NCBI GenBank assembly: GCA_905181965.1
Contig: CAJIZY010000003.1
Span: 124,001-188,000, forward strand
Length of the DNA: 64,000 nucleotides
Source of the DNA: Akkermansiaceae bacterium
Lineage (GTDB): Bacteria > Verrucomicrobiota > Verrucomicrobiia > Verrucomicrobiales > Akkermansiaceae
Direction: 5' to 3'
The position numbers and the translations under genes are program-made. The notes beneath the pieces were generated by a model. The model did not search any database and had not been told where the DNA came from. It saw nothing but the letters and a program-made list of their open reading frames with translations. Shown here in pieces: positions 1-64,000 of the stretch (positions within the stretch are counted from its first letter, which is position 1; each line of letters begins with the position of its first letter).

Positions 1-1
1 C

Positions 2-154
2 CGGCCCCCTTTTCTTTGCATCGAACGGAACGACGCACCAAGGAGACAAGCTATCAACCTTCATGTTCGCCGGGACTTCGGCATAGACTTGCTCCGCAAA
101 GAACAAAGAACCTAGGACCATTAGGGGGAAAAAGATGAACTGGAGAAGTCTCAT
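2..154 (-). CDS. Secreted TIM-barrel sugar phosphate isomerase/epimerase-like protein, 5' end only
   Basis: Only the first 51 codons are in the window; the gene continues off the left edge. The ATG is the complement of 152-154. Residues 1-25 form a signal peptide (hydrophobic run FIFFPLMVLGSLFFA, cut after VYA). The mature start carries a motif SPWCVVPFDAKKRGP, which I recognise from exported sugar phosphate isomerase/epimerase (TIM-barrel) proteins of planctomycetes and verrucomicrobia, where a W-C-x-x-x-F-D-A-K-x-R segment precedes the barrel. The family assignment rests on this short segment, so it is tentative. The gene is divergent from the sulfatase at 469. Confidence 0.6.
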   Translation of the reverse strand, partial: MRLLQFIFFPLMVLGSLFFAEQVYAEVPANMKVDSLSPWCVVPFDAKKRGP

Positions 155-468
155 GGCAGTCGGAAGATTATCAATTTCATGGATAAGAAAAATCCAAATC
201 TTTAAAGATAATTCTCACTGAAGTGAGCCCGGCTCCCCGTGATGACCTTTTCCTTTCCACTAAAAATTCATCGTAATTAACCAAGACAAAGAACCCCCTA
301 TTCTGGATGAATAGAGCGACAAGGCAAACTTTCTCGTTCTCGCGTCTCTTCAAATAAGGCGCAACAGTATCCGAATGATTGACGTCTGATACCTTTATAG
401 AGCTGAATACGTTCCTACTCTGATAAAGTTCATCGCTGCAAAAATAGAACCATCAAACCTTCCCACCT
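155..468. other. Divergent intergenic region between the partial isomerase gene and a sulfatase gene
   Basis: This 314-base stretch holds no convincing ORF. It should contain promoters for both flanking genes, but I see no clear -35/-10 pair. A segment near 246-272 (CCTTTTCCTTTCC followed by an A-rich run and TTCAT) loosely resembles the 28-base motif annotated at 14782, 15932, 30791 and 45156, but too weakly to count as a copy. Confidence 0.5.
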
Positions 469-2067
469 ATGAATCCAGTTTTCATTGATTTTCCTACCAG
501 TTCCACCTCTATAGATACGCCTCTCTGCCAAATCGGAGACGGCATCAACCAAAGAGGATCCAGATCGATACCATTCTTCTTCCTCTGCCTCTTCGCCCTA
601 GGCACTTCGCTTTTCGCTAGCGAAAAGAGTCCGAACATCCTCTTCATTGTTGCCGACGACCAATCCCCTTACGATCTTAAAGTCTACGATCCTAACTCAC
701 CGCTCGATACCCCTGTCCTCGATCAACTGGCCGCCGATGGCATGATCTTCGACGCTGCCCACCACATGGGTTCATTCTCTGGAGCCGTTTGCTCACCCTC
801 TCGCCACATGATTATGTCGGGTCGCACCGTTTGGCATCTCCCTAACGCTAGAGGCGCCATCAAGAAAGGACTCTGTCCCACCGGCCTCGAACAAAACGTC
901 ATGGCCTCCGTCTTCAATCGCGCCGGCTACGATACTGTACGTACCTGTAAGAACGGTAACAGCTACAAGGCTGCCAACGAAAAATTTACGATCCGCAACG
1001 ACGCCACCAAGCGTGGTGGCACCGACGAAACCGGAAGCTCATGGCACGCAAACCAAGTCCTCAACTACCTCGAAGACCGCTCCCAAAAAGACAAACGCAA
1101 ACCCTTCCTCATCTACTATGGCTTCTCCCATCCACACGACACCCGCGATGGAAAACCCGAGCTCCTCAAAAAGTATGGAGCTATTAACCACACCCAAAAA
1201 GAAGTCCTTCCCCCGGCCCACCCCAACCAGCCGGAACTTCAAATCAATTACCTCCCAAAGCACCCCTTCCACCACGGTCACCCCGGCCTACGCGACGAAG
1301 TCAGCGTGAAAGGAGTCTGGGGAAAACGGGACGAACGCACGATCCGCAACGAACTCGGTCGTGAGTATGCCTGTAGCGAAAATATCGACATCCAAATCGG
1401 CCGCGTCCTCAAGAAACTCGAAGAGATGGGCGAGCTCGAGAACACCTACATCTTCTACACTGCCGATCATGGGATGGCGATCGGCCGCCACGGCTTGCAG
1501 GGAAAACAAAATCTCTACGAACACACTTGGCGGGTCCCCTTCATCGTGAAAGGCCCCGGCATCAAACCCGGCTCTCGAGCCCCCGGCAATATCTACCTTC
1601 TCGATACTCTTAGCACCCTCTGCGATCTCGCTAGCATCGACGCCCCCCAAACCTCCGAGGGCGTAAGCTTCAAATCTGTTCTAGAAGGAAAAAGAGACTC
1701 CGTGCGAGACACCCTTTTCGGCGTCTACTGCGGCGGAACCAAGCCAGGAATGCGCTCCATCAAAAAAGGGGACTGGAAACTCATCAAATATGACGTCCTT
1801 GATGGCAAAGTCCGCGAAACCCAGCTCTTCAACCTCGCAAAGAACCCCAATGAATTCATCAGCGAACACGGCAAGAAAGATCCCAGTCTCACTGACCTCG
1901 CCGAGAATCCGGACTACGCCGAAAAACTCGCTGAAATGGAAGGTCTTCTCCTCGCTGAAATGCGCCGCCTCGATGACCCCTATCGCCTATGGAACCAACC
2001 CGGCGACGGCCTCACCCCCCTCCCGGACACAAAGCGTAAAACAAAAAAGAAGAAGAGCCTGAAGTAA
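469..2067 (+). CDS. Exported type I sulfatase
   Basis: A 532-residue formylglycine-dependent sulfatase that would hydrolyse sulfate esters, probably on polysaccharides. The catalytic motif is C108-S-P-S-R, the Cys being the one converted to formylglycine. The N-terminal metal site is VADDQ (61-65), and a second metal/active-site block TADHGMAIGRHG lies in the middle. The first ATG gives an unusual 33-residue leader before the hydrophobic signal segment (SIPFFFLCLFALGTSLFA). No in-frame ATG lies closer, so the true start may be an alternative codon or the leader is real. The C-terminus is lysine-rich (KRKTKKKKSLK). It is a single gene, convergent with the MbnP-MbnH gene. The sugar substrate cannot be deduced. 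Confidence 0.93.
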   Translation: MNPVFIDFPTSSTSIDTPLCQIGDGINQRGSRSIPFFFLCLFALGTSLFASEKSPNILFIVADDQSPYDLKVYDPNSPLDTPVLDQLAADGMIFDAAHHMGSFSGAVCSPSRHMIMSGRTVWHLPNARGAIKKGLCPTGLEQNVMASVFNRAGYDTVRTCKNGNSYKAANEKFTIRNDATKRGGTDETGSSWHANQVLNYLEDRSQKDKRKPFLIYYGFSHPHDTRDGKPELLKKYGAINHTQKEVLPPAHPNQPELQINYLPKHPFHHGHPGLRDEVSVKGVWGKRDERTIRNELGREYACSENIDIQIGRVLKKLEEMGELENTYIFYTADHGMAIGRHGLQGKQNLYEHTWRVPFIVKGPGIKPGSRAPGNIYLLDTLSTLCDLASIDAPQTSEGVSFKSVLEGKRDSVRDTLFGVYCGGTKPGMRSIKKGDWKLIKYDVLDGKVRETQLFNLAKNPNEFISEHGKKDPSLTDLAENPDYAEKLAEMEGLLLAEMRRLDDPYRLWNQPGDGLTPLPDTKRKTKKKKSLK

Positions 2068-2110
2068 TCTTAACAAAGGCGCCGGCACGCGGGGCAACTT
2101 CCCTCCGTTC

Positions 2111-3946
2111 CTACTGAGGAATTTCCTCAGAGGAGTTTGTCTTCTTTTTGAGAGTTGTTTCTTGAGCACCATATTTTTTGTCGGTGAGTGACTTCAGAAA
2201 ACTGATGAGGGCAGCCTGATCACTGCCCGAGAGGGCGATGCCCCCTTTGGGGTGTTTGGCGAGATTGGGATCGAGGGTAGAAGTGCGGTGGATCCCCTCG
2301 TTATAATGCTCAATGACTTCTTCGAGTGTCTGGAACCGACCATCGTGCATGTAGGGCGCGGTGAGAGCGATATTTCGGAGGCTTGGCGTAGAGAATTTTC
2401 CTCGATCAGTTTCTTTCCCGGTGACTTTCATGAGCCCAACATCAGAAAGAGAGGGCTTAAGTCCATTGTTGTGAAATTGATGATCGCTGAAGAAGGAGCC
2501 TCCGTGGCAGTGAAAGCAGTCCGCTCCATATTGCTGGCTACGCGGTTCATACTCAGTGAAAAAGAGTTCCATACCGCGTTGCTCGGCTTCGCTGAGTTTC
2601 GCTTTTCCAGACATGGCCCGGTCGAATTTGGAATCGTAACTCGTAAGAGTGAGTAGGAAATTTTCGAGAGCGAGGGCGATTTTTTCTTCGGTTACGGGAC
2701 CTGGCCCGAAGGCATTTTCGAAAGCGCGCGATTCGTTTTTTTGAAGCTGCGCCACAACGGTTTTGAGATCGGAGGCCATTTCACGATGATCTTGGATCGG
2801 TTGAAGGACCTGGTCACGGAGAGATTTGGCCCGTCCATCCCAGAAAAAGGAGGATTTCCAGGCAAGGTTGAAGAGGGGCATGGAGTTTTTGTCACCCTCT
2901 TGATCGTTAATGCCTTTGGAAAATTTGAGTCCATCGGTAAAAGCTTTGTCCTGATGATGGCAGTTCGCGCAAGAAATAGTGCCATCTTTAGAAAGGGATT
3001 TATCGTGGAAGAGTTTTTTACCAAGAACGACCCGTTGAGTGAGGAGAGGATTGTCGCGAGGAAGAAGAGGCATGGGGAAACGGCGACTCATCTTCAAGGG
3101 AAAGGGAGTGTAGTTTTTTGGGAGGAAAAGCGGGGTTACCGCGGCGAGGGGAACTTCGCCGGGAGGGTAGGAAATTCCCCTGACAGAAAATGCGCTTTTT
3201 AGGTTCGCAACAAGGGCGCTCGAGATCGCATCGCCGGGATGGGAGTGGGTGGAATTTCCGTCCTTACCGAAAGAAAGCGCGCGAGGCTGGTTCAGGAGTT
3301 TTTTAAGATCAAAGGAAAGGGCGAGAGCGGTGTTATTCTTAATTCGGAAGTTAGCAGCAAGCTGAACGCGGGAGAAGTTTTGATCGTTGGCGAGGTGGTA
3401 TACAAAGCCGTTCAATTTTTTTGGAGAGCTGCGAAACTGTCCTTCGAAAGCGAGAAAGATGTAGCCTCCAGCCCAGTCCCAATGAAGGTTGTTGAGGTTG
3501 GGATTGAGCGGATGATCGGCAGGGTATTGGGCCGGATCTCCATGGTTTTCTTTTTTGGGAACTCCGAGGCTGAAACGAAAAGACTTGTAGGTGCCGGGCG
3601 GAACCTTCGTCAGAGTAAAGGAGGTGCGGCGGGTCGAGGCGTTGATGAAGGCATATTGTCTAGGAAGTTCTTGCCAGCTGCCGTTTTCGTTTTGCAGGGC
3701 AGGTTGGCTAATTAGATAAGAGAGGCGCGAGACAGATAGGGTTTCAGCGCTCTCATACTTCAGAGAATTAAGTGTAAGGGGTTGGTCCCCAAATTGATGC
3801 GAAAGATCGATGCGAAGAGTGCCTGCAAAAAGAGGCATGAGAAAGATGACTAGGAAACCAGCGGTCTTAATAACACAATCGCCCGCCATCGAGAAAGGCC
3901 TAAGGCCGACCCCGAAGACTGACAGGATTGCGTGGAGATTTTTCAA
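2111..3946 (-). CDS. MbnP-like domain fused to MbnH-type diheme cytochrome c peroxidase
   Basis: A 611-residue exported protein that joins two normally separate partners. Residues about 42-240 resemble MbnP, the periplasmic copper-binding protein: a beta-rich domain with the conserved block LHWDWAGGY (154-162, W156 and W158). Residues about 285-590 are a MauG/MbnH/CcpA-like diheme peroxidase, with heme sites C326-A-N-C-H330 and C477-F-H-C-H481 and the family block APYMHDGRF near the C-terminus. In methanotrophs MbnH oxidises a Trp of MbnP to kynurenine, creating a copper site; by analogy this protein could modify itself (inference). A second ATG at 3889 (MAGDCVIKTAGFL) gives a cleaner signal peptide and may be the true start. 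It starts 15 bases after the YHYH-sulfatase gene, so the two are very likely cotranscribed. Confidence 0.88.
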   Translation of the reverse strand: MKNLHAILSVFGVGLRPFSMAGDCVIKTAGFLVIFLMPLFAGTLRIDLSHQFGDQPLTLNSLKYESAETLSVSRLSYLISQPALQNENGSWQELPRQYAFINASTRRTSFTLTKVPPGTYKSFRFSLGVPKKENHGDPAQYPADHPLNPNLNNLHWDWAGGYIFLAFEGQFRSSPKKLNGFVYHLANDQNFSRVQLAANFRIKNNTALALSFDLKKLLNQPRALSFGKDGNSTHSHPGDAISSALVANLKSAFSVRGISYPPGEVPLAAVTPLFLPKNYTPFPLKMSRRFPMPLLPRDNPLLTQRVVLGKKLFHDKSLSKDGTISCANCHHQDKAFTDGLKFSKGINDQEGDKNSMPLFNLAWKSSFFWDGRAKSLRDQVLQPIQDHREMASDLKTVVAQLQKNESRAFENAFGPGPVTEEKIALALENFLLTLTSYDSKFDRAMSGKAKLSEAEQRGMELFFTEYEPRSQQYGADCFHCHGGSFFSDHQFHNNGLKPSLSDVGLMKVTGKETDRGKFSTPSLRNIALTAPYMHDGRFQTLEEVIEHYNEGIHRTSTLDPNLAKHPKGGIALSGSDQAALISFLKSLTDKKYGAQETTLKKKTNSSEEIPQ

Positions 3947-3961
3947 TCGAGTTGGGGAGGA

Positions 3962-6900
3962 TTAGGGATTGGTAATAATTTGAGTCGAGTTGAAGGAGCG
4001 AGCACCACCAGTGTTTGGATTGTTTGGAAAGGTGACGGTGGCAGAGGTAAAAGGACCGCCTGTCCCGGGTGTCAGACTACATTTTACCCAGTATCTTTGA
4101 GCAGTCCCAGAGCTGTCTTCCCGAGCGACAAAGGAGGCTGATTGCCCATCGATTATGATCGCGGTCGGATTAACGGAAAGGTTATTGGGAGGGCTAGTGG
4201 GGCCTGTTCGGTTGGGGAGCTCGATGTAGATCGTATCGAATGATCCTGCGGGTGAGTCAGAGTATCCACCACCAAGAGCAAGATCTTTGGCAAGAAGGTG
4301 ATCGTAAGCAGATTGAGCTTCATTACTGAGAGGAGAAAGGAGAAGATTGGTTTGCTCGTTTGCATCGCTCGGAAGGTTGTAAAGTTCAAAGATGGGCGTG
4401 TCGCTGATGTCATCTTTATCTCCAAAGATGATGAGCTTGTAGTCTGGGTGGACATCGGAGATGAGGGCTCGGCCATTGCCATTATTGTCGCCGAATTTCT
4501 CCGCGATAACGCACCTGCTCGCTGTATCAATCCCATGAAAGATGGGGAGAAGGCTTTGAGAGTGGGTCGAAACTCCAACCGTGGCGGCACTTTTATCAAT
4601 CCCTCCAAGGTCGAGGATAGTGGAGAAGAGATCTACGCAGTGGACAAGTTTGTCAGTCGCTCCAGTGATACGGATATCAGGACCAACCGCAAAAAGTGGA
4701 ACATGAATTCCGCCTTGGTAGAGATCGCCCTTGGCATGTCCATTCCCAAAAGGAGCCTGGACGACTTGGCCGGGAGTCCCATTGTCTCCGATGACGATAA
4801 CGTTTGTCCGGTTAAGATCTACGACGGTGAGAAGGCGTCCAATCTCGGTATCAAGTGCTTCAAGAGCACGAATGTATTGATCGCTATTCGAGGAGCCACT
4901 GGTGGAATACCCGCCCACTGGCGCGAGATTAGAAGGAGGGCTATGGAAGGGGGTGTGGGGAGCATTAAAGGCCATCCAGAGAAACCACGGATTGGTTCCT
5001 TGAGAGACAATAAAATCGGTTCCTTCATTCACTTGGTCAGTGGTAGTGTAGCTAGTCACTTCCTCAGTGGTGGTTCCATTTTCTAGTTTATCCCAAAGAG
5101 TATAGTTTGTGACACCACCTCGGCGGATCCCGGCAAATTCTGGCCATCCACCACGGACTGAGGGCGCATTGACAGTTCCTCCTAAGTGCCATTTCCCGTA
5201 GGAAGCCATCTCGAAGCGAGAATTCTGGGCAGTAAAAATTTCGGCCAGCGTCAACTCGGATGTGGGTAAAATCGAGGAAGCAGAGGGATTCCCAACCGTG
5301 TGCTCAAAGGGGTGGCGACCAGTGAGGATGGTGGCGCGAGTTGGGGAGCAGAGGGGCTGAGAGTGGCATCGGGTAAAGCGGAGTCCTCGCCTCACAAGGG
5401 CGTCCATGTTAGGAAGTTTGGGGAGGGCTATCCCAGTGGGATTATCGAAAGGAGAAGCGTCAATCCCCCAATCATCGATAATCAGGAGGAGGATATTTTT
5501 TTCCCCTCCACTAGAGAAGAAATTCTCTGAAAGATGCGTGCTATTAATGACAGCTTGATGGTCGCCATCGGGTAAGGTGGCACTATTAAAACAGAGGGTA
5601 AGAATACCGACGGAGCGATCGTACGATGAAATGTTAGCGAGGCTGATATCTTGCCCCCCAACCTTGAGAGAGTTAATATTTTCTGGAAGAGGGGGATTAG
5701 CTGAGAAGCGGAAAGTATAAGTGGTCGTGAAGGTATTATTATCAACGAATCCACTATCATCATAGGGCGCAACAGCGGCCTTTTTGACCCGGTAAAAATT
5801 ATTCGAAAGAACAGCTGTCTTATCGCCAACAACGAGTTTATCCTGGTCAGGATTGACACTGGAGAGGGTGGTCTTCCAGCTGCCGCCTCTGAGCGAAGAT
5901 GATGTTTCTAATTGGTAGGAGCCACCTTCCACTGCCTGCCATGTGAGGGTGATCTCGTCATCTCCAGTCTGGATAGTGTCAATGCTGGAGCCCTTTTCTG
6001 CACCGCCTTCAAAGAGGAGCGTGACAGGCTCAGTGATAGAGTTGACGTTTCCTCCGGCGGGAGTGCCGTAGTATTCTCGCCCCATGGCATAGGGAAACAC
6101 TGGAGTGCCATCGGCTGCGATCGTTATAAAGTAAGCATAGGTGCCACCGGGGAATTCAGGGGTCACACATCGGCGCCCATTGTGCTGATCCAAGTCGCCG
6201 GAATTTAGAAAGTCGTAGTCTTCAATATAACGTCCAAGAACGTAGGCGTTGTTGACAGGCGGGCCCTGTTGATTGGCAGAAAGATTGGCATTTCGATTTT
6301 GAAAAGTTGCAGCCCAAGCGGGAAGTGTGGCACGTCCCATAGTGGCAAGATTCGTGGTTCCATTTGTCCCATTGCTTTTCTGATAGCCTGAAACCATTAA
6401 AATGAGCATATCATCAAGGGAGGCAGACACAGCATAGGGGCCGTAGATCGGAAGGCCATCAGCAGCCCAACCGAGAATGGGCGAGTGGTAGGAGTTGAAA
6501 TTTTCGGTGTAAGTATTGGTCTCGAAATCATGATCCACGCTATCGCCAAGCTGGTGGCGAAGGCCAGGAGGGTTCGCGTGGTAGTGGTAGGTAGGGCCGG
6601 CTTGGTGAGCATTCCCTGCATCGAAAGTGACCGATTCATTGACATAGGCATCGCGATTCCAGATGCCATCTCCGATGATGCCATTGTTTGGCCTAGAGTC
6701 TGTAGAATTACTGTTCGAGTAAGAAAAAGCATCCCGAGAATCAAACATGGAGACACCATTGACGTAGCGTCCGATCGTTCCGAGACTTGTGCCTATTTTG
6801 TTGGTGGGGATAGTCGGGGTCCGAGGGATACGGTAAAGAATGGAACGGTTGCTTGGGTAGTTTGGAAAAAGATTGGTTTTGGCGGCATTGAGATACCATG

Positions 6901-7237
6901 GCCCCATCAAATGGGAAGCTAGCCCAGTCGTTCGGATATAGACCCAATCATTTGAATAAGAAATCTCATGAATATCGGCATAGGTCGGTAAGCTTTGATT
7001 TCCTCTTCCCCGAAACCAAGTGACGACAGATTGGTTTGACGCTTCGGCTTCTTTCGTCTCGTAGAGTCGAGCGTATTGGCCAGAATTATCAGTGGACCAA
7101 GATGAGAGGCGCGGATCAGCGGAGAGAGCGGCAGGAAGGAAGAGGAACAATATGCCTAGGCAATACCTCTTTAGACCTTGTGGTGTTCCACCAGAAGCTA
7201 GGCAGCTGACAACTGTATTTAGATTAAAATTTTTCAT
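3962..7237 (-). CDS. YHYH-domain and sulfatase fusion protein
   Basis: A 1091-residue exported protein. Residues 1-40 are a signal peptide. Residues about 45-400 are a YHYH domain (motif YHYH at 217-220, with GWAADGLPIYGPYA after it), a family of unknown function rich in aromatic and His residues. Residues about 425-485 match the Tyr/Trp-containing module found at the C-termini of several secreted proteins here (ITLTW, YQLETSSSL, FYRVKKA). A bridging beta region (490-575) follows. Residues about 578-1010 form a type I sulfatase: metal ligands D588-D589, catalytic motif C630-S-P-T-R, ASYGKWHLGG, and GDNGTPG. The tail is low-complexity beta. It is upstream of, and 15 bases from, the MbnP-MbnH gene. 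I do not know a characterised protein with this architecture; substrate and role are open. Confidence 0.9.
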   Translation of the reverse strand: MKNFNLNTVVSCLASGGTPQGLKRYCLGILFLFLPAALSADPRLSSWSTDNSGQYARLYETKEAEASNQSVVTWFRGRGNQSLPTYADIHEISYSNDWVYIRTTGLASHLMGPWYLNAAKTNLFPNYPSNRSILYRIPRTPTIPTNKIGTSLGTIGRYVNGVSMFDSRDAFSYSNSNSTDSRPNNGIIGDGIWNRDAYVNESVTFDAGNAHQAGPTYHYHANPPGLRHQLGDSVDHDFETNTYTENFNSYHSPILGWAADGLPIYGPYAVSASLDDMLILMVSGYQKSNGTNGTTNLATMGRATLPAWAATFQNRNANLSANQQGPPVNNAYVLGRYIEDYDFLNSGDLDQHNGRRCVTPEFPGGTYAYFITIAADGTPVFPYAMGREYYGTPAGGNVNSITEPVTLLFEGGAEKGSSIDTIQTGDDEITLTWQAVEGGSYQLETSSSLRGGSWKTTLSSVNPDQDKLVVGDKTAVLSNNFYRVKKAAVAPYDDSGFVDNNTFTTTYTFRFSANPPLPENINSLKVGGQDISLANISSYDRSVGILTLCFNSATLPDGDHQAVINSTHLSENFFSSGGEKNILLLIIDDWGIDASPFDNPTGIALPKLPNMDALVRRGLRFTRCHSQPLCSPTRATILTGRHPFEHTVGNPSASSILPTSELTLAEIFTAQNSRFEMASYGKWHLGGTVNAPSVRGGWPEFAGIRRGGVTNYTLWDKLENGTTTEEVTSYTTTDQVNEGTDFIVSQGTNPWFLWMAFNAPHTPFHSPPSNLAPVGGYSTSGSSNSDQYIRALEALDTEIGRLLTVVDLNRTNVIVIGDNGTPGQVVQAPFGNGHAKGDLYQGGIHVPLFAVGPDIRITGATDKLVHCVDLFSTILDLGGIDKSAATVGVSTHSQSLLPIFHGIDTASRCVIAEKFGDNNGNGRALISDVHPDYKLIIFGDKDDISDTPIFELYNLPSDANEQTNLLLSPLSNEAQSAYDHLLAKDLALGGGYSDSPAGSFDTIYIELPNRTGPTSPPNNLSVNPTAIIIDGQSASFVAREDSSGTAQRYWVKCSLTPGTGGPFTSATVTFPNNPNTGGARSFNSTQIITNP

Positions 7238-7419
7238 AGGTCTTAGTTTTGGCCGAGTGGTTGGGGCCTTAGGAGCGTCGCTTTAAGTTGTGATGAACGA
7301 TAAATTTTGCCAGAGCGGGACGAGATTCAAAGGTGAAGTCCAAACGATCCCACCAAAAAAATCCTGCTTTTAATGTCATCATAAAGTGCGCGCGAAGCCC
7401 ATCCTGCTAAAGCACAATA

Positions 7420-8949
7420 TTAATCTTTGGGTGGTCTTGACTCTTCCCGGGGCGCCTGACGACGCAGGGGGCGACCACCGCGACCCTCGATTTTCACTCC
7501 TTTGCTCTTCCCTGCGAGCTGAGCTTTGACGGACCTGATACGCCGTTTAATAAAGGGCTTAATGGCAAATATATCGCGCTCAACAGCGGAGTTCTTTCCG
7601 GAGCTATCGCCTTCAATCCCCATACGAAATGCTAATTGCTCTTTTTTGTTAAGATACGGTTTGAGGGCCTTAGTGAAAATATCTACTCGCTCATAAAGAT
7701 TTTTCTCAGTGAAGGAACCCAGCATGAGTTCGTTCAACTTTTCTCGGTAGAGCTTGGAAAAATCCTTGTGAGTAAAGAGACGTTCCAAGAGAGGGATATT
7801 AGAGGTCCAAGGCCGCGTGATATCCCACTCGGCGAGCTTCTCGGGAGTCGTCCCCATGGTGAAGGTTCCAAAAGCCTCGTTAACATCCCATGGAAAAAGA
7901 CGGACCCTATTATCGGCCTGATCAACCATCAAATAGTAATTGTGAGGTGCTCCAATGTAGCTGTCTAAACTGGCGAGGAGGCTAGTGGCGGCGAGGTAGC
8001 CTTTGCGCTGCCGCTCCATTTTTTCGCCAATCTGGTTGAAAAACTCAGTGCCGGACACCTCCCCAATGAGTCTGAGAAAGTCACCGAATTGGGTGATCTG
8101 CTCCTTATTATCTTCCCCTTCCTTGATGTTGAAAACCTCCTTATATTGTTCGATCTCTTCACCGGGGTGTTGCCAATTAGGAGAGCTCTCAGGTTTCATG
8201 AGGAGGCTATCCTTCGATTTTTCACCGTACTTGCGCTCCAGATAGCTTTCATCCACCTGCTCGATCAAAACATAGATGCCCAGATTTTTTTTCTTTAGTT
8301 CACCCTCAATGGAAAGGCTCACCTTGGCCCAACCCGAGCCCGGTGTCGGGATTCCAGCTGCTTGGTAGACCTCGTAAGCGAGCTTCTCCTTCATGAAGGC
8401 GGGATCTAAATAGGAGTTCGACAAATTGAATTTGGTCCGGCCGTGAAGTTTTTGTCCGGTGACAAAGCGGTTGGTGTCGATTTTCAGAGGTCTTTTGAAT
8501 CCATCGGAAGAGAAGCGGTAAGAAGAGTTTCCTTTAAATCGAAGACCGGCGTCTCCAAATTTTTCGCCATCAATCGTGATGTCTGCTTTGACATATTCGA
8601 AGCTCGTTCCAGCTCCACCTCTTCTCCCACCACCACCGGGAGGTGGCCCATCAGGGCGCCGGGACCGACCACGTGGCGGGCCGTCGGGAAGAACTCCTCC
8701 TCGCGGCGAGCCACCTCTTCCTCGTTCGTTTTGAGCAGGTTGCATGGACTCCCAGGCTTCCTTGGTGAGGGAAATATCGATTTCCACGACGTGATTGTCT
8801 TCGTAAACGGAATTCCAGAAGTCGTTGGATTTATCCTGATCAGGGGAGGCCTTTGTCTCCTTTCCGAATACCGGGAGCAGAGGGAGGGAGGTTGCAGCGA
8901 GAACGATCGGGATTATTGATCGGTTTGAGAGGAAATAGAGTGCTTTCAT
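7420..8949 (-). CDS. Exported CotH-family protein kinase-like protein
   Basis: A 509-residue CotH kinase family protein. CotH of Bacillus is an atypical protein kinase that phosphorylates spore-coat proteins; PVC homologues are exported and their targets are unknown. A signal peptide covers residues 1-29. The CotH domain runs about 48-470 with the typical N-terminal block VVEIDISLTKEAWESM, FKGNSSYR, LNLSNS-like FNLSNSYLDPAFMKEKLA, and RLFPWDVNEAFGTF, which carries the Asp expected to bind metal. An Arg/Gly/Pro-rich insertion (76-114) and a basic tail (RGGRPLRRQ) are unusual and may be disordered or bind polyanions. It lies 183 bases upstream of the YHYH-sulfatase gene on the same strand, so the three genes may form one unit. 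Confidence 0.9.
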   Translation of the reverse strand: MKALYFLSNRSIIPIVLAATSLPLLPVFGKETKASPDQDKSNDFWNSVYEDNHVVEIDISLTKEAWESMQPAQNERGRGGSPRGGVLPDGPPRGRSRRPDGPPPGGGGRRGGAGTSFEYVKADITIDGEKFGDAGLRFKGNSSYRFSSDGFKRPLKIDTNRFVTGQKLHGRTKFNLSNSYLDPAFMKEKLAYEVYQAAGIPTPGSGWAKVSLSIEGELKKKNLGIYVLIEQVDESYLERKYGEKSKDSLLMKPESSPNWQHPGEEIEQYKEVFNIKEGEDNKEQITQFGDFLRLIGEVSGTEFFNQIGEKMERQRKGYLAATSLLASLDSYIGAPHNYYLMVDQADNRVRLFPWDVNEAFGTFTMGTTPEKLAEWDITRPWTSNIPLLERLFTHKDFSKLYREKLNELMLGSFTEKNLYERVDIFTKALKPYLNKKEQLAFRMGIEGDSSGKNSAVERDIFAIKPFIKRRIRSVKAQLAGKSKGVKIEGRGGRPLRRQAPREESRPPKD

Positions 8950-9390
8950 GGGACTGAAAACCGAAGAATACTGACTGAAGATGAATGCCCCGTGAACGAG
9001 TCCTCACCTTTTCCGCCAAACCGCTCTGGGCAAGAAGATCCCTCTTTATATCCCGTGAGCCAAAGTAACAGCCTTAGCAGCTATCGTAGCCAAAATCACT
9101 TAACTCCCGGATAAGACAGATATGAAGAAGCAAGTCGATTGCTTATTTCCTCGCAATCATACAGTAATTAAGAAAGGTAACCTGAAGGAACATTCTAGAC
9201 CGTAAACTAAAAGCGCATCACAAGAAACAACGCAACCAGCAAGCTGACATAGAACCAAGGACAACCATGCCCACGCTCTTCGAAATTATTCACCCCATTT
9301 TTGTAACTTCCACGGGTGTTGTTGTCAGCAACTGAACTACCCTTTTTAAACAGCAAATTCCGTGGCCGTTTCCTACAGCCAAAATAAGAT
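8950..9390. other. Long divergent intergenic region, no gene seen
   Basis: The 441 bases between the CotH gene and the MurB-like gene hold no supported ORF; the small reading frame on the minus strand (9207-9434) overlaps the MurB start and has no recognisable features. Base composition shifts here from the surrounding GC-balanced DNA to AT-rich DNA that continues to about 12 kb. Near 9337-9362 a CTACCC-TTTTTAAACAGCAAATTCC segment resembles a shortened copy of the 28-base intergenic motif, 29 bases before the MurB ATG. Confidence 0.5.
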
Positions 9391-10230
9391 ATGAAGATAC
9401 TGAATATCAGAACAAAAAAATTTTCCTGGTACAAGACAGATCATGAATTTGCTAATGTTATCGATATAAAATCGGCTGAAGATTATTATGAGGCGATAAA
9501 ATATGCACAGAGTAAAAACCTTAGGTGTTACACATTGGGTAATGGCTCAAACACATATTTCCGAAAGAAAAAGATTTCTACTGTAATTCTCCGAAACTGC
9601 TTGCCTGACTTCATCAGACCGGCAGGAGAGGATCTTTTTGAAGTCAGTTCGTCAACGAATGTCCCAAAACTTCTCCGGTATCTCTACTCTGAGGGGAGAG
9701 AAGGGCCATTTAATCTGGCATCTGTTCCTGCGACCGTTGGAGGAGCAGTTGCCATGAATGCTGGCGGTGGGAAAACTGAGGGCATTTTTATCAGCAGATA
9801 CCTCAAAAGCGTAAGTTATCTATGTAACGGTGAGCGTATCGAGGCAAAGGTCTCTGAACTGGAAATGGGGTTTCGAAAAAGCCTATTTTCAGAGCGCCGA
9901 GATTGTATTATTATTTCAGCGACATTTTTGTTTCCTCAGAAAGAGTTTATTTCCAATCCAGTCACGGAGCGTTTGGATTGGGCAAGAGAGCATCAAGACT
10001 TAAAGATTCCAAATTGTGGCTCTGTCTGGAGAGCTTTCTGCTTCCCATTGTTGCGCTTAGCTGAAAGCCTTTTCAGAACGTCACCTGCGTATTTTTCTAA
10101 AAAATCCTTGATTTGGATTTCAAATAAATCGTCAGACCATAGACATATCTTGAAAATATTAAGAGTGGTTCGATTTTTCCATTTAGTGACACTCAGAAAA
10201 TGCGAACACGAGATCAGAATTGTTGATTGA
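9391..10230 (+). CDS. Divergent MurB-like FAD-dependent enolpyruvyl reductase
   Basis: A 279-residue cytosolic protein of the UDP-N-acetylenolpyruvoylglucosamine reductase type. The FAD-binding loop is G50-N-G-S-N, and the second FAD segment is SVPATVGGAVAMNAGG (111-126). The catalytic Ser corresponds to S211 in NCGSVWR and the catalytic Glu to E274 in CEHEIRIVD. The Tyr that contacts substrate in E. coli MurB is Phe here (F161 in MGFRKS), and the usual Gly-rich C-terminal segment after GSV is replaced by a hydrophobic one. It is therefore probably not the housekeeping MurB but a paralogue. The AT-rich sequence and the flippase downstream suggest a role in making a modified surface sugar, for example a lactyl-ether sugar (speculative). 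Spacing to the flippase is 193 bases. Confidence 0.75.
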   Translation: MKILNIRTKKFSWYKTDHEFANVIDIKSAEDYYEAIKYAQSKNLRCYTLGNGSNTYFRKKKISTVILRNCLPDFIRPAGEDLFEVSSSTNVPKLLRYLYSEGREGPFNLASVPATVGGAVAMNAGGGKTEGIFISRYLKSVSYLCNGERIEAKVSELEMGFRKSLFSERRDCIIISATFLFPQKEFISNPVTERLDWAREHQDLKIPNCGSVWRAFCFPLLRLAESLFRTSPAYFSKKSLIWISNKSSDHRHILKILRVVRFFHLVTLRKCEHEIRIVD

Positions 10231-10423
10231 AATCTCGATAGTTTCTGTGGTGATCGGTGATGGCCAAATAGCAAAATGGGTCGATACCTCTCGGCGAAAT
10301 ACGGGTCGACGTCATAGAGCTGAAGCAAAACGATCGATGAGAAGTAAGGAAAAGAGCATAACTGACTTCGTTATTCGCCGCACTTGCCTCACCTGAAAAT
10401 TTAATGCAGGTTTTTAAAGTCAG

Positions 10424-11983
10424 ATGTTAGCTTCTAAACGTCTATTGATAAATACAAGCGTCACATACTGTCGCAGTATTTTTGCGGTCGCATTGGGGCT
10501 TTTAAGCAGTCGTTGGATTCTTGAGGGTCTGGGACAAGTAGATTTTGGTCTGATGGCTGTGGTCGGGGCGCTAATCGGATTTGTAGAATTCCTAAATAAT
10601 ATTTTGGCCAATGCCGCTGCACGTTTCCTTGCTTTTTCGATTGGTAAGGACGACGAAGGTGAGACCCAACGCTGGTTCAATGTCAGCTTATTTCTACACA
10701 TAGTAGCACCCTTAGCTTTAATCTCGATTGGTTGGCCAATCGGAGAATGGGCTCTAGACCATTTTATAAAGATTCCCGATCATCGGTTAGTTACCGCGCA
10801 CTGGGTCTTTCGTTTATCTTTGATATTAGCATTTATAAGCATGAGCTTTGCCCCATTTCGCGCGATGTTTATTGCTAAGCAAGATATTGCAGAAATGGCG
10901 ATTTGGGGGATCGCGGGAAGTGTCGCAAATTTCATCTTGGCCTATATTGTCTGGCACTATTCTGGAGATCGTTGGCTGTTCTTCTCGATTTGTTCAGTTG
11001 CGATTTCTTCTTCACTCGTCTTGATGCAAATCGGGCGTGCTTACAAAAAATATGAGGAATGTCGCATCCAGTTGAACCTTTGGTTAGATTGGGTGCGTTT
11101 TAGGAAATTACTCAGTTTTTCAGGATGGAATCTATTTGGCGGATTAGGTCAGCTCCTGAGAGGCCAAGGAATTGCAATCTTATTGAATCGTTACTTCAAC
11201 CCGGTCAGCACGCCGGGGGTAAATGCGTCATACACAATCGGCAACACAGTATCGTCTTCCACGCAGCAATTATCGAGTTCATTAATAGGAGCGTTTAGCC
11301 CTGAAATTAATACAAATGAAGGACGAGGAGATCGAGAAAGAATGCTTATACAAGCAAACCGAGCTTCCAAGTTTGGCGCTTATTTAACCTTGTTATTTGC
11401 AATCCCGCTCATTCTAGAAATTGAATACGTCCTAGATTTGTGGCTAGTTCAGCCACCCGTATATGCAAGCGGCATGACATCCTTAATTTTGTGTACTTTT
11501 ATAATCGATCGCTTGACTGTGGGACAAATGTTGGCTGTTTCAGCTCGGGGAAAAATAGCCGGATATCAAATTATGCTGGGCGGCTTCCTACTACTAACCC
11601 TTCCAGTGGCTTGGTTGTTTTTACATCTTGGCTTAGGGCCAATATCCGTTTGCTGGGCTTATCTTATTACCATGTCGCTATGCTCAATTGGCAGAGTATT
11701 TTGGGCTAAGCGTTTAGTCCAATTTTTGCCATCCATCTGGATCAAAGAGGTGTTTCTCCCCCTAATTTTCCTAATTATCGTAAGCGTCTTTACTGGGCGA
11801 ATGAGTCAGTTATTTTTAGATGCGTCGCTAGGGAGGCTTTCTTTGGTCGTCGCAGCTACTTTAATGACCAATATCGTTTTAGGCTGGAACTTACTCTTAA
11901 ATATAAATGAACGGAAGAGTCTTTTAGCCGCCCTTCAGAGTTTACTTAAGGGGATCTTCAAATTAATTAGGCCCCAAAAATGA
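10424..11983 (+). CDS. Polysaccharide flippase (Wzx/MATE-like membrane protein)
   Basis: A 519-residue integral membrane protein with about 12-14 hydrophobic segments and short polar loops, typical of oligosaccharide-lipid flippases of the MOP superfamily. Family-like features are the N-terminal GLLSSRWILEGLGQVDFGL block and the periodic hydrophobic segments through AGYQIMLGGFLLLTLPVAWLFL. It would move lipid-linked sugar units across the inner membrane for O-antigen or exopolysaccharide assembly. It stands alone apart from the MurB-like gene: no glycosyltransferase or polymerase gene lies beside it. The DNA is AT-richer than that of the flanking genes, which is consistent with horizontal acquisition. 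Confidence 0.85.
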   Translation: MLASKRLLINTSVTYCRSIFAVALGLLSSRWILEGLGQVDFGLMAVVGALIGFVEFLNNILANAAARFLAFSIGKDDEGETQRWFNVSLFLHIVAPLALISIGWPIGEWALDHFIKIPDHRLVTAHWVFRLSLILAFISMSFAPFRAMFIAKQDIAEMAIWGIAGSVANFILAYIVWHYSGDRWLFFSICSVAISSSLVLMQIGRAYKKYEECRIQLNLWLDWVRFRKLLSFSGWNLFGGLGQLLRGQGIAILLNRYFNPVSTPGVNASYTIGNTVSSSTQQLSSSLIGAFSPEINTNEGRGDRERMLIQANRASKFGAYLTLLFAIPLILEIEYVLDLWLVQPPVYASGMTSLILCTFIIDRLTVGQMLAVSARGKIAGYQIMLGGFLLLTLPVAWLFLHLGLGPISVCWAYLITMSLCSIGRVFWAKRLVQFLPSIWIKEVFLPLIFLIIVSVFTGRMSQLFLDASLGRLSLVVAATLMTNIVLGWNLLLNINERKSLLAALQSLLKGIFKLIRPQK

Positions 11984-12199
11984 CGGCTCTTTCAGCTAAA
12001 CTAATAGCCTCAGATAGCGGTATCGTCTTGGTGGAGGAACTGATGATGAAGGTGATATAACATGCGCTCATCCCGCTCTTTTTTCCACACCTTCCTCTCT
12101 CTAACATCTTCTTTGGTGCTAAAAGCACCCTGAGCTGACTTTACGAAAAGAAAATCCGACGACGCCCAATCAAGGGAATCAACGCTACGCATTACCGCC

Positions 12200-13138
12200 C
12201 TACTCAAATCGGCGAACTTGTAGAAACATTCGTCCTACGATCAATCCCTCTCCTTCGACAAGATAGCTGCCCCCCTCGGGGCCCGCTATTATGCTATCAT
12301 CCAGTTCGACCCAAGTCTCCAGATCAGAAGACCGCCAAACTTGGTAAATCTCTCCATCCTGCCCATTCCAAGTGATCGTCATTCCATCTTCAGCAACCGT
12401 CACCGTCGCAATCTGGAGTTCGGGCTTCTCCGTTGGCTTGGAAAGAGCTGTGTCTATTCCTGCCCAAAAACGGAGTCCTGTGTCTAGGTTGATCGTTGCG
12501 GTGTCTCCAAGGTTAGCAATCGCTGCGAGGTTCGTATTATCACCATTTCCTGCAGCAAAGTTTCCTCCGAAGATACCAAACCCAGCCGCGTTTGCTCCAC
12601 TCCAGTTATTCTGAGTTCTGGCAACTTCAGTCGTATCGACAGTGGTTCCACTACTGGCTCCATCAACAAAGAGCTCCCATTCGATTTCGCTGGCATCGTA
12701 TGCCCACACAACTTCGACCTCTCCCCCTGAAACTTGCGCATCTGTAAGTTGATGAGTTACCACTCCCAAGGCATTTCCACTATTAGTTGAGTGGTGCACG
12801 CTCAAAGTAGCTGCAGCTTGATTATAGGAAACGCTTGTTCCAATTGTTGCTCCACCGCTCTCCCAGATGACTCCGTTAGTTGCACTATCACCTGCGTTGA
12901 AATCAATCGAGACCGCGAAGGTAGCGTCCTTTGTAGTAACCGCCTCAACTCCACCAACAGTCCGATTTTGATACGTCGGGCTCTGCCCGATCGTATTGAC
13001 AGTCTCGGAAGGCTCCCCGAGATCAGCCAGAGCACTCACACTGACAGTTTCCGATGAAGCAGCGCCAGTGAGAAAGGCACTTAGAGCAGCGGTTCCCAGA
13101 CAGACTGCGGAAAGAAGAGAAGAACAGATGTCTTTCAT
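12200..13138 (-). CDS. Secreted beta-sandwich protein with shared C-terminal module
   Basis: A 312-residue exported protein of unknown function. Residues 1-28 are a signal peptide ending TGAASS. Residues about 30-235 look like a LamG/concanavalin-type sandwich (FAVSIDFNAGDSATNGVIWESGG, ELFVDGASSG, LRFWAGID). Residues about 243-312 are a module (MTITWNGQDGEIYQVW, RSSDLETWVELDDS, then FLQVRR at the end) that recurs in proteins at 3962, 17121, 21371, 30826 and 37023. The composition is acidic and low in Lys and Cys, as for many verrucomicrobial surface proteins. No operon partner is seen; the gene is convergent with the flippase. Confidence 0.82.
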   Translation of the reverse strand: MKDICSSLLSAVCLGTAALSAFLTGAASSETVSVSALADLGEPSETVNTIGQSPTYQNRTVGGVEAVTTKDATFAVSIDFNAGDSATNGVIWESGGATIGTSVSYNQAAATLSVHHSTNSGNALGVVTHQLTDAQVSGGEVEVVWAYDASEIEWELFVDGASSGTTVDTTEVARTQNNWSGANAAGFGIFGGNFAAGNGDNTNLAAIANLGDTATINLDTGLRFWAGIDTALSKPTEKPELQIATVTVAEDGMTITWNGQDGEIYQVWRSSDLETWVELDDSIIAGPEGGSYLVEGEGLIVGRMFLQVRRFE

Positions 13139-13378
13139 TACACAAGGTTAACAAAATCGCAGAGCCCAAAGCAATCTGACTTTTCGATAATCATTAAACG
13201 ACGGATGCTCAGGACGGAAGAACTCTTCCCACAAAGATAATCCTTGATCAGGTTTGCATTAGAATTCGGCTATTGCAGGGTGGGCAGACACTATTTTAAA
13301 TTCCCTCCTTTGACTCCCGATACCTCGGCCAGACCTGATAATAAAGGCAGACGGTTTTCTATCCAAATTTCATAACTT

Positions 13379-14758
13379 ATGCGTTTTCTACTCTTCTTTG
13401 CTTACTTCACCTCTCTCGCCGCGAAACCGAACCTTCTCCTGATCACCGTCGATGATATGAATCGTGACTCGATTGGCTCCTACGGCTGCTCAATCAAGAA
13501 TATCACTCCAAACATCGACCGACTTGCCGCTGAAGGCATTCGCTTCGACCGTGGCTTCGTGAACGTCGCGATCTGTATGCCTTGTCGTGCTGTCCTGATG
13601 ACCGGCCGCTATCCGCAAACCAGCGGCGCACTCGGGTTCGACAAAATTAACCCTGAAGTGCCCAGCCTCCCCGAGGCGCTTGATAAGGCCGGCTATTACA
13701 ACAGTCTGATCGGCAAGGAAATCCACGTGGTGCCCTCTCGTCACAAAGCCTTCCACCGAATCGACAAACAAAAAGATCTCGGCGGAGGCCGCAGTGCCAG
13801 CGCCTATGCCAAGGCTGTCCGTGCTTCAATCGAAGAAGCCAATGACGCCGACAAACCATTCTTTATCATGGCCAACGCGGCCGACCCGCACCGTCCCTTT
13901 GCCGGGGCGAAGGGCGATTCCTTCAAAAAGATCCCGTTCCCACGAAAGATCGATCCAAAACAAGTTCCGGTGCCCGGCTTCCTTCCAGATCTTCCCGAAA
14001 TCCGAACCGAATTGGCAACCTATTTTCAATCCGTCGCTCGTGCCGATCAGGTGGTTGGAGCAGTCCTCGATGAGTTGGAAAAAAGCGGCCAAGCCGACAA
14101 CACCTTGGTCCTCTTCCTGAGCGACCACGGCATGCCCCTGCCCTACGCGAAGACCAACTGCTACCTCGCCTCCAACATCACCCCCTTCATCCTGCGCTGG
14201 CCCGGCCACATCGAATCCGGATCAACCGACAAGAAGAATTTCATCAGCACCATCGACGTTGCTCCGACCTTCCTCGCAGCCGCCGGTATCGAGAATCTGG
14301 AAGGCGCCAACGGCCTTTCCCTGCTCCCTCTTATGAAGGGGCTCAAACAAGCAAATCGTAATCGGGTCTTTACCTTCCATGAGCGCCCCTACTCCCGGAA
14401 GCACCTGCCGATGCGCGCCGTCAATGACGGCAATTTCCTTTATATCTGGAACGGCTGGTCGGACGGTAAGACACAGTTCCGCAACGAGTCGATGAGCGGC
14501 CTCACTTTCAAGGCGATGAAGAACGCCGACGACCCGAAGATCCGCGCCCGCGCCGATTTCTACCTCCATCGCACCCGTGAGGAACTCTACGACCTACGAA
14601 AAGACCCCTATTGCCTGAAAAACCTGCTCGATGAACCCGGCGGCAAGCAATCCGGTCGAGTCAGCGCAATGACCAAGTCCCTATGGCACTGGATGAAGGA
14701 CGTCGATGATCCCGATTTGGAGCTTTTCCAAAAACAAGTCGAGCTAGCATTGGACTAA
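13379..14758 (+). CDS. Exported type I sulfatase with a CMPCR active-site motif
   Basis: A 459-residue sulfatase of the iduronate-2-sulfatase-like type. A short signal peptide (MRFLLFFAYFTSLAA) precedes NLLLITVDDMNRD, whose Asp pair binds calcium. The catalytic Cys is C66 in C-M-P-C-R, which fits the C-x-P-x-R formylglycine signature but has a second Cys at the fourth position. ADPHRPF and LFLSDHGMPLPYAKTN are further active-site blocks. The C-terminus carries ELYDLRKDPYCLKNLL, typical of the family. The gene is monocistronic and followed within 25 bases by a copy of the 28-base intergenic motif. Confidence 0.93.
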   Translation: MRFLLFFAYFTSLAAKPNLLLITVDDMNRDSIGSYGCSIKNITPNIDRLAAEGIRFDRGFVNVAICMPCRAVLMTGRYPQTSGALGFDKINPEVPSLPEALDKAGYYNSLIGKEIHVVPSRHKAFHRIDKQKDLGGGRSASAYAKAVRASIEEANDADKPFFIMANAADPHRPFAGAKGDSFKKIPFPRKIDPKQVPVPGFLPDLPEIRTELATYFQSVARADQVVGAVLDELEKSGQADNTLVLFLSDHGMPLPYAKTNCYLASNITPFILRWPGHIESGSTDKKNFISTIDVAPTFLAAAGIENLEGANGLSLLPLMKGLKQANRNRVFTFHERPYSRKHLPMRAVNDGNFLYIWNGWSDGKTQFRNESMSGLTFKAMKNADDPKIRARADFYLHRTREELYDLRKDPYCLKNLLDEPGGKQSGRVSAMTKSLWHWMKDVDDPDLELFQKQVELALD

Positions 14759-14781
14759 GCCACTCTCAACCACAGCCCCGG

Positions 14782-14809
14782 CTTCCCTCTCCGCCAAAAG
14801 CAAATTCCT
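14782..14809 (+). repeat. 28-base intergenic motif, copy 1
   Basis: The pattern is a pyrimidine tract CTTCCC, then CCGCCAAAAG, then CAAATTCCT. It differs from the copy at 15932 at only 3 of 28 positions. It lies 24 bases after the sulfatase stop and about 100 bases before the ATP-grasp start. Confidence 0.6.
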
Positions 14810-14909
14810 CTCCATCTCTTATCTCGCATATCACTCGCCGTTCCGGGACTTTCAAAAACAAGGAAATCGAGATCGACTTTCACCTCAAATCGCCAATTGT
14901 CCGGCTCTT

Positions 14910-15875
14910 ATGGCAGCCGCTCTAGATCTCGTCGTCCTCTTTGAAAATGAGGCCTGGCAACAACCACTCTTCGATGTCCTCGACCAACGTGGGATTGCTT
15001 ATGAAAAATATGATCTTAAATCTGCGGCCTTTGGTGGACATGATCTTCCCAAAGCTCGACTCTACTTTAACCAAGCAAGCCCGAGTGCCTACGTCCGAGG
15101 CCGCCTGAGGGTCGTTCCATTCACGCTAGCCTTACTCAAGAACCTTCAAATACAGGGAGCTGAAGTTCTCAATGGCATCGATGTCTTTTCCTTCGAACTC
15201 TCAAAGAGCGCGCAAATCGCTAAGCTCAACGAACTCGAGATCGATCACCCGCGCTCTATCATTTTCAATGACGCCGAGGCCTTGGCAGGCCGGAATGACT
15301 TATCTTTCCCGGCAATGCTAAAGCCAGAACAAGGTGGCAGCGGTGCTCGCATGAATCAACTCGACTCCCTCGACGAACTCCGCGAGCTGCTCGCCAAGAA
15401 TCCCAACCTTTGGGAGCCCGACCAACTCTTACTCTTACAGGAATATCTTCCTCATGATGCAGAGGTTGGTATCGTCCGCATGGAGTTTCTCGGAGAGGAA
15501 CTTCTCTATGCGATGCGAATCGTCACCCATGGCCGCTTCAATCTATGCCCTTCCGAAGCCTGTAATCCAGTCGAGGCCGGTAAAGAAGGAGCCTGCGCCA
15601 TTCCCGGCCCTCAGGAAACTGACGCCAAACCGGTTGAATTCTATCCCTACCTCGATCTTCCAGCTGAAGCTCTCAAAGCAGGAAAGCAGATTGTCAAAAG
15701 CGCCAAGATGGATGTTGCAGGAATCGAATATCTTGAAACGCCAGATGGTCGCCGTGTCTTCTATGACATCAACGCCAACTCGAATCTCCGCAAGCCTATC
15801 GGAGAAGCATTCGGTTTTGACCCCTTCGAACGAGTCGCTGATTTTTTAGAACAAAAATTGCAGAGCATAAGATAG
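14910..15875 (+). CDS. ATP-grasp ligase (RimK-like)
   Basis: A 321-residue cytosolic protein. An N-terminal pre-ATP-grasp domain (1-100) is followed by an ATP-grasp fold: FPAMLKPEQGGSGARM (about 130-145) is the nucleotide-binding lysine and glycine-rich loop, LLLQEYLPHD supplies the hinge, and FYDINANSNLR near the C-terminus carries the Asp/Asn metal ligands. Enzymes of this fold join an amine or thiol to an acyl phosphate; the nearest type is the RimK/glutamate ligase group. No signal peptide. The substrate cannot be inferred from its neighbours, which are a sulfatase and a surface protein. Confidence 0.82.
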   Translation: MAAALDLVVLFENEAWQQPLFDVLDQRGIAYEKYDLKSAAFGGHDLPKARLYFNQASPSAYVRGRLRVVPFTLALLKNLQIQGAEVLNGIDVFSFELSKSAQIAKLNELEIDHPRSIIFNDAEALAGRNDLSFPAMLKPEQGGSGARMNQLDSLDELRELLAKNPNLWEPDQLLLLQEYLPHDAEVGIVRMEFLGEELLYAMRIVTHGRFNLCPSEACNPVEAGKEGACAIPGPQETDAKPVEFYPYLDLPAEALKAGKQIVKSAKMDVAGIEYLETPDGRRVFYDINANSNLRKPIGEAFGFDPFERVADFLEQKLQSIR

Positions 15876-15931
15876 GGCTATAACTTTACTGGGAGTTTGT
15901 ATTTTTTGATCTCGTTGCGACCCAGCAACAC

Positions 15932-15959
15932 CTTCCCTTTACGCCAAAAGAAAATTCCT
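15932..15959 (+). repeat. 28-base intergenic motif, copy 2
   Basis: CTTCCC, TTTACGCCAAAAG, then AAAATTCCT. It ends 4 bases before the GTG start of the LamG gene at 15964 and begins 57 bases after the ATP-grasp stop. It matches copy 1 at 25 of 28 positions without gaps. Confidence 0.6.
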
Positions 15960-15963
15960 TACA

Positions 15964-16992
15964 GTGAAAGTTCCCAATAGTTGCCAATCTCTCCTTCTTT
16001 TATTGGCTCCTATCGCCGCTTCCGCTGCGCCCTACTCCGTAGAGGTTCTCGCGGATAACCCGGTGGCTTTTTACCGACTCAGCGAAACTTCGGGAGCCAC
16101 AGTCGCACTCGATTCCTCTCCCAACGGGAACCACGCCACCTTCGTTGGAACAGCTTTCCCAACTCTAGGAGTCACCGGGCTCACAGAAGAAGCCGATACC
16201 GCTGCAGAATTTAGCGGTAGCTCGACAAGCAAGTCACGCATCCTCACTCCACCACTTTTTAATCCCGCTCTCACAAGTTTCACGATCGAGGCGCTTTTCA
16301 AAACCGACGCCACTTCCCAACAAGCGGTCGTCCAACAAGACGGAGGCAAAGGGCGCACGCTCTTTTTCATTTCTTCAAGTAATAATGACATTCGCAGTTT
16401 CCTTGGCGGTGCCACAAGGAGCAGCGGAACTTCAGCGGTCGTGGAAAAAGTGCATCACGGAGCTCTCGTCTACGATGACTCTACCAACAAGTGGACCTGG
16501 TATATCGACGGAGTCGCCACGGCCTCGGGCACGGTCAACCCAGAGTCATCGAACGGAGGTTTCTTCATTGGAATTCATAAGAACCTCAATGGAAATTACT
16601 TCGACGGGACAATCGACGAAGTGGCCTTCTACACTCATGCTGTCCCAGCCTCACGTATCGCAGAGCACGTTGCGGCGATGGAAACCTCGCCCCTCTTAAA
16701 CTCCTTCACTGGAGCACCGGTAAGCATTGCAAGCGGCGACAGCGCCACACTCTCGTGGGACATTGCTCCTGAAGTCACCGCACTGTCCATCAGTCAAGAT
16801 ATTGGTGATGTCCTGCCTTTCACTACAAATGGGATCGGCAACCTCAGGGTCTCTCCGGTCGTCACAACTGCCTACACTCTCTCTGCCACCACCCCTAGCG
16901 GAACCGCTACCGAATCCGTGACCATTTACGTCGACGAGCCTGCCGCTCGTCCTCAACGAAATCGTGACGGACAACGTAACGGGCATCGATAA
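15964..16992 (+). CDS. LamG surface protein, 5' part of a frameshifted LamG/lamin-tail/CotH gene
   Basis: This is the N-terminal part of a giant secreted protein that continues at 17121 after two frameshifts. It starts with GTG at 15964. A signal peptide (about 1-19) ends in IAASA, then a LamG domain (about 23-235: PVAFYRLSETSG, TIDEVAFYTHAVPASRI), then an Ig-like domain (about 245-325). The frame ends in junk (PAARPQRNRDGQRNGHR), whereas the +1 frame from about 16940 reads PLVLNEIVTDN, the classic start of a lamin-tail domain. A single extra base near 16935-16945 would explain this. A short lamin-tail stretch in the middle frame runs to about 17130. Confidence 0.75.
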   Translation: MKVPNSCQSLLLLLAPIAASAAPYSVEVLADNPVAFYRLSETSGATVALDSSPNGNHATFVGTAFPTLGVTGLTEEADTAAEFSGSSTSKSRILTPPLFNPALTSFTIEALFKTDATSQQAVVQQDGGKGRTLFFISSSNNDIRSFLGGATRSSGTSAVVEKVHHGALVYDDSTNKWTWYIDGVATASGTVNPESSNGGFFIGIHKNLNGNYFDGTIDEVAFYTHAVPASRIAEHVAAMETSPLLNSFTGAPVSIASGDSATLSWDIAPEVTALSISQDIGDVLPFTTNGIGNLRVSPVVTTAYTLSATTPSGTATESVTIYVDEPAARPQRNRDGQRNGHR

Positions 16993-17120
16993 CGGAAACG
17001 AAAAGCGCGCAGACTGGATCGAGATTTTCAACCCTAACGCGCAGGCAATCAACCTGGACGACTTCTATCTCACCGACGATCCCTCCAACCTCACGAAATG
17101 GAGCTTTCCCTCCATCGAGA

Positions 17121-20102
17121 TTGGAGGAAATGGAACTCATGCTCGTCTTTGCTTCTGACAAAAATCGCGCAGTTTCAGGGAATCAACTGCACACCAATTT
17201 TAAGCTCTCCTCAAATGGGGAATATCTCGCTCTTGTCGAGCCCAATGGCTTGACCATCCACGATGAGATTGCTCCATCCTACCCTCCCCAGTATGTGGGC
17301 AGCTCCTATGGTCGTCTCGCAGATAACAGCTCGGGTTACTTTTCCGAATCTACGCCGGACGCAGAAAACGGCACCACGACTTTCAGCGGTTTCGTTGAAG
17401 AAGAAGTTCTAGCCGATATCCCGCGCGGATTCTACGACGCCCCATTTTTGGTCGGACTCAGCAGCTCCGATTCCGCTCTAGCCATTCGCTACACGACGAA
17501 CGGATCTCCCCCCACCGCGTCCACGGGAACGGTTTACAGCACTCCGATTCCCATCAAATCTACAACCATCCTCCGAGCTGCTGCTTTTCGCCCCGGAGAA
17601 ACACCGCGAAAAATCACCACGGTCACCTACCTCTTCCTTGATGACATCATCAACCAACCCTCCTCCCCTTCTGGTTACCCTTCCATCTGGCAACCCGGCA
17701 CAAGCGCTGACTATGCCATGACTTCAAGCGTTGCTCCTGACAAAGATATTATCGATGCCCTCATGGCTCTTCCAACAATCTCAGTTGCCATGCCCATCGA
17801 CGATCTTTTCAACAACAATACTAACCCCGCTACCGGGGGCATTTATGCAAACTCGACCATCGCCCGCGGTTTCCCTTGGGAACGCGCCTGCTCAGCGGAA
17901 TTCTTTGGATTCCCACACGGCCAAGAACTACAGATTGACTGCGGGATGCGCGTCTTCGGGAATGCCAGCCGCTGGACCTCCCGCCCGAAACACAATCTCC
18001 GTCTCGTCTTCCGCTCGGCCTATGGCCCCTCTGAACTCGACTTCCCAGTTTTTGGAAACGATGCCTGGCCAGACAAGGTCAATAGCTACCTCCTCCGTGG
18101 ACAGAATGGCGATTCATGGTTTCACCCAACTCAGAGCTCACGTAATGAAGCGCTCTATATTCGAGACCAACTCGCCCGCAGTCTCCAACTTGCGATGGAT
18201 CGCCCGGCCAATTTCCAAGAACACGTTCATCTTTACCTTAACGGAATCTACTGGGGCCTCTTCCACACTCTCGATCGTAATGAAGACAACTCGATGGCGC
18301 AGCGATTCGGCGGCGCGAAAGAGGATTGGGACGTCATCAAATCTTCACGGACAAATGGCATGGAAGCGATCGACGGTGATCTTGCCGCCTGGAATGCCAT
18401 GCTCACCCAGGCTGAAGCCGGGCTCGCCGGAACAACAGAATATGCCGCGATGGAACAACTGATCGATATCGACAACCTGATCGATTACCTCCTCGTCAAC
18501 TTCTACGATGGCAATACCGACTGGGATGATAACAACTTCCAGGCAGCGCGGAGAAAAACAGGCAATGACCGCTGGCGCATCTTCGTATGGGACTCTGAAC
18601 GTACCTTCCGCGGTGCCTCTGATAATCAAACCAACAAGAATTTCGCAAACCGGACTACTCGCCTCCACAAAAAGCTCCGAGACAATGCTGAGTATCGTCT
18701 GCGCTTCGCGGACCGCATTCACAGACACTTTTTCAACAACGGCGTGCTCACCCCGAGCAGCGTCGCCAACGAACTCGACAAATGGATCAACACTCTTGAA
18801 TTGCCACTGATCGCCGAGTCTGCTCGTTGGGGAGATGCGCAACAGGCCAACCCAGTTGGAATGACGCGATGGCAGACCGAAATCGACTATCAGAAAAACA
18901 CCTATCTCCCCAACCGTACTGCCACCGTCCTCAACCAATTTCAGTCACAAGACCTCTACCCGTCGGTTACAGCACCAAGCTTTAGCCAACACGGAGGAAA
19001 TGTGAGCACAGGTCTTCAGCTTACCATGACCGCACCCGCTGGCACGATCTATTACACGCTCGACGGAAGCGACCCCCGTGATTTCACCATCACGAGCCCG
19101 AACATTTCCGCAAGCGCACTCAAATATAACCCGAACATAAGCCCCGTGATTGTATCCTCGACTCACGCCAAAGCACGCGTCTTGTCAGGAGCAACTTGGA
19201 GCGCACTCAATGAGGCCTCCTTTTTTGTCGACGCTATTCCCGCCGACAGCACTAACCTCGTCATTTCTGAACTCAACTACCATCCACAAAGCGACGACGA
19301 TGCCGTGGAGTTCATCGAACTCATGAATATTGGCAATAATGCTATCGATCTTAGCGGAGTAGAATTCATCCGCGGAGATACTTTTAACTTTGATCAAAAT
19401 AGCACCCTCTCCATCCCTATTCTCGCCCCGGAAGAGCGGATTGTGCTCGTTGGAAAATCCGCTGACTTTGCCATCGAATATCCTGGAATTCCCATCGCCG
19501 GAGAATTCATTGGCGACCTCTCCAACACCGGCGAAAACATCACCCTCCTCGCCGCTGACGGAAGCACTATCAAGGACTTCCGCTACAACGACAAACTCCC
19601 TTGGCCGACCAGCCCCGACGGCACAGGCTTAACCCTTGTGCTTATCGCTCCCGACAAAAACCCTGACCCTCAACTCTCGACCTCCTGGCGCTCCAGCGCC
19701 GCCAGAGGAGGTAACCCCACTACTAGCGACGCCCTTTTCTTCACTGGAGACCCTACCGCCGACTTGGATTCCGATGGCATGACTGCTCTCCTCGAATACG
19801 CTCTCGGCACTGACGATTCCGCTCACAATCAAGCCAACAACATTTACGATCTCACTGGTTCGCAAAATAATCTCACCTTCGTCTTACAGCGAAACCTCAG
19901 TGCCGATGACACCATTGTTGCCCTTCAAACTTCCTCTGACCTTCAAACCTGGGTCAGCGCTGATGGACTTCTCGAGTTGAGCAAGGAAGAAAACCTCGGC
20001 AACGGCAACGCCCGCTTCATATGGTCCCTCCGACCTTCCACCGAAACCGGAACTCAGCTCTTTGTCCGTCTCAAGGTCGAATTAAGAACATCGCCAAAAT
20101 AA
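17121..20102 (+). CDS. CotH/lamin-tail surface protein, 3' part of the same frameshifted gene
   Basis: This frame carries the rest of the giant protein (993 residues as read). In order: the end of the first lamin-tail domain (LVFASDKNRAVSG), a chitobiase C-terminal-like domain (IRYTTNGSPPTASTG), a CotH kinase domain (about 230-560: GMRVFGNASRWTSRPKHNLRL, LYLNGIYWGLFHTLDRNED, NTDWDDNNFQAAR, IFVWDSERTF), a second chitobiase-like domain (TIYYTLDGSDPRD), a second lamin-tail domain (LVISELNYHPQ, DDAVEFIELMNIG), a D-x-D-x-D-G-x-x-x-L-L-E-Y-A-L-G linker, and the shared C-terminal module ending LFVRLKVE. The second frameshift is near 17124-17134. The ATG at 17121 is not a true start; the gene begins at 15964. 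Probable cell-surface location. Confidence 0.82.
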   Translation: MEEMELMLVFASDKNRAVSGNQLHTNFKLSSNGEYLALVEPNGLTIHDEIAPSYPPQYVGSSYGRLADNSSGYFSESTPDAENGTTTFSGFVEEEVLADIPRGFYDAPFLVGLSSSDSALAIRYTTNGSPPTASTGTVYSTPIPIKSTTILRAAAFRPGETPRKITTVTYLFLDDIINQPSSPSGYPSIWQPGTSADYAMTSSVAPDKDIIDALMALPTISVAMPIDDLFNNNTNPATGGIYANSTIARGFPWERACSAEFFGFPHGQELQIDCGMRVFGNASRWTSRPKHNLRLVFRSAYGPSELDFPVFGNDAWPDKVNSYLLRGQNGDSWFHPTQSSRNEALYIRDQLARSLQLAMDRPANFQEHVHLYLNGIYWGLFHTLDRNEDNSMAQRFGGAKEDWDVIKSSRTNGMEAIDGDLAAWNAMLTQAEAGLAGTTEYAAMEQLIDIDNLIDYLLVNFYDGNTDWDDNNFQAARRKTGNDRWRIFVWDSERTFRGASDNQTNKNFANRTTRLHKKLRDNAEYRLRFADRIHRHFFNNGVLTPSSVANELDKWINTLELPLIAESARWGDAQQANPVGMTRWQTEIDYQKNTYLPNRTATVLNQFQSQDLYPSVTAPSFSQHGGNVSTGLQLTMTAPAGTIYYTLDGSDPRDFTITSPNISASALKYNPNISPVIVSSTHAKARVLSGATWSALNEASFFVDAIPADSTNLVISELNYHPQSDDDAVEFIELMNIGNNAIDLSGVEFIRGDTFNFDQNSTLSIPILAPEERIVLVGKSADFAIEYPGIPIAGEFIGDLSNTGENITLLAADGSTIKDFRYNDKLPWPTSPDGTGLTLVLIAPDKNPDPQLSTSWRSSAARGGNPTTSDALFFTGDPTADLDSDGMTALLEYALGTDDSAHNQANNIYDLTGSQNNLTFVLQRNLSADDTIVALQTSSDLQTWVSADGLLELSKEENLGNGNARFIWSLRPSTETGTQLFVRLKVELRTSPK

Positions 20103-20159
20103 GATTCATTAATCAATAGGATCTCCCTTCCCACCGCTATGTGATCGGCCCAGTATCAA

Positions 20160-20187
20160 CTTCCCCTTTTGATGAGAGTAAATTCCC
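20160..20187 (+). repeat. 28-base intergenic motif, divergent copy
   Basis: CTTCCC, then a variable middle, then AGTAAATTCC with the same spacing as copies 1 and 2; about 18 of 28 positions match copy 1. It lies 57 bases after the CotH gene stop, in a convergent gap with no rightward gene start nearby, which argues against a simple promoter role. Confidence 0.35.
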
Positions 20188-20291
20188 AGTAGCGAGGTCA
20201 GTTTAAGCCCCGTTAATTTAGGGTTACCCCCCCACTTTAGGAGTCCTTCATATCCCCCGCGATGGGAGAACCAAAATTGTAGATGTATCGC

Positions 20292-21303
20292 TTAAATTAC
20301 CCCACGATTTTTAAGGTTGTTAAGACGTCGGACCGTGTCAACAAGCCCATCGACCACCACCTCAATATAAGTTCGCCCCATCGTGGTATCGACTCCATGA
20401 CCAGGCACCAGCTCGCGAAGCTCGGCAAAAGCTTGGTCGTCATGGCGGAATAACTCAACGAACGCGCTAGGGAGTTTCCCAGTTTCCGCGTTGGCCCTAA
20501 GGAGCGCACTTACCCAACCATCGTCAGAAGAAAGGCATCCACGAGTTGTAGGCGCAGAACAATGAAATGGTCCGATCTGATCATTCGCTCCCATTTCAAA
20601 AATAATTTGTTCATTTTCAGCCATCGAGAGTCCAGAGTCCCCACAGTGCGCGGCGTCGATGAGCGCCCTGAAAAATGGACGACCAACTTTTTCATTCAAA
20701 CCATCAAGAATTGGTCGAATTTTCTCAAGTGAAGTGAATGTCGCAAATTCTCCAGGGCGTAAAAATTCGAGGTTCCAGTTCTTAACACATGAATTTGCAA
20801 GATCTGCCTCTTGGAATGCTCGAAGGTGGAGTTTGATATTCTGTTTGACTCTATCTTGGAAATCATTGTCGTCAGAAGGAGATGTTCCCTCCATCCATGG
20901 CTCAATTGAAGTAGAATTGATTTCAGTTGTATGATTACGTTTAGCAGCCTCAATATTGTGGAGCAGCTGGGCAACGGCCTCATCTTCATCCTCTGACAGG
21001 CCTCCGAAGAGCTGCTCCTAATTGGGGCTCGATATTCAGTTCACGGAGATGCGCAATTAGCGCATCTTTCTCCGAAGGCAAGGTGTTTCCAAATGAAAGG
21101 AGTTGAATGAGATCAACTCTAACGGGGGAAAGCTCTAGAAGTTTCTTTGTTCCGGAAACCACGACAAATTCTCCATCTTCATCTCGTGGGAGCAAACCCT
21201 CCCCGTTTGGAACTAAAGCCTCAAGAACACCAAGGTGAGTCCCAAGAATTCCCAATTTAATCCCAGAAATATTTTCGATCTTTCCCAGCTTCATCCCCGA
21301 CAA
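20292..21303 (-). pseudogene. TIM-barrel sugar isomerase-like protein, frameshifted
   Basis: Two reading frames join into one protein of about 336 residues. The first frame (ATG at 21303) runs to about 21018 (KKLLELSPVRVDLIQLLSFG, LRELNIEPQL). The next frame continues without an ATG as EQLFGGLSEDEDEAVAQLL, then NLEFLRPGEFATFTSLEK, LIDAAHCGDSGLSMAENE, FHCSAPTTRGCLSSDDGW and PGHGVDTTMGRTY. The His and Asp blocks and the alternating hydrophobic strands suggest a TIM-barrel isomerase/epimerase, but I cannot name the family with confidence. A stop (TAG) lies just upstream of EQLF in the second frame; removing one G from the AGGAG at 21014-21018 would restore one frame. It may be a sequencing error or a dead gene. 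Confidence 0.6.
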
Positions 21304-21370
21304 CCTAGAGATGGTTTAAGTCGAGGTCCAACCTGTTATTACGCTCACATCCCTAAATTTAAGTTTATAC

Positions 21371-22432
21371 ATGAATCTTCAGATCCTTATCCTTAAGAAG
21401 GATAAGATTGGCTCAGTGGGTATTTTTTCTTCTCAAAGCGAGTCGCTTTTTGCTATTTCCTTTAACTCAGAAAGCCTAAAAACAAGCACCTCCTCCCATT
21501 TGATCATAAAAAAACTATCCAGATCCAAGAATGAGTCTTTTGAATTCAGGGCTCTTCTTAGCATCGCAAAAATCGGAATCATTTTGGGATCTTTAAATCC
21601 CGCACAGGCAACAATCCTCATTGGGGGAGATATCCTGAACGGGAATCTAAATGCTGGTAATGCAGACGGAGACACAACTGACGATAACTTTCAATCAACT
21701 CCCGACTGGGTCAATGTGGCTGGCGCTCAAACCATGCAATGCACCCGGACGAATTTAACTTCTCCAGATAGCACTCGCAATGCCGTCTTATCCCTAAGTG
21801 GCGATCGTAATTTTGGATCCGAATTCGGCCCTGACGGCTACACCATTAAAGCGGGTGATGAGTTTGATATCCAATATGAATGGCGCGATGCCTACAATTG
21901 GAACGACGCTTTAGACAATGTCACCGTCACTCTTTTCACGACAGATGATGATACGATAGAAGGCAATGCCACCCCTCTAGTGGTCGACCTCTCTGGACTA
22001 AGCACGACCAATAACACCTACGAAACTGTCAATCATGATGGGGTCTACATCGCCACAGCTGACGATGCTGGAAAAAAACTTTTTCTAGTTTTTGCAGGAC
22101 AGGCCGGTGAAGGAGGTGACACAAACGGATTTGCTCGATTTGATAATCTTGTCGTGGAAGTAAATCCTTCTTCGACCGTTACACTTCTCATTACAGAGAT
22201 TCAATATCTACCTGAAACATCAGAGTTGACTTTAACTTGGCCTAAAACTAACTCCTCCTCTTACCGAGTTAAATACTCCACTGACCTCATAGACTGGAGT
22301 AATGAATTGGATGACGAAGTCCTTAGCGAGAGTGATGAAAAACCCGGGGATCCATCACAAATCACCGTTACGTTTTCACTTTTTGAGGGGATTAAGAACC
22401 AAAAATATTTGTTCTTTAGAGTCGAAGGGTAG
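21371..22432 (+). CDS. Secreted protein with shared C-terminal module
   Basis: A 353-residue reading frame whose first 50 residues are polar; a hydrophobic signal-like stretch only appears at about residues 60-85 (IAKIGIILGSLNPAQA). The true start is therefore probably an internal non-ATG codon, such as a TTG near 21500. The mature part (from ATILIGGDILNGN) is an acidic beta-rich domain with a jelly-roll look (TIKAGDEFDIQYEW, GKKLFLVFAGQ, ARFDNLVVEV), similar to carbohydrate-binding folds. The end is the shared module (LTLTW, YRVKYSTDLIDW, LFFRVEG). Function unknown. A hairpin with a T-rich tail follows at 22503. Confidence 0.75.
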   Translation: MNLQILILKKDKIGSVGIFSSQSESLFAISFNSESLKTSTSSHLIIKKLSRSKNESFEFRALLSIAKIGIILGSLNPAQATILIGGDILNGNLNAGNADGDTTDDNFQSTPDWVNVAGAQTMQCTRTNLTSPDSTRNAVLSLSGDRNFGSEFGPDGYTIKAGDEFDIQYEWRDAYNWNDALDNVTVTLFTTDDDTIEGNATPLVVDLSGLSTTNNTYETVNHDGVYIATADDAGKKLFLVFAGQAGEGGDTNGFARFDNLVVEVNPSSTVTLLITEIQYLPETSELTLTWPKTNSSSYRVKYSTDLIDWSNELDDEVLSESDEKPGDPSQITVTFSLFEGIKNQKYLFFRVEG

Positions 22433-22502
22433 TCTTCCTCCACTTTAGAAAGTCACACAAAGCTAACAGCGTTTTGTGGCCCTATTGGAATCTACGTAAC
22501 CA

Positions 22503-22540
22503 TTACTGGCTGAAGCACAACTTCACCCAGTAACGCTTTT
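22503..22540 (+). terminator. Probable intrinsic terminator after the 21371 gene
   Basis: A near-perfect hairpin: TTACTGG (22503-22509) pairs with CCAGTAA (22527-22533), and the inner GAAG (22512-22515) pairs with CTTC (22521-22524) around a 5-base loop. CGCTTTT follows. It lies 70 bases after the stop codon and before the glycoside hydrolase gene. Confidence 0.5.
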
Positions 22541-22678
22541 AATCTTCTGAGACAGCCGTGATAGAAACGGTCGCAATTTTTCAACTCTCTCCCGCCATAA
22601 TAACAACTCTGCTATTGGGGGTGCCAACGATAATCATTTGACCGCCTGATCTGGGCATGCAATTTTATGCATCGCCCT

Positions 22679-24454
22679 ATGAAAGCCTTTCCCATCCTCT
22701 CTTGCTTTTTTCTGCTTTCTGTTTCGCTTCCAGCCGAAAAAGTCACCATCCAGAAAATAGGTGGAAAAGCCACCTTGCTCGTCGAAGGTGAACCCTTTCA
22801 GGTTCATGGCGTAGGTGGCGATGGGGATTTAGGAAAACTTAAGGCAAGCGGTGGAAATTCGGTAAGAACTTGGGGTATCGATAAAAACACCCAAGCCATT
22901 CTCGACGATGCCCATACCAAAGGAATCAAAGTAGCCCTCGGCTTCTGGCTTGGCCACGAACGCCATGGCTTCAGCTACAATGATTGGGACTCTAATGTGA
23001 ACCAAGCCGAGAGTCTCTTCGCGGCTGTTAAAAAATACAAAGATCACCCAGCCCTCCTTCTTTGGGGGCTCGGAAACGAAATGGAAGGATTCGAAAAATC
23101 TTCCAACCCCGCTATTTATACTCAGATCGAATATCTAGCTCGTAAGGTAAAGCAGATCGACCCACACCATCCTATCATGACGGTCACGGCTGAGATCGGG
23201 AAAAAGCAGATCGACGGGCTCAATCGCTTCTGCCCAAGCGTCGATATTCACGGAATCAATTCCTACGGTGGCGGACCTTCGCTTCCCAAGCGCTATCGCG
23301 ACGGCGGCGGAGTGAAACCTTACCTCATCACTGAGTTCGGCCCTGCAGGAACTTGGGAGCGACCTAAAAATAAATGGGATATGCCAGACGAAATCACGAG
23401 CACCCAGAAAGCTGCTGCTTATCGTAAATCATACGAAGCTTTCACCGCTGACCCGCTCTGTCTCGGTAGCTTTGCCTTCATGTGGGGGACAAAACAAGAG
23501 GCCTCTGCGACTTGGTTTGGTATGCTCCTCTCGACCGGTGAAAAAACAGCTTCGGTCGATGAGCTCACTCAGCTTTGGACTGGCAAAGCCGCCAAAAATC
23601 TCTGCCCTGTCATCGAGTCACTTGAGCTCGGGCAGCCAAATGAAGAGCTCGATCCCGGATCGACTATCACTGTAAACCTCAAAGCCACCGATCCCGAAAA
23701 CGACCCGCTTGATGTGCAATGGATCCTTACTGAAGACTGGAAGGAAGTGGCTGAAGGTGGAGATTTCCGCGTGGCCCCACCAAAGTTCCCTAAAGCAATC
23801 CTTCCCGGAACAACGGGCGAACAAGCTAAGATTAAACTTCCCAAAGGCGGTGGCACTTACCGCATCTACGCCTTTATCCGAGATGGTAAGGGCTCTGCTG
23901 CGACCGGTAATATTTCCATCAAAATCAAAGGTGAGCGTAAGCCCATTCCGGCTGAATCGCTCGACACTCCCGTGGAAATTACCGGTGCTTCACAAAATGG
24001 GCCCTGGGCTGCGAGTGGCTGGATGGGCAACACAGCTCAACTAAGAATGGACGAAGCCTCGACCGAGAATCCGAAAGTCGGGAAAGAGTGCACTAAGATT
24101 AGCTTTCAAAGCGAATCCGGCTGGGCAGGTGTGGTATGGCAGCACCCCGCTGGTGATTGGGGTGATACTCCCGGCGGCTTTGATCTCACCGGCGCATCCA
24201 AACTTAGTTTCTGGGCGCGCGGCGCAGAAGGAGGCGAGAAAGTTAGCATCGGCATCGGAAACATCGGAAACGATAAGCGTTACCACGATACTTTCAGCGG
24301 AAAAAAAGATCTCACCCTCACCGGCGAATGGCAACAATTCAAAATCGATCTCACTGGCAAAAATCTTACCCGTATCAAGTCGGCCCTCTACTTTACTACG
24401 AGCTCGGATGGCAAGCCACAGACCTTCTTCCTTGATGGCGTGATCATTCAGTAG
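22679..24454 (+). CDS. Exported glycoside hydrolase with GH2-like TIM barrel
   Basis: About 591 residues from the ATG at 22679 (a second ATG four codons upstream, at 22667, is also possible). A signal peptide (MKAFPILSCFFLLSVSLPA) leads to a TIM-barrel domain like that of GH2 and beta-glucanosyltransferases: VRTWGIDKNT, the acid/base Glu in WGLGNEMEG (E138 counted from 22667) and the nucleophile in ITEFGPAG (E223). A beta domain (about 320-430) and a C-terminal carbohydrate-binding-like jelly roll (about 435-595: LSFWARGAEGGEKVSIGIG, GEWQQFKIDLTG) follow. It should cleave or remodel a beta-glycan outside the cytoplasm. The exact family is not certain. It is convergent with the propeller gene. 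Confidence 0.85.
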   Translation: MKAFPILSCFFLLSVSLPAEKVTIQKIGGKATLLVEGEPFQVHGVGGDGDLGKLKASGGNSVRTWGIDKNTQAILDDAHTKGIKVALGFWLGHERHGFSYNDWDSNVNQAESLFAAVKKYKDHPALLLWGLGNEMEGFEKSSNPAIYTQIEYLARKVKQIDPHHPIMTVTAEIGKKQIDGLNRFCPSVDIHGINSYGGGPSLPKRYRDGGGVKPYLITEFGPAGTWERPKNKWDMPDEITSTQKAAAYRKSYEAFTADPLCLGSFAFMWGTKQEASATWFGMLLSTGEKTASVDELTQLWTGKAAKNLCPVIESLELGQPNEELDPGSTITVNLKATDPENDPLDVQWILTEDWKEVAEGGDFRVAPPKFPKAILPGTTGEQAKIKLPKGGGTYRIYAFIRDGKGSAATGNISIKIKGERKPIPAESLDTPVEITGASQNGPWAASGWMGNTAQLRMDEASTENPKVGKECTKISFQSESGWAGVVWQHPAGDWGDTPGGFDLTGASKLSFWARGAEGGEKVSIGIGNIGNDKRYHDTFSGKKDLTLTGEWQQFKIDLTGKNLTRIKSALYFTTSSDGKPQTFFLDGVIIQ

Positions 24455-24510
24455 CGTGATTCTCGAGGAGCCCCCTAATCCTCGCCCAAGGGAAAATACA
24501 TTTCACGAAT

Positions 24511-27324
24511 CTACTGATTGGCACGCCGTAAGTTGATCCCAGAAAGAACGGTCTTCCCGGTTTTCGGACCAAGATCAATCCGGAGATTTCCTTCATCCCC
24601 AATGCGGACGGAAGTGGCCTCAAGGACATATCCTCTTCTGATACCCCCAGCTTTTTCTACGACATTCAACTCATCGATGATTTGATCTCCATTCACTGCG
24701 ACCGAAAACACCGGTAACTTCTCTGAGCCATCAGGTTCACAAAAAACAAGGCGTAGATCGTAGCTTCCCGGCATAAGACCTCCAAGAATCGCGGAGTGAA
24801 GTCCCTTCACGCCGGACCCAGCGACCCAGGGCCAACTTTTACCACCCTCGTGAAAAAGTGAATGATGGTAGAATCTTTCTAATTCGGACAACGGCGGAAC
24901 GGTCACAAAGTCAATTTCCGGAGAGGGCCCTCCCACTTCCGGTTGATCCAGCCACATCGTCCCATCCTCAGTGACGCGGTCACCCGGGGCTCCTAGATTG
25001 ATCCCAATCACTTGGATCTTCCCACGCGTCTTTTCGAGTGGCAATTCTCCCCACGAAGCCCACTGCTCGAATTCGGGCGGCATACTCACCAAAGCCACCG
25101 CCATCGGCAGGGGGTAACTGCAAGTGCACCCTTCGTAAAAGTAGGGAAGATTCAACAATCCATTTGCCGGGATAATACTGTTAGTACACCCGGACCGGGG
25201 ACCGCTAATGTTGATAGTGCCACTTTCAATCTGCTTATCGTAGAATGCCGGGGTTCCAGATCGCATTGTATAGAGCAGCCCGTAGTCCACCCCTCCGTCA
25301 CATCCATAGCTTTTTGGAAAAACGCGGGGCTCAGATTCCAGCGTCATTGGATTCGTGCGTGTTCCAGCCTGTGGAGCTTTTGGTTTCCAATCGTCCTTTT
25401 GTCTGGGTGGGCGATACTGGCTTGGCTGCACTGTCTTGAGGTCAATATTTGAAAACGACTTTCGCAGTGCAGGAGCTTCTTTAGCACTCAGGATCCTCCC
25501 AGTGTAGACATCTGAAAAAACGGGTGCTAGTAAGCGGTAATCAACCTTGCCAGTGCGGGTTGTTTCATCGGTCCAGTCCTTTGGAGTTGAGATCATCACG
25601 CCATCGATAAACTTCGGTTGCGGCGAACGCTTGAAATGGCTTAGGGAGTCATCGAACCACAAGACTCCGAGAGGACCACGCACTCTCTTATCCCAGCTTT
25701 CTTCCCAATTCCCTTCATAATTGGCTGAGCCCAAGAGTGCTCCCTCACGCGTGATCACCTTCCAGTCAGATCCGGTCCGAGATCGCTTCGCACCCTCAAG
25801 ATCAAGGTCGTCCGAAAGCGGTTCGCCTGACCGCGTCATCAGCTTGCCTCCAAATGGACGGAGGGATTCATACACTCGCTTCAATTGGGTAGCATCGAGA
25901 CTAGTCGAATTACCAATTACAATTAACTCGGCAAAATAAGGCGGCAAGATGACTGAAGTCGGATCATCCTCGATAACTGAAAGTTGCTCACCCGTTAAAG
26001 AGCTCACCAAGCTTTTTTCCCGTATTTGTCGTACTTTCTCAGGCCTTGAATCGACTATGATCACTCGAAAGTTAGTTTCCGAAAGGAGAGATTCAATAAG
26101 CTCCAAATCATCCCCGGCACCTAACAGCAGCGCGAAGCCGTGGGTCTGATCCAACTTCAAAAAAAGGCCCTGCTTCCGACCTTTAGCAAGTCTGACTTTG
26201 GACGCCTTGTGCTTGGTTGGCTGTTTCAAACCGGGTCCAAAACAGCTGATTTCCCCTGCCTTGGTTACTACAAAAAGTTTTTCGTCCGCCACCAACATTG
26301 AATGAATCGAGCCTGCTTGTATGTCGAGATACCCATCGCTGAAATGCATCTCACGTCCCGCCACCGTAATTTTGTTCCGGACTCCTTTCTCGCCCTTGAA
26401 ATGCGGCTTATCTTCGTGGACACGGTAATTGACTTCCTTGTCGAACAACAAGCCACGCCGCTTCAACTTCTGCCTCTCGAGCTCTGATGGGGTTGACGCA
26501 AACCATCCGCCGGGAAGTCGACCTGGAGCCGGAAGTTCAAAGGACTTCAATTCTCCAGTTTTCATATCAAACTTGGCCGGATAAGCCTGACTACTCGGGA
26601 CGATCAAATGCCCAGTCTCGTCATCAATCAAAAGATATCCTTGAGGCGCTAATCCACCGAATGCCCTAGCATTGTGTGGATGGACTCCATAGCGGTAAGA
26701 CGATCGATCATTTCGCCAAATCGTTTCGCCCGTCAAGGCATCGACACAGAAAACAAAAGTTCCTTCAAGTGGCCAAACCCCTGCAGCGAAGTAAACACGT
26801 CCTTCGTGTAGAACTGGCCCTCCCCGGACCGGCCACACCGAAATCATGCGCTCGTTTCCTATCACTTTCCGCTTTGACGGGACTGCCCGTTTTTTCCAAA
26901 CCAGCAAGCCGTCTGAGGCATTGACGCAATAAAGACAACCATCGTCGGATCCAAAAATGATCCTTCCTTCGCATCCAACAGGAGCAAACCTAACCGGGCC
27001 ATCGGTGAAAAACTTCCAGGCCTCCTCTCCTGTTTCGGTATCAAAAGCGGTGACGCTATCGTCTCGCGAGGACCCCACGACGAGTCTTTTCCCAAGCACG
27101 ATCGGCTCGTAGCCTGCGTCGAACTGCAATCGATTATCACGATAGGCCGGCTTCAAAGGAGGCAATCTACGTGACCATTGAAGACTCAAATTATCGGCCA
27201 ACACTTCGGCCGATTGAGCTGTTCGCCCAGTATCATTTCTCCACATCGGCCAGTCGGCCCCAAGAGCCAAGCCAGAGAAAATTGAAACTATAATTGTCCT
27301 CTTTAAAAATGCATTAATCGTCAT
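24511..27324 (-). CDS. PQQ-type beta-propeller protein with embedded methyltransferase-like and malectin-like domains
   Basis: A 937-residue exported protein. A signal peptide (1-22) is followed by propeller repeats (about 25-365: VTAFDTETGEEAWKF, LYCVNASDGLLVWKK, VFCVDALTGETIW). Residues about 390-510 resemble a class I methyltransferase fold interrupting the propeller: ALLLGAGDDLELIESLL in place of the SAM loop, VIIVDSRPEKVRQIR as the acidic-strand segment, and PPYFAELIVIG. The glycine-rich SAM motif is degenerate. Propeller-like segments resume, with several Cys and PYFYEGCTCSYPLP, and a malectin-like carbohydrate-binding domain ends the protein (about 800-937). I have seen this propeller-plus-methyltransferase layout in planctomycete proteins; its role is unknown. 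It follows the 28490 gene by 32 bases, so the two are one operon. Confidence 0.85.
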   Translation of the reverse strand: MTINAFLKRTIIVSIFSGLALGADWPMWRNDTGRTAQSAEVLADNLSLQWSRRLPPLKPAYRDNRLQFDAGYEPIVLGKRLVVGSSRDDSVTAFDTETGEEAWKFFTDGPVRFAPVGCEGRIIFGSDDGCLYCVNASDGLLVWKKRAVPSKRKVIGNERMISVWPVRGGPVLHEGRVYFAAGVWPLEGTFVFCVDALTGETIWRNDRSSYRYGVHPHNARAFGGLAPQGYLLIDDETGHLIVPSSQAYPAKFDMKTGELKSFELPAPGRLPGGWFASTPSELERQKLKRRGLLFDKEVNYRVHEDKPHFKGEKGVRNKITVAGREMHFSDGYLDIQAGSIHSMLVADEKLFVVTKAGEISCFGPGLKQPTKHKASKVRLAKGRKQGLFLKLDQTHGFALLLGAGDDLELIESLLSETNFRVIIVDSRPEKVRQIREKSLVSSLTGEQLSVIEDDPTSVILPPYFAELIVIGNSTSLDATQLKRVYESLRPFGGKLMTRSGEPLSDDLDLEGAKRSRTGSDWKVITREGALLGSANYEGNWEESWDKRVRGPLGVLWFDDSLSHFKRSPQPKFIDGVMISTPKDWTDETTRTGKVDYRLLAPVFSDVYTGRILSAKEAPALRKSFSNIDLKTVQPSQYRPPRQKDDWKPKAPQAGTRTNPMTLESEPRVFPKSYGCDGGVDYGLLYTMRSGTPAFYDKQIESGTINISGPRSGCTNSIIPANGLLNLPYFYEGCTCSYPLPMAVALVSMPPEFEQWASWGELPLEKTRGKIQVIGINLGAPGDRVTEDGTMWLDQPEVGGPSPEIDFVTVPPLSELERFYHHSLFHEGGKSWPWVAGSGVKGLHSAILGGLMPGSYDLRLVFCEPDGSEKLPVFSVAVNGDQIIDELNVVEKAGGIRRGYVLEATSVRIGDEGNLRIDLGPKTGKTVLSGINLRRANQ

Positions 27325-27356
27325 AAAAACTCCCTATCTCTGATTCCACGTTGCTA

Positions 27357-28490
27357 CTACCGTTTGTTCCTCGAAATCAGGACACTCCCGAAGGCTAACA
27401 TTAAAAGTATCACCCCAACGACCATTACCCACGGCCGGCTTATCAAATCCGTCGATCCAGAGCCGAGGGTTTCTCTTATCTTTTCTCCGTCCATACTTTC
27501 ATCACTCAAAGTCCCGATTCCTAGCAGAGGGGGAAGTGACTTTTCAACCACCACCTCATTCCCCGCAATCGCGTCTTCCCAGTTCGCTGAAATCAACAGA
27601 TCAACTCCAGGGTTTTGATTCTTGATTTCACACGAACACGCTCCACAAAAATAGGAGGAATGCTCGAACATGTTGGCGCAATTGATTCCGCGGGCGATGA
27701 GGGGCTCTAAAACACGGCCTCGCCCAAATACCGGGAACACCATCGGTTCATTCCGGAACTCCCCAAGGTCTGACTCCATGTGCAACAACATCTCCCGGAA
27801 AATCGACTCCTCTGGGTTGGTCCTAGCAATCCGCATCAAAGAAAACTTGATCTTCAGTGGAATTGACGAACGTAACGTAGCGTTCAAATCGCGCTCGTTC
27901 CCTGCCGAAATCTTCCGTGCCTCCGCGACGGTCAGCACTCCATCGGGAATCTTCAATTCAGCCTCAGCTTTCGCAATAGCCTTTTCGATCTCTACCACCG
28001 CGCGGTCATCTTTTTCTTTATTTCCCGACTCAATCAGGACCCAAACCGCAGATTCCCCGCTGAGAAGCCGATTCACGATTTCACGCCGCGCTGACGAATC
28101 AACCAAGGTTTTGGTATTTGCCATGGTCAAAGCTCCTGACCAGATTGGGGGGAGCCGCGGACCAGTCGATCTTGGTGGATAGAAAAGTTGCATCGTCGCA
28201 GCTGAACTTTCCCCAATCTTTTGGGAGTCAAGTCTAACCTCCAAGTTTAGATTCCCCAAATCAGACCCCCCTCCCGATTCTAAAATTTTACGGACTTCGT
28301 TCTCAGCGGGCGACAACTTCCCGCTCGCTCCAGGAACAATGACAAGCGTGTAAGAGTCCCTCTCCCAGCGCTCCAATGCAAAGCGGAAAACCGGCACCTG
28401 ACAAGCAAACCCAGCAATCACAATCCCAAAAAAGATCATTCCAAACAATCCGGCGTGACGGAATCGGGGCTTCTTTATCAACTGCGTCAC
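27357..28490 (-). CDS. Uncharacterised membrane-anchored protein with CxxCxC motif
   Basis: A 377-residue protein with one N-terminal transmembrane segment (about 13-32, followed by CQVPVFRFALERW) and one at the C-terminus (about 348-370), so a large middle domain sits outside the cytoplasm. The middle contains C271, then F-C282-G-A-C285-S-C287-E, which could bind a metal or form disulfides, followed by NPGVDLLI. The CQVPVFRxALERW segment is, as far as I recall, a conserved signature of planctomycete and verrucomicrobial proteins near transport genes, but no function is known to me. It is the upstream gene of a two-gene operon with the beta-propeller protein. Confidence 0.75.
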   Translation of the reverse strand: MTQLIKKPRFRHAGLFGMIFFGIVIAGFACQVPVFRFALERWERDSYTLVIVPGASGKLSPAENEVRKILESGGGSDLGNLNLEVRLDSQKIGESSAATMQLFYPPRSTGPRLPPIWSGALTMANTKTLVDSSARREIVNRLLSGESAVWVLIESGNKEKDDRAVVEIEKAIAKAEAELKIPDGVLTVAEARKISAGNERDLNATLRSSIPLKIKFSLMRIARTNPEESIFREMLLHMESDLGEFRNEPMVFPVFGRGRVLEPLIARGINCANMFEHSSYFCGACSCEIKNQNPGVDLLISANWEDAIAGNEVVVEKSLPPLLGIGTLSDESMDGEKIRETLGSGSTDLISRPWVMVVGVILLMLAFGSVLISRNKR

Positions 28491-28651
28491 ACCCTAGTCT
28501 GTCAGTTGGCGAATCAGTTGCAAAGCCCACTTTCTATTAGTTCTAAGTCCCTCTATATCTCCGCACCGATGATGATCGAGATCCGGATCAAAGATCGGAT
28601 CCTACAGCATTTTCTTGTAAGTCCGAACCAAACAAACACTCTTATTTTACT

Positions 28652-30130
28652 GTGAAACGCGTTCTTCCCATCTTTTTCCTCCTCGGCTCCAGCCTCTTTG
28701 TTCTCGGGGCTCCGCAACCCAATATCATCGTCTATTTTACCGATGACATGGGACTAGGTGACACCTCCGTCTATCAGGACTGGTGCGGTAATAATGACGA
28801 CGTGCAACTACACACACCTAATATGCAACGCCTCGCAAACATGGGGATTCGCTTCACTGACGCTCACTCCCCACATAGCCGGTGCTCAACCTCACGCTAC
28901 GCACTCATGACCGGCCGTTACTGCTGGCGCTCGTCCCTCAAACACTGGGTTCTCTTTGGTGTGCAATGTGATCCTCTCATCGAAAAAGACCGCCCAACCC
29001 TCGCCACTTTTCTCCGCCAATCGGGCTACCGCACCGGAATGGTAGGAAAGTGGCACCTCGGTCTTAGCTATCGCAAAACTGACGGAACTGTAGCAGATGG
29101 CTGGGACGGCGCGGACCTCACGAAAGGAATCGCGGACGGCCCGAACGATCACGGCTTCGACTTCTTCTACGGGATATCGCGGAGCCATCCCACGTCCGGA
29201 CCAGATGGGATGAAGCGAAACACACCTGACCAAAGTATCGGCCCAGGCTGGATCAGAAATCGTCATATCTCCGGCGCAACCGGAGATGGTAAAAAACTCG
29301 ACGGCTCGTATGTCCTAAACGAGATCGGCCCGAAGCTCCACCAAGCTAGTCTCGAGTTCCTCCGCGGAGCCCATAAAGAAAATAATCCTTTCTTCCTCTA
29401 TTTCGCTTCGCCGAGCAATCACACCCCGCATACCCCCTGTGGTGCGATTGCCGGACAAAAAGTTACCGGTGCAAGTGAGTTTGTGAATGGCGAGAAGACG
29501 GGGCTCAAACGCCTCGACTTCGTTTATGAAAACGACGTGCAACTCGGTCTGATCCTCGACTATCTCGAGAAGCATGAAGACCCACGTAATCCGGGACACA
29601 AGCTCATCGAGAATACTCTCGTCATCTTCGCAAGCGACAATGGATCAGAGAACAAGTCCAAGATCTACACCGGCCCGCTGCGCAGTAATAAAGGATCGAC
29701 CTACGATGGCGGTCACCGCACGCCCTTCTTCGCATCTTGGCCTGCGGGCAAAATCGGCGATGGAAACGCAAAAACACCAGGCCAAACAAGCCGCCGGCTC
29801 CTTGCGCTCAATGATCTCTTCGCCACCTTTGGGGAAATTATCAGCAAGCCTCTTCCAGATCTAGCTAAGGGCGAGAAAGGCGCAGAAGATAGTCACTCGC
29901 AGCTCGCAGCTCTACGAGGAGAAAAGACCGATCCGCGCGCGCCGATTTTCCCAAACGATCATAATGAGGCCTCCAAGAAGAAATCTAACAAGCGCGCGAT
30001 TGTCGCAGTGCGCTCCAACGCTGCGCCCATCCCTGGCCAATGGAAACTCTTCCTCGATCATCGCTTCGCCTACAACGGTGAGCTTCATCCTATCGAACTC
30101 TACAACCTCGCCATCGAGCTCAAGAATTAG
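28652..30130 (+). CDS. Exported sulfatase with atypical CSTSR motif and an in-frame early stop
   Basis: A 492-residue sulfatase starting with GTG. A signal peptide (1-19) precedes IIVYFTDDMGLGD with the metal Asp pair. The active-site block reads C78-S-T-S-R-YALMTGRY, with Thr where the formylglycine signature needs Pro or Ala, so maturation to formylglycine is uncertain. GMVGKWHLG and FASDNGSENKSKIYTGPLRSNKGSTYDGG are normal. The frame ends at a TAG (30128-30130) inside the family's C-terminal segment IELYNLAIELKN; the same frame continues for 31 codons (KNRLADPKAKPALDFLIKEA and on) to a stop at 30224-30226. The missing piece is the standard sulfatase tail. Either a nonsense mutation or a base error. 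Confidence 0.85.
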   Translation: MKRVLPIFFLLGSSLFVLGAPQPNIIVYFTDDMGLGDTSVYQDWCGNNDDVQLHTPNMQRLANMGIRFTDAHSPHSRCSTSRYALMTGRYCWRSSLKHWVLFGVQCDPLIEKDRPTLATFLRQSGYRTGMVGKWHLGLSYRKTDGTVADGWDGADLTKGIADGPNDHGFDFFYGISRSHPTSGPDGMKRNTPDQSIGPGWIRNRHISGATGDGKKLDGSYVLNEIGPKLHQASLEFLRGAHKENNPFFLYFASPSNHTPHTPCGAIAGQKVTGASEFVNGEKTGLKRLDFVYENDVQLGLILDYLEKHEDPRNPGHKLIENTLVIFASDNGSENKSKIYTGPLRSNKGSTYDGGHRTPFFASWPAGKIGDGNAKTPGQTSRRLLALNDLFATFGEIISKPLPDLAKGEKGAEDSHSQLAALRGEKTDPRAPIFPNDHNEASKKKSNKRAIVAVRSNAAPIPGQWKLFLDHRFAYNGELHPIELYNLAIELKN

Positions 30131-30408
30131 AAAAACCGTCTCGCTGACCCAAAAGCCAAACCCGCTCTCGACTTCCTTATTAAGGAAGCAAGGAAGGCCA
30201 AGGGCGACGGCGGATCAACACGTTAGTTTATCATAAGTATGAATGTCATCCCAGTATCGAGGTATCTAATTTTCTTAAAACACTCGCAAGGTTCCCCTTA
30301 TTAAAAGAAAACTTTTAATAGTCTAAAGGATTTTTTGGAGCTTTTCCGAGCACGGAAACTGCTTCAACCTAACTTGGATAGTATTATTAGATAAAGACCT
30401 TCAAGAAG

Positions 30409-30735
30409 ATGATCGCTCAATTCTCTCTTAAGCTTGCGACCCTCCTGCAACCTTACCTCTTCGAAATCTGTTTGGCCCAAATCGTCACGGTCTTGGTCCT
30501 CTGTAGTGATACGATCGACCGTTGTTTTCGCAGGCTACTACGCCCGAACCATTTTATCATCCGTGTGACCGGATTTGTGCTTTTAAATGCTTTTGGTTAT
30601 GGCTTTGCAACCCTCGCGGGAGGAAGTGTCCTCAAACAATTCTATCTGCAGATTAATCTTTCGCTGAGATACCCAGTCATTCTAGGAATCTTCATACTCA
30701 TCGGTATTATTGCTGAAAGAATGAAACGCTGCTAA
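30409..30735 (+). CDS. Small membrane protein, DUF3392 family
   Basis: A 108-residue protein with three to four hydrophobic segments. Length and sequence match the DUF3392 family of small inner-membrane proteins, best known from gamma-proteobacteria: an N-terminal LQPYLFEICLAQIVTVLVL segment, the basic DRCFRRLLRP loop, RVTGFVLLNAFGYGFATL, and a C-terminal LGIFILIGIIAERMKR. No function is known. AAGAAG just before the ATG may be a weak ribosome binding site. An AT-rich inverted repeat lies upstream at 30300-30319 (ATTAAAAG, 4-base loop, CTTTTAAT). Confidence 0.8.
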   Translation: MIAQFSLKLATLLQPYLFEICLAQIVTVLVLCSDTIDRCFRRLLRPNHFIIRVTGFVLLNAFGYGFATLAGGSVLKQFYLQINLSLRYPVILGIFILIGIIAERMKRC

Positions 30736-30790
30736 AAGTGAAAAATCATTAAATGAAATGATCACTTTAATAGGCATATATTCCAACTCC

Positions 30791-30818
30791 CTCCCTTTTC
30801 CTTCAAAAGAAAATTCCT
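30791..30818 (+). repeat. 28-base intergenic motif, copy 3
   Basis: CTCCCTTTTCC, TTCAAAAG, then AAAATTCCT; 23 of 28 positions match the copy at 15932. It starts 56 bases after the DUF3392 stop and ends 7 bases before the ATG of the LamG gene at 30826. Confidence 0.55.
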
Positions 30819-30825
30819 ACTAGTT

Positions 30826-31815
30826 ATGAAACTCACAAACTCGCTTGTTTCTCTAACCTTTCTCTTGGCATCCTTGGCTCAAGCCAATCTGATCGCTTAC
30901 TGGCCTTTTGACGATCTAACTGGAGAGGTTGCGGAAGATGTCATCGGGGGATATCACGGAACGCTCATCGGTGGAACTTGGCTTGAACCAGGCAAGGTAG
31001 GCGCAAGCGCTTTAGAGGGGGCAGGCGCCGATGAAATCTTGTGTCCCGCAGAGGCCATCTCAACCACCGAGGATCTCACGCTAGCTTGGTGGATGATCGA
31101 TAACCAAGGCAGTTGGGGAACCATTATGGATAAGTCTTTCACTGATAGCACCTCAGGTTTCGATATTTTGGTTCGCCCAACGGGTACTGAAGACAGCCCG
31201 CTTCGCTTTCGGATCGGTGGTTGGCAGGCCTATGGCGGATGGGGAACTGAATGCCGGCTTCCTGCTGGTGCTTACGAGGATGGGGAATGGGTTCATATCG
31301 TCTGTGTTTATGACAGCACTACTGACACCGCTAGCATCTACGTGAATGGCAAATTACCCGAAAACGGAACCCTTAATCCAAAAACCGGGATCGCTGGCGA
31401 GGGCGGATATTGTGAAGGGGTAAACAACACCACCGCTCCGCTCTATCTTCGAGGTGGGAAGGAAACCTTCACGGGGATTCTTGATGATGTCGCGATGTGG
31501 GACAGACCACTTAGCCCCGAAGAAATTACAACAGTTTTTACCAGTGGTCCTCTTGCGGTCGAAAGGCCTGCCAAGGAACTCGCTGTTACCTCATTTGATC
31601 TCTCCGAAATCACGGGCGAATTCACTCTCACTTGGAACTCCAACATAGGGGAACTCTATGCCGTCAAATATTCGACAGATCTCATCAACTGGGATGCCGA
31701 CCTTGATGATGGAATTCTTGCCGATGAGGGTGAAACCACCTCAAAAACTTTTAAGCTTACTAACCTCGATAATCCGAAAGCCCTCTACTTCCGGATCGAA
31801 AAACAAGAGGAATAA
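30826..31815 (+). CDS. Secreted LamG-domain protein with shared C-terminal module
   Basis: A 329-residue exported protein. A signal peptide (1-20, SLAQA) is followed by a LamG/concanavalin domain (about 22-240: IAYWPFDDLTGEVAEDVIGG, GTWLEPGKVG, SIYVNGKLPENG, GILDDVAMWDRPLSPEEI). Residues about 252-329 are the shared module (FTLTWNS, YAVKYSTDLINW, LYFRIEKQEE), most similar to the copy in the 21371 protein. Such proteins are usually cell-surface or secreted carbohydrate binders; nothing more specific can be said. Confidence 0.85.
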   Translation: MKLTNSLVSLTFLLASLAQANLIAYWPFDDLTGEVAEDVIGGYHGTLIGGTWLEPGKVGASALEGAGADEILCPAEAISTTEDLTLAWWMIDNQGSWGTIMDKSFTDSTSGFDILVRPTGTEDSPLRFRIGGWQAYGGWGTECRLPAGAYEDGEWVHIVCVYDSTTDTASIYVNGKLPENGTLNPKTGIAGEGGYCEGVNNTTAPLYLRGGKETFTGILDDVAMWDRPLSPEEITTVFTSGPLAVERPAKELAVTSFDLSEITGEFTLTWNSNIGELYAVKYSTDLINWDADLDDGILADEGETTSKTFKLTNLDNPKALYFRIEKQEE

Positions 31816-31992
31816 CTTGAACACGGGCTTACGAAATATCAATGGGGGTAGGTAGGAATCGATTGATTCTCGGTTAGTACAGGTCATTATTTACGAACCT
31901 TTTCTCTAGAAGAAATTAGATCCCCCTTTCCAGCGCAAGCTTCCCTCCGGAATTGACTTCCTAGCAAGTTCCTGAAATTGCATCATCTAGCG

Positions 31993-33573
31993 ATGCAAGT
32001 CTTTATCACCTTCATAGGTTTTACCGCTTTCGTAGCATTCTACTCGTGGTTTCGCTTGCGGAAAGAGGAGCTTTCTACCCAAGATGGATACTTCTTAGGT
32101 GGTCGAAGCCTGACCGGTGTCGTGATCGCTGGCTCGATGCTCTTAACCAATATTTCGACCGAACATTTGATCGGGATGAATGGGAGCGCTTATAAAAATG
32201 GGTTCATCATCATCGCGTGGGAAGTCACTTCAGCATTAGCCTTAGTCGTGGCAGCCACCTACTTTTTACCCACCTATCTAAAAATGGGATTAACCACTAT
32301 CCCACAATATCTTGAAGAACGATTTGATGCCACTACCCGGACAATGGTTGCCTTGTTTTTGCTCGTTTCTTTCGTGGTCACTCTATTACCTATCGTTCTT
32401 TACACGGGAGCTATCAATTTAGAGAGCATCTTTAACATCTCTGGAACTTTTGGGATCAGCCAGTCGGCAGCGTTATGGTACACCGTTTTAGCGATTGGCT
32501 GCGTAGGTTCATGCTATGCTATTTTTGGGGGCCTCAAAGCGGTCGCCTATAGTGACACTATCAATGCCATAGGATTATTTTTAGGAGGATTATTAGTTCC
32601 GATTTTGGCGCTATGGAATATCGGGGATGGTAACGTCTGGGGAGGCTTAGTGAAAGTCTATGAGCGTTGCCCCGAAAAATTTAATGTGGTGGGGGCCTCA
32701 GATTCGGCATTACCTTTCGGGACTTTGTTCACTGGATTGGTGATTAACCAACTCTATTTCTGGGGGATGAACCAAACCATCATTCAACGTGCCCTGGGTG
32801 CAAAATCTTTGGTAGAGGCCCAAAAAGGGCTCTTAATCACGGGGTTGTTAAAAATATTTGTCCCAGTGATCATCGTTCTACCTGGGGTGATTGGTTTCTA
32901 TTATTTTGGAGAACGGTTTTTTGGTGACCAAGATCTCATTTATCCAGAACTGATCAAGAAGGTCCTCCCTTTAAGTTTCGTAGGATTTTTTGCGGCGGTT
33001 GTGATGGGCGCGGTCCTCAGCACGTTTAACAGTGTTTTAAATAGCACCGCGACCATCTTTAGCATGGGAATCTATAAGAGACTCATGAATCCCGGGGCAA
33101 ATGATCGCCAAATGGTGCGCGCAGGGAAGACCGTTTCCATTATTCTTGCGGTCATCGCGATTTTAACAGCTCCCTTGGTAGCGGGAGCTCCAGACGGGCT
33201 CTACGACCTCCTTCAACAACTCAATGGGATCTTCTTTATTCCTATTGCTTCTGTAATGCTCGCTGGATTGTTCCTGCCCAAAATCTCAGCTCAAGGAGCG
33301 AAAGCCGCATTGTTTGTGGGACTTGCGTTTTACATCAGTGCCGAATTCATTTTTAAGGTCGAAATCCATTTTGTTCATATTTGGGGCATTGAGTTTGTTT
33401 TAAATATGGTCGTGATGTTTGTCGTAACGCATTTTTATCCCAATAAGAACCCATTCCAACCGAAGGACAAAGGACTTGTGGAAATTGAAGAATGGAAATA
33501 CACAAAAGTGTTTAGCAGCTTTTTGGTCTTACTCATTGTGGGGATTTATATTTGGCTAGGCTGGCTCATCTAG
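31993..33573 (+). CDS. Sodium:solute symporter (SLC5 family), probable inositol or sugar importer
   Basis: A 526-residue membrane protein with about 13-14 transmembrane helices. A TTG five codons upstream (31978) is also possible, but the ATG at 31993 puts the first helix at the N-terminus. It closely follows the pattern of E. coli YidK and SglT-type solute:sodium symporters: GYFLGGRSLTG, AGSMLLTNISTEHLIGMNGSAY, the WEVTSA helix, TTIPQYLEERFD, GGLKAVAYSDTIN and FNSVLNSTATIFSMGIY. The next two genes are myo-inositol oxygenase and an IolG-like dehydrogenase, 85 and 38 bases apart on the same strand, so inositol is the most likely substrate (inference from context). Confidence 0.88.
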   Translation: MQVFITFIGFTAFVAFYSWFRLRKEELSTQDGYFLGGRSLTGVVIAGSMLLTNISTEHLIGMNGSAYKNGFIIIAWEVTSALALVVAATYFLPTYLKMGLTTIPQYLEERFDATTRTMVALFLLVSFVVTLLPIVLYTGAINLESIFNISGTFGISQSAALWYTVLAIGCVGSCYAIFGGLKAVAYSDTINAIGLFLGGLLVPILALWNIGDGNVWGGLVKVYERCPEKFNVVGASDSALPFGTLFTGLVINQLYFWGMNQTIIQRALGAKSLVEAQKGLLITGLLKIFVPVIIVLPGVIGFYYFGERFFGDQDLIYPELIKKVLPLSFVGFFAAVVMGAVLSTFNSVLNSTATIFSMGIYKRLMNPGANDRQMVRAGKTVSIILAVIAILTAPLVAGAPDGLYDLLQQLNGIFFIPIASVMLAGLFLPKISAQGAKAALFVGLAFYISAEFIFKVEIHFVHIWGIEFVLNMVVMFVVTHFYPNKNPFQPKDKGLVEIEEWKYTKVFSSFLVLLIVGIYIWLGWLI

Positions 33574-33658
33574 TTAGTGCCTCCCCGAGGAATCTCTCCT
33601 AATTACAAAATCCTCCCAGAGCGTTATCGTCCCAATTTTAACGCCCGTAGCCCCCAGC

Positions 33659-34516
33659 ATGAAAAACCTAAAAGATAAAACCCCTGATATTGAAGACCTC
33701 TGGGAGGAGGATTTGCGTAGTCGCTATCCTGAAAATGGAGAGAAAGGGAACGACGAATTTCGAGATTATAGCGATCCGGCAAGAGATACAGTGCGGGAGT
33801 TTTACCGCCTAAATCATCTTTATCAGAACTATGACTTCGTTCTTCAGAAAAAAGAGCAATATACGAAACTCAAGAAACGGAAGATGAGCCTGTGGGAGGC
33901 TGTTGAATTCTTGAACACCCTCGTCGATGATTCTGATCCTGATACTGATTTGGATCAAACTCAGCACTTGTTGCAGACCTCCGAAGCGATCCGGGCTGAC
34001 GGTCATCCTGATTGGTTTATCCTAACCGGTTTTCTACATGACCTCGGCAAGATTCTCTGCCTCTTTGGCGAGCCGCAATGGGCAGTCGTGGGAGATACTT
34101 TCCCAGTGGGATGTCAGTTTTCACGATCCATTGTTTACCCCGAATTCTTCAAGGAAAATTCCGATTTTCACGACCCACGTTTTAACACAAAATATGGGAT
34201 TTATGAGCCAAATTGTGGCCTCGATAAGGTCCAGCTTTCATGGGGTCATGACGAATATTTATACTACGTTCTTAAGGAGTATTTACCTGAACCTGCTTTG
34301 TATATGATCCGCTATCACTCGTTTTACGCACAGCATAAAGAAGGAGCATATGACCATTTAATGAATGAACATGATCATTCACTCTTTAAATGGGTTAAGC
34401 GTTTTAATCCTTATGATCTCTATTCCAAGTCACCAGTCCCTCCCAATGTTGCGGAATTAAGACCCTTTTACGAGGACCTTGCTGCCAAGTATCTGCCCGA
34501 TACGATTGCATTTTAA
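33659..34516 (+). CDS. myo-Inositol oxygenase
   Basis: A 285-residue cytosolic diiron enzyme that cleaves myo-inositol with O2 to D-glucuronate. Length equals that of animal MIOX. All six metal ligands can be placed: H103 ([10 protein letters not shown]), H127 and D128 (TGFLHDLGK), H197 (SWGHDEYLY), H220 (IRYHSFY) and D253 (FNPYDLYSK), matching the mouse ligands H98, H123, D124, H194, H220 and D253 in order and spacing. [12 protein letters not shown] is a further family block. No signal peptide. It sits between the symporter and the IolG-like gene. MIOX is widespread in eukaryotes but patchy in bacteria. Glucuronate would then enter the uronate pathway, whose genes are not in this window. Confidence 0.95.
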
Positions 34517-34554
34517 ATGCAAAGAGTGATACCTTAAGATGACGCGCAAATAGA

Positions 34555-35589
34555 ATGAAAAAAAGCACCAAGGTTTGTATTGTGGGGCTCGGAAGAGCCG
34601 GTCGTTTCCACTTAGCTTCGATTAAGAAACTTGATTCTATTGAGTTGAAGTATGTTGTTGATCCAGCCCTCTCAACACGGGATGACATTGTTCAAAATAA
34701 TGATTTCATTTTACTAGAAGACATTGAAGAAGCGCTAGCAGATGACGAGCTTGATGCCGCGATTATCTCACCGCCCACCCAGTTTCATTTTGATTGTGTG
34801 ACTCGATTCTTAAAAGCTGGCAAACATGTCTTCACCGAAAAGCCTCTTGGAAGATCCCTTGCTGAAATCCAAACCTGCTTTGAACTTTCAGCTAAGCAAG
34901 AAAAGGCGTTATTTTTAGGATTCCAAAGACGATATGACCGAAATTTCCGTGCTCTTAAATCAAAGGTTGAAACCCTGGAGCCAATAAAAATTATTAAGAC
35001 AAGCTCGCGAGACAACCCCCAACCTTCACTAGATTACCTAAAGATTTCAGGTAATATTTTCCACGACATGTTGATACATGATTTCGACATGTTGATCTTT
35101 CTTTTAGGAAACGAACCTCCCATTTCGGTTTTTGCCTATGGCCACGCTTACGATGAAGACATCCGGAAGATTCCAGATCTCGATACCGTAATGGTGATTC
35201 TTAAATATAAGACAGGTTTGATTTGCTCAATCGATACAAGCCGGAACGCTATTTATGGATATGACCAGCGGCTAGAAATCTTTGGTGAGGGAGGCATGGC
35301 GATCGCTGAAAATGAGAGGAATCATACGGTGCAAATGCACACTTCACAGGGAATGGAGGTTCCAGCGATCAATGAGTCATTCCCAGAGCGATACAAAGAA
35401 GCTTATACTGCTGAGATCGAGGATTTTACCAAAGCGCTTTCCCAAGGCCGATTAACAAACATTCCTCGGAATGAATGTATTTTAGGTCATTTGCTTGCTA
35501 ATGCGGCCCATCGATCTATTGAGACCGGTGCTCCCGTTGATTTTGAGGATTATTTAGCGTCCCAGGGCGTTGATTTGCGCGAGACCTAG
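34555..35589 (+). CDS. Gfo/Idh/MocA oxidoreductase, inositol 2-dehydrogenase-like
   Basis: A 344-residue NAD(P)-dependent dehydrogenase. Residues 5-21 hold the Rossmann loop VCIVGLGRAGRFHLASI, then the family motif FTEKPLG with the catalytic Lys, and GNIFHDMLIHDFDMLIFLLG carrying the Asp and His of the substrate site, in the spacing seen in IolG. It probably oxidises myo-inositol or a stereoisomer to a keto-inositol. Together with the MIOX gene 38 bases upstream it gives two ways to use inositol; it might instead convert scyllo- or other inositols to the MIOX substrate. The exact substrate cannot be read from sequence. Confidence 0.85.
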   Translation: MKKSTKVCIVGLGRAGRFHLASIKKLDSIELKYVVDPALSTRDDIVQNNDFILLEDIEEALADDELDAAIISPPTQFHFDCVTRFLKAGKHVFTEKPLGRSLAEIQTCFELSAKQEKALFLGFQRRYDRNFRALKSKVETLEPIKIIKTSSRDNPQPSLDYLKISGNIFHDMLIHDFDMLIFLLGNEPPISVFAYGHAYDEDIRKIPDLDTVMVILKYKTGLICSIDTSRNAIYGYDQRLEIFGEGGMAIAENERNHTVQMHTSQGMEVPAINESFPERYKEAYTAEIEDFTKALSQGRLTNIPRNECILGHLLANAAHRSIETGAPVDFEDYLASQGVDLRET

Positions 35590-35624
35590 GCCCCTTAGAG
35601 GTGGTGCGGAACCATTTGGCCCTA

Positions 35625-36689
35625 TTAATCCACCAATTCTTGATAAACCTTTTCAACGAGATCAACCATCCTGGCTAGGGAGAAATCTTGATAGACTTCC
35701 TCACTCAAATTCTGAGTTTCATGGCACACCTTATCCAACTCGCGTAACACAGACAGAATTTCCGCAAGGAGCGGTTCAGGCTCAAACTCATAAAAAAGAC
35801 GGCCCACAAAGTTATCCGCTTTTAGAATTTTATAGTTTTCCCGCGAAACCACTGGGGCCCAATACGCAGAATTTACCGGAATCACTGGTATTCCGAGCGC
35901 CAGCGATTCGATCGCAACTCGACCCACCCCCAATGTCAGCGAAGTCTCCTTAAAAAGGGGGACAAGTGATGGCAGGAAACCATGAAAAACTACCGACTGC
36001 TCTGAGGATCCCGTGAAGGGTTTAGCAACTTCCTGCACCTCCACTAGCCGGTTCCCATCGCCAGCAATATGCAATTTCGCATTTGGGAATTGACGCAGCA
36101 ACGAAGGCCAAACCTTTTTCAAAATGATAATCAAAGCCTGGCCATGACGCCGATCTACCCGACTTGCATAAAGCAGATTCAAACCCTGAATCTTGTCTCT
36201 CAAGGCCCCACGGTCTTCTAGAGCCAGCCCATTATAAATCACGCAGCATTTTTCCCGAATTACATCTCTCTCTCTCAGAGTGCTTAACCGATTCGGAGCA
36301 ACGACAATCATCCTGTCAATCCAACGACGCATGAAAGCAGGACGAGAATCTAATGATATCCGACCATGGATCGTCGCTACAGAAGAAATACCAGTGAGAA
36401 TTTTCACAATCGCTGAAATTAGGATCGGTAGCCGCTGATGCCCATGGATGATTTCGATCTTCTCAGACCGAATGAGTTTCCTCACTTTAGAAACAGCCCC
36501 CAATAATCCAAAATCAGTGAAGCGATGCTGGATAAAGGTTACTTCGGCATTCAGGCACTCGACCTGCCGGCCTGATCCCGACATGACAAAGACTCGATGC
36601 CCGGCTTCTGCCAGCCCGTTCGCCAACTCCCGGACGTGCACCTCGGTCCCACCAAGATCAAAATTTTTCACCAAAAGTAGGACCTTCAT
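35625..36689 (-). CDS. Glycosyltransferase family 4
   Basis: A 354-residue GT-B glycosyltransferase. The N-terminal acceptor domain starts KVLLLVKNFDLGGTEVHVREL, with the GGxE-type loop of GT4 enzymes; HGHQRLPILIS and ATIHGR follow. The donor domain has LLYASRVDRRHGQ, LHIAGDGN, FHGFL, and the nucleotide-sugar site GVGRVAIESLALGIPVIP. No signal peptide; it acts at the cytoplasmic face of the membrane on a lipid-linked or protein acceptor. It is a lone gene, convergent with the inositol operon; with the flippase at 10424 it is the only sign of polysaccharide assembly here. Confidence 0.88.
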   Translation of the reverse strand: MKVLLLVKNFDLGGTEVHVRELANGLAEAGHRVFVMSGSGRQVECLNAEVTFIQHRFTDFGLLGAVSKVRKLIRSEKIEIIHGHQRLPILISAIVKILTGISSVATIHGRISLDSRPAFMRRWIDRMIVVAPNRLSTLRERDVIREKCCVIYNGLALEDRGALRDKIQGLNLLYASRVDRRHGQALIIILKKVWPSLLRQFPNAKLHIAGDGNRLVEVQEVAKPFTGSSEQSVVFHGFLPSLVPLFKETSLTLGVGRVAIESLALGIPVIPVNSAYWAPVVSRENYKILKADNFVGRLFYEFEPEPLLAEILSVLRELDKVCHETQNLSEEVYQDFSLARMVDLVEKVYQELVD

Positions 36690-37022
36690 ATTTCAATAGG
36701 CCAGAGCCCTCTTTGCACTCCCTGACTCCTCCACTTCTTGGTCATTCCGGTTTATGCTGCAAACTTTCTTTTTATAACCCCAGCATTCACAATGATGGTG
36801 ATGCTCCAACGCCTTTCGTCTTCTAAGCAGCCTCATGTTACGACGGTTCTTCAAAATAGATCACCCTTCAAGTTCAAACGAGAATTTAGCGCTACCCCCG
36901 AGCTTATTTGACATAAGCTTCGAGCCCTCTGGAAGATCACTACCACCTACTTGCGGTGCGCGTATCAAAAAACTAAATAATCCCTCCAATCCAGATTTAG
37001 CCTTGGAATCTTATGCTCGATT
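36690..37022. other. Intergenic region of 333 bases, no gene seen
   Basis: No supported ORF. It should hold the promoter of the leftward GT4 gene and the 3' end of the metalloprotease message. An inverted repeat, AGCTTAT (36901-36907) and ATAAGCT (36913-36919) with a 5-base loop, lies about 100 bases beyond the metalloprotease stop but has no T-run on either strand, so I do not call it a terminator. Confidence 0.5.
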
Positions 37023-38627
37023 TTACTCTTGTTCTATCCGTAATCGAACAAACCAGTCAGAATTTGAATTAGAAGGCGGTGTGAGGCGAACTATTACCGA
37101 TTCTGTTCCATCTCCATTATCGACCGGCCCTCTCTCCACTTGCATTGCCAAAGAAGCACTCGCCGAAGTCCAAGGGATCAGATTATTGGATACTTGCACC
37201 ATATAATTGAGCCCATAAATCGAATAACCATTCCCGGTCTCTCCTGAGGCATCTCCTGGATTAATACCGCGCAAACGGCGGTAGGTGAACAGAAGGTCTC
37301 CCGGTGTGATCGAATCTTCAACGAGTGTCGAAATAGCGGCATCTCCTCCTTTCTCAGGATTACCTCCAGTGGCATATTCCATGAGATTACACACCCCATC
37401 GAAATCCGGATCTGCCAACGCCGCCTCATCAATGAGAGTATAATCTGTAATCCACTGAGCATAACCCTGCGTATGACCCTGCGCCGCTTCCACAAGAACC
37501 GTGATTTCATCGACCTCGCCACTTTCTGTTTCAAGGCTCAAGACATGAGTCCCCGCCTGATCAAAAAGCACCGAAGAGCTCAGATTTTCATCATCTCCAA
37601 AAGTCACTGTGCCCGGGCCAGATTTCCTCGTCCACTTCACACGCCCTAAAGGTAACCCGCTCGCCCGCGTTCCATCCAAAGTTAGATCAAAGGCAAGGTC
37701 CGAACTCGTTTGCGACCGTTGATGGACTTCCACTGCGATCACATTTTCCCCGGCCACTAGATCCAACGGATTGAGCTCCCGATCGAAAAACGTTTTCTCG
37801 TCATCTCCTCCAACCGTATCCTTTGCTGGGGTGGAATAAGTGACTTCTCCGGGATCCATATTGATGCGCTCTACTTCATTCCCATTCAGATAAATCACTG
37901 CCCCATCATCAACGAGGAGACTTGTAGTCAGTGCTGAATAATCAGCCGGATCATTGAGATGAAATCTCCGCCGGAAATAAGTTGTGATCTGTTTTTGATC
38001 GTCTACTCCGCCGTAACTAACCTTGGTGATCTCATCGTCGTCTCCATAACCAAACTTCGCTAATCCGACCTGCCAATCTCCATCAAGATACGGCAAACCT
38101 TTCCAGCCGACTGTCGGGGCAAAGCCCTGATCATCAAACTTCCAGTAATCTCCTGCTGCCACAAATTGTTGCCGCGATTGAATCAGCCCAGCTAAGTTTG
38201 TCTTGGTATTAACAACCACTGTCACATCAAGACCTGCATCAGGAACCTCAACTACCGCCAATTCATCATCAATGATTGTGATCGAAGCGACTCCTTCCGA
38301 TCCCACAGCAAACAAGTCAGTGGCGACCGGTGTTACAAAAATTGCCTCACGTCCTTCTCTTAGCGAATCATCGATGATCGAAACCTCAAAATCTACACTC
38401 GCCTGCCCTGCTGGTATGATCACACTCTCGGGCACTCCTGAAAAGTCAACCCCGCTAATTGCATCGCCGCTCACCACCAACGAGACCTCAAAAGCCTCTT
38501 CTATCGAGCCGGATCGCGTGACTTCAACGGTGGAAGTCGCAGCGCCATTCTCCCAGAGAAATCCGTCGAGAGCTGCAATCGAGACAACATTATCCGAAGC
38601 AACCGAAATCAACGCCGTAGCCTCCAC
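37023..38627 (-). CDS. 3' part of a frameshifted giant metalloprotease: Calx-beta, jelly-roll and C-terminal module
   Basis: This 534-codon frame is the C-terminal continuation of the gene that starts at 42268. It holds a Calx-beta domain (about 15-115: GDAISGVDFSGVPESVIIPAG, DDSLREGREAIFVTPVA), a third copy of a jelly-roll unit (FGYGDDDEITKVSYGG, YFRRRFHL, VIYLNGNEVER, GENVIAVEVHQRS), an Ig-like piece, the DPDFDGVCNLMEYATG linker and the shared C-terminal module ending DWFVRLRIEQE. The ATG at its 5' end lies inside VEATALISV and is not a genuine start. Joined across a 1-base deletion in a T-run (38636-38638 on the + strand), the reading is ATFSDGVEATALISV. Probably surface-located. Confidence 0.8.
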   Translation of the reverse strand: MEATALISVASDNVVSIAALDGFLWENGAATSTVEVTRSGSIEEAFEVSLVVSGDAISGVDFSGVPESVIIPAGQASVDFEVSIIDDSLREGREAIFVTPVATDLFAVGSEGVASITIIDDELAVVEVPDAGLDVTVVVNTKTNLAGLIQSRQQFVAAGDYWKFDDQGFAPTVGWKGLPYLDGDWQVGLAKFGYGDDDEITKVSYGGVDDQKQITTYFRRRFHLNDPADYSALTTSLLVDDGAVIYLNGNEVERINMDPGEVTYSTPAKDTVGGDDEKTFFDRELNPLDLVAGENVIAVEVHQRSQTSSDLAFDLTLDGTRASGLPLGRVKWTRKSGPGTVTFGDDENLSSSVLFDQAGTHVLSLETESGEVDEITVLVEAAQGHTQGYAQWITDYTLIDEAALADPDFDGVCNLMEYATGGNPEKGGDAAISTLVEDSITPGDLLFTYRRLRGINPGDASGETGNGYSIYGLNYMVQVSNNLIPWTSASASLAMQVERGPVDNGDGTESVIVRLTPPSNSNSDWFVRLRIEQE

Positions 38628-41600
38628 CCCATCGGAAACGTGGCCATCACCGTATAACTGCCGGGAGAGCTTGCGGTAAAAACACCATCAATGGAAATAC
38701 TCGCACCAGCCGGATTCACCGCCCAGGTCGGGGACACCATCGAAAGGCTCCGCGCCGCACTCAGTTCAAGATCGAAACTCAAGTCACCGCTGTCGACATC
38801 CTCCTGATGAATCTCCGCCGCGAGAATATTCTCCCCCTCCACCAACAATTCCGGGTCAACTGCAAAATGAATTAGAATCTCCTCGTAGGTCGATGAAATT
38901 TCATTCCACGCTTCAGTTCCGGAACTCACGGTTCCCAACGTCAAATTATCACGAGCAATCTCAGAGCCATTCAAGAAGACCCGCACACCATCATCCCGCT
39001 TCACCGACAACTTCAATCGTGATACTTCGCTCACATCCGTCACCGAAAACCTCCGGCGAAACCAAGTCGTAGTGTGCTTGTCAGCAGCATTTGAACCATA
39101 ACTCACCACCGTCGCTTGGCTGTCACCATAACCCAACTCGGCCACGCCAGACGCCCAAGCCGAGTCATCAAAACTTTCATCCATCCAACTTGTCCCCGGA
39201 TTCACTCCGGTATCAAGATAGTTCCAAGTATCGCCCATTGGCACAAAAACACTCTCAGCTTGAGTATTGTTCCAAACTTGTGCTGTAAGCTGCACCGGGG
39301 TCGCAACATCGGACAAAGTATACCGAGGCGTCACCGTTAAGACTCGGGTAGGCGCTCGAGGAACCACTGACCGATGACCCCAAAAATCTACCCCTTCAAG
39401 ATCCGGACGAGGCGTGACAGGCATTGCCATCGATGATTGAAAAACCTCCCCATCTTGCATCGCCTTAATTGTGATTTGCGACGCAGTCGAAAGACCTGCC
39501 AAAAGATACGTCCCGTCCTCCATCGTGATTGATTGTTGATCCGAACCTTCCACGGAGACCCGCGCTCCCGCTACTGGCAGGCCGCCTTGCAAAACACGTC
39601 CACTCACCACTCCGTTGCTAGAGGGGTTTCCCACTTTAACCAAGACCCGATCTCTAGAGATACCCCCTTTACGATCCGAGCATGTCACCGTCACCGCATA
39701 CCAGCCCACCCTGCTCCATCGACGACTCGCATTCGCCTGATTCAGACCTTCCGGTGCAAATTCATTTCCAATATCGTAATCCCATGCATACGCCAGCGCA
39801 TCGCCGTCCGGATCACTTCCATTCGCCGTAAAAGCGACCTCCTGGCCCACCGACACAGCTAAAGTATTTGCCGTAAGAGAAACCGTCGGGGACCGATTCG
39901 TCCCTCCTTCAAAAACCGCTGACAATTTTGGCTGAATCAAAAAGTCCGAACTTGCCGAACCATTGTTCAAGCCATGAATCGCGAGGACATTCTCCCCCGG
40001 CACAAGAGCCGCCAGACCCACATCGACAATGAATTCTTGATAATCTTCCGCCAGACTGTCCCTGCGGTTTCTAGCGGCACCAGAATCCCATTCTAGAGAC
40101 CCCGGAGCATTATCCTCCGCGATTTTCACTCCATTCAAATAAGCTACGAAGCCATCGTCATATCGCATCCTTAGTTTCAGCGAGGAAATATTAGCAAGAT
40201 CAAGTTCCTCATTGATATTAAATGGGATACGAATGTAACAAGACTCGCTGTTGTTTCTCATCGACGTTCTTACATCCACCCCAAAATAAGGGAGGTAGTT
40301 TGAATTAGTATCGTAGCCCACTCCCAACAATCCTGAGAAAGGCCAGCCACTGTCATCGAAATTCAGGGCCGTCCAGTCGGTTCCCGTTGCTGTCAGGGAA
40401 TCGGGAACGATGGCAGTGCAATCGTCATTTTCACCTACAAGTGGCACTTCGTTTCCCGTCGCCAGATGGACGTGAACATCAATATACTCATTGGGTGCGG
40501 TTCCACCACGTGCAACCGGGGTAACGCTCACATTGCTTTCCGAATCGGTATAAGTCCGCCCTATCAAGAGAGGAGCATCCCACTTATCGCTATTATCTCG
40601 AGTCGTAGAGCCACTTCCTACCGACCCTTCATCGGAGTAGGGAGTCATGTCCAACAAGGTGCTTGTCCCTCCACCACTACCTGACCAATTAAATAGAATC
40701 CCGTTCAACAAAAAATCATTATCAGAATTTCGATTGGGCTGGCGCCAAGCCGTCCGATAGCTCAACCAATATTTTGGGTACAGTCCCCCTGAGGGAATCC
40801 GAATCGCCCGAAGTCCCGTGACGTCTTGATCGTCATTTTGGTATAGCCGATATGTCCCCGATTGATCACCCGTGGTAATATCGACAATGTCACTGTCAGT
40901 GACCCAGTCCAAGCGCCACTTTTCATGCACCGTGAAATGCGGTAAAGCCGGATTGTTCATGTCACTTCCATTTTGCGCACTCATCACACTAAACCGATGT
41001 CCATACTCTATCCGGCCGGCACCATTGCTCGGGGTCGCTCCACGCGGGCTGAGATCGCTCGTATAGTTGTAGTAAGCATGCGATAATCCCAAGTTATGCC
41101 CAAACTCGTGACCCGACGTCCGCAACGAAGTGTAACCTTTTTGATGGTGACTTTTTCTTCCACCCACCTGCGCTATTCCGGCATAACCACCAATTCCACC
41201 ATCCGAAATAATGGTGTAGAAATCATAATTCCGATAGTCCCAGTCCAACCCCTTTGATTCCCCAAGAATAATCGCAGCAGCGCGTGCTTCGTCCATCATC
41301 TTACCCAGCCCCTGCTCGACATAACCCGACTTGTTTTCTGCCAAAGTGATAACGTCTGGAAAGACCGTAGTGACATTCAGTTTCCCATATGACGCAATGC
41401 GGTAATGCTCAGCAACATCGTCCTGATGACTCTGCGCTGTTGCTAGAGAAACCGGCTCATACCCTAGGTCCTGATCCGCAAAGCGAACTCGTAAATAAAG
41501 GATTCTCTTGCTACCCTCTGTCCACGTGCTTTCTGCTATCAAAGATTCACTAGCCCGGACTACCGCTGGCCCCGGAACATTTTCATCCGCCACTGTCTTT

Positions 41601-42268
41601 GCGATGTAAAAATCAAGCTCCTCTTCACTCGCAAACTGCCTTTGCTCACCAAAAGACTCGGCCAGCAATCCCTTTCGTAAAACCGGGTCAGGCGAAACTG
41701 CCATCACATCATCGAGGGAAATCCCATGAACCGAAATCCGATCTTTGGTAAGCAACTCAGCCCGGCGACCATAAGTAAATGCTCGATAGCGCTTCTCATT
41801 TACCGTCACAAAACGCTCCTCATCCGGTGCCCTTACCGGCCGAACAAATCCACCAGTATAGCAACTTACCACGCGCTCAAATTCTCCTGCATCAGAAATC
41901 GAAACCTCTAGCAACTCACTAATTTCTTCCGGAAGCCCTACTCGACCCTCATTCGAAATCGCTCTCTCCAAAGCCTCTCTCGGATTAGTCCTAATTAAGT
42001 GTTTCATTGTCACCCTCCGCTCTCGAGCAAGAATCAAGCCTTCATCCAAATCAATCCGCACGTCAGATTTGCGATACGATTTCAACCACTCCTGAAATTC
42101 TTCCGGCGCCTCCCAAACAAGATCAATCTTTTCAAAATGCCCTTCCTTTTGAATCTGCTGACCTGCTTTTGCCTCTTCATACTGGGACTCCACAGGTCGT
42201 CGATTCAACCACACCAGACACACCAATAGAACTGGCATTCCGACACAGATCAATCGCACTGGTTTCAT
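38609..42268 (-). CDS. Secreted zinc metalloprotease with jelly-roll, PKD and carboxypeptidase-regulatory domains (5' part)
   Basis: The start is the ATG at 42268; a TTG 16 codons upstream is in frame but less likely. An N-terminal signal anchor (RLICVGMPVLLVCLVWL) and a propeptide-like region (about 30-240) precede a zinc protease domain with the full H-E-F-G-H-N-L-G-L-S-H motif (about residues 387-397), an M6/M12-type metzincin signature. Then come a jelly-roll unit (LNFDDSGWPFSG, FVAYLNGVKIAEDN, GENVLAIHGLNN), a PKD domain (GSDPDGDALAYAWDYD), a carboxypeptidase regulatory-like domain (SGRVLQGGLPVAGARVSVEGS) and a second jelly-roll unit. The frame fails in ATFPMGWRLRR; the protein should continue in the 37023 frame. 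The full length would be about 1750 residues. Confidence 0.85.
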   Translation of the reverse strand: MKPVRLICVGMPVLLVCLVWLNRRPVESQYEEAKAGQQIQKEGHFEKIDLVWEAPEEFQEWLKSYRKSDVRIDLDEGLILARERRVTMKHLIRTNPREALERAISNEGRVGLPEEISELLEVSISDAGEFERVVSCYTGGFVRPVRAPDEERFVTVNEKRYRAFTYGRRAELLTKDRISVHGISLDDVMAVSPDPVLRKGLLAESFGEQRQFASEEELDFYIAKTVADENVPGPAVVRASESLIAESTWTEGSKRILYLRVRFADQDLGYEPVSLATAQSHQDDVAEHYRIASYGKLNVTTVFPDVITLAENKSGYVEQGLGKMMDEARAAAIILGESKGLDWDYRNYDFYTIISDGGIGGYAGIAQVGGRKSHHQKGYTSLRTSGHEFGHNLGLSHAYYNYTSDLSPRGATPSNGAGRIEYGHRFSVMSAQNGSDMNNPALPHFTVHEKWRLDWVTDSDIVDITTGDQSGTYRLYQNDDQDVTGLRAIRIPSGGLYPKYWLSYRTAWRQPNRNSDNDFLLNGILFNWSGSGGGTSTLLDMTPYSDEGSVGSGSTTRDNSDKWDAPLLIGRTYTDSESNVSVTPVARGGTAPNEYIDVHVHLATGNEVPLVGENDDCTAIVPDSLTATGTDWTALNFDDSGWPFSGLLGVGYDTNSNYLPYFGVDVRTSMRNNSESCYIRIPFNINEELDLANISSLKLRMRYDDGFVAYLNGVKIAEDNAPGSLEWDSGAARNRRDSLAEDYQEFIVDVGLAALVPGENVLAIHGLNNGSASSDFLIQPKLSAVFEGGTNRSPTVSLTANTLAVSVGQEVAFTANGSDPDGDALAYAWDYDIGNEFAPEGLNQANASRRWSRVGWYAVTVTCSDRKGGISRDRVLVKVGNPSSNGVVSGRVLQGGLPVAGARVSVEGSDQQSITMEDGTYLLAGLSTASQITIKAMQDGEVFQSSMAMPVTPRPDLEGVDFWGHRSVVPRAPTRVLTVTPRYTLSDVATPVQLTAQVWNNTQAESVFVPMGDTWNYLDTGVNPGTSWMDESFDDSAWASGVAELGYGDSQATVVSYGSNAADKHTTTWFRRRFSVTDVSEVSRLKLSVKRDDGVRVFLNGSEIARDNLTLGTVSSGTEAWNEISSTYEEILIHFAVDPELLVEGENILAAEIHQEDVDSGDLSFDLELSAARSLSMVSPTWAVNPAGASISIDGVFTASSPGSYTVMATFPMGWRLRR

Positions 42269-42304
42269 TAGTTGCTGGGAAGACTTATGTATAAACCTTC
42301 TTGA

Positions 42305-42323
42305 GGCCAAAAGCAAATTCCGG
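42305..42323 (+). repeat. Partial copy of the 28-base intergenic motif
   Basis: The core CCAAAAGCAAATTCC (42307-42321) is identical to copy 1, but the upstream pyrimidine tract is poor. It lies between two leftward genes, so relative to the downstream metalloprotease gene it is in reverse orientation, unlike copies 2 to 4. Confidence 0.35.
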
Positions 42324-42341
42324 CTCCCTTAAGTAAGGGGT

Positions 42342-43655
42342 CTAACGCTTGAAATGCCGGTCGGCAAAGCTCAAGTATTGTTCCCAATCATAGGCCGTGA
42401 CTGCATGTGCCCCATTACGGAGGTGATAGCCAATCGTGCCTTGGACTGGGGCGTTGGGTGCCGACATCTTTGGACTTGGCAAGCCGGTCTTCCCCAAAAG
42501 TTCATAGACAGGAGAAGCAGCGAGCGCAGCGAGAAATTCTCCTTTTGGATCAGCCCATTGATCCTGGGTGGCGCTTGCGACATAGAGAGGACGAGGAGCT
42601 ACGAGCGCTAGCAGCATGTGTTGATCGACTGGGAGGTCTTGTTCTCGATGGGCAAACTCTGCGTGATTCCTGCAGAACCAATAGCCAACGGGCTTGATCA
42701 TGTGGTGAATCCTCTCACCAAACTCACGGCGATAGAGCGCAGCTCCACCACATCCTGAGTTATTGCTGATCACAAGGCCAAAGCGCTGATCCTGAGCCCC
42801 CGCCCAAAGGGCGGTTTTTCCAAGGCGCGAATGCCCTATGACTGCAACCTGTTTCGCATTAATAGCCGATTCAGATTCAATGAGGTAGTCAAGAATCCGC
42901 GAAAGACCCCATGCCCAAGCGCCAATCGCGCCCCATTCACCCGGATCGGGTTTTGATTGATCATCGCGGTAAAAGAGCGGGTGAATGCCATCGGTGAAAT
43001 CGTGTTGGTAATTGTCTGGATCAATATCTCCGCAATAAGCGGTAGCAACAGCATAGCCCTTTTTTATAAGTCGTTCGATTTGCCAACGTTCGTGGTAGAC
43101 CCCTCGAGTAGCCTCGGTCGCTCGGTTATTCTTAATTCCGATTTGAGACTTCCCCGCCATCCATCGAGGGTTAATTTGAATCTTTGAGTCAGCATGGACA
43201 GTCTGATTGCCATAAAAATTGAGGCCCATAAAACAGGGTGCTGGTTCATCTGCTTGGTTAGGGAGGTAGACAAGGAGATCGATCGACAACTGCTGCGCGT
43301 CATCAATGATGATCGAAATCTGCTTGCGAGTGGCACTTCCACTGAGTGCTTGTGGATCAGTATCAACAATTCGAGTTTGGAAAGGGCCAAGGTCTCTAGA
43401 AGGCGTTTTGCCATAGATATGACTCTCAAGAAGAGCTTGAAGCTCAGGGCGTCGTTTTTCATACCAGTTCTTGACGAACTCAGGGCCCCTAAGGTCGGAC
43501 TTCAGTAATTTCGGGAGCCGATATTCGGGCACTTCTGCCTCAACGTAGTTTGTGTCGGCTGGTTCGGCACCATTTAGAAACGAGAAGAGAGAGAGCAGGA
43601 CGACAGAAAGCCTGATGCTTGGGTTTCCTTCCAGTGACTTAATCCAACATATCAT
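42342..43655 (-). CDS. Glucuronoyl methylesterase-like hydrolase (CE15)
   Basis: A 437-residue exported alpha/beta hydrolase. A signal peptide (about 14-30, LSVVLLSLFSFLNGA) is followed by the CE15 pattern: ALLESHIYGKTP, PCFMGLNFYGNQTV, YAVATAYCGDIDPD, the nucleophile S276 in GHSRLGKTALWAGA, WADPKGEF and a C-terminal NGAHAVTAYDW with the catalytic His. CE15 enzymes cleave esters between 4-O-methyl-glucuronic acid of xylan and lignin alcohols; many bacterial members act on other glucuronate esters. It fits the uronate theme of the neighbouring alginate lyase and inositol oxygenase. It is divergent from the DUF1080 gene with a 225-base gap that holds both promoters. Confidence 0.85.
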   Translation of the reverse strand: MICWIKSLEGNPSIRLSVVLLSLFSFLNGAEPADTNYVEAEVPEYRLPKLLKSDLRGPEFVKNWYEKRRPELQALLESHIYGKTPSRDLGPFQTRIVDTDPQALSGSATRKQISIIIDDAQQLSIDLLVYLPNQADEPAPCFMGLNFYGNQTVHADSKIQINPRWMAGKSQIGIKNNRATEATRGVYHERWQIERLIKKGYAVATAYCGDIDPDNYQHDFTDGIHPLFYRDDQSKPDPGEWGAIGAWAWGLSRILDYLIESESAINAKQVAVIGHSRLGKTALWAGAQDQRFGLVISNNSGCGGAALYRREFGERIHHMIKPVGYWFCRNHAEFAHREQDLPVDQHMLLALVAPRPLYVASATQDQWADPKGEFLAALAASPVYELLGKTGLPSPKMSAPNAPVQGTIGYHLRNGAHAVTAYDWEQYLSFADRHFKR

Positions 43656-43880
43656 CCAACCATCATACGATTCCTGATCGAAGGCACCATCGAAAATTAG
43701 ACTTAAGAGGAGAGGCTCGATTGGATCAAAATCTCAGCAGGAAAACTGGCCGCGTGATCACCTTGTTCCCCCCATCTACCTTCCTTCCCTAATTTCCCAA
43801 ATAACAATTTCAGCCTTCCAACCTTGAAAAGGATTCAACCTATTGACAGAAACACCCTCTCAACAAGAGTAAGCAACTTC

Positions 43881-45095
43881 ATGAAAGTCTTAAGCCAGTG
43901 GCTTTTCGCCGGTCTCATCTTGACGAACTTCACCTTCGCCGAAGAAGGCAAAGGTCTTAACCCAACTCCTCTTTTCAATGGCAAGTCCCTGCAAGGATGG
44001 ACTGCGCTTCCTGGAGGGACTTGGTCTGTTGAAAATGGCGCGATCGTAGGCCGAAGCCCCAAAAGTGAAAAACGACACGGAATGCTTTTGTCCGAAAAGC
44101 AATATTCTAATTTTGTGGTAACCGCAAAATTTCGGGTTTTATCGGGAGACAGTGGGTTTTATTTCCGCTCAGACCGGGTCAAAAGCAACGTAAGTGTCAA
44201 CGGCTTCCAAGTAGAGATCGACACATCTCAGGAAACTGGAGGCCTTTACGAGACAGGCGGACGAGCGTGGGTGAAAAAACCTGATCTCGAAGCCGTGAAA
44301 AAACGGGGCTACAAGGCCGGGGAGTGGACTAGCATGGAGCTCCGCGCGATTGGCCACGATATCGAAGTCAAAATTAACAACGTCCTTTCGGCTAAACTGA
44401 CCAAGGACAAAGGCAGACTTAAGGGCCACTTTGGACTCCAGCTCCATGGAGGACAAAAAATGCACGTCGAATACAAAGACATTAAAATCACTGAACTGAT
44501 CGAAGAAGCTGGCTTTGTAGAATTGTTTAATGGGAAAGATCTCACCGGATGGCAAACCAATGGAAACTGGGTTGTCGAGAAGGACAATGTTGTCACCTTA
44601 AAACCTCGCCCCGGCGAAAGCGGGTGGCAGCGTTATCCCGATTACCTTACGACAAAACGTAAATACAAAAACTTTGTTCTCGATCTCGAATTTAAGTTCA
44701 ACAAAAATGGAAACTCGGGGGTCTTCATGCGGATTGGCGATCTAGAAAATCACGTCGATCATGGTTTTGAAGTTCAGATTCTCGACACCCACGGGAAAAA
44801 GAAATTTGGGCACCATGATTGTGGGGGAGTGATCCGAACATCTGCTCCTAAAAAAATGGCAGTTAAGCCAGCCGGAGAGTGGAACCGCTACACTATTACC
44901 CTAAACAGCAGTCAACTTAAGGTCATCCTCAACGGTGACCTTATCCAAGATCTCGACTTGAGCCAATCCGCGATGAAGGATCGCCCGAATGAAGGATATA
45001 TTAGCTTCCAAGACGAAGCAAAACGGATCTGGTATCGGATCTCCGGTGAGAGTCCAATTGGCCAAATTCCAATTAAAAAAAGCCTCCCCTTCTAA
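43881..45095 (+). CDS. Exported protein with two DUF1080 (3-keto-disaccharide hydrolase) domains
   Basis: 404 residues from the ATG at 43881, which begins a signal peptide (MKVLSQWLFAGLILTNFTFA); an upstream in-frame ATG at 43824 adds a polar leader and is less likely. Two DUF1080 domains follow in tandem, each opening with the family block LFNGKSLQGW (about 31-40) or LFNGKDLTGW (about 219-228), and each with a GFxVEI / GFEVQILD strand and an FYFRSD / VFMRIG strand. DUF1080 domains adopt a concanavalin fold; some hydrolyse 3-keto-glucosides, others only bind sugar. The two halves are diverged, which suggests an old duplication. Confidence 0.88.
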   Translation: MKVLSQWLFAGLILTNFTFAEEGKGLNPTPLFNGKSLQGWTALPGGTWSVENGAIVGRSPKSEKRHGMLLSEKQYSNFVVTAKFRVLSGDSGFYFRSDRVKSNVSVNGFQVEIDTSQETGGLYETGGRAWVKKPDLEAVKKRGYKAGEWTSMELRAIGHDIEVKINNVLSAKLTKDKGRLKGHFGLQLHGGQKMHVEYKDIKITELIEEAGFVELFNGKDLTGWQTNGNWVVEKDNVVTLKPRPGESGWQRYPDYLTTKRKYKNFVLDLEFKFNKNGNSGVFMRIGDLENHVDHGFEVQILDTHGKKKFGHHDCGGVIRTSAPKKMAVKPAGEWNRYTITLNSSQLKVILNGDLIQDLDLSQSAMKDRPNEGYISFQDEAKRIWYRISGESPIGQIPIKKSLPF

Positions 45096-45155
45096 AGGCT
45101 TGATCCGCCTCTTAATTCTCCTAGTTTGGCTCACCCTTGATCGAAGGCGAATTGT

Positions 45156-45183
45156 CTCCTCTTTCATCCAAAAGCAAACTCCT
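45156..45183 (+). repeat. 28-base intergenic motif, copy 4
   Basis: CTCCTCTTTCAT, CCAAAAG, then CAAACTCCT; 22 of 28 positions match copy 1. It begins 60 bases after the DUF1080 stop and ends 16 bases before the formyltransferase ATG. Confidence 0.55.
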
Positions 45184-45199
45184 AACAATCAATCAATTC

Positions 45200-46147
45200 A
45201 TGAGAAGTAAACGCATCGTCATTATTGGAACACGGACATGGGAGCTAACTTCCATTCACATGGAATATTTCGTTAACAACGATGCTAACATTGTCGGTAT
45301 TTTGGAATCACCTACAGAGGGGATCACAACCACAACATCAGGTGGCAGCTCAAGCAAACCCATTCATGTGATCGCTGAAGAGCAAAACATCCCCATCGTT
45401 TGCGGTAAGCCCAAAGATGATGGCATCATGGATCAAATGCGTGATTGGGCTCCGGATGTAATCGTCGTCATTGGGTATCAGTTCTTCTTACCAGACGAAT
45501 TTCTCAATATCCCACCCATGGGCGTAGTGAACTTCCACACCTCTCTCCTACCCCGCCATTGTGGCAGACATCCAGGCTTCTGGACGATCTGGTATGGTGA
45601 TGAGAAATCTGGTATGGCCGTTCACTTCATGGACTCTGGATTAGACACCGGTGAGATTGCCTATAAGTCGTATGTGCCGGTAGAAGATGGTGATACAGTC
45701 GATACGCTCTATGATCGAATCTGGAAAAATGATGAGCCTATGATCAAGCAGCTGCTCGATGATATTGAGACCGATACCATTCCTCGGACCCCCCAAGACA
45801 AAAGCCAATACACCTACAACTATGTCCCCCATGAAAAAGATTTTGAACTCGATTTCAGACAAGACGCTCAGCTGTTAGTAAACAGACATTTAGTGAAGCC
45901 CTATAAGTCATACATCGTTCTTAACAGCAATCATTACCCAGTTTACGAATGCCAAGCGATTGATGAACCAACGACATCCCGTAACTTCAAGTTGAATACA
46001 CCTTACGAATGTAATGGGAAATTGGTATATATGACACCAAACAAATGGCTTCAAATTGACCAGCTCATGCTCGAAGACAAACCTCATCCTGCGCTAGAAC
46101 TTGCACAAGAGAAGGTCGGGGAAATCAGCATGATTAAAACGGGATAG
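45200..46147 (+). CDS. Formyltransferase (methionyl-tRNA formyltransferase-like)
   Basis: 315 residues from the ATG at 45200; an upstream in-frame ATG (45137) would run through the 28-base motif and is unlikely. It has the formyltransferase fold with the catalytic triad: Asn and His in VVNFHTSLLPRHCGRHPGF and Asp in AVHFMDSGLDTGEIAY. The N-terminal KRIVIIGTRTWELT segment and the C-terminal half differ from housekeeping Fmt, so it more likely formylates an amino sugar or another amine, using 10-formyl-tetrahydrofolate. No sugar aminotransferase is nearby to confirm that. It is a single gene. Confidence 0.82.
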   Translation: MRSKRIVIIGTRTWELTSIHMEYFVNNDANIVGILESPTEGITTTTSGGSSSKPIHVIAEEQNIPIVCGKPKDDGIMDQMRDWAPDVIVVIGYQFFLPDEFLNIPPMGVVNFHTSLLPRHCGRHPGFWTIWYGDEKSGMAVHFMDSGLDTGEIAYKSYVPVEDGDTVDTLYDRIWKNDEPMIKQLLDDIETDTIPRTPQDKSQYTYNYVPHEKDFELDFRQDAQLLVNRHLVKPYKSYIVLNSNHYPVYECQAIDEPTTSRNFKLNTPYECNGKLVYMTPNKWLQIDQLMLEDKPHPALELAQEKVGEISMIKTG

Positions 46148-46201
46148 AGGATAAGACCCTTTCTCTCTGTCCGATCCGGTCTGACGAAGACGTTCCCCGC
46201 C

Positions 46202-47131
46202 ATGAGATTAGATCCCCAAGCGAGTGCTTTTCTTGCCGCTGTCGCGGAACTGAATTCACCAAAATATGAAGACCTCCCGGCCGACGAAGGCCGAGAGATC
46301 TTCGCAAATCTCTCCGATTTTTTTGGCACCGGGCCGGAAGCTGCTTCCCAACAAGACACCGAGGTGCCAGGTGGCCCCAAACTGCGCCTCTACCGCGCAG
46401 CCGGTCAAGGACCGCAACCGTGTGTAATGTATTTCCACGGTGGCGGCTGGGTGCTGGGGAATATTGAAACGCATGATACCTTGTGCCGTCGCATTTCTGC
46501 CCAAGCAGGTGTAACTGTCATTTCTGTCGAATATCGCCCGGCTCCTGATGACGTATTCCCCGCCGCGATCAATGATTGCTACGATGCAACGCGATACGTC
46601 TCGGATCACGCCTCAACACTACAAATCGATCGGTCTCGTATCGCCGTAGCTGGAGACAGTGCGGGTGGCAATCTTGCTGCTGCAGTATCTCTCAAGGCAC
46701 GCGACGAAGAAGCTCCGCCGATCCATTCTCAATGGTTAATTTATCCAATCACCGACGCCAACACAGAGACCGACAGTTACAGTAAATACGCTGATGATTA
46801 CGGACTGACCAAGGATCTTATGGCTTGGTTCTGGGATCAATACGTCCCTAACGTCGAGGAGCGGGGGCATCCACTTGCCAGTCCGTTACGCGCGGCATCT
46901 TTGAGTGGACTCCCTCCTACCTATTTGTTGAGCGCTGGCTACGATGTGCTCTACGACGAAGGCCAAGCCTATGCCGAGCGGTTGCGTCACGCCGGTCTTC
47001 CAGTCACCGAACAAGCTCACCCAACTATGTTGCACGGATTTCTGCATACCTCCGAACCCTTCGATGAAGCTGTCACTGCCATGTCCCAACTGACCTCTGC
47101 GATGAAAGGCTTCTTCGCCGCCGAAGACTGA
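46202..47131 (+). CDS. Alpha/beta hydrolase of the hormone-sensitive-lipase type
   Basis: A 309-residue cytosolic esterase. The oxyanion-hole motif is H79-G-G-G-W, the nucleophile is S153 in AGDSAGGN, and the acid and His lie in LSAGYDVLYDEG and PTMLHGFLHT, the standard order of the HSL (family IV) esterases. No signal peptide. It hydrolyses short-chain esters, perhaps acetyl or aryl groups released during polysaccharide breakdown. It starts 54 bases after the formyltransferase stop on the same strand and may be cotranscribed with it. Confidence 0.9.
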   Translation: MRLDPQASAFLAAVAELNSPKYEDLPADEGREIFANLSDFFGTGPEAASQQDTEVPGGPKLRLYRAAGQGPQPCVMYFHGGGWVLGNIETHDTLCRRISAQAGVTVISVEYRPAPDDVFPAAINDCYDATRYVSDHASTLQIDRSRIAVAGDSAGGNLAAAVSLKARDEEAPPIHSQWLIYPITDANTETDSYSKYADDYGLTKDLMAWFWDQYVPNVEERGHPLASPLRAASLSGLPPTYLLSAGYDVLYDEGQAYAERLRHAGLPVTEQAHPTMLHGFLHTSEPFDEAVTAMSQLTSAMKGFFAAED

Positions 47132-47202
47132 TAGCCACTCGGCCTTTCCTCTGCAAATTTCTGCGTTTTAAATCAAGCTTTGGACCTTTAGGATGGCAAA
47201 CT

Positions 47203-49923
47203 ATGAGCGCGACCTCTACCCGTCTCCTTTATACGATATTGCTGTTCGCCTCGATCATCAGCAAGACTTCTGCTGACAAAGCATTTATCCACCCGGGCCT
47301 TCTTCACTCCCGAGCTGATCTGGATCGTATGAAGGTTGCGGTGGCACAGAAGAGAACTCCAATTTTTGAGGGCTTCAAAGTGCTGTCAGCCAGCCCGCGG
47401 TCGCAGGCTAGCTACCGTAGACTAGGACCTTTTCCTGAAATCGGAAGATCTCCAACCATTCGTATGGGCGAAGCCAAAAGCGACGCGGAGGCCGCTTACC
47501 AAAATGCTTTGATGTGGACTATCACGGGCGAGCAGGCCCATGCCGATAAAGCGATTGAGATCATTAACTCCTGGGCCGGCTCACTTAAAAAAGTGACCGG
47601 GATCGATGGCGTCCTAGCAGCGGGACTGCAGGGCTTTAAGTTTGTCAACGCTGCCGAACTCCTCCGCCACACGAACTCTGGCTGGTCGGAAGAGGATGCC
47701 AAACGCTGCGAGAAGTGGCTCATGGACACTTGGCACCCCACCATCAAACACTACGCCCACTTCGCTAATGGCAATTGGGAAACCGCTGCCTTACAAACCA
47801 AGATGGCAATCGCCATTTTCTGTAATGATCGTCAATTGTTTGAGGCGACTGTGCGATACGCGATCGCTGGAGCAGGCAACGGCAGCATCCCTCACACGAT
47901 CGTCTACCCGAGTGGCCAATGTCAGGAATCCTCGCGTGCTCAACACTATGCACAGCTGGGATTGGGCTTATTAGGTTGCGCGGCCGAGGTCGCGTGGAAC
48001 CAGGGCGTGGACCTCTATGGCTGGAGAGATAATCGTATTCTTGCAGGTTTCGAATACTGCGCAAAGTATGGCCTTGGCGAGGATGTTGACTACCAGCCCT
48101 ACCTCGACCGCACTGGTAAGTATGGAATCGGCGGGCGTAATAATCCTTACACCAAAATATCCCCCGCCAGTCGCGGTAACTTTTACCCGATCTTCGAGCG
48201 CCCGTTCAACCACTACGTAAAACGCCGGAGAATCGAGGCGCCTTACTCCGCTCAAATCGTCACAAAGAAACGACCGGAGGGCCACAGTGGAGACCACATC
48301 GGGCTCGGCACGCTCACTCACTGGAGACCACCATTCGAAACGGCCAAGACGACTAAACCACCCGGCATGCCAGCGGGCCTTATCGCTCGCACTACTCGCG
48401 AAGGAATTCGCATTACTTGGGTGAGATGCGTAGAACCAGACAGCTGTGTCGATGCCCAAAGTTACACCGTGTATCGTTCAACAGACTCCAGCGGGCCCTA
48501 CCAAAAAGTTGCCACTCAGCTTTCCTCCCCTACCTACCACGACACAAAGACAAAACCTAGAACACTCTACTTTTATACGATTACTGCCTCGAATGAAACC
48601 GGCACAAGTGCCAGCTCCGCAAAGCTCGCAGCGAGTTCAGGTTTGCCAGATGGTTTTATGAGCATGGATGTCGGCAAAGTGGGACTCCCCGGCTATAGCG
48701 AGTTTAATGGCAAAGCCTTCACCATGGAAGGTGAAGGCCATGATATCGGCGGCATAGATGACTCCTTCCATTTCGCCTACGCGCCAATGACTGGCGACGG
48801 AACAATCACCGCGCGTATCATCAGACCAATGAGTTCGCAGTGGACAAAACCAGGCGTAATGATGCGCGAAACCCTCGATGCTGATTCGCGTCACGCATCG
48901 GTATTACTCATCCCACACTGGAGCGGCGCGCTGGTCACCCGGTCAAAAAAGGGAGGTGAAACGACCATCCACAAGGCGCGACATCTCGGCGAAAAGCATG
49001 TTATTAAAAAAAACCGTTTGAGCACGCCTTACTGGTTACGCCTGATTCGCTTCCGTAACCGCTTCACTGGCTACATGTCTTCAGATGGGTACAACTGGAA
49101 AGATCTTGGCTCTGCCGAGATTCCCATGGCACAAACTTTTTATGTAGGGCTACCCGCTTGTTCTCAACTCGACAAGGTCACTACTACCGTGACTTACGAC
49201 CACGTTAGTATCCCAACATGGCGAACCCCTCCCCCCAATGGCAAAGACAATCTGATCGGTGCTCGCCCCGAGCCACGCTGGCATAAAATCCCTTGGCTAG
49301 AAAGACACCGCGCCTTTAACGCGCGCGTGAAAAAGGGCAAGGTAGACTTACTGATGATCGGTGATTCGATCACCCATTGGTGGGACAAAGAAGGTGAGGC
49401 AGGTGGTAAAAAAATCTGGGACCAATATTACGCAAAACGCAATGCCGTGAATCTAGCGATCAGCGGTGATCGCACCGAGCATGTGTTGTGGAGATTGGAG
49501 AACGGAAACATCGACGGCATCTCGCCCAAGCTAGCCGTCCTAATGATCGGCACTAACAACCATAGTAGTAGCCCGCCCGAAGTTACGGCGCGCGACATTC
49601 GGCTAATCGTGGGAAAACTAAGGATCAAGTTGCCGAAGACAAAAATTTTAGTGTTGGGGATTTTTCCGCGTGGCGGCAACGATGATGATACCGCAAGGCA
49701 AAAGAATATGAAGGTCAATAAACTCATCTCCAATATTGGCGATGAAGACGGAATGATACACTACCGAGATATCGGCGCGACCTTCCTCGACGGCCGCAGA
49801 ATGAAAAGCGATCTCATTCCCGACGGCGCGCATCCCAACCAGAAAGGATATGCAGCATGGGCAAAAGCGATGGAACCAATAGTTTCGAGTCTGCTCGGAG
49901 AGACCACACCCATAGGTAAATAG
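47203..49923 (+). CDS. Alginate lyase-like, fibronectin III and SGNH esterase fusion protein
   Basis: A 906-residue exported protein. A signal peptide (1-24) is followed by an alginate-lyase superfamily helical domain (about 25-345: FIHPGLLHSRADLDRMK, ANGNWETAALQTKMAIAIF, GQCQESSRAQHYAQLGLG), a fibronectin III domain (about 385-480), a beta-sandwich like DUF1349 (about 485-670: VGLPGYSEFNGKAF, GVMMRETLDADSRH) and an SGNH hydrolase (about 685-900: nucleophile S722 in MIGDSITHWW, Gly/Asn in SGDRTEHV and GTNNH, and D874/H877 in PDGAHPN). Such a protein could remove acetyl groups and then cleave an acetylated uronate polymer, but which polymer is not shown by the sequence. Confidence 0.88.
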   Translation: MSATSTRLLYTILLFASIISKTSADKAFIHPGLLHSRADLDRMKVAVAQKRTPIFEGFKVLSASPRSQASYRRLGPFPEIGRSPTIRMGEAKSDAEAAYQNALMWTITGEQAHADKAIEIINSWAGSLKKVTGIDGVLAAGLQGFKFVNAAELLRHTNSGWSEEDAKRCEKWLMDTWHPTIKHYAHFANGNWETAALQTKMAIAIFCNDRQLFEATVRYAIAGAGNGSIPHTIVYPSGQCQESSRAQHYAQLGLGLLGCAAEVAWNQGVDLYGWRDNRILAGFEYCAKYGLGEDVDYQPYLDRTGKYGIGGRNNPYTKISPASRGNFYPIFERPFNHYVKRRRIEAPYSAQIVTKKRPEGHSGDHIGLGTLTHWRPPFETAKTTKPPGMPAGLIARTTREGIRITWVRCVEPDSCVDAQSYTVYRSTDSSGPYQKVATQLSSPTYHDTKTKPRTLYFYTITASNETGTSASSAKLAASSGLPDGFMSMDVGKVGLPGYSEFNGKAFTMEGEGHDIGGIDDSFHFAYAPMTGDGTITARIIRPMSSQWTKPGVMMRETLDADSRHASVLLIPHWSGALVTRSKKGGETTIHKARHLGEKHVIKKNRLSTPYWLRLIRFRNRFTGYMSSDGYNWKDLGSAEIPMAQTFYVGLPACSQLDKVTTTVTYDHVSIPTWRTPPPNGKDNLIGARPEPRWHKIPWLERHRAFNARVKKGKVDLLMIGDSITHWWDKEGEAGGKKIWDQYYAKRNAVNLAISGDRTEHVLWRLENGNIDGISPKLAVLMIGTNNHSSSPPEVTARDIRLIVGKLRIKLPKTKILVLGIFPRGGNDDDTARQKNMKVNKLISNIGDEDGMIHYRDIGATFLDGRRMKSDLIPDGAHPNQKGYAAWAKAMEPIVSSLLGETTPIGK

Positions 49924-50073
49924 GTAGCGCCATCTCAAGGATCAAACTTAGCAGCTTCACACAACCCTCAAGCAGATAGCGTAATCAAAGAAATTATTCT
50001 CCCGCCCCTTTAGCTCGAAAGAGGAAATCACCGAGGTCCGATTAATCGCCCGTTAGAAAATCACATCAATCAG

Positions 50074-51153
50074 TCATTTTCCAAAAGGCCAGCGTTCGAA
50101 TTCACCACAAGACTGGAGGGCTAAGACTGCAAATGCGGTACCAGTATTTGTGATATAATGCTTACTATCTTCTGCGGGAGAGCGGGTAAACCAACTCCCG
50201 CTTTGACGTTGATTGTTCTTCAGCCATTTTATTCCCTTTTGAAGGCGATCATCTTCGGCAGGGATCCCCATTTCGCGGGCCACGATAATAGCGAGGCCAG
50301 TCCCATAAGCATCCGGGGTATTGGGATCGTGAGGCTTTTTATCCATGCGCTCATAATCTTTCCAATCAACCAAAAATGCCGGCGTAGCCCACCCTCCACC
50401 ATCGAGCTGCTTCGATAGCATTTCCTCGAGGACCTCCTTACGCTTCGAGTCCTCCATTAAACCATCGACTCGTATAGATGCCCAAGCGAGCATCATACGA
50501 TGATGGAGAGAGTGCGCCCGATTGTCTTTCAGGAACTGGCGTATCTTTTCCATTCCTTTTTTGGCAGCCTTGCTTTCCCCGTAGTTTCCTGGTGCGATCC
50601 CGACAGCCAGGGCGGCCAATGTCACCCCAAAGTGGTCATCAATCTCCATTGGAGCCCATCCGCACTTAGCCCAGTCCCAGCCACCATCACTCCGTTGCGT
50701 CTTCCACATCATGTCCAGCGTTTGCCGAGTTATGGCCGATAATTCCCCTGAGGTCTGGACGTCATTAAAAGCAAGGGCAGACCCTACGACTACCGGATTG
50801 TATGCGTGCTTTGGAGGGGTTTTTCCTTTTCCCCACCTCTTCATGAAATAGCTTTCAAAAAATCCCCGAACTTCCCCAGAGTCCTTCAATACCTCGCTTA
50901 GGGCGGGTCGAGCCATGAGATAAGCCATATTAGTATGGCACGTGACACAATTACGGCGCTTCTGCCATGCGAGTGACGTGTTGTCTAGATATCGGGCCGC
51001 TTGTTCGGCTGAAAACCTTTTCCGGAGTGGTTCGTCCGCTACGATTCTTTTTGCTGAGGAAACGTTTTCTAAAGTGATGAGATCTGGCTCTTGGCAAAGT
51101 CCACGCGAAACAAAAACCAAAAATATAAGACAAAAACTAAGATATCCTTTCAC
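50074..51153 (-). CDS. Exported heme-binding protein with squalene-cyclase-like repeats
   Basis: A 359-residue exported protein. A signal peptide (1-20) is followed by a single heme c motif, C69-V-T-C-H73, then helical repeats of the prenyltransferase/squalene-cyclase type with QW-like blocks: TQRSDGGWDWAKCGW (about 150-166), KQLDGGGWATPAF and NNQRQSGSWFTR, plus DAYGTGLAI. The catalytic DxDD of squalene-hopene cyclase is absent, so it is unlikely to be a cyclase; the alpha/alpha toroid may bind a hydrophobic or sugar ligand near a heme. It is divergent from the large heme protein at 51298. Confidence 0.8.
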   Translation of the reverse strand: MKGYLSFCLIFLVFVSRGLCQEPDLITLENVSSAKRIVADEPLRKRFSAEQAARYLDNTSLAWQKRRNCVTCHTNMAYLMARPALSEVLKDSGEVRGFFESYFMKRWGKGKTPPKHAYNPVVVGSALAFNDVQTSGELSAITRQTLDMMWKTQRSDGGWDWAKCGWAPMEIDDHFGVTLAALAVGIAPGNYGESKAAKKGMEKIRQFLKDNRAHSLHHRMMLAWASIRVDGLMEDSKRKEVLEEMLSKQLDGGGWATPAFLVDWKDYERMDKKPHDPNTPDAYGTGLAIIVAREMGIPAEDDRLQKGIKWLKNNQRQSGSWFTRSPAEDSKHYITNTGTAFAVLALQSCGEFERWPFGK

Positions 51154-51297
51154 TGAAAATTCTGTGTATTAACGTTCGCTCTCAATTCTATTGTTATTGG
51201 CATGCCGGAGCGAGCCAATTCCTCCAGTGGGGCCTCCTTCAGTATCTCCAATCTTGCTTGCCACATTAGAGCGAGACAAACACCTACGAAACACGCT

Positions 51298-54200
51298 ATG
51301 AGAATCCACCTCATTATCTTCACGATCACCTCTGGGTTTTTCCTAGCACCCTGCTGGAGCGAGATCAAAAAAGCCGCCGATGCTCCCCAGCCACTTTCCC
51401 CAAAAGAAAGTGCAAAAAAAATCCGTTTACCGGAGGGATTTCGTATCGAGCTGGTGGCCAGCGAGCCAATTGTCGAGGAACCTTCATGTATCGCGTGGGA
51501 CGAGTACGGACGCGTCTTCGTCTGCGAATTGCACGGCTACAATATTGAAGGTCATATTGATACCGAAGAACTGAATAAGACTGGGAAACTCGATAAAACT
51601 GTGCGGCGCGTGCGCTGGGAGTTCCAGGGAGGACCTATCGCGGAAGCGGCAGTAAAACGGCAGACCGGAACGGTGAAATTACTTACTGATACAGATGGCG
51701 ATGGCCTCATGGACAAAGCCACCGTGTGGGCTGACGACCTACCACCATGCTATGGCATTGTGCCCGCGAATGGAGGAATTATCGTGACATGTGCGCCACA
51801 TATCATGTTCTTCGCTGATCGCGATGGCGATGGAGAACCCGAGGTCCGGGAGACCCTTTTCACCGGCTTTGCCACCAACACGATCGAACGTGGTATCAAT
51901 AATCCGATCTGGGGACTCGACGGCTGGATCTACGTCGGCAGCGGCAGCGGTGGAGGAACAATTACGGGGCCAAGGCTCAAGACGCCTCTTGAAGTAGGGA
52001 ACTCAGATTTCCGCATTCGGGCCGACGGCAGCGCAATCGAACGAGTAAACGGCAGCGTGCACACCTTTGGCCTGACAATGAACGACGTTGGCGACCGCTT
52101 CCCTTCATCCGGCGGAACCTCGGTTCGCTACGCCCTTCCTCTGCCCCATCGCTACCTTGCCAGAAATCCTCATATCCCTTCACCCAACGACACCCACAAC
52201 GCTTCGAATTATAATCGTGGCTTCCGCATTAGCGAACCACACCCGTGGCGGGTGAGGCGCCGCAGTGATCCAGCGTGGGTGAAATTCTACGGTGACCGCG
52301 AAACGAACAGCAACTACTTCTCCGGAGGGTGTAGCACCACTTACTATGGGGGAACGCTTTTCCCTGCGCGGTATCGCGGCAATCTTTTCTACTGCGAACC
52401 ATCCCTTAATATCATCCACCGCGCCGTTCTGAACCGCGACGGCGCAGGCTACAAAGCAACCCGTGCCCCAGAAGAAATGGAGTCAGAATTCTTGGCCTCG
52501 ACCGATCAATGGTTCCGCCCCATGAACCTTCGCACCGGCCCTGACGGCGCGCTCTACATTGTTGATATGTATCGCGAAATTATCGAGGATTACTCTGCAA
52601 TTCCGCGATTTCTCCAACAACAATATGGCCTCGACCAAGGTAGAGCACACGGTCGGATCTGGCGACTTGTCCCAAAAAATGCCAAAGTCCAAGAATCCCC
52701 AAATTTTTCCAAGCTCAGCGGAATTGAATTAGCCCAGGAAATCGGAAGCAATAATCCCTGGCGAAGAGAAACAGCACAACGCCTGCTAATCGAAAGAGCA
52801 GATAAGAATCCTGCGGAGGTGCTTGCGAAACGCCTAGATGGAAACTGGCGCGGCGCAATTCGCGCAATAAACACCTTAGCCAGTATTGGAGCTCTAAAGT
52901 CTTCACACGTTTTGACAGCACTTCGACACAAACACTTTGGGGTTCGCATCCACGCCTTGCGCATCGCCGAACCCCTTCTGAAAAAAAACAAAGCGGTTAG
53001 TAGGCATGTATTTTCGATGGTCGATACCCTCGACCCCGATCCCAGCGTTCGACTTCAGATCGCACTCACCCTTGGCGCTCTTCAGACTGAAGCATCCGCC
53101 ACCCGACTTGCGTCCTTATCTCATCAACATGGGAGCGATCGCTGGATGGAATCAGCGATCCTTAGCTCTGCTAATGGCCAGAACGGATCGTGGCTATCAC
53201 AATGGAAAGGAACCCCGCTTCTCGGAACCACGATGGCCGGCAGGAGGGACTCGAACGCTGTCATGAACCAGCTCTTACATCTTAATCACGTGAGTCCTGA
53301 AACCGGCATTCCTTTTCTTCAAGGTCTTATCGCCGGCGCCTCTCAAGGAGATACCCCATGGCCAGAACCAACGAACGGCTGGGAAACAATCGCAAACCAG
53401 CTTGCGGTCATGATGACCAGCCGCAATGCGGAAGTTCGAAAGCTCGCATCTGGATTTGCCGCAAGACTCCCCATCGATTCTTCCAAGTATATTGGCAAAT
53501 TTCTAAATTCGGCAAAAAAACAGGCACTTAATAATCAGACTCCACTCAATCAACGTATCTCCGCGATCGAAATACTCTCGATCGCTCCCTATGAAACCCT
53601 TGCCCCCGTCGCGATCAAACTCCTTGATCCAAAACAGCCTCCCTCTCTGCAGCAAGCTTCCGTTATCGCCCTCGGAAAATCTCACGATATTCGTGTCGCG
53701 CGAGAGTTGATCAAGGTCTGGCCAAGCCTTACTCCAAAGTCCCGCACAGCCGTGCTAGAAGCTCTTCTTTCCCAAGAAAACCGCCTCCCAGTGCTCCTCG
53801 GCGCCTTGGAAAAAAGGGCCATTCAGATTGGCGACCTTTCTGCTATTCAGCGCGAAAAGCTCATCCAAAGCAACCATACCAATCGCGCAAAAAAGCTCTT
53901 CGCAGCTGTCAGTAGCAACGTTGACCTGCCAAAACGTATGGCCCGCTATCAGAAGGCACTCACCGCCAAACGAGACGGGGAAAATGGAAAAAGTATTTAC
54001 GCGAAAAATTGCCTTATCTGTCACAAGCTCGACGATCAAGGCAACGAAATCGGACCCTCTCTCGAGAGCATCTCAGGCAAACCTGATGAGGGGATCCTCA
54101 TGGACATCCTGGACCCAAACGGAAAAATCGATCCTGAATACAAGCTATACCTCGTCACAACTTCCACCGGTGGTTCTCACGCTGGCGTTCTAGCCAACGA

Positions 54201-54384
54201 ATCAGCCACCAGCCTCACCCTCAAACGCCCCGACGGTAAAACCGACATCATACTGAGGAAAGACATCAAGACAATGACTGCGTCAGAAGTCTCACTTATG
54301 CCCGCAAACCTACACGAGCAGATCACGCCAGTGGAAATGGCAGATCTCGTCACCTTCCTGCGCGCCAAGTTTGGCAAGAGGTAG
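51298..54384 (+). CDS. PVC-type heme-binding CxxCH protein with beta-propeller dehydrogenase and HEAT repeats
   Basis: 1028 residues from the ATG at 51298, which starts a signal peptide (MRIHLIIFTITSGFFLAPCWS); the upstream ATG at 51202 is less likely. Residues about 40-465 form the membrane-bound dehydrogenase-type beta-propeller typical of Verrucomicrobia and Planctomycetes (LPEGFRIELVASEPIVEEP, DTDGDGLMDKATVWADDL, NNPIWGLDGWIYVGSGSGGG, YIVDMYREIIEDY). A HEAT-like helical region follows (about 480-860), and the C-terminus is a monoheme cytochrome: C905-L-I-C-H909, then GPSLESISGKP. It probably passes electrons from a periplasmic sugar or alcohol oxidation; the substrate is unknown. Confidence 0.9.
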   Translation: MRIHLIIFTITSGFFLAPCWSEIKKAADAPQPLSPKESAKKIRLPEGFRIELVASEPIVEEPSCIAWDEYGRVFVCELHGYNIEGHIDTEELNKTGKLDKTVRRVRWEFQGGPIAEAAVKRQTGTVKLLTDTDGDGLMDKATVWADDLPPCYGIVPANGGIIVTCAPHIMFFADRDGDGEPEVRETLFTGFATNTIERGINNPIWGLDGWIYVGSGSGGGTITGPRLKTPLEVGNSDFRIRADGSAIERVNGSVHTFGLTMNDVGDRFPSSGGTSVRYALPLPHRYLARNPHIPSPNDTHNASNYNRGFRISEPHPWRVRRRSDPAWVKFYGDRETNSNYFSGGCSTTYYGGTLFPARYRGNLFYCEPSLNIIHRAVLNRDGAGYKATRAPEEMESEFLASTDQWFRPMNLRTGPDGALYIVDMYREIIEDYSAIPRFLQQQYGLDQGRAHGRIWRLVPKNAKVQESPNFSKLSGIELAQEIGSNNPWRRETAQRLLIERADKNPAEVLAKRLDGNWRGAIRAINTLASIGALKSSHVLTALRHKHFGVRIHALRIAEPLLKKNKAVSRHVFSMVDTLDPDPSVRLQIALTLGALQTEASATRLASLSHQHGSDRWMESAILSSANGQNGSWLSQWKGTPLLGTTMAGRRDSNAVMNQLLHLNHVSPETGIPFLQGLIAGASQGDTPWPEPTNGWETIANQLAVMMTSRNAEVRKLASGFAARLPIDSSKYIGKFLNSAKKQALNNQTPLNQRISAIEILSIAPYETLAPVAIKLLDPKQPPSLQQASVIALGKSHDIRVARELIKVWPSLTPKSRTAVLEALLSQENRLPVLLGALEKRAIQIGDLSAIQREKLIQSNHTNRAKKLFAAVSSNVDLPKRMARYQKALTAKRDGENGKSIYAKNCLICHKLDDQGNEIGPSLESISGKPDEGILMDILDPNGKIDPEYKLYLVTTSTGGSHAGVLANESATSLTLKRPDGKTDIILRKDIKTMTASEVSLMPANLHEQITPVEMADLVTFLRAKFGKR

Positions 54385-54501
54385 AACTCCCGCATCGCTG
54401 AGGCGAATCTCGAACAGCCGGAAATACCTATCAAAGGTCGGAAAGATCTACTGAAGAATCTTGGACTAGAGGAGCATTCTTAGCAGTAATCAACCACTGT
54501 T

Positions 54502-55923
54502 CTATGCCAAAATCCCATCAATCAATTTACCATGAACGTCGGTCAACCGGCGTTGAATCCCGTTGTGATAATAGGTAAGTTCCTCGTGATTAATACCCAG
54601 TAAATGTAGCACTGTGGCATGGAAATCATACCAAGGCACAGGATCAACCACGGACTTGTAGCCCACGTCATCCGTCGCTCCATATGTGATTCCGTGTTTC
54701 AACCCAGCGCCAGCCATCCAGCAGCTGAAACCAACCTGATTGTGATCGCGCCCAGTGCCTACTTGGTCGGCTCCTGATTGAGTAAAAGGCGTGCGGCCGA
54801 ACTCCGAGGTAAACAATACGAGCGTGTCATCGAGCATTCCGCGCTGGCGAAGATCTTTGAGAAGTGCTGCGACCGGCTGGTCAATCCGCAAGGCCTCACG
54901 GCCATGGTTACGCTTCATGTCTTCATGCCCATCCCAATTGATGCGTGGCGACCCGAATGAACCGCCGGAGAAAAGTTGCACATGGCGTACGCCCTGTTCG
55001 AGCATCCTCCGCGCCAATAAACAACTGCGCCCAAAATCCTTTGTCTCCTTACCATTCAATCCATAGCTCTCACGAGTTACTTCACTCTCTTTGCCGATAT
55101 CGGTGACCTCTGGAACCGCGAGCTGCATCTTGGCTGCCAGCTCGTAACTTGAGATCCGTGCCGCGAAGACATCCTCGAAGCCTCTTTCTTCCATATGCAG
55201 GCTATTCATCTTGTCCAAAAGTGCTCGGCTATTGATCTCAACTTCCGCCGTGATCGGCCTAGCCGGGAACAAATTGCTGATGGCATCCCCCTCGCCGCTG
55301 GTCCGGAAAGGCACACCCTGGTGGACGGCGGGTAAAAAACCATTAGTCCAATTACTCGTCGAACCAGCTGGCATTCCACGAGCGTCCGGCAACACGACAT
55401 AGGTGGGTAAATTATCAGTCATATTCCCAAGCCCATAGCTCACCCACGATCCCATCACCGGAAAACCATTAAGACGGAATCCACTACTTTCCTGGAAGGT
55501 CGCCGGAGTATGACTAGAAGACTGCGCGACCATGGAATTGATGACCGTCAGTTCGTCAGCAACCGTCGCAAGATGTGGGAAGAGATCGGAGATCCAAAGT
55601 CCGCTCTTGCCCCGTTGCTTAAACTCCCAATCATTTTTACGCAGTAATCCCACTTTACCAAAGAACACATCGGGGCGCTCATCGGCTGAAAGCGACTTAC
55701 CGTGCATTTCAGCAAGCTTTGGCTTATAATCAAAAGTGTCGACTTGGCTCACCCCACCGCACAAACAAAGATGAATGACTCGTTTCGCCTTTGGTATGTG
55801 TTGAGGCTCAACGGGGGGGGCGGCAACACCCTCCCCTACCATCAGCGAGGAAACTGCAGCCCCACCGAGCCCTCCCTTTGTCCACTCAAAGAATTCGCGT
55901 CGTGATAGTGGTTTACCAATCAT
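54502..55923 (-). CDS. DUF1501 protein, Tat-exported
   Basis: A 473-residue protein of the DUF1501 family (alkaline-phosphatase/sulfatase-like fold), found in planctomycetes and verrucomicrobia. The N-terminus has a twin-arginine signal (SRREFFEWTKGGLGGAAVSSL). Blocks VIHLCLCGGVSQVDTFDYKP, VQLFSGGSFGS, LVLFTSEFGRTPF and RDHNQVGFSCWMAGAGLKHG are family-typical; a D/H pair near DFHATVLHLLGI could bind metal. It starts 7 bases after the end of the DUF1549/DUF1553 gene, so the two are transcribed together. The catalytic role of these proteins is not established. Confidence 0.92.
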   Translation of the reverse strand: MIGKPLSRREFFEWTKGGLGGAAVSSLMVGEGVAAPPVEPQHIPKAKRVIHLCLCGGVSQVDTFDYKPKLAEMHGKSLSADERPDVFFGKVGLLRKNDWEFKQRGKSGLWISDLFPHLATVADELTVINSMVAQSSSHTPATFQESSGFRLNGFPVMGSWVSYGLGNMTDNLPTYVVLPDARGMPAGSTSNWTNGFLPAVHQGVPFRTSGEGDAISNLFPARPITAEVEINSRALLDKMNSLHMEERGFEDVFAARISSYELAAKMQLAVPEVTDIGKESEVTRESYGLNGKETKDFGRSCLLARRMLEQGVRHVQLFSGGSFGSPRINWDGHEDMKRNHGREALRIDQPVAALLKDLRQRGMLDDTLVLFTSEFGRTPFTQSGADQVGTGRDHNQVGFSCWMAGAGLKHGITYGATDDVGYKSVVDPVPWYDFHATVLHLLGINHEELTYYHNGIQRRLTDVHGKLIDGILA

Positions 55924-55930
55924 AGTTCGA

Positions 55931-58561
55931 TCAATTTACGTAGAGGAATTCGTTAGCGTTAAAGAGCACCCGGCAAAACGCGGCAAGGCCGCTCTTGGCG
56001 ACGAAGTCGTGGCATGGCCCGATCTCCACTTCTCTTGGCTCGCGGCCGTAGGCGAGACGAAATCCGAGGGTGATTTGGGCCTTCGCATCATCACCCGCCT
56101 CAAGTTGCAACCGCTCGGCGAGGCGATCCGACATGCGCAAAACGAAAGAAGTATTCATGAGCGAAAGCGCCCCTAGCGGCGTAGTGGTGATACTGCGTGT
56201 CGGAGTCGTAGTCGAGGGATCGGGGCAATCAAGAGGAGACAACAAAGGATGGACGTTGCCGCGCGCCCAAGTGCGGTAGATACTACGGCGATTAAATTCA
56301 GAACCCTCTGGATCAATCGGATCGTAAACCCATGACCCCTTGTGCCGATACATCTTGAAATCACGAAATCCGGGACCTCCCATTGCGGTATTCAGTTGGC
56401 CCGCCACCCTTAGAATCGAGTCGCGGATCACCTCGGCCTCGAGCCGCCGCGGCGAAGATCGCCATAATAAAACGTTACCTGTATCGATTTTTAAAGCATC
56501 GGGATTCGGCCGCGAAGACTGCCGGTAAGTCGCAGAGCTAACAATCAGTCGATGCATCGCTTTCAAGCTCCATTTTTGCGCCCGGAACTCGGCAGCGAGC
56601 CAGTCCAGCAATTTAGGGTGCGAGGCTTCGCCCCCACTAAAACCGAGGTCGTTGGGTGTCTTCACCAAACCCTGCCCAAAGTGATAGTGCCAAAGCCGAT
56701 TCATCATCACGCGGGCCAACATCGGATTATCCGGTTGTGAAATCCAGGCGGCGAGTTTCTTCCGACGCTCAGCTTCACTCGCATTCGGAGCTAAACCGAA
56801 ATCCGCCGGCAATGTTGCTTTGACTGCTGCAACAGCACCCGCCGAAACCTCTTCGCGAGGATCAAAGGGATTACCCCTTTCTAAGAGTTTCGTCACCGGC
56901 GAACCTGACGGACGCACAGCGTAGACTTTCTTTTTCTGAATCTTGGTCAGCAAGCCCTTGATCCGAACAATCTCTGCTTTGTGCTCATCGCGAATCTGAC
57001 GCTGCTCCGGAGTCAAGGCCGCAACCACCTCCGCTTCGCTGACATAACGAACATCCGCCGAGATTGCGATCTCCTCGGCCGATAGAACACGATCATATAA
57101 CTGAGCTCTATCAATTTGACCCGCTAACATGCGCCCAGCACCGGCGCTCTTCCCATGACGCAGCCCGAAGAGCACCTCGTGATTCTTGGCGAGATACTTC
57201 GATCGTCCCGTGCGGTAGGCCTTACCATACAACTTCCCGTTGCGATAGGCTGTGATCGCTCCGTCTTCTGCGTAGGTCATCGCAACATGAACAAACCCAT
57301 TTTCAGCATCAATTTCCTCACGACCCCCAAAGCTCTTGGAACGAGTATAACTGTTGCTCCCTGACATCCAGCGACGTGGTTCACGCTCGCCGAATACGAC
57401 CGCATCGAACTGCCCCCCATCGACGTTTTGAACCGAGATCGCTGAGCCTCCACGCTGATCGAGATTATCTAACTTCACCCAAGCCTCGAGCGTCTTAGCA
57501 CCCAACTCCTGCGGCATGCGGGCCGTGATGACGTAGTCATCTTTGCCATCGAGATGCAAGACTCCGCCAATGACGCGCGCACCACCTTTGGCTTCACCGT
57601 GCGCGGATCCGATTTCATCCCGGAGATCCTTATCAAAGGTCCAACGAGAGATTGGCCTCACCCGATTGACCGCCAAAACGATTCTTTTATCAGAAGCAAG
57701 AATCCTCTGGGTGATACGCTGCTCGGACTCCGCTAATTTCGCGGTAACCGCATCAAGTGAATTTTGTAACGCTTCTGGATCGCCACCAGCGGGCACCTCA
57801 CGATCACCCCGGGTGACTCCGGCCAAGGCCGAGGCCATTTGGTAATATTCTTTTTGCGTGATGGCGTCGAACTTATGATCATGGCAACGAGCGCAATGCA
57901 CGGTGAGTCCAAGAAAGCTCTGCGCGACCGTGCCAACCAGATCCTCCATCTCGTCCTGACGCATGATCTTGCGCTGTTTGTCTCCGTTCGGCTTTAACCC
58001 ATCAAATGCCCCACACACCAAAAACCCGGTCGCAGTGATCGCGTCCGGATTATTAGGTTCCAGAACATCTCCAGCGATCTGCAGACGCACGAATCGATCG
58101 TAGGGCATATCGTCGTTGAAAGCATTAATCACCCAGTCGCGATACGGCCACGCGTTTTCGCGTAACTGATCGTATTCGAAACCTTGGCTCTCTCCAAACC
58201 GTGCAACATCCAACCAGTGCCGCGCCCAGCGTTCGCCATAGCGTGGCGAAGCAAGTAAGGCATCGACATCCCCTTCGACACCGAGATCCGGCGGAAGGCC
58301 AATTAGATCAAAATACAGTCGCCGGGTAAGAGTTTGCTTATCAGCCTCAGGTCTAGGCTTTAACCCCTCAAGCTCGAGTTTTGCCAAGATAAAATCATCA
58401 ATCGGATTACGAGCCCAACTCGCATCAAAAACCTTGGGCACATCTGGCCGATCGACCGGCTGGAGTGACCACCAACTCTCGTCGCCGCGCTCGGCAGCAA
58501 AAATCGGCAGCAAATAGCTCGCAAATATCGATAGCGTCGTAGTCAGAAAACGTCTCATCAC
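55931..58561 (-). CDS. DUF1549-LamG-DUF1553 planctomycete cytochrome-type protein
   Basis: An 876-residue exported protein. A signal peptide (1-22) leads straight into a DUF1549 domain (about 45-260), with the heme-like motif C223-A-R-C-H227-D-H; the N-terminal PSCyt1 cytochrome found in many relatives is missing. A LamG domain is inserted (about 310-480: WTFDKDLRDEIGSAHGEAKG, AQLYDRVLSAEEI). A DUF1553 domain closes the protein (about 590-860: RVMMNRLWHYHFGQGLVKTPNDLG, SSATYRQSSRPNPDA, SLMNTSFV). The family always travels with DUF1501 proteins, as here. Function unknown, but it is common near sulfatases. Confidence 0.92.
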   Translation of the reverse strand: MMRRFLTTTLSIFASYLLPIFAAERGDESWWSLQPVDRPDVPKVFDASWARNPIDDFILAKLELEGLKPRPEADKQTLTRRLYFDLIGLPPDLGVEGDVDALLASPRYGERWARHWLDVARFGESQGFEYDQLRENAWPYRDWVINAFNDDMPYDRFVRLQIAGDVLEPNNPDAITATGFLVCGAFDGLKPNGDKQRKIMRQDEMEDLVGTVAQSFLGLTVHCARCHDHKFDAITQKEYYQMASALAGVTRGDREVPAGGDPEALQNSLDAVTAKLAESEQRITQRILASDKRIVLAVNRVRPISRWTFDKDLRDEIGSAHGEAKGGARVIGGVLHLDGKDDYVITARMPQELGAKTLEAWVKLDNLDQRGGSAISVQNVDGGQFDAVVFGEREPRRWMSGSNSYTRSKSFGGREEIDAENGFVHVAMTYAEDGAITAYRNGKLYGKAYRTGRSKYLAKNHEVLFGLRHGKSAGAGRMLAGQIDRAQLYDRVLSAEEIAISADVRYVSEAEVVAALTPEQRQIRDEHKAEIVRIKGLLTKIQKKKVYAVRPSGSPVTKLLERGNPFDPREEVSAGAVAAVKATLPADFGLAPNASEAERRKKLAAWISQPDNPMLARVMMNRLWHYHFGQGLVKTPNDLGFSGGEASHPKLLDWLAAEFRAQKWSLKAMHRLIVSSATYRQSSRPNPDALKIDTGNVLLWRSSPRRLEAEVIRDSILRVAGQLNTAMGGPGFRDFKMYRHKGSWVYDPIDPEGSEFNRRSIYRTWARGNVHPLLSPLDCPDPSTTTPTRSITTTPLGALSLMNTSFVLRMSDRLAERLQLEAGDDAKAQITLGFRLAYGREPREVEIGPCHDFVAKSGLAAFCRVLFNANEFLYVN

Positions 58562-58789
58562 CGGTAACCACTATTCTCTATGAATCACACTCGGAGGCGA
58601 GCGTATTGTATTCATAGTTTGAAAGGATTTTAGAATTCAGATAGGGTCGTTGCAAAGATTTAAAATAGGGCTCATATATCCGACATGCCGTGAATCCAGT
58701 CGTTGGCTTTGGAAAGGCGTGTGAGGGCAAACTTTCGAAGAATCATCCATTTTTTTGAATCAAATAGAACGACCGCCAGTCAAAACTAT

Positions 58790-59438
58790 ATGCAGCGCCT
58801 TTTATACTTCATCGCACTTCTCGGTAGTGCTGTTTTTTCCCTAAGCTGCTCGCCAGCTCGGCAGTATTATCAACCACTTACCAAAAGACCAAGTCAGCCG
58901 TGGGAAGGGAACTCGTCCTCACTACGAAAGCGAGGTTGAAAACACCATCGACAAAATATTACCCCTGCTTGAAATCCTCCGCCGCCCTGGCTCAGAATTC
59001 GCGAGTTATTTTGTCAATGTCCGCGCTGCGGAAATTGCCTTGGCCCGCGGGAAAAACACCTTCTGGTTGGATGACGAAGGAACGAAAAAATGGACAGAGG
59101 AAAGTCACTTCTCCGCCTACACCATTCCCGGATATTGGGAATTTAGAGAGCGTGAAATCTCTCGTTGTTCACGCGATTGTGAAAAAGGATGTCGGGAACA
59201 TACGGAGATCGTAAGGGAGAGTTTTTGGGTGCCGGAGCGTTATGTCCCGCCACACACTAGCGTCAACTTACTGAGCAAGGCCGAAGTAATCATGTCGACC
59301 AAACCGACAGGAACGCGTCTAAGAGCGACTGATATCATTGGCGACGCACTTAGCAACAGCCACGGCTTTGGCAAACCGAAGTTCAGCTCGGATACCATGA
59401 ACGCCTACGAAGCCCGCATGACAAAGCCAACCCTCTGA
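58790..59438 (+). pseudogene. Small exported (lipo)protein of unknown function, frameshifted
   Basis: The first frame starts at the ATG at 58790 and encodes a signal peptide (RLLYFIALLGSAVFSLSC, an imperfect lipobox) and YYQPLTKRPSQPWEG, then runs into a stop at 58939. The next frame continues smoothly as TRPHYESEVENTIDKILPLL, ILRRPGSEFASYFVNVR and KKWTEESHFSAYTIPGYWEF, to the stop at 59438. Deleting one G from GAAGGGAAC (58904-58912) joins them into a protein of about 215 residues. The second half has four Cys (SRCSRDCEKGCRE). I do not recognise a family. Confidence 0.5.
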
Positions 59439-59712
59439 GGACCTATTGGAAACCAGAGAGAATCACACCTTTCCTGTCACGATTGGTTTCTGAAGGGCTA
59501 TTTAGAATAGTTTGAAGTATGCCTTAATCGTGAATTAACACGCCTTGTTGGAGCAACTTTGAACACTCTTAGCTCAAATCACTCCGTCGCTTGAAATGAA
59601 GCAGTGGTGATTACCGTAATCCTATGCGCCTAAGGATCTCAATAGGGACCGACCTATGAGGTGGTATACGATTGCGCTAGCAATGCTAGCGCAGTCTAAA
59701 CTAAACAACAAA

Positions 59713-60672
59713 ATGAATTTTAAAAACCTCGTGCTTCTCTTTGCGCTCTTCCCAACGATGGCGTGGCTTGGAGCCTCTGATAAGCGCGGAAAGCAAGCAG
59801 GCCCAAAACCAAATCAACTCGTGCAAAAATCACGCCTTTTAGAACTCACTGGAAAGTTTGATGACGCCAAACTTAGCAAAGAAGTTAGAATTCTTTGGCT
59901 ATCTGGCCCCGAGGATCATGGTGGCGGCGAGCATGACTACATTCGAGTCAAAGAATTGTTCGTCCCAATGCTGAAATCTATTTCTCATATTACGGTCGAG
60001 GAAGCATTTGGATTCCCAACTCAAGAGCAATTTGATGCCGCTGACGTCCTCATTCAATACCTTCATCTCCCGGATTTAAGAGATGAACAATTCAAGATGT
60101 TTAGGAATTTTGTCAGCAGTGGGGGTGGCGTCGTATCAATCCATGAATCGTGTATCATGCGGCCAATCGATCAGGCCGAAAGGCTGGCTGAATGTATTGG
60201 TTGTTCTTGGAAAGGAAACAGAGAATCCAAGTGGAGCAAATTTGGACATGATTATCCTCTTTTTTTAGATACCACCCACCCAGCTTTTACAGGCCTACCT
60301 AAATCGATTCGTTTGAATGATGAGTCCTATTGGAATCTTCTAAAGGGCGAAAATGTGAAGGTGATTGGCGCATTGAATCGCGACACTGAATCTAAATCGT
60401 TTGCTGAGATTCTTGAAAGCGATGGGGTTCGGAGTGACGCTTTCTGGACTTATGAGCTGGGGAAAGGCCGAGTTTTTGGAACCACGACCGGTCATTTTAC
60501 CTATACTTATTACGATCCAGTTTACCGTCTCCTCCTGATGCGTGGGTTGGGATGGGTCTTAAACGAAGATCCGGCACCGCTCATGCCAATTGTTTTTGAG
60601 GGCATCACAAACGATGAGGGTCTTGTCGGAACAACCGACACAATGATGAATTATAAGAATAGGGCTCGTTAA
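59713..60672 (+). CDS. Exported ThuA-like domain protein
   Basis: 319 residues from the ATG at 59713, which begins a signal peptide (MNFKNLVLLFALFPTMAWLGA); the upstream in-frame ATG at 59656 adds 19 polar residues and is unlikely. It is a ThuA-type (trehalose-utilisation, glutamine-amidotransferase-like fold) protein: VRILWLSGPEDHGGGEHDY, FGFPTQEQFDAADVLIQYLH, GGGVVSIHESC, THPAFTGLP, ELGKGRVFGTTTGHFTYTYYDP and LLMRGLGWVL. Exported ThuA proteins accompany heme and sulfatase genes in these phyla; no reaction is established. The DUF1592-type gene starts 40 bases downstream, so an operon is likely. Confidence 0.9.
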   Translation: MNFKNLVLLFALFPTMAWLGASDKRGKQAGPKPNQLVQKSRLLELTGKFDDAKLSKEVRILWLSGPEDHGGGEHDYIRVKELFVPMLKSISHITVEEAFGFPTQEQFDAADVLIQYLHLPDLRDEQFKMFRNFVSSGGGVVSIHESCIMRPIDQAERLAECIGCSWKGNRESKWSKFGHDYPLFLDTTHPAFTGLPKSIRLNDESYWNLLKGENVKVIGALNRDTESKSFAEILESDGVRSDAFWTYELGKGRVFGTTTGHFTYTYYDPVYRLLLMRGLGWVLNEDPAPLMPIVFEGITNDEGLVGTTDTMMNYKNRAR

Positions 60673-60712
60673 AGGCTTCCTGCTCCTTTGCCGGACACCA
60701 GCCTATCTCCTA

Positions 60713-63088
60713 TTGCCACTAAAAAAAGCGACCTTGAAAAGTTTACCCCATAATCACCGGCCCATAGGCCTGTTTACCTTATTGATATTGCTCCAGCTTG
60801 CTGCCCCATTGTTGGCTTCAAAAGCTAATTATATCACGGAGATTCAACCGATTCTCCAAAAGCGCTGTTATGCTTGCCATGGACCTGAAAAGCAGAAGGG
60901 CAAGCTTCGACTAGACACGATTTCTACCGATCTCATTAATGACCGCAAAGCCGCAAGACACTGGCAAGACGTTCGCTCAGCAATCAACTTGGGAGAAATG
61001 CCTCCAGAGGAAGAACCAACATTGAGCGCTGATGAACGACGGACTGTTCTAAGCTGGCTGAATTCGGAAATCAAATCAGCAGCAGACTCACGAAAAAGCA
61101 AAGGTGGTCGCGTCGTAGTGCGCCGTCTGAATCGGGCCGAGTATCAGAATACAATGCGCGATCTGCTAGGACTAGATATTTCCTTTGTGTCGGACTTACC
61201 GCCCGATGGTGTCTCGGTTGATGGAATGCTTAATAATGGAAGCGCGCTCCAGATGACAGGTATTCAATTTGAATACTATCTGAAAGCTGCCCGTGCCGCA
61301 CTCGATCACGTCATTACTACGACCCCGGCACCCAAAGTCTTCGAATACACTTTCAAAAAGTCGACGGAAAATAAGTGGCACAGAAAAACCAAGCCGTCTA
61401 ACCGTCTTGGCAAAGACCAAGAATTCATCGCACGTATCAAGAATGATTACCCTGAGACCGGAGAATTCCGAATCCGGATCCGTGCCAAAGGAGAATTTAA
61501 TGAAGACACACCAGGCCCACTGCCCCGAATGAGGGTGATGGTAGGCTATCGACCGGACACTGAAGTTTATCGGAAAACCCTAGCTGAAATCGATATTACC
61601 GAGAAGGGATGGCACGACTACGAATTCTCGGGACGGATGGAGAACTTCCCATTGCCAGTGAAAGGACAAGGTAAGTATCCGGGGCTAGTCATTTCTGTGA
61701 CGAATCCATACGGCGGTCACCCGGTGATCGAATCGTTGGAATTCAAGGGGCCAATTTTTGAGAGTTGGCCACCTGCTCATCATCGCCAAATTCTTCACGA
61801 TTCTGTTTCACGTTCCGAATCATTCGAACCAGATTACGTTAGGGAAGTTATCGAGAGATTCCTCCCGCGTGCTTGGAGACGTCCAGTCACAAATGATGAG
61901 GTGATTCGCTTTACGGAATTCTTCAAAGTCGTTCGGAAGGAAATGCCCACCTTTGAGGAAGCGATGAAAGAAACTTTAGCAATGGCGCTGGTCTCACCTC
62001 ATTTCCTTTACATTCTTGAGCCATTCTCGGCGGAGCAAAGGCCTTTGACACAACATGAGCTAGCTGCGCGACTCTCTTACTTTTTATGGAGTAGCATGCC
62101 TGATCAGAAATTGTTGTCCTCTGCAGATTCAGGCGAGCTAAGCAAGCCCGATGTGCTTACCCACCAGGTCGATCGAATGCTGAAGCATCCTCGTTCGCAG
62201 CAATTTGTGGAAAACTTTGTTTCCCAATGGTTAGACATCGACGCGTTAGATCGTGTTGTCATCGACCAGAAAATCCATCCTGGATTTAAGCCCGAATTAA
62301 AGGGTGACATGCGCCGCGAAACTTTCGCTTTCTTCTCCGAAGTCCTTCACCGTAATCTATCTGCCGAAAATTTTATCGATTCGGATTTCGTGACCGTAAA
62401 CAGCCGAATGGCGAGACATTATGGGATCGATGGGGTAATGGCAGGAGAATTCCAACGGATCAAATTAACAGCCAAAAACGCATCGCACAGGGGAGGACTT
62501 TTAGGACAATCGTCTATCCTCACCGCCAATTCGACAGGTCGGGATTCGAATCTCATTAAACGCGCGGTGTTTTTACGTAAGCGTTTGCTCAATGATCCAC
62601 CAGCTCCTCCCCCTCCAAACGTTCCCGAACTTAAGACCGCCGACCCAAATTTTGCGCAGCTCCCGATTCGTAAACAGCTTGAAATTCATCTCCATGATCC
62701 CGCGTGTGCCGATTGCCATCGCAATCTCGACCCTTGGGGTCAGGCTCTTGAACAATTTAATGCTATCGGACTTTGGCGAGAGAAAATCATAAGACCAATC
62801 CATGGTAAAAAAACGATTGAATTGGAAGTTGATGCGAATGCCAAACTTCCGGACGGGCATAAGATTCAAGGGATCAGTGGACTAAAAAATTACCTCAAAG
62901 AACATCGGCGCAAACAATTCGCAAGGGCCTTCGTGTCAAAGATCCTGACCTACGCGCTAGGGCGGAGTCTGGAATTCTCCGATGAAACCCTAATATCCGA
63001 TCTCACAAATCAGTTCTTGAAGAATAACCTGCGCGTGAGAGATTTATTGGTCGCGGTCGTGCAGCGGCCAGACTTTCAAACCAAATAA
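60713..63088 (+). CDS. Planctomycete-type cytochrome with DUF1587/DUF1592/DUF1588/DUF1585 domains
   Basis: A 791-residue exported protein. The reading frame opens at TTG (60713); another TTG at 60734 is as plausible. A signal peptide (about 18-35) precedes a PSCyt1 heme motif C52-Y-A-C-H56-GPEKQKGKLRLDT. Then DUF1587 (RRLNRAEYQNTMRDLLGLD), a DUF1592 region (RAWRRPVTNDEVIRF, LSPHFLYILEP), DUF1588 with a second motif C-A-D-C-H-RNLDPWG, and DUF1585 at the C-terminus (FARAFVSKILTYALGRSLEFSDE). It overlaps nothing and is followed after 9 bases by the DUF1552 gene, its usual partner. Confidence 0.9.
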   Translation: MPLKKATLKSLPHNHRPIGLFTLLILLQLAAPLLASKANYITEIQPILQKRCYACHGPEKQKGKLRLDTISTDLINDRKAARHWQDVRSAINLGEMPPEEEPTLSADERRTVLSWLNSEIKSAADSRKSKGGRVVVRRLNRAEYQNTMRDLLGLDISFVSDLPPDGVSVDGMLNNGSALQMTGIQFEYYLKAARAALDHVITTTPAPKVFEYTFKKSTENKWHRKTKPSNRLGKDQEFIARIKNDYPETGEFRIRIRAKGEFNEDTPGPLPRMRVMVGYRPDTEVYRKTLAEIDITEKGWHDYEFSGRMENFPLPVKGQGKYPGLVISVTNPYGGHPVIESLEFKGPIFESWPPAHHRQILHDSVSRSESFEPDYVREVIERFLPRAWRRPVTNDEVIRFTEFFKVVRKEMPTFEEAMKETLAMALVSPHFLYILEPFSAEQRPLTQHELAARLSYFLWSSMPDQKLLSSADSGELSKPDVLTHQVDRMLKHPRSQQFVENFVSQWLDIDALDRVVIDQKIHPGFKPELKGDMRRETFAFFSEVLHRNLSAENFIDSDFVTVNSRMARHYGIDGVMAGEFQRIKLTAKNASHRGGLLGQSSILTANSTGRDSNLIKRAVFLRKRLLNDPPAPPPPNVPELKTADPNFAQLPIRKQLEIHLHDPACADCHRNLDPWGQALEQFNAIGLWREKIIRPIHGKKTIELEVDANAKLPDGHKIQGISGLKNYLKEHRRKQFARAFVSKILTYALGRSLEFSDETLISDLTNQFLKNNLRVRDLLVAVVQRPDFQTK

Positions 63089-63097
63089 CTTACGAAT

Positions 63098-64000
63098 ATG
63101 GATTCTAGGAAACCTTGGCACTTAAATCGTCGAACTTTTCTACGTGGAATTGGAGCGACCCTTGCTCTCCCGTCTCTGGAATGCATGGGGAGTGAGGCCT
63201 TGAATCCTTCCCCAAAGAGATTGGCAGCAATTTATTTTCCGTTCGGAGTTTCCATGGCGCCTGCTGACAGTGGAAAGGCCAGTTGGAATTGGTTCCCAGA
63301 AAAAGCCGGGGCCGACTTTAAATTCTCCAAACCTCTGAGTCCTTTAGAATCCCTTCGCGAAGACATTTCGATCCTTGGGGGCTTGTCTCATCCTGACGTT
63401 CGCAAGATCGACGGCCACGATAGCGGAGACACTTTTTTGACCGGTTGCGATTTATTAGGCCGAGATCTGCAAAACGTTCAATCGATGGATCAAATCGCCG
63501 CCAGCCAACTGGCCGATAAGACTCGGTTTTCCTCCTTGGTCATGTCGACAGATGGAGGTGTCGGTGAACCCACTAGATCGAGCACTCTCTCATACAACGA
63601 ACAAGGTCGCCCCATCCCCGCGCTCAACCAACCGCGCCAAATCTTTGAGCGCCTTTTCGGAGGAGGCGATGAGTCAACCGCCAGGGGACGTCGCCGCCTG
63701 AGGAGTGCCGGAAGCATGTTGGACCTCGTTCTTGATGACGCGAAGAAAGTCCGAAGTCATCTTGGCCAGCATGATAAGGAAAAGTTCGATGAGTATTTGG
63801 ATTCAGTCCGTCAGGTAGAAAAACGAGTTGATCGATCCCAGGCGTGGATCGATCTCCCAAAACCCGAACTCACTGATCAAGATCGCGAACGTCTCAAGCT
63901 AGAATCTGATTCAAATGTTCCGGAAGACTATGTCGGGACAATGTACGAACTCATCTATCTTGCCTTCCGAACTGATTCGACACGCGTTGCCACATATCAA
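63098..64000 (+). CDS. DUF1552 protein, Tat-exported, 5' end only
   Basis: 301 codons are present before the window ends. The start has a twin-arginine signal (NRRTFLRGIGATLALPSLE). Then come the DUF1552 blocks RLAAIYFPFGVSMAP, KPLSPLESLREDISILGGLSHPD, GHDSGDTFLTG, QSMDQIAASQLA, LDLVLDDAKKVRSHLGQHDKEKFDEYLDSVRQVEKR, and YELIYLAFRTDSTRVATYQ. DUF1552 proteins resemble DUF1501 proteins and are encoded beside the DUF1592-type cytochromes. The reading frame is open to the last base. Confidence 0.92.
   Translation, partial: MDSRKPWHLNRRTFLRGIGATLALPSLECMGSEALNPSPKRLAAIYFPFGVSMAPADSGKASWNWFPEKAGADFKFSKPLSPLESLREDISILGGLSHPDVRKIDGHDSGDTFLTGCDLLGRDLQNVQSMDQIAASQLADKTRFSSLVMSTDGGVGEPTRSSTLSYNEQGRPIPALNQPRQIFERLFGGGDESTARGRRRLRSAGSMLDLVLDDAKKVRSHLGQHDKEKFDEYLDSVRQVEKRVDRSQAWIDLPKPELTDQDRERLKLESDSNVPEDYVGTMYELIYLAFRTDSTRVATYQ

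Follow-up and report, generated by a model that had tools for sequence, protein, structure and literature searches.

A fused MbnP and MbnH/MauG-like di-heme gene conserved in Verrucomicrobiota and associated with a YHYH-domain partner

The gene described here, which lies in a window of 64,000 nucleotides from an Akkermansiaceae genome, encodes an MbnP domain and an MbnH/MauG-like di-heme domain on a single chain, and this fusion (MbnPH) is the usual, conserved form in the Verrucomicrobiota, where it makes up one clade, and no peculiarity of the source genome. It is accompanied by a conserved gene for a YHYH-domain protein, which the first-pass annotation of the window had overlooked. The best explanation for these observations, and one that we regard as fairly probable, is that MbnPH is exported, matures its own kynurenine/Cu(I) site and acts jointly with the YHYH protein. 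What is new here is a fused and conserved variant of the known MbnP/MbnH pair, together with its link to YHYH; pairs without methanobactin were already known (PMC3621798). In a literature search whose reach did not extend to the main MbnP/MbnH papers, no description of the fusion or of the YHYH link was found.

Architecture of the fused protein

The minus strand of the gene is a single uninterrupted frame of 611 codons, and the plus-strand translation of the same interval is riddled with stops. Candidate starts are the TTG at 3946 and an ATG at 3889 (residue 20), a choice for which relatives (L041-L046, L062) were not decisive. The first-pass annotation had placed MbnP and MbnH on one polypeptide, and both the open frame and the Pfam and NCBIfam domain matches confirm it; the residues it had named (W156, W158, C326/H330 and C477/H481) are all correct on translation. 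The coordinates of the gene, its features and its partner are collected in Table 1.

Table 1. Features of the fused gene and of the adjoining partner gene in the window (all on the minus strand)
Feature	Position	Strand	Basis or remark
Fused MbnP-MbnH gene	2111..3946	minus	611 aa from TTG at 3946; ORF listing and translation, Pfam/NCBIfam
Putative N-terminal export signal region	3824..3946	minus	Hydrophobic segment before MbnP domain, exact start uncertain; from sequence and relatives L041-L046, L062
MbnP domain, residues 42-221	3284..3823	minus	Pfam PF20243, E 3.3e-37
H155-W156-D157-W158 (HWDW)	3473..3484	minus	W156, first Trp of WxW, is the expected kynurenine position; H/W/W invariant in 76 and in 19 sequences
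H184, candidate copper ligand	3395..3397	minus	Alignments; also kept in all unfused MbnPs compared (HLG/HMG/HVG)
H234 in T-H-S, candidate copper ligand	3245..3247	minus	Alignments; invariant in fused family
Inter-domain linker, residues 240-295	3062..3229	minus	Alignment of 76
MbnH/MauG-like di-heme domain, residues 296-592	2171..3061	minus	TIGR04039 (E 1.5e-70), PF03150, 6e1c
Heme site 1, C326-A-N-C329-H330	2957..2971	minus	Sequence; invariant in 76
W369	2840..2842	minus	Alignments; aligned with conserved MauG/MbnH Trp between heme sites
Heme site 2, C477-F-H-C480-H481	2504..2518	minus	Sequence; invariant in 76
Y548	2303..2305	minus	Alignments; aligned with axial-ligand Tyr of MauG/MbnH
Upstream partner gene, 1091 aa, YHYH and sulfatase domains	3962..7237	minus	PF14240 (1.4e-35), PF00884 (2.7e-33); conserved neighbour
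YHYH domain of partner, residues 135-375	6113..6835	minus	PF14240
Sulfatase domain of partner, residues 580-880, with C-x-P-x-R	4598..5500	minus	PF00884

The N-terminal block scores 128.7 bits against the MbnP superfamily profile PF20243 (Pfam cut-off 27) and thus belongs to MbnP, as had been proposed, and not to another family. The NCBIfam model MbnP_like_WxW (TIGR04052) matches residues 105-251 (E 4.5e-12) with 45.9 bits against an equivalog cut-off of 140, and the protein is therefore not filed as an equivalog of that family. By sequence, the MbnP domain alone had no significant match in the PDB, and a profile search reached the sequence of the MbnP crystal structure (7l6g) only weakly, at E 0.27, with W156-x-W158 aligned to WNW; a separate alignment with unfused MbnPs pairs the same motif. 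The Trp that is modified in MbnP, the retention of which had been suggested as a check on the first assignment, is by these alignments kept as W156.

The first Trp of WxW in methanotroph MbnP is reportedly converted to kynurenine by MbnH, and Cu(I) is said to sit there with a His, a Met and solvent, near the kynurenine. The residue two positions before WxW, conceivably the one that supplies the Met of that copper site, is Met in all five unfused MbnPs compared (gMxWxW) and Leu in the fusions (LHWxW; 76/76 proteins in one set and 18/19 in another, both described below). Since Leu-His replaces Met-x, the copper ligands of the fused family probably differ from those of unfused MbnPs and cannot simply be transferred from them. 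Judging from the residues that are conserved, the predicted site is probably of a two-His and kynurenine type (candidates H155, H184 and H234) and not the His/Met/kynurenine site attributed to methanotroph MbnP; by analogy, it may lie nearer to that of CorA, which has two His and a kynurenine.

The C-terminal part, noted beforehand as a two-heme peroxidase, turns out to be MbnH/MauG-like, with MbnH (6e1c) as its best solved match both by sequence (phmmer, E 8e-50) and by fold: a Foldseek search with the predicted model of the fused protein (pLDDT 86) placed 6e1c at the top (E 2e-24), followed by MauG, and its matches include a Y294H MauG entry. Besides two CxxCH motifs, this part contains a match to the CCP_MauG profile PF03150 (residues 304-449, E 3.2e-54) and one to the NCBIfam MbnH family over the whole domain, at 238 bits against an equivalog cut-off of 362.85, so that it is here termed MbnH-like and not filed as a TIGR04039 equivalog. 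Tyr, not Met, occupies the low-spin heme position. Classical peroxidases have a Met where MauG has its axial Tyr294, and the fused proteins, whose Y548 aligns with this Tyr and its MbnH counterpart, hence stand apart from them. Between the two domains, the stretch 239-296 comprises 56-60 residues in all 76 sequences and its P272 and P276 are conserved, which is consistent with a set arrangement of the domains, but the model predicts poorly how they are placed with respect to each other (pTM 0.59).

Conservation and spread in the Verrucomicrobiota

The spread of the fusion was assessed in two sets of genomes. A Pfam-based draw on 289 genomes of the Verrucomicrobiota, the phylum of the source genome, located the MbnP domain in 16 of them, and 19 of the 20 distinct MbnP gene loci in these genomes combine WxW and two CxxCH motifs in one frame. 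From a scan of species genomes, with a pattern that contained HWxW, the best 80 loci were kept; 75 are fused, which amounts to every complete locus (75/75), and the remaining five run off their contig. All kept loci for which the phylum or a lower group is named belong to the Verrucomicrobiota (Akkermansiaceae, Verrucomicrobiaceae, Opitutales, Pedosphaera and others), and the fused architecture is also present in the complete genome of Verrucomicrobia bacterium IMCC26134. That the fusion might be due to chance, or to the joining of two genes in assembly or annotation, is thus ruled out by the relatives and retains virtually no credence: independent assemblies agree at all complete loci, the linker length is fixed, and in a tree of the heme domain the 69 fused rows all fall on one side of a branch with support of 100/99, leaving seven unfused MbnH/MauG-type sequences on the other. 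Unfused MbnP/di-heme pairs were found on plasmid records from Deinococcota and Pseudomonadota.

Residues H155, W156, W158, H184, H234, W369 and Y548, as well as both CxxCH motifs, are invariant in 76 fused proteins. For H155, W156 and W158 this invariance partly reflects selection in the scan set, because the scan pattern itself contained HWxW, but all of the residues and motifs listed are likewise invariant in the 19 proteins of the independent Pfam-based draw, made without motif pre-selection, one of which ends before Y548.

Two disrupted loci were also encountered. What seemed to be a separate MbnP within the phylum (L016/L040, a 153-aa frame), the one remaining locus of the 20 in the Pfam-based draw, was rejected as such, because transposase-like insertions have broken up a fused gene there and its heme end lies 2.8 kb further on; at L040 (G121), positions 9728-13543 hold the split MbnPH gene, two near-identical IS630-type transposase-like ORFs and an adjoining YHYH gene. 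At L034 (G108), positions 5915-10724 hold a YHYH-sulfatase-MbnPH cluster in which YHYH is interrupted by an in-frame stop and the reading frame is lost close to the second heme motif, the mark of either a pseudogene or a sequencing error.

The neighbouring YHYH gene

The stop codon of the partner gene lies 15 bases before the TTG of the fused gene, on the same strand. Of the 80 kept loci, 69 extend 1.8 kb or more upstream. A YHYH gene directly precedes the fused gene on its strand in 45 of the 80 and lies downstream of it in three others, and the chain is of the YHYH-sulfatase type in 11 of the 80. The association of YHYH with MbnPH across genomes is strong: YHYH is present in 16/16 MbnP-bearing genomes, as opposed to 13/273 (over cut-off) of those without MbnP, a co-occurrence with a hypergeometric probability of 9e-19 that is uncorrected for phylogeny and hence for shared ancestry. 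The two genes are adjacent (within ~5 kb) in 12 of the 16 genomes and apart in four. In a Pfam tally that took in 93 proteins neighbouring about 30 of the loci, YHYH (16) was the sole clearly recurrent family, and no copper gene stood out, among the first 25 families listed.

The YHYH domain has invariant His and Asp residues (H101, H108, H110, H141 and D150 of the aligned stretch). Its AlphaFold2 model (pLDDT 82.6) gave no match below E 1 in a fold search against the PDB. YHYH domains have been predicted to hold a metal site, and their phage versions have been suggested to act as metal-dependent hydrolases (PMC7824862).

Other arrangements around MbnPH vary. YHYH copies flank it on both sides at L024 (G216) and also at L052 and L054, and the downstream copy is only distantly similar to that of the window (E about 1e-12). 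Upstream of the YHYH gene, the window harbors a gene for a CotH-kinase-type protein (7420-8949, minus), for which no counterpart was found at other MbnPH loci compared, and a second sulfatase gene (469-2067, plus) lies on the other side of the fused gene. Formation of formylglycine by FGE is copper-dependent, and a copper protein adjoining a sulfatase may for that reason be more than coincidence.

Proposed function and related systems

By comparison with MbnP and MbnH, the fused protein would be exported and loaded with heme at both CxxCH sites, whereupon its di-heme domain, probably driven by H2O2, would oxidise W156 to kynurenine, either in the same chain (cis) or in a second copy (trans). 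The matured site would then bind Cu(I) outside the cytoplasm, and this copper handling might serve the YHYH-domain protein encoded by the neighbouring gene or act in concert with it. The observations behind this reading are the architecture, W156, the heme motifs, the Tyr, the single clade, the phylum-wide conservation and the YHYH partner; set against it are two NCBIfam scores (MbnH and MbnP_like_WxW) under their equivalog cut-offs, the Leu that replaces the Met of all five unfused MbnPs, the low pTM and the lack of a prominent copper gene among the neighbour families listed.

It could instead be the YHYH protein, alone or besides the MbnP domain, that is the main client of the di-heme domain, the MbnP domain acting as a copper-supplying or docking module and MbnPH and YHYH together making up a system of two proteins, with YHYH being modified or loaded with metal by MbnPH. 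The frequent adjacency, the co-occurrence and the invariant His and Asp residues of a domain with a predicted metal site all speak for such a system, but 13 genomes have YHYH (over cut-off) and no MbnP, the genes lie apart in a quarter of the MbnP-bearing ones, and YHYH contains no recognisable MbnP-like WxW substrate motif, so that we deem it unlikely. Membership of the heme domain in the Pfam di-haem peroxidase family, and its WDGRA motif, which is frequent among bacterial cytochrome c peroxidases, would also suit an enzyme that merely removes H2O2; its beta domain, derived from MbnP, would then do no more than position the enzyme or bind a partner, and no kynurenine would be formed. Y548 stands, however, where MauG and MbnH have their Tyr, both outrank classical peroxidases in the fold search, and the invariant WxW and His of the MbnP domain would be left unexplained, all of which makes a simple peroxidase decidedly improbable. 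Returning to the self-maturing protein, a more specific version of it, in which the YHYH protein (sometimes fused to a sulfatase) is a dedicated partner that a kynurenine-copper enzyme of the Verrucomicrobiota loads, modifies or powers, is offered as a speculation with a low chance of being right.

Were the MbnPH-YHYH reading true, YHYH would gain its first function, and a new extracellular copper system unrelated to methanobactin would come to light; the fused gene is a concrete genetic lead to the function of this widespread, uncharacterised domain. With substrate and modifying enzyme on one chain, kynurenine-copper sites would extend to a phylum unconnected with methane or methanobactin, and the heme-driven conversion of Trp to kynurenine would become far easier to study, given one gene, one purification and a cis/trans test.

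Both domains of MbnPH are homologous to those of the MbnP/MbnH pair of methanotroph methanobactin operons and beyond (7l6g, 6e1c), with the same order, the WxW motif and a di-heme enzyme whose second axial position is occupied by Tyr. The fusion differs in being one chain, in its Leu-His instead of Met-x, in H234 and mostly H145, which are specific to the fused form, and, with respect to the methanotroph systems, in its YHYH partner and its lack of methanobactin genes. This last feature, already pointed out for the vicinity of the gene, holds as well for the methanobactin biosynthesis gene MbnB, not found in the source genome (62% complete), and it is an ordinary one, since MbnP/MbnH pairs are conserved "far beyond" methanobactin producers (PMC3621798).

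Kynurenine-assisted Cu(I) proteins paired with di-heme peroxidase-like proteins, the combination proposed here, are also represented in methanotrophs by MopE/SACCP and CorA/CorB, the site of CorA comprising Kyn62, H64 and H114 (PMC3912023). These are separate proteins; although CorA has the two-His and kynurenine site proposed for the fused family, its motif is Kyn-x-His and that of the fusion His-Trp-x-Trp, and a 2013 survey did not find the MbnP sequence markedly similar to MopE/CorA. MauG, which shares the di-heme domain with an axial Tyr and modifies a Trp of its partner in TTQ maturation of methylamine dehydrogenase, acts on a separate protein and yields a cross-linked quinone, not kynurenine.

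An unfused parallel is found on a plasmid of Deinococcus radiodurans (L121, 3941-7454), where genes for an MbnP family protein, a cytochrome-c peroxidase, an unknown 138-aa protein, CopC and CopD stand in a row. MbnP and its di-heme partner follow the same order as in the fusion, with 40% identity in the heme domain, but they are two separate genes with copper-resistance neighbours. The proximity of copC and copD supports a copper role for such pairs, and the split pair suggests how the fusion arose, this collinear cluster being a plausible example of its two-gene precursor type.
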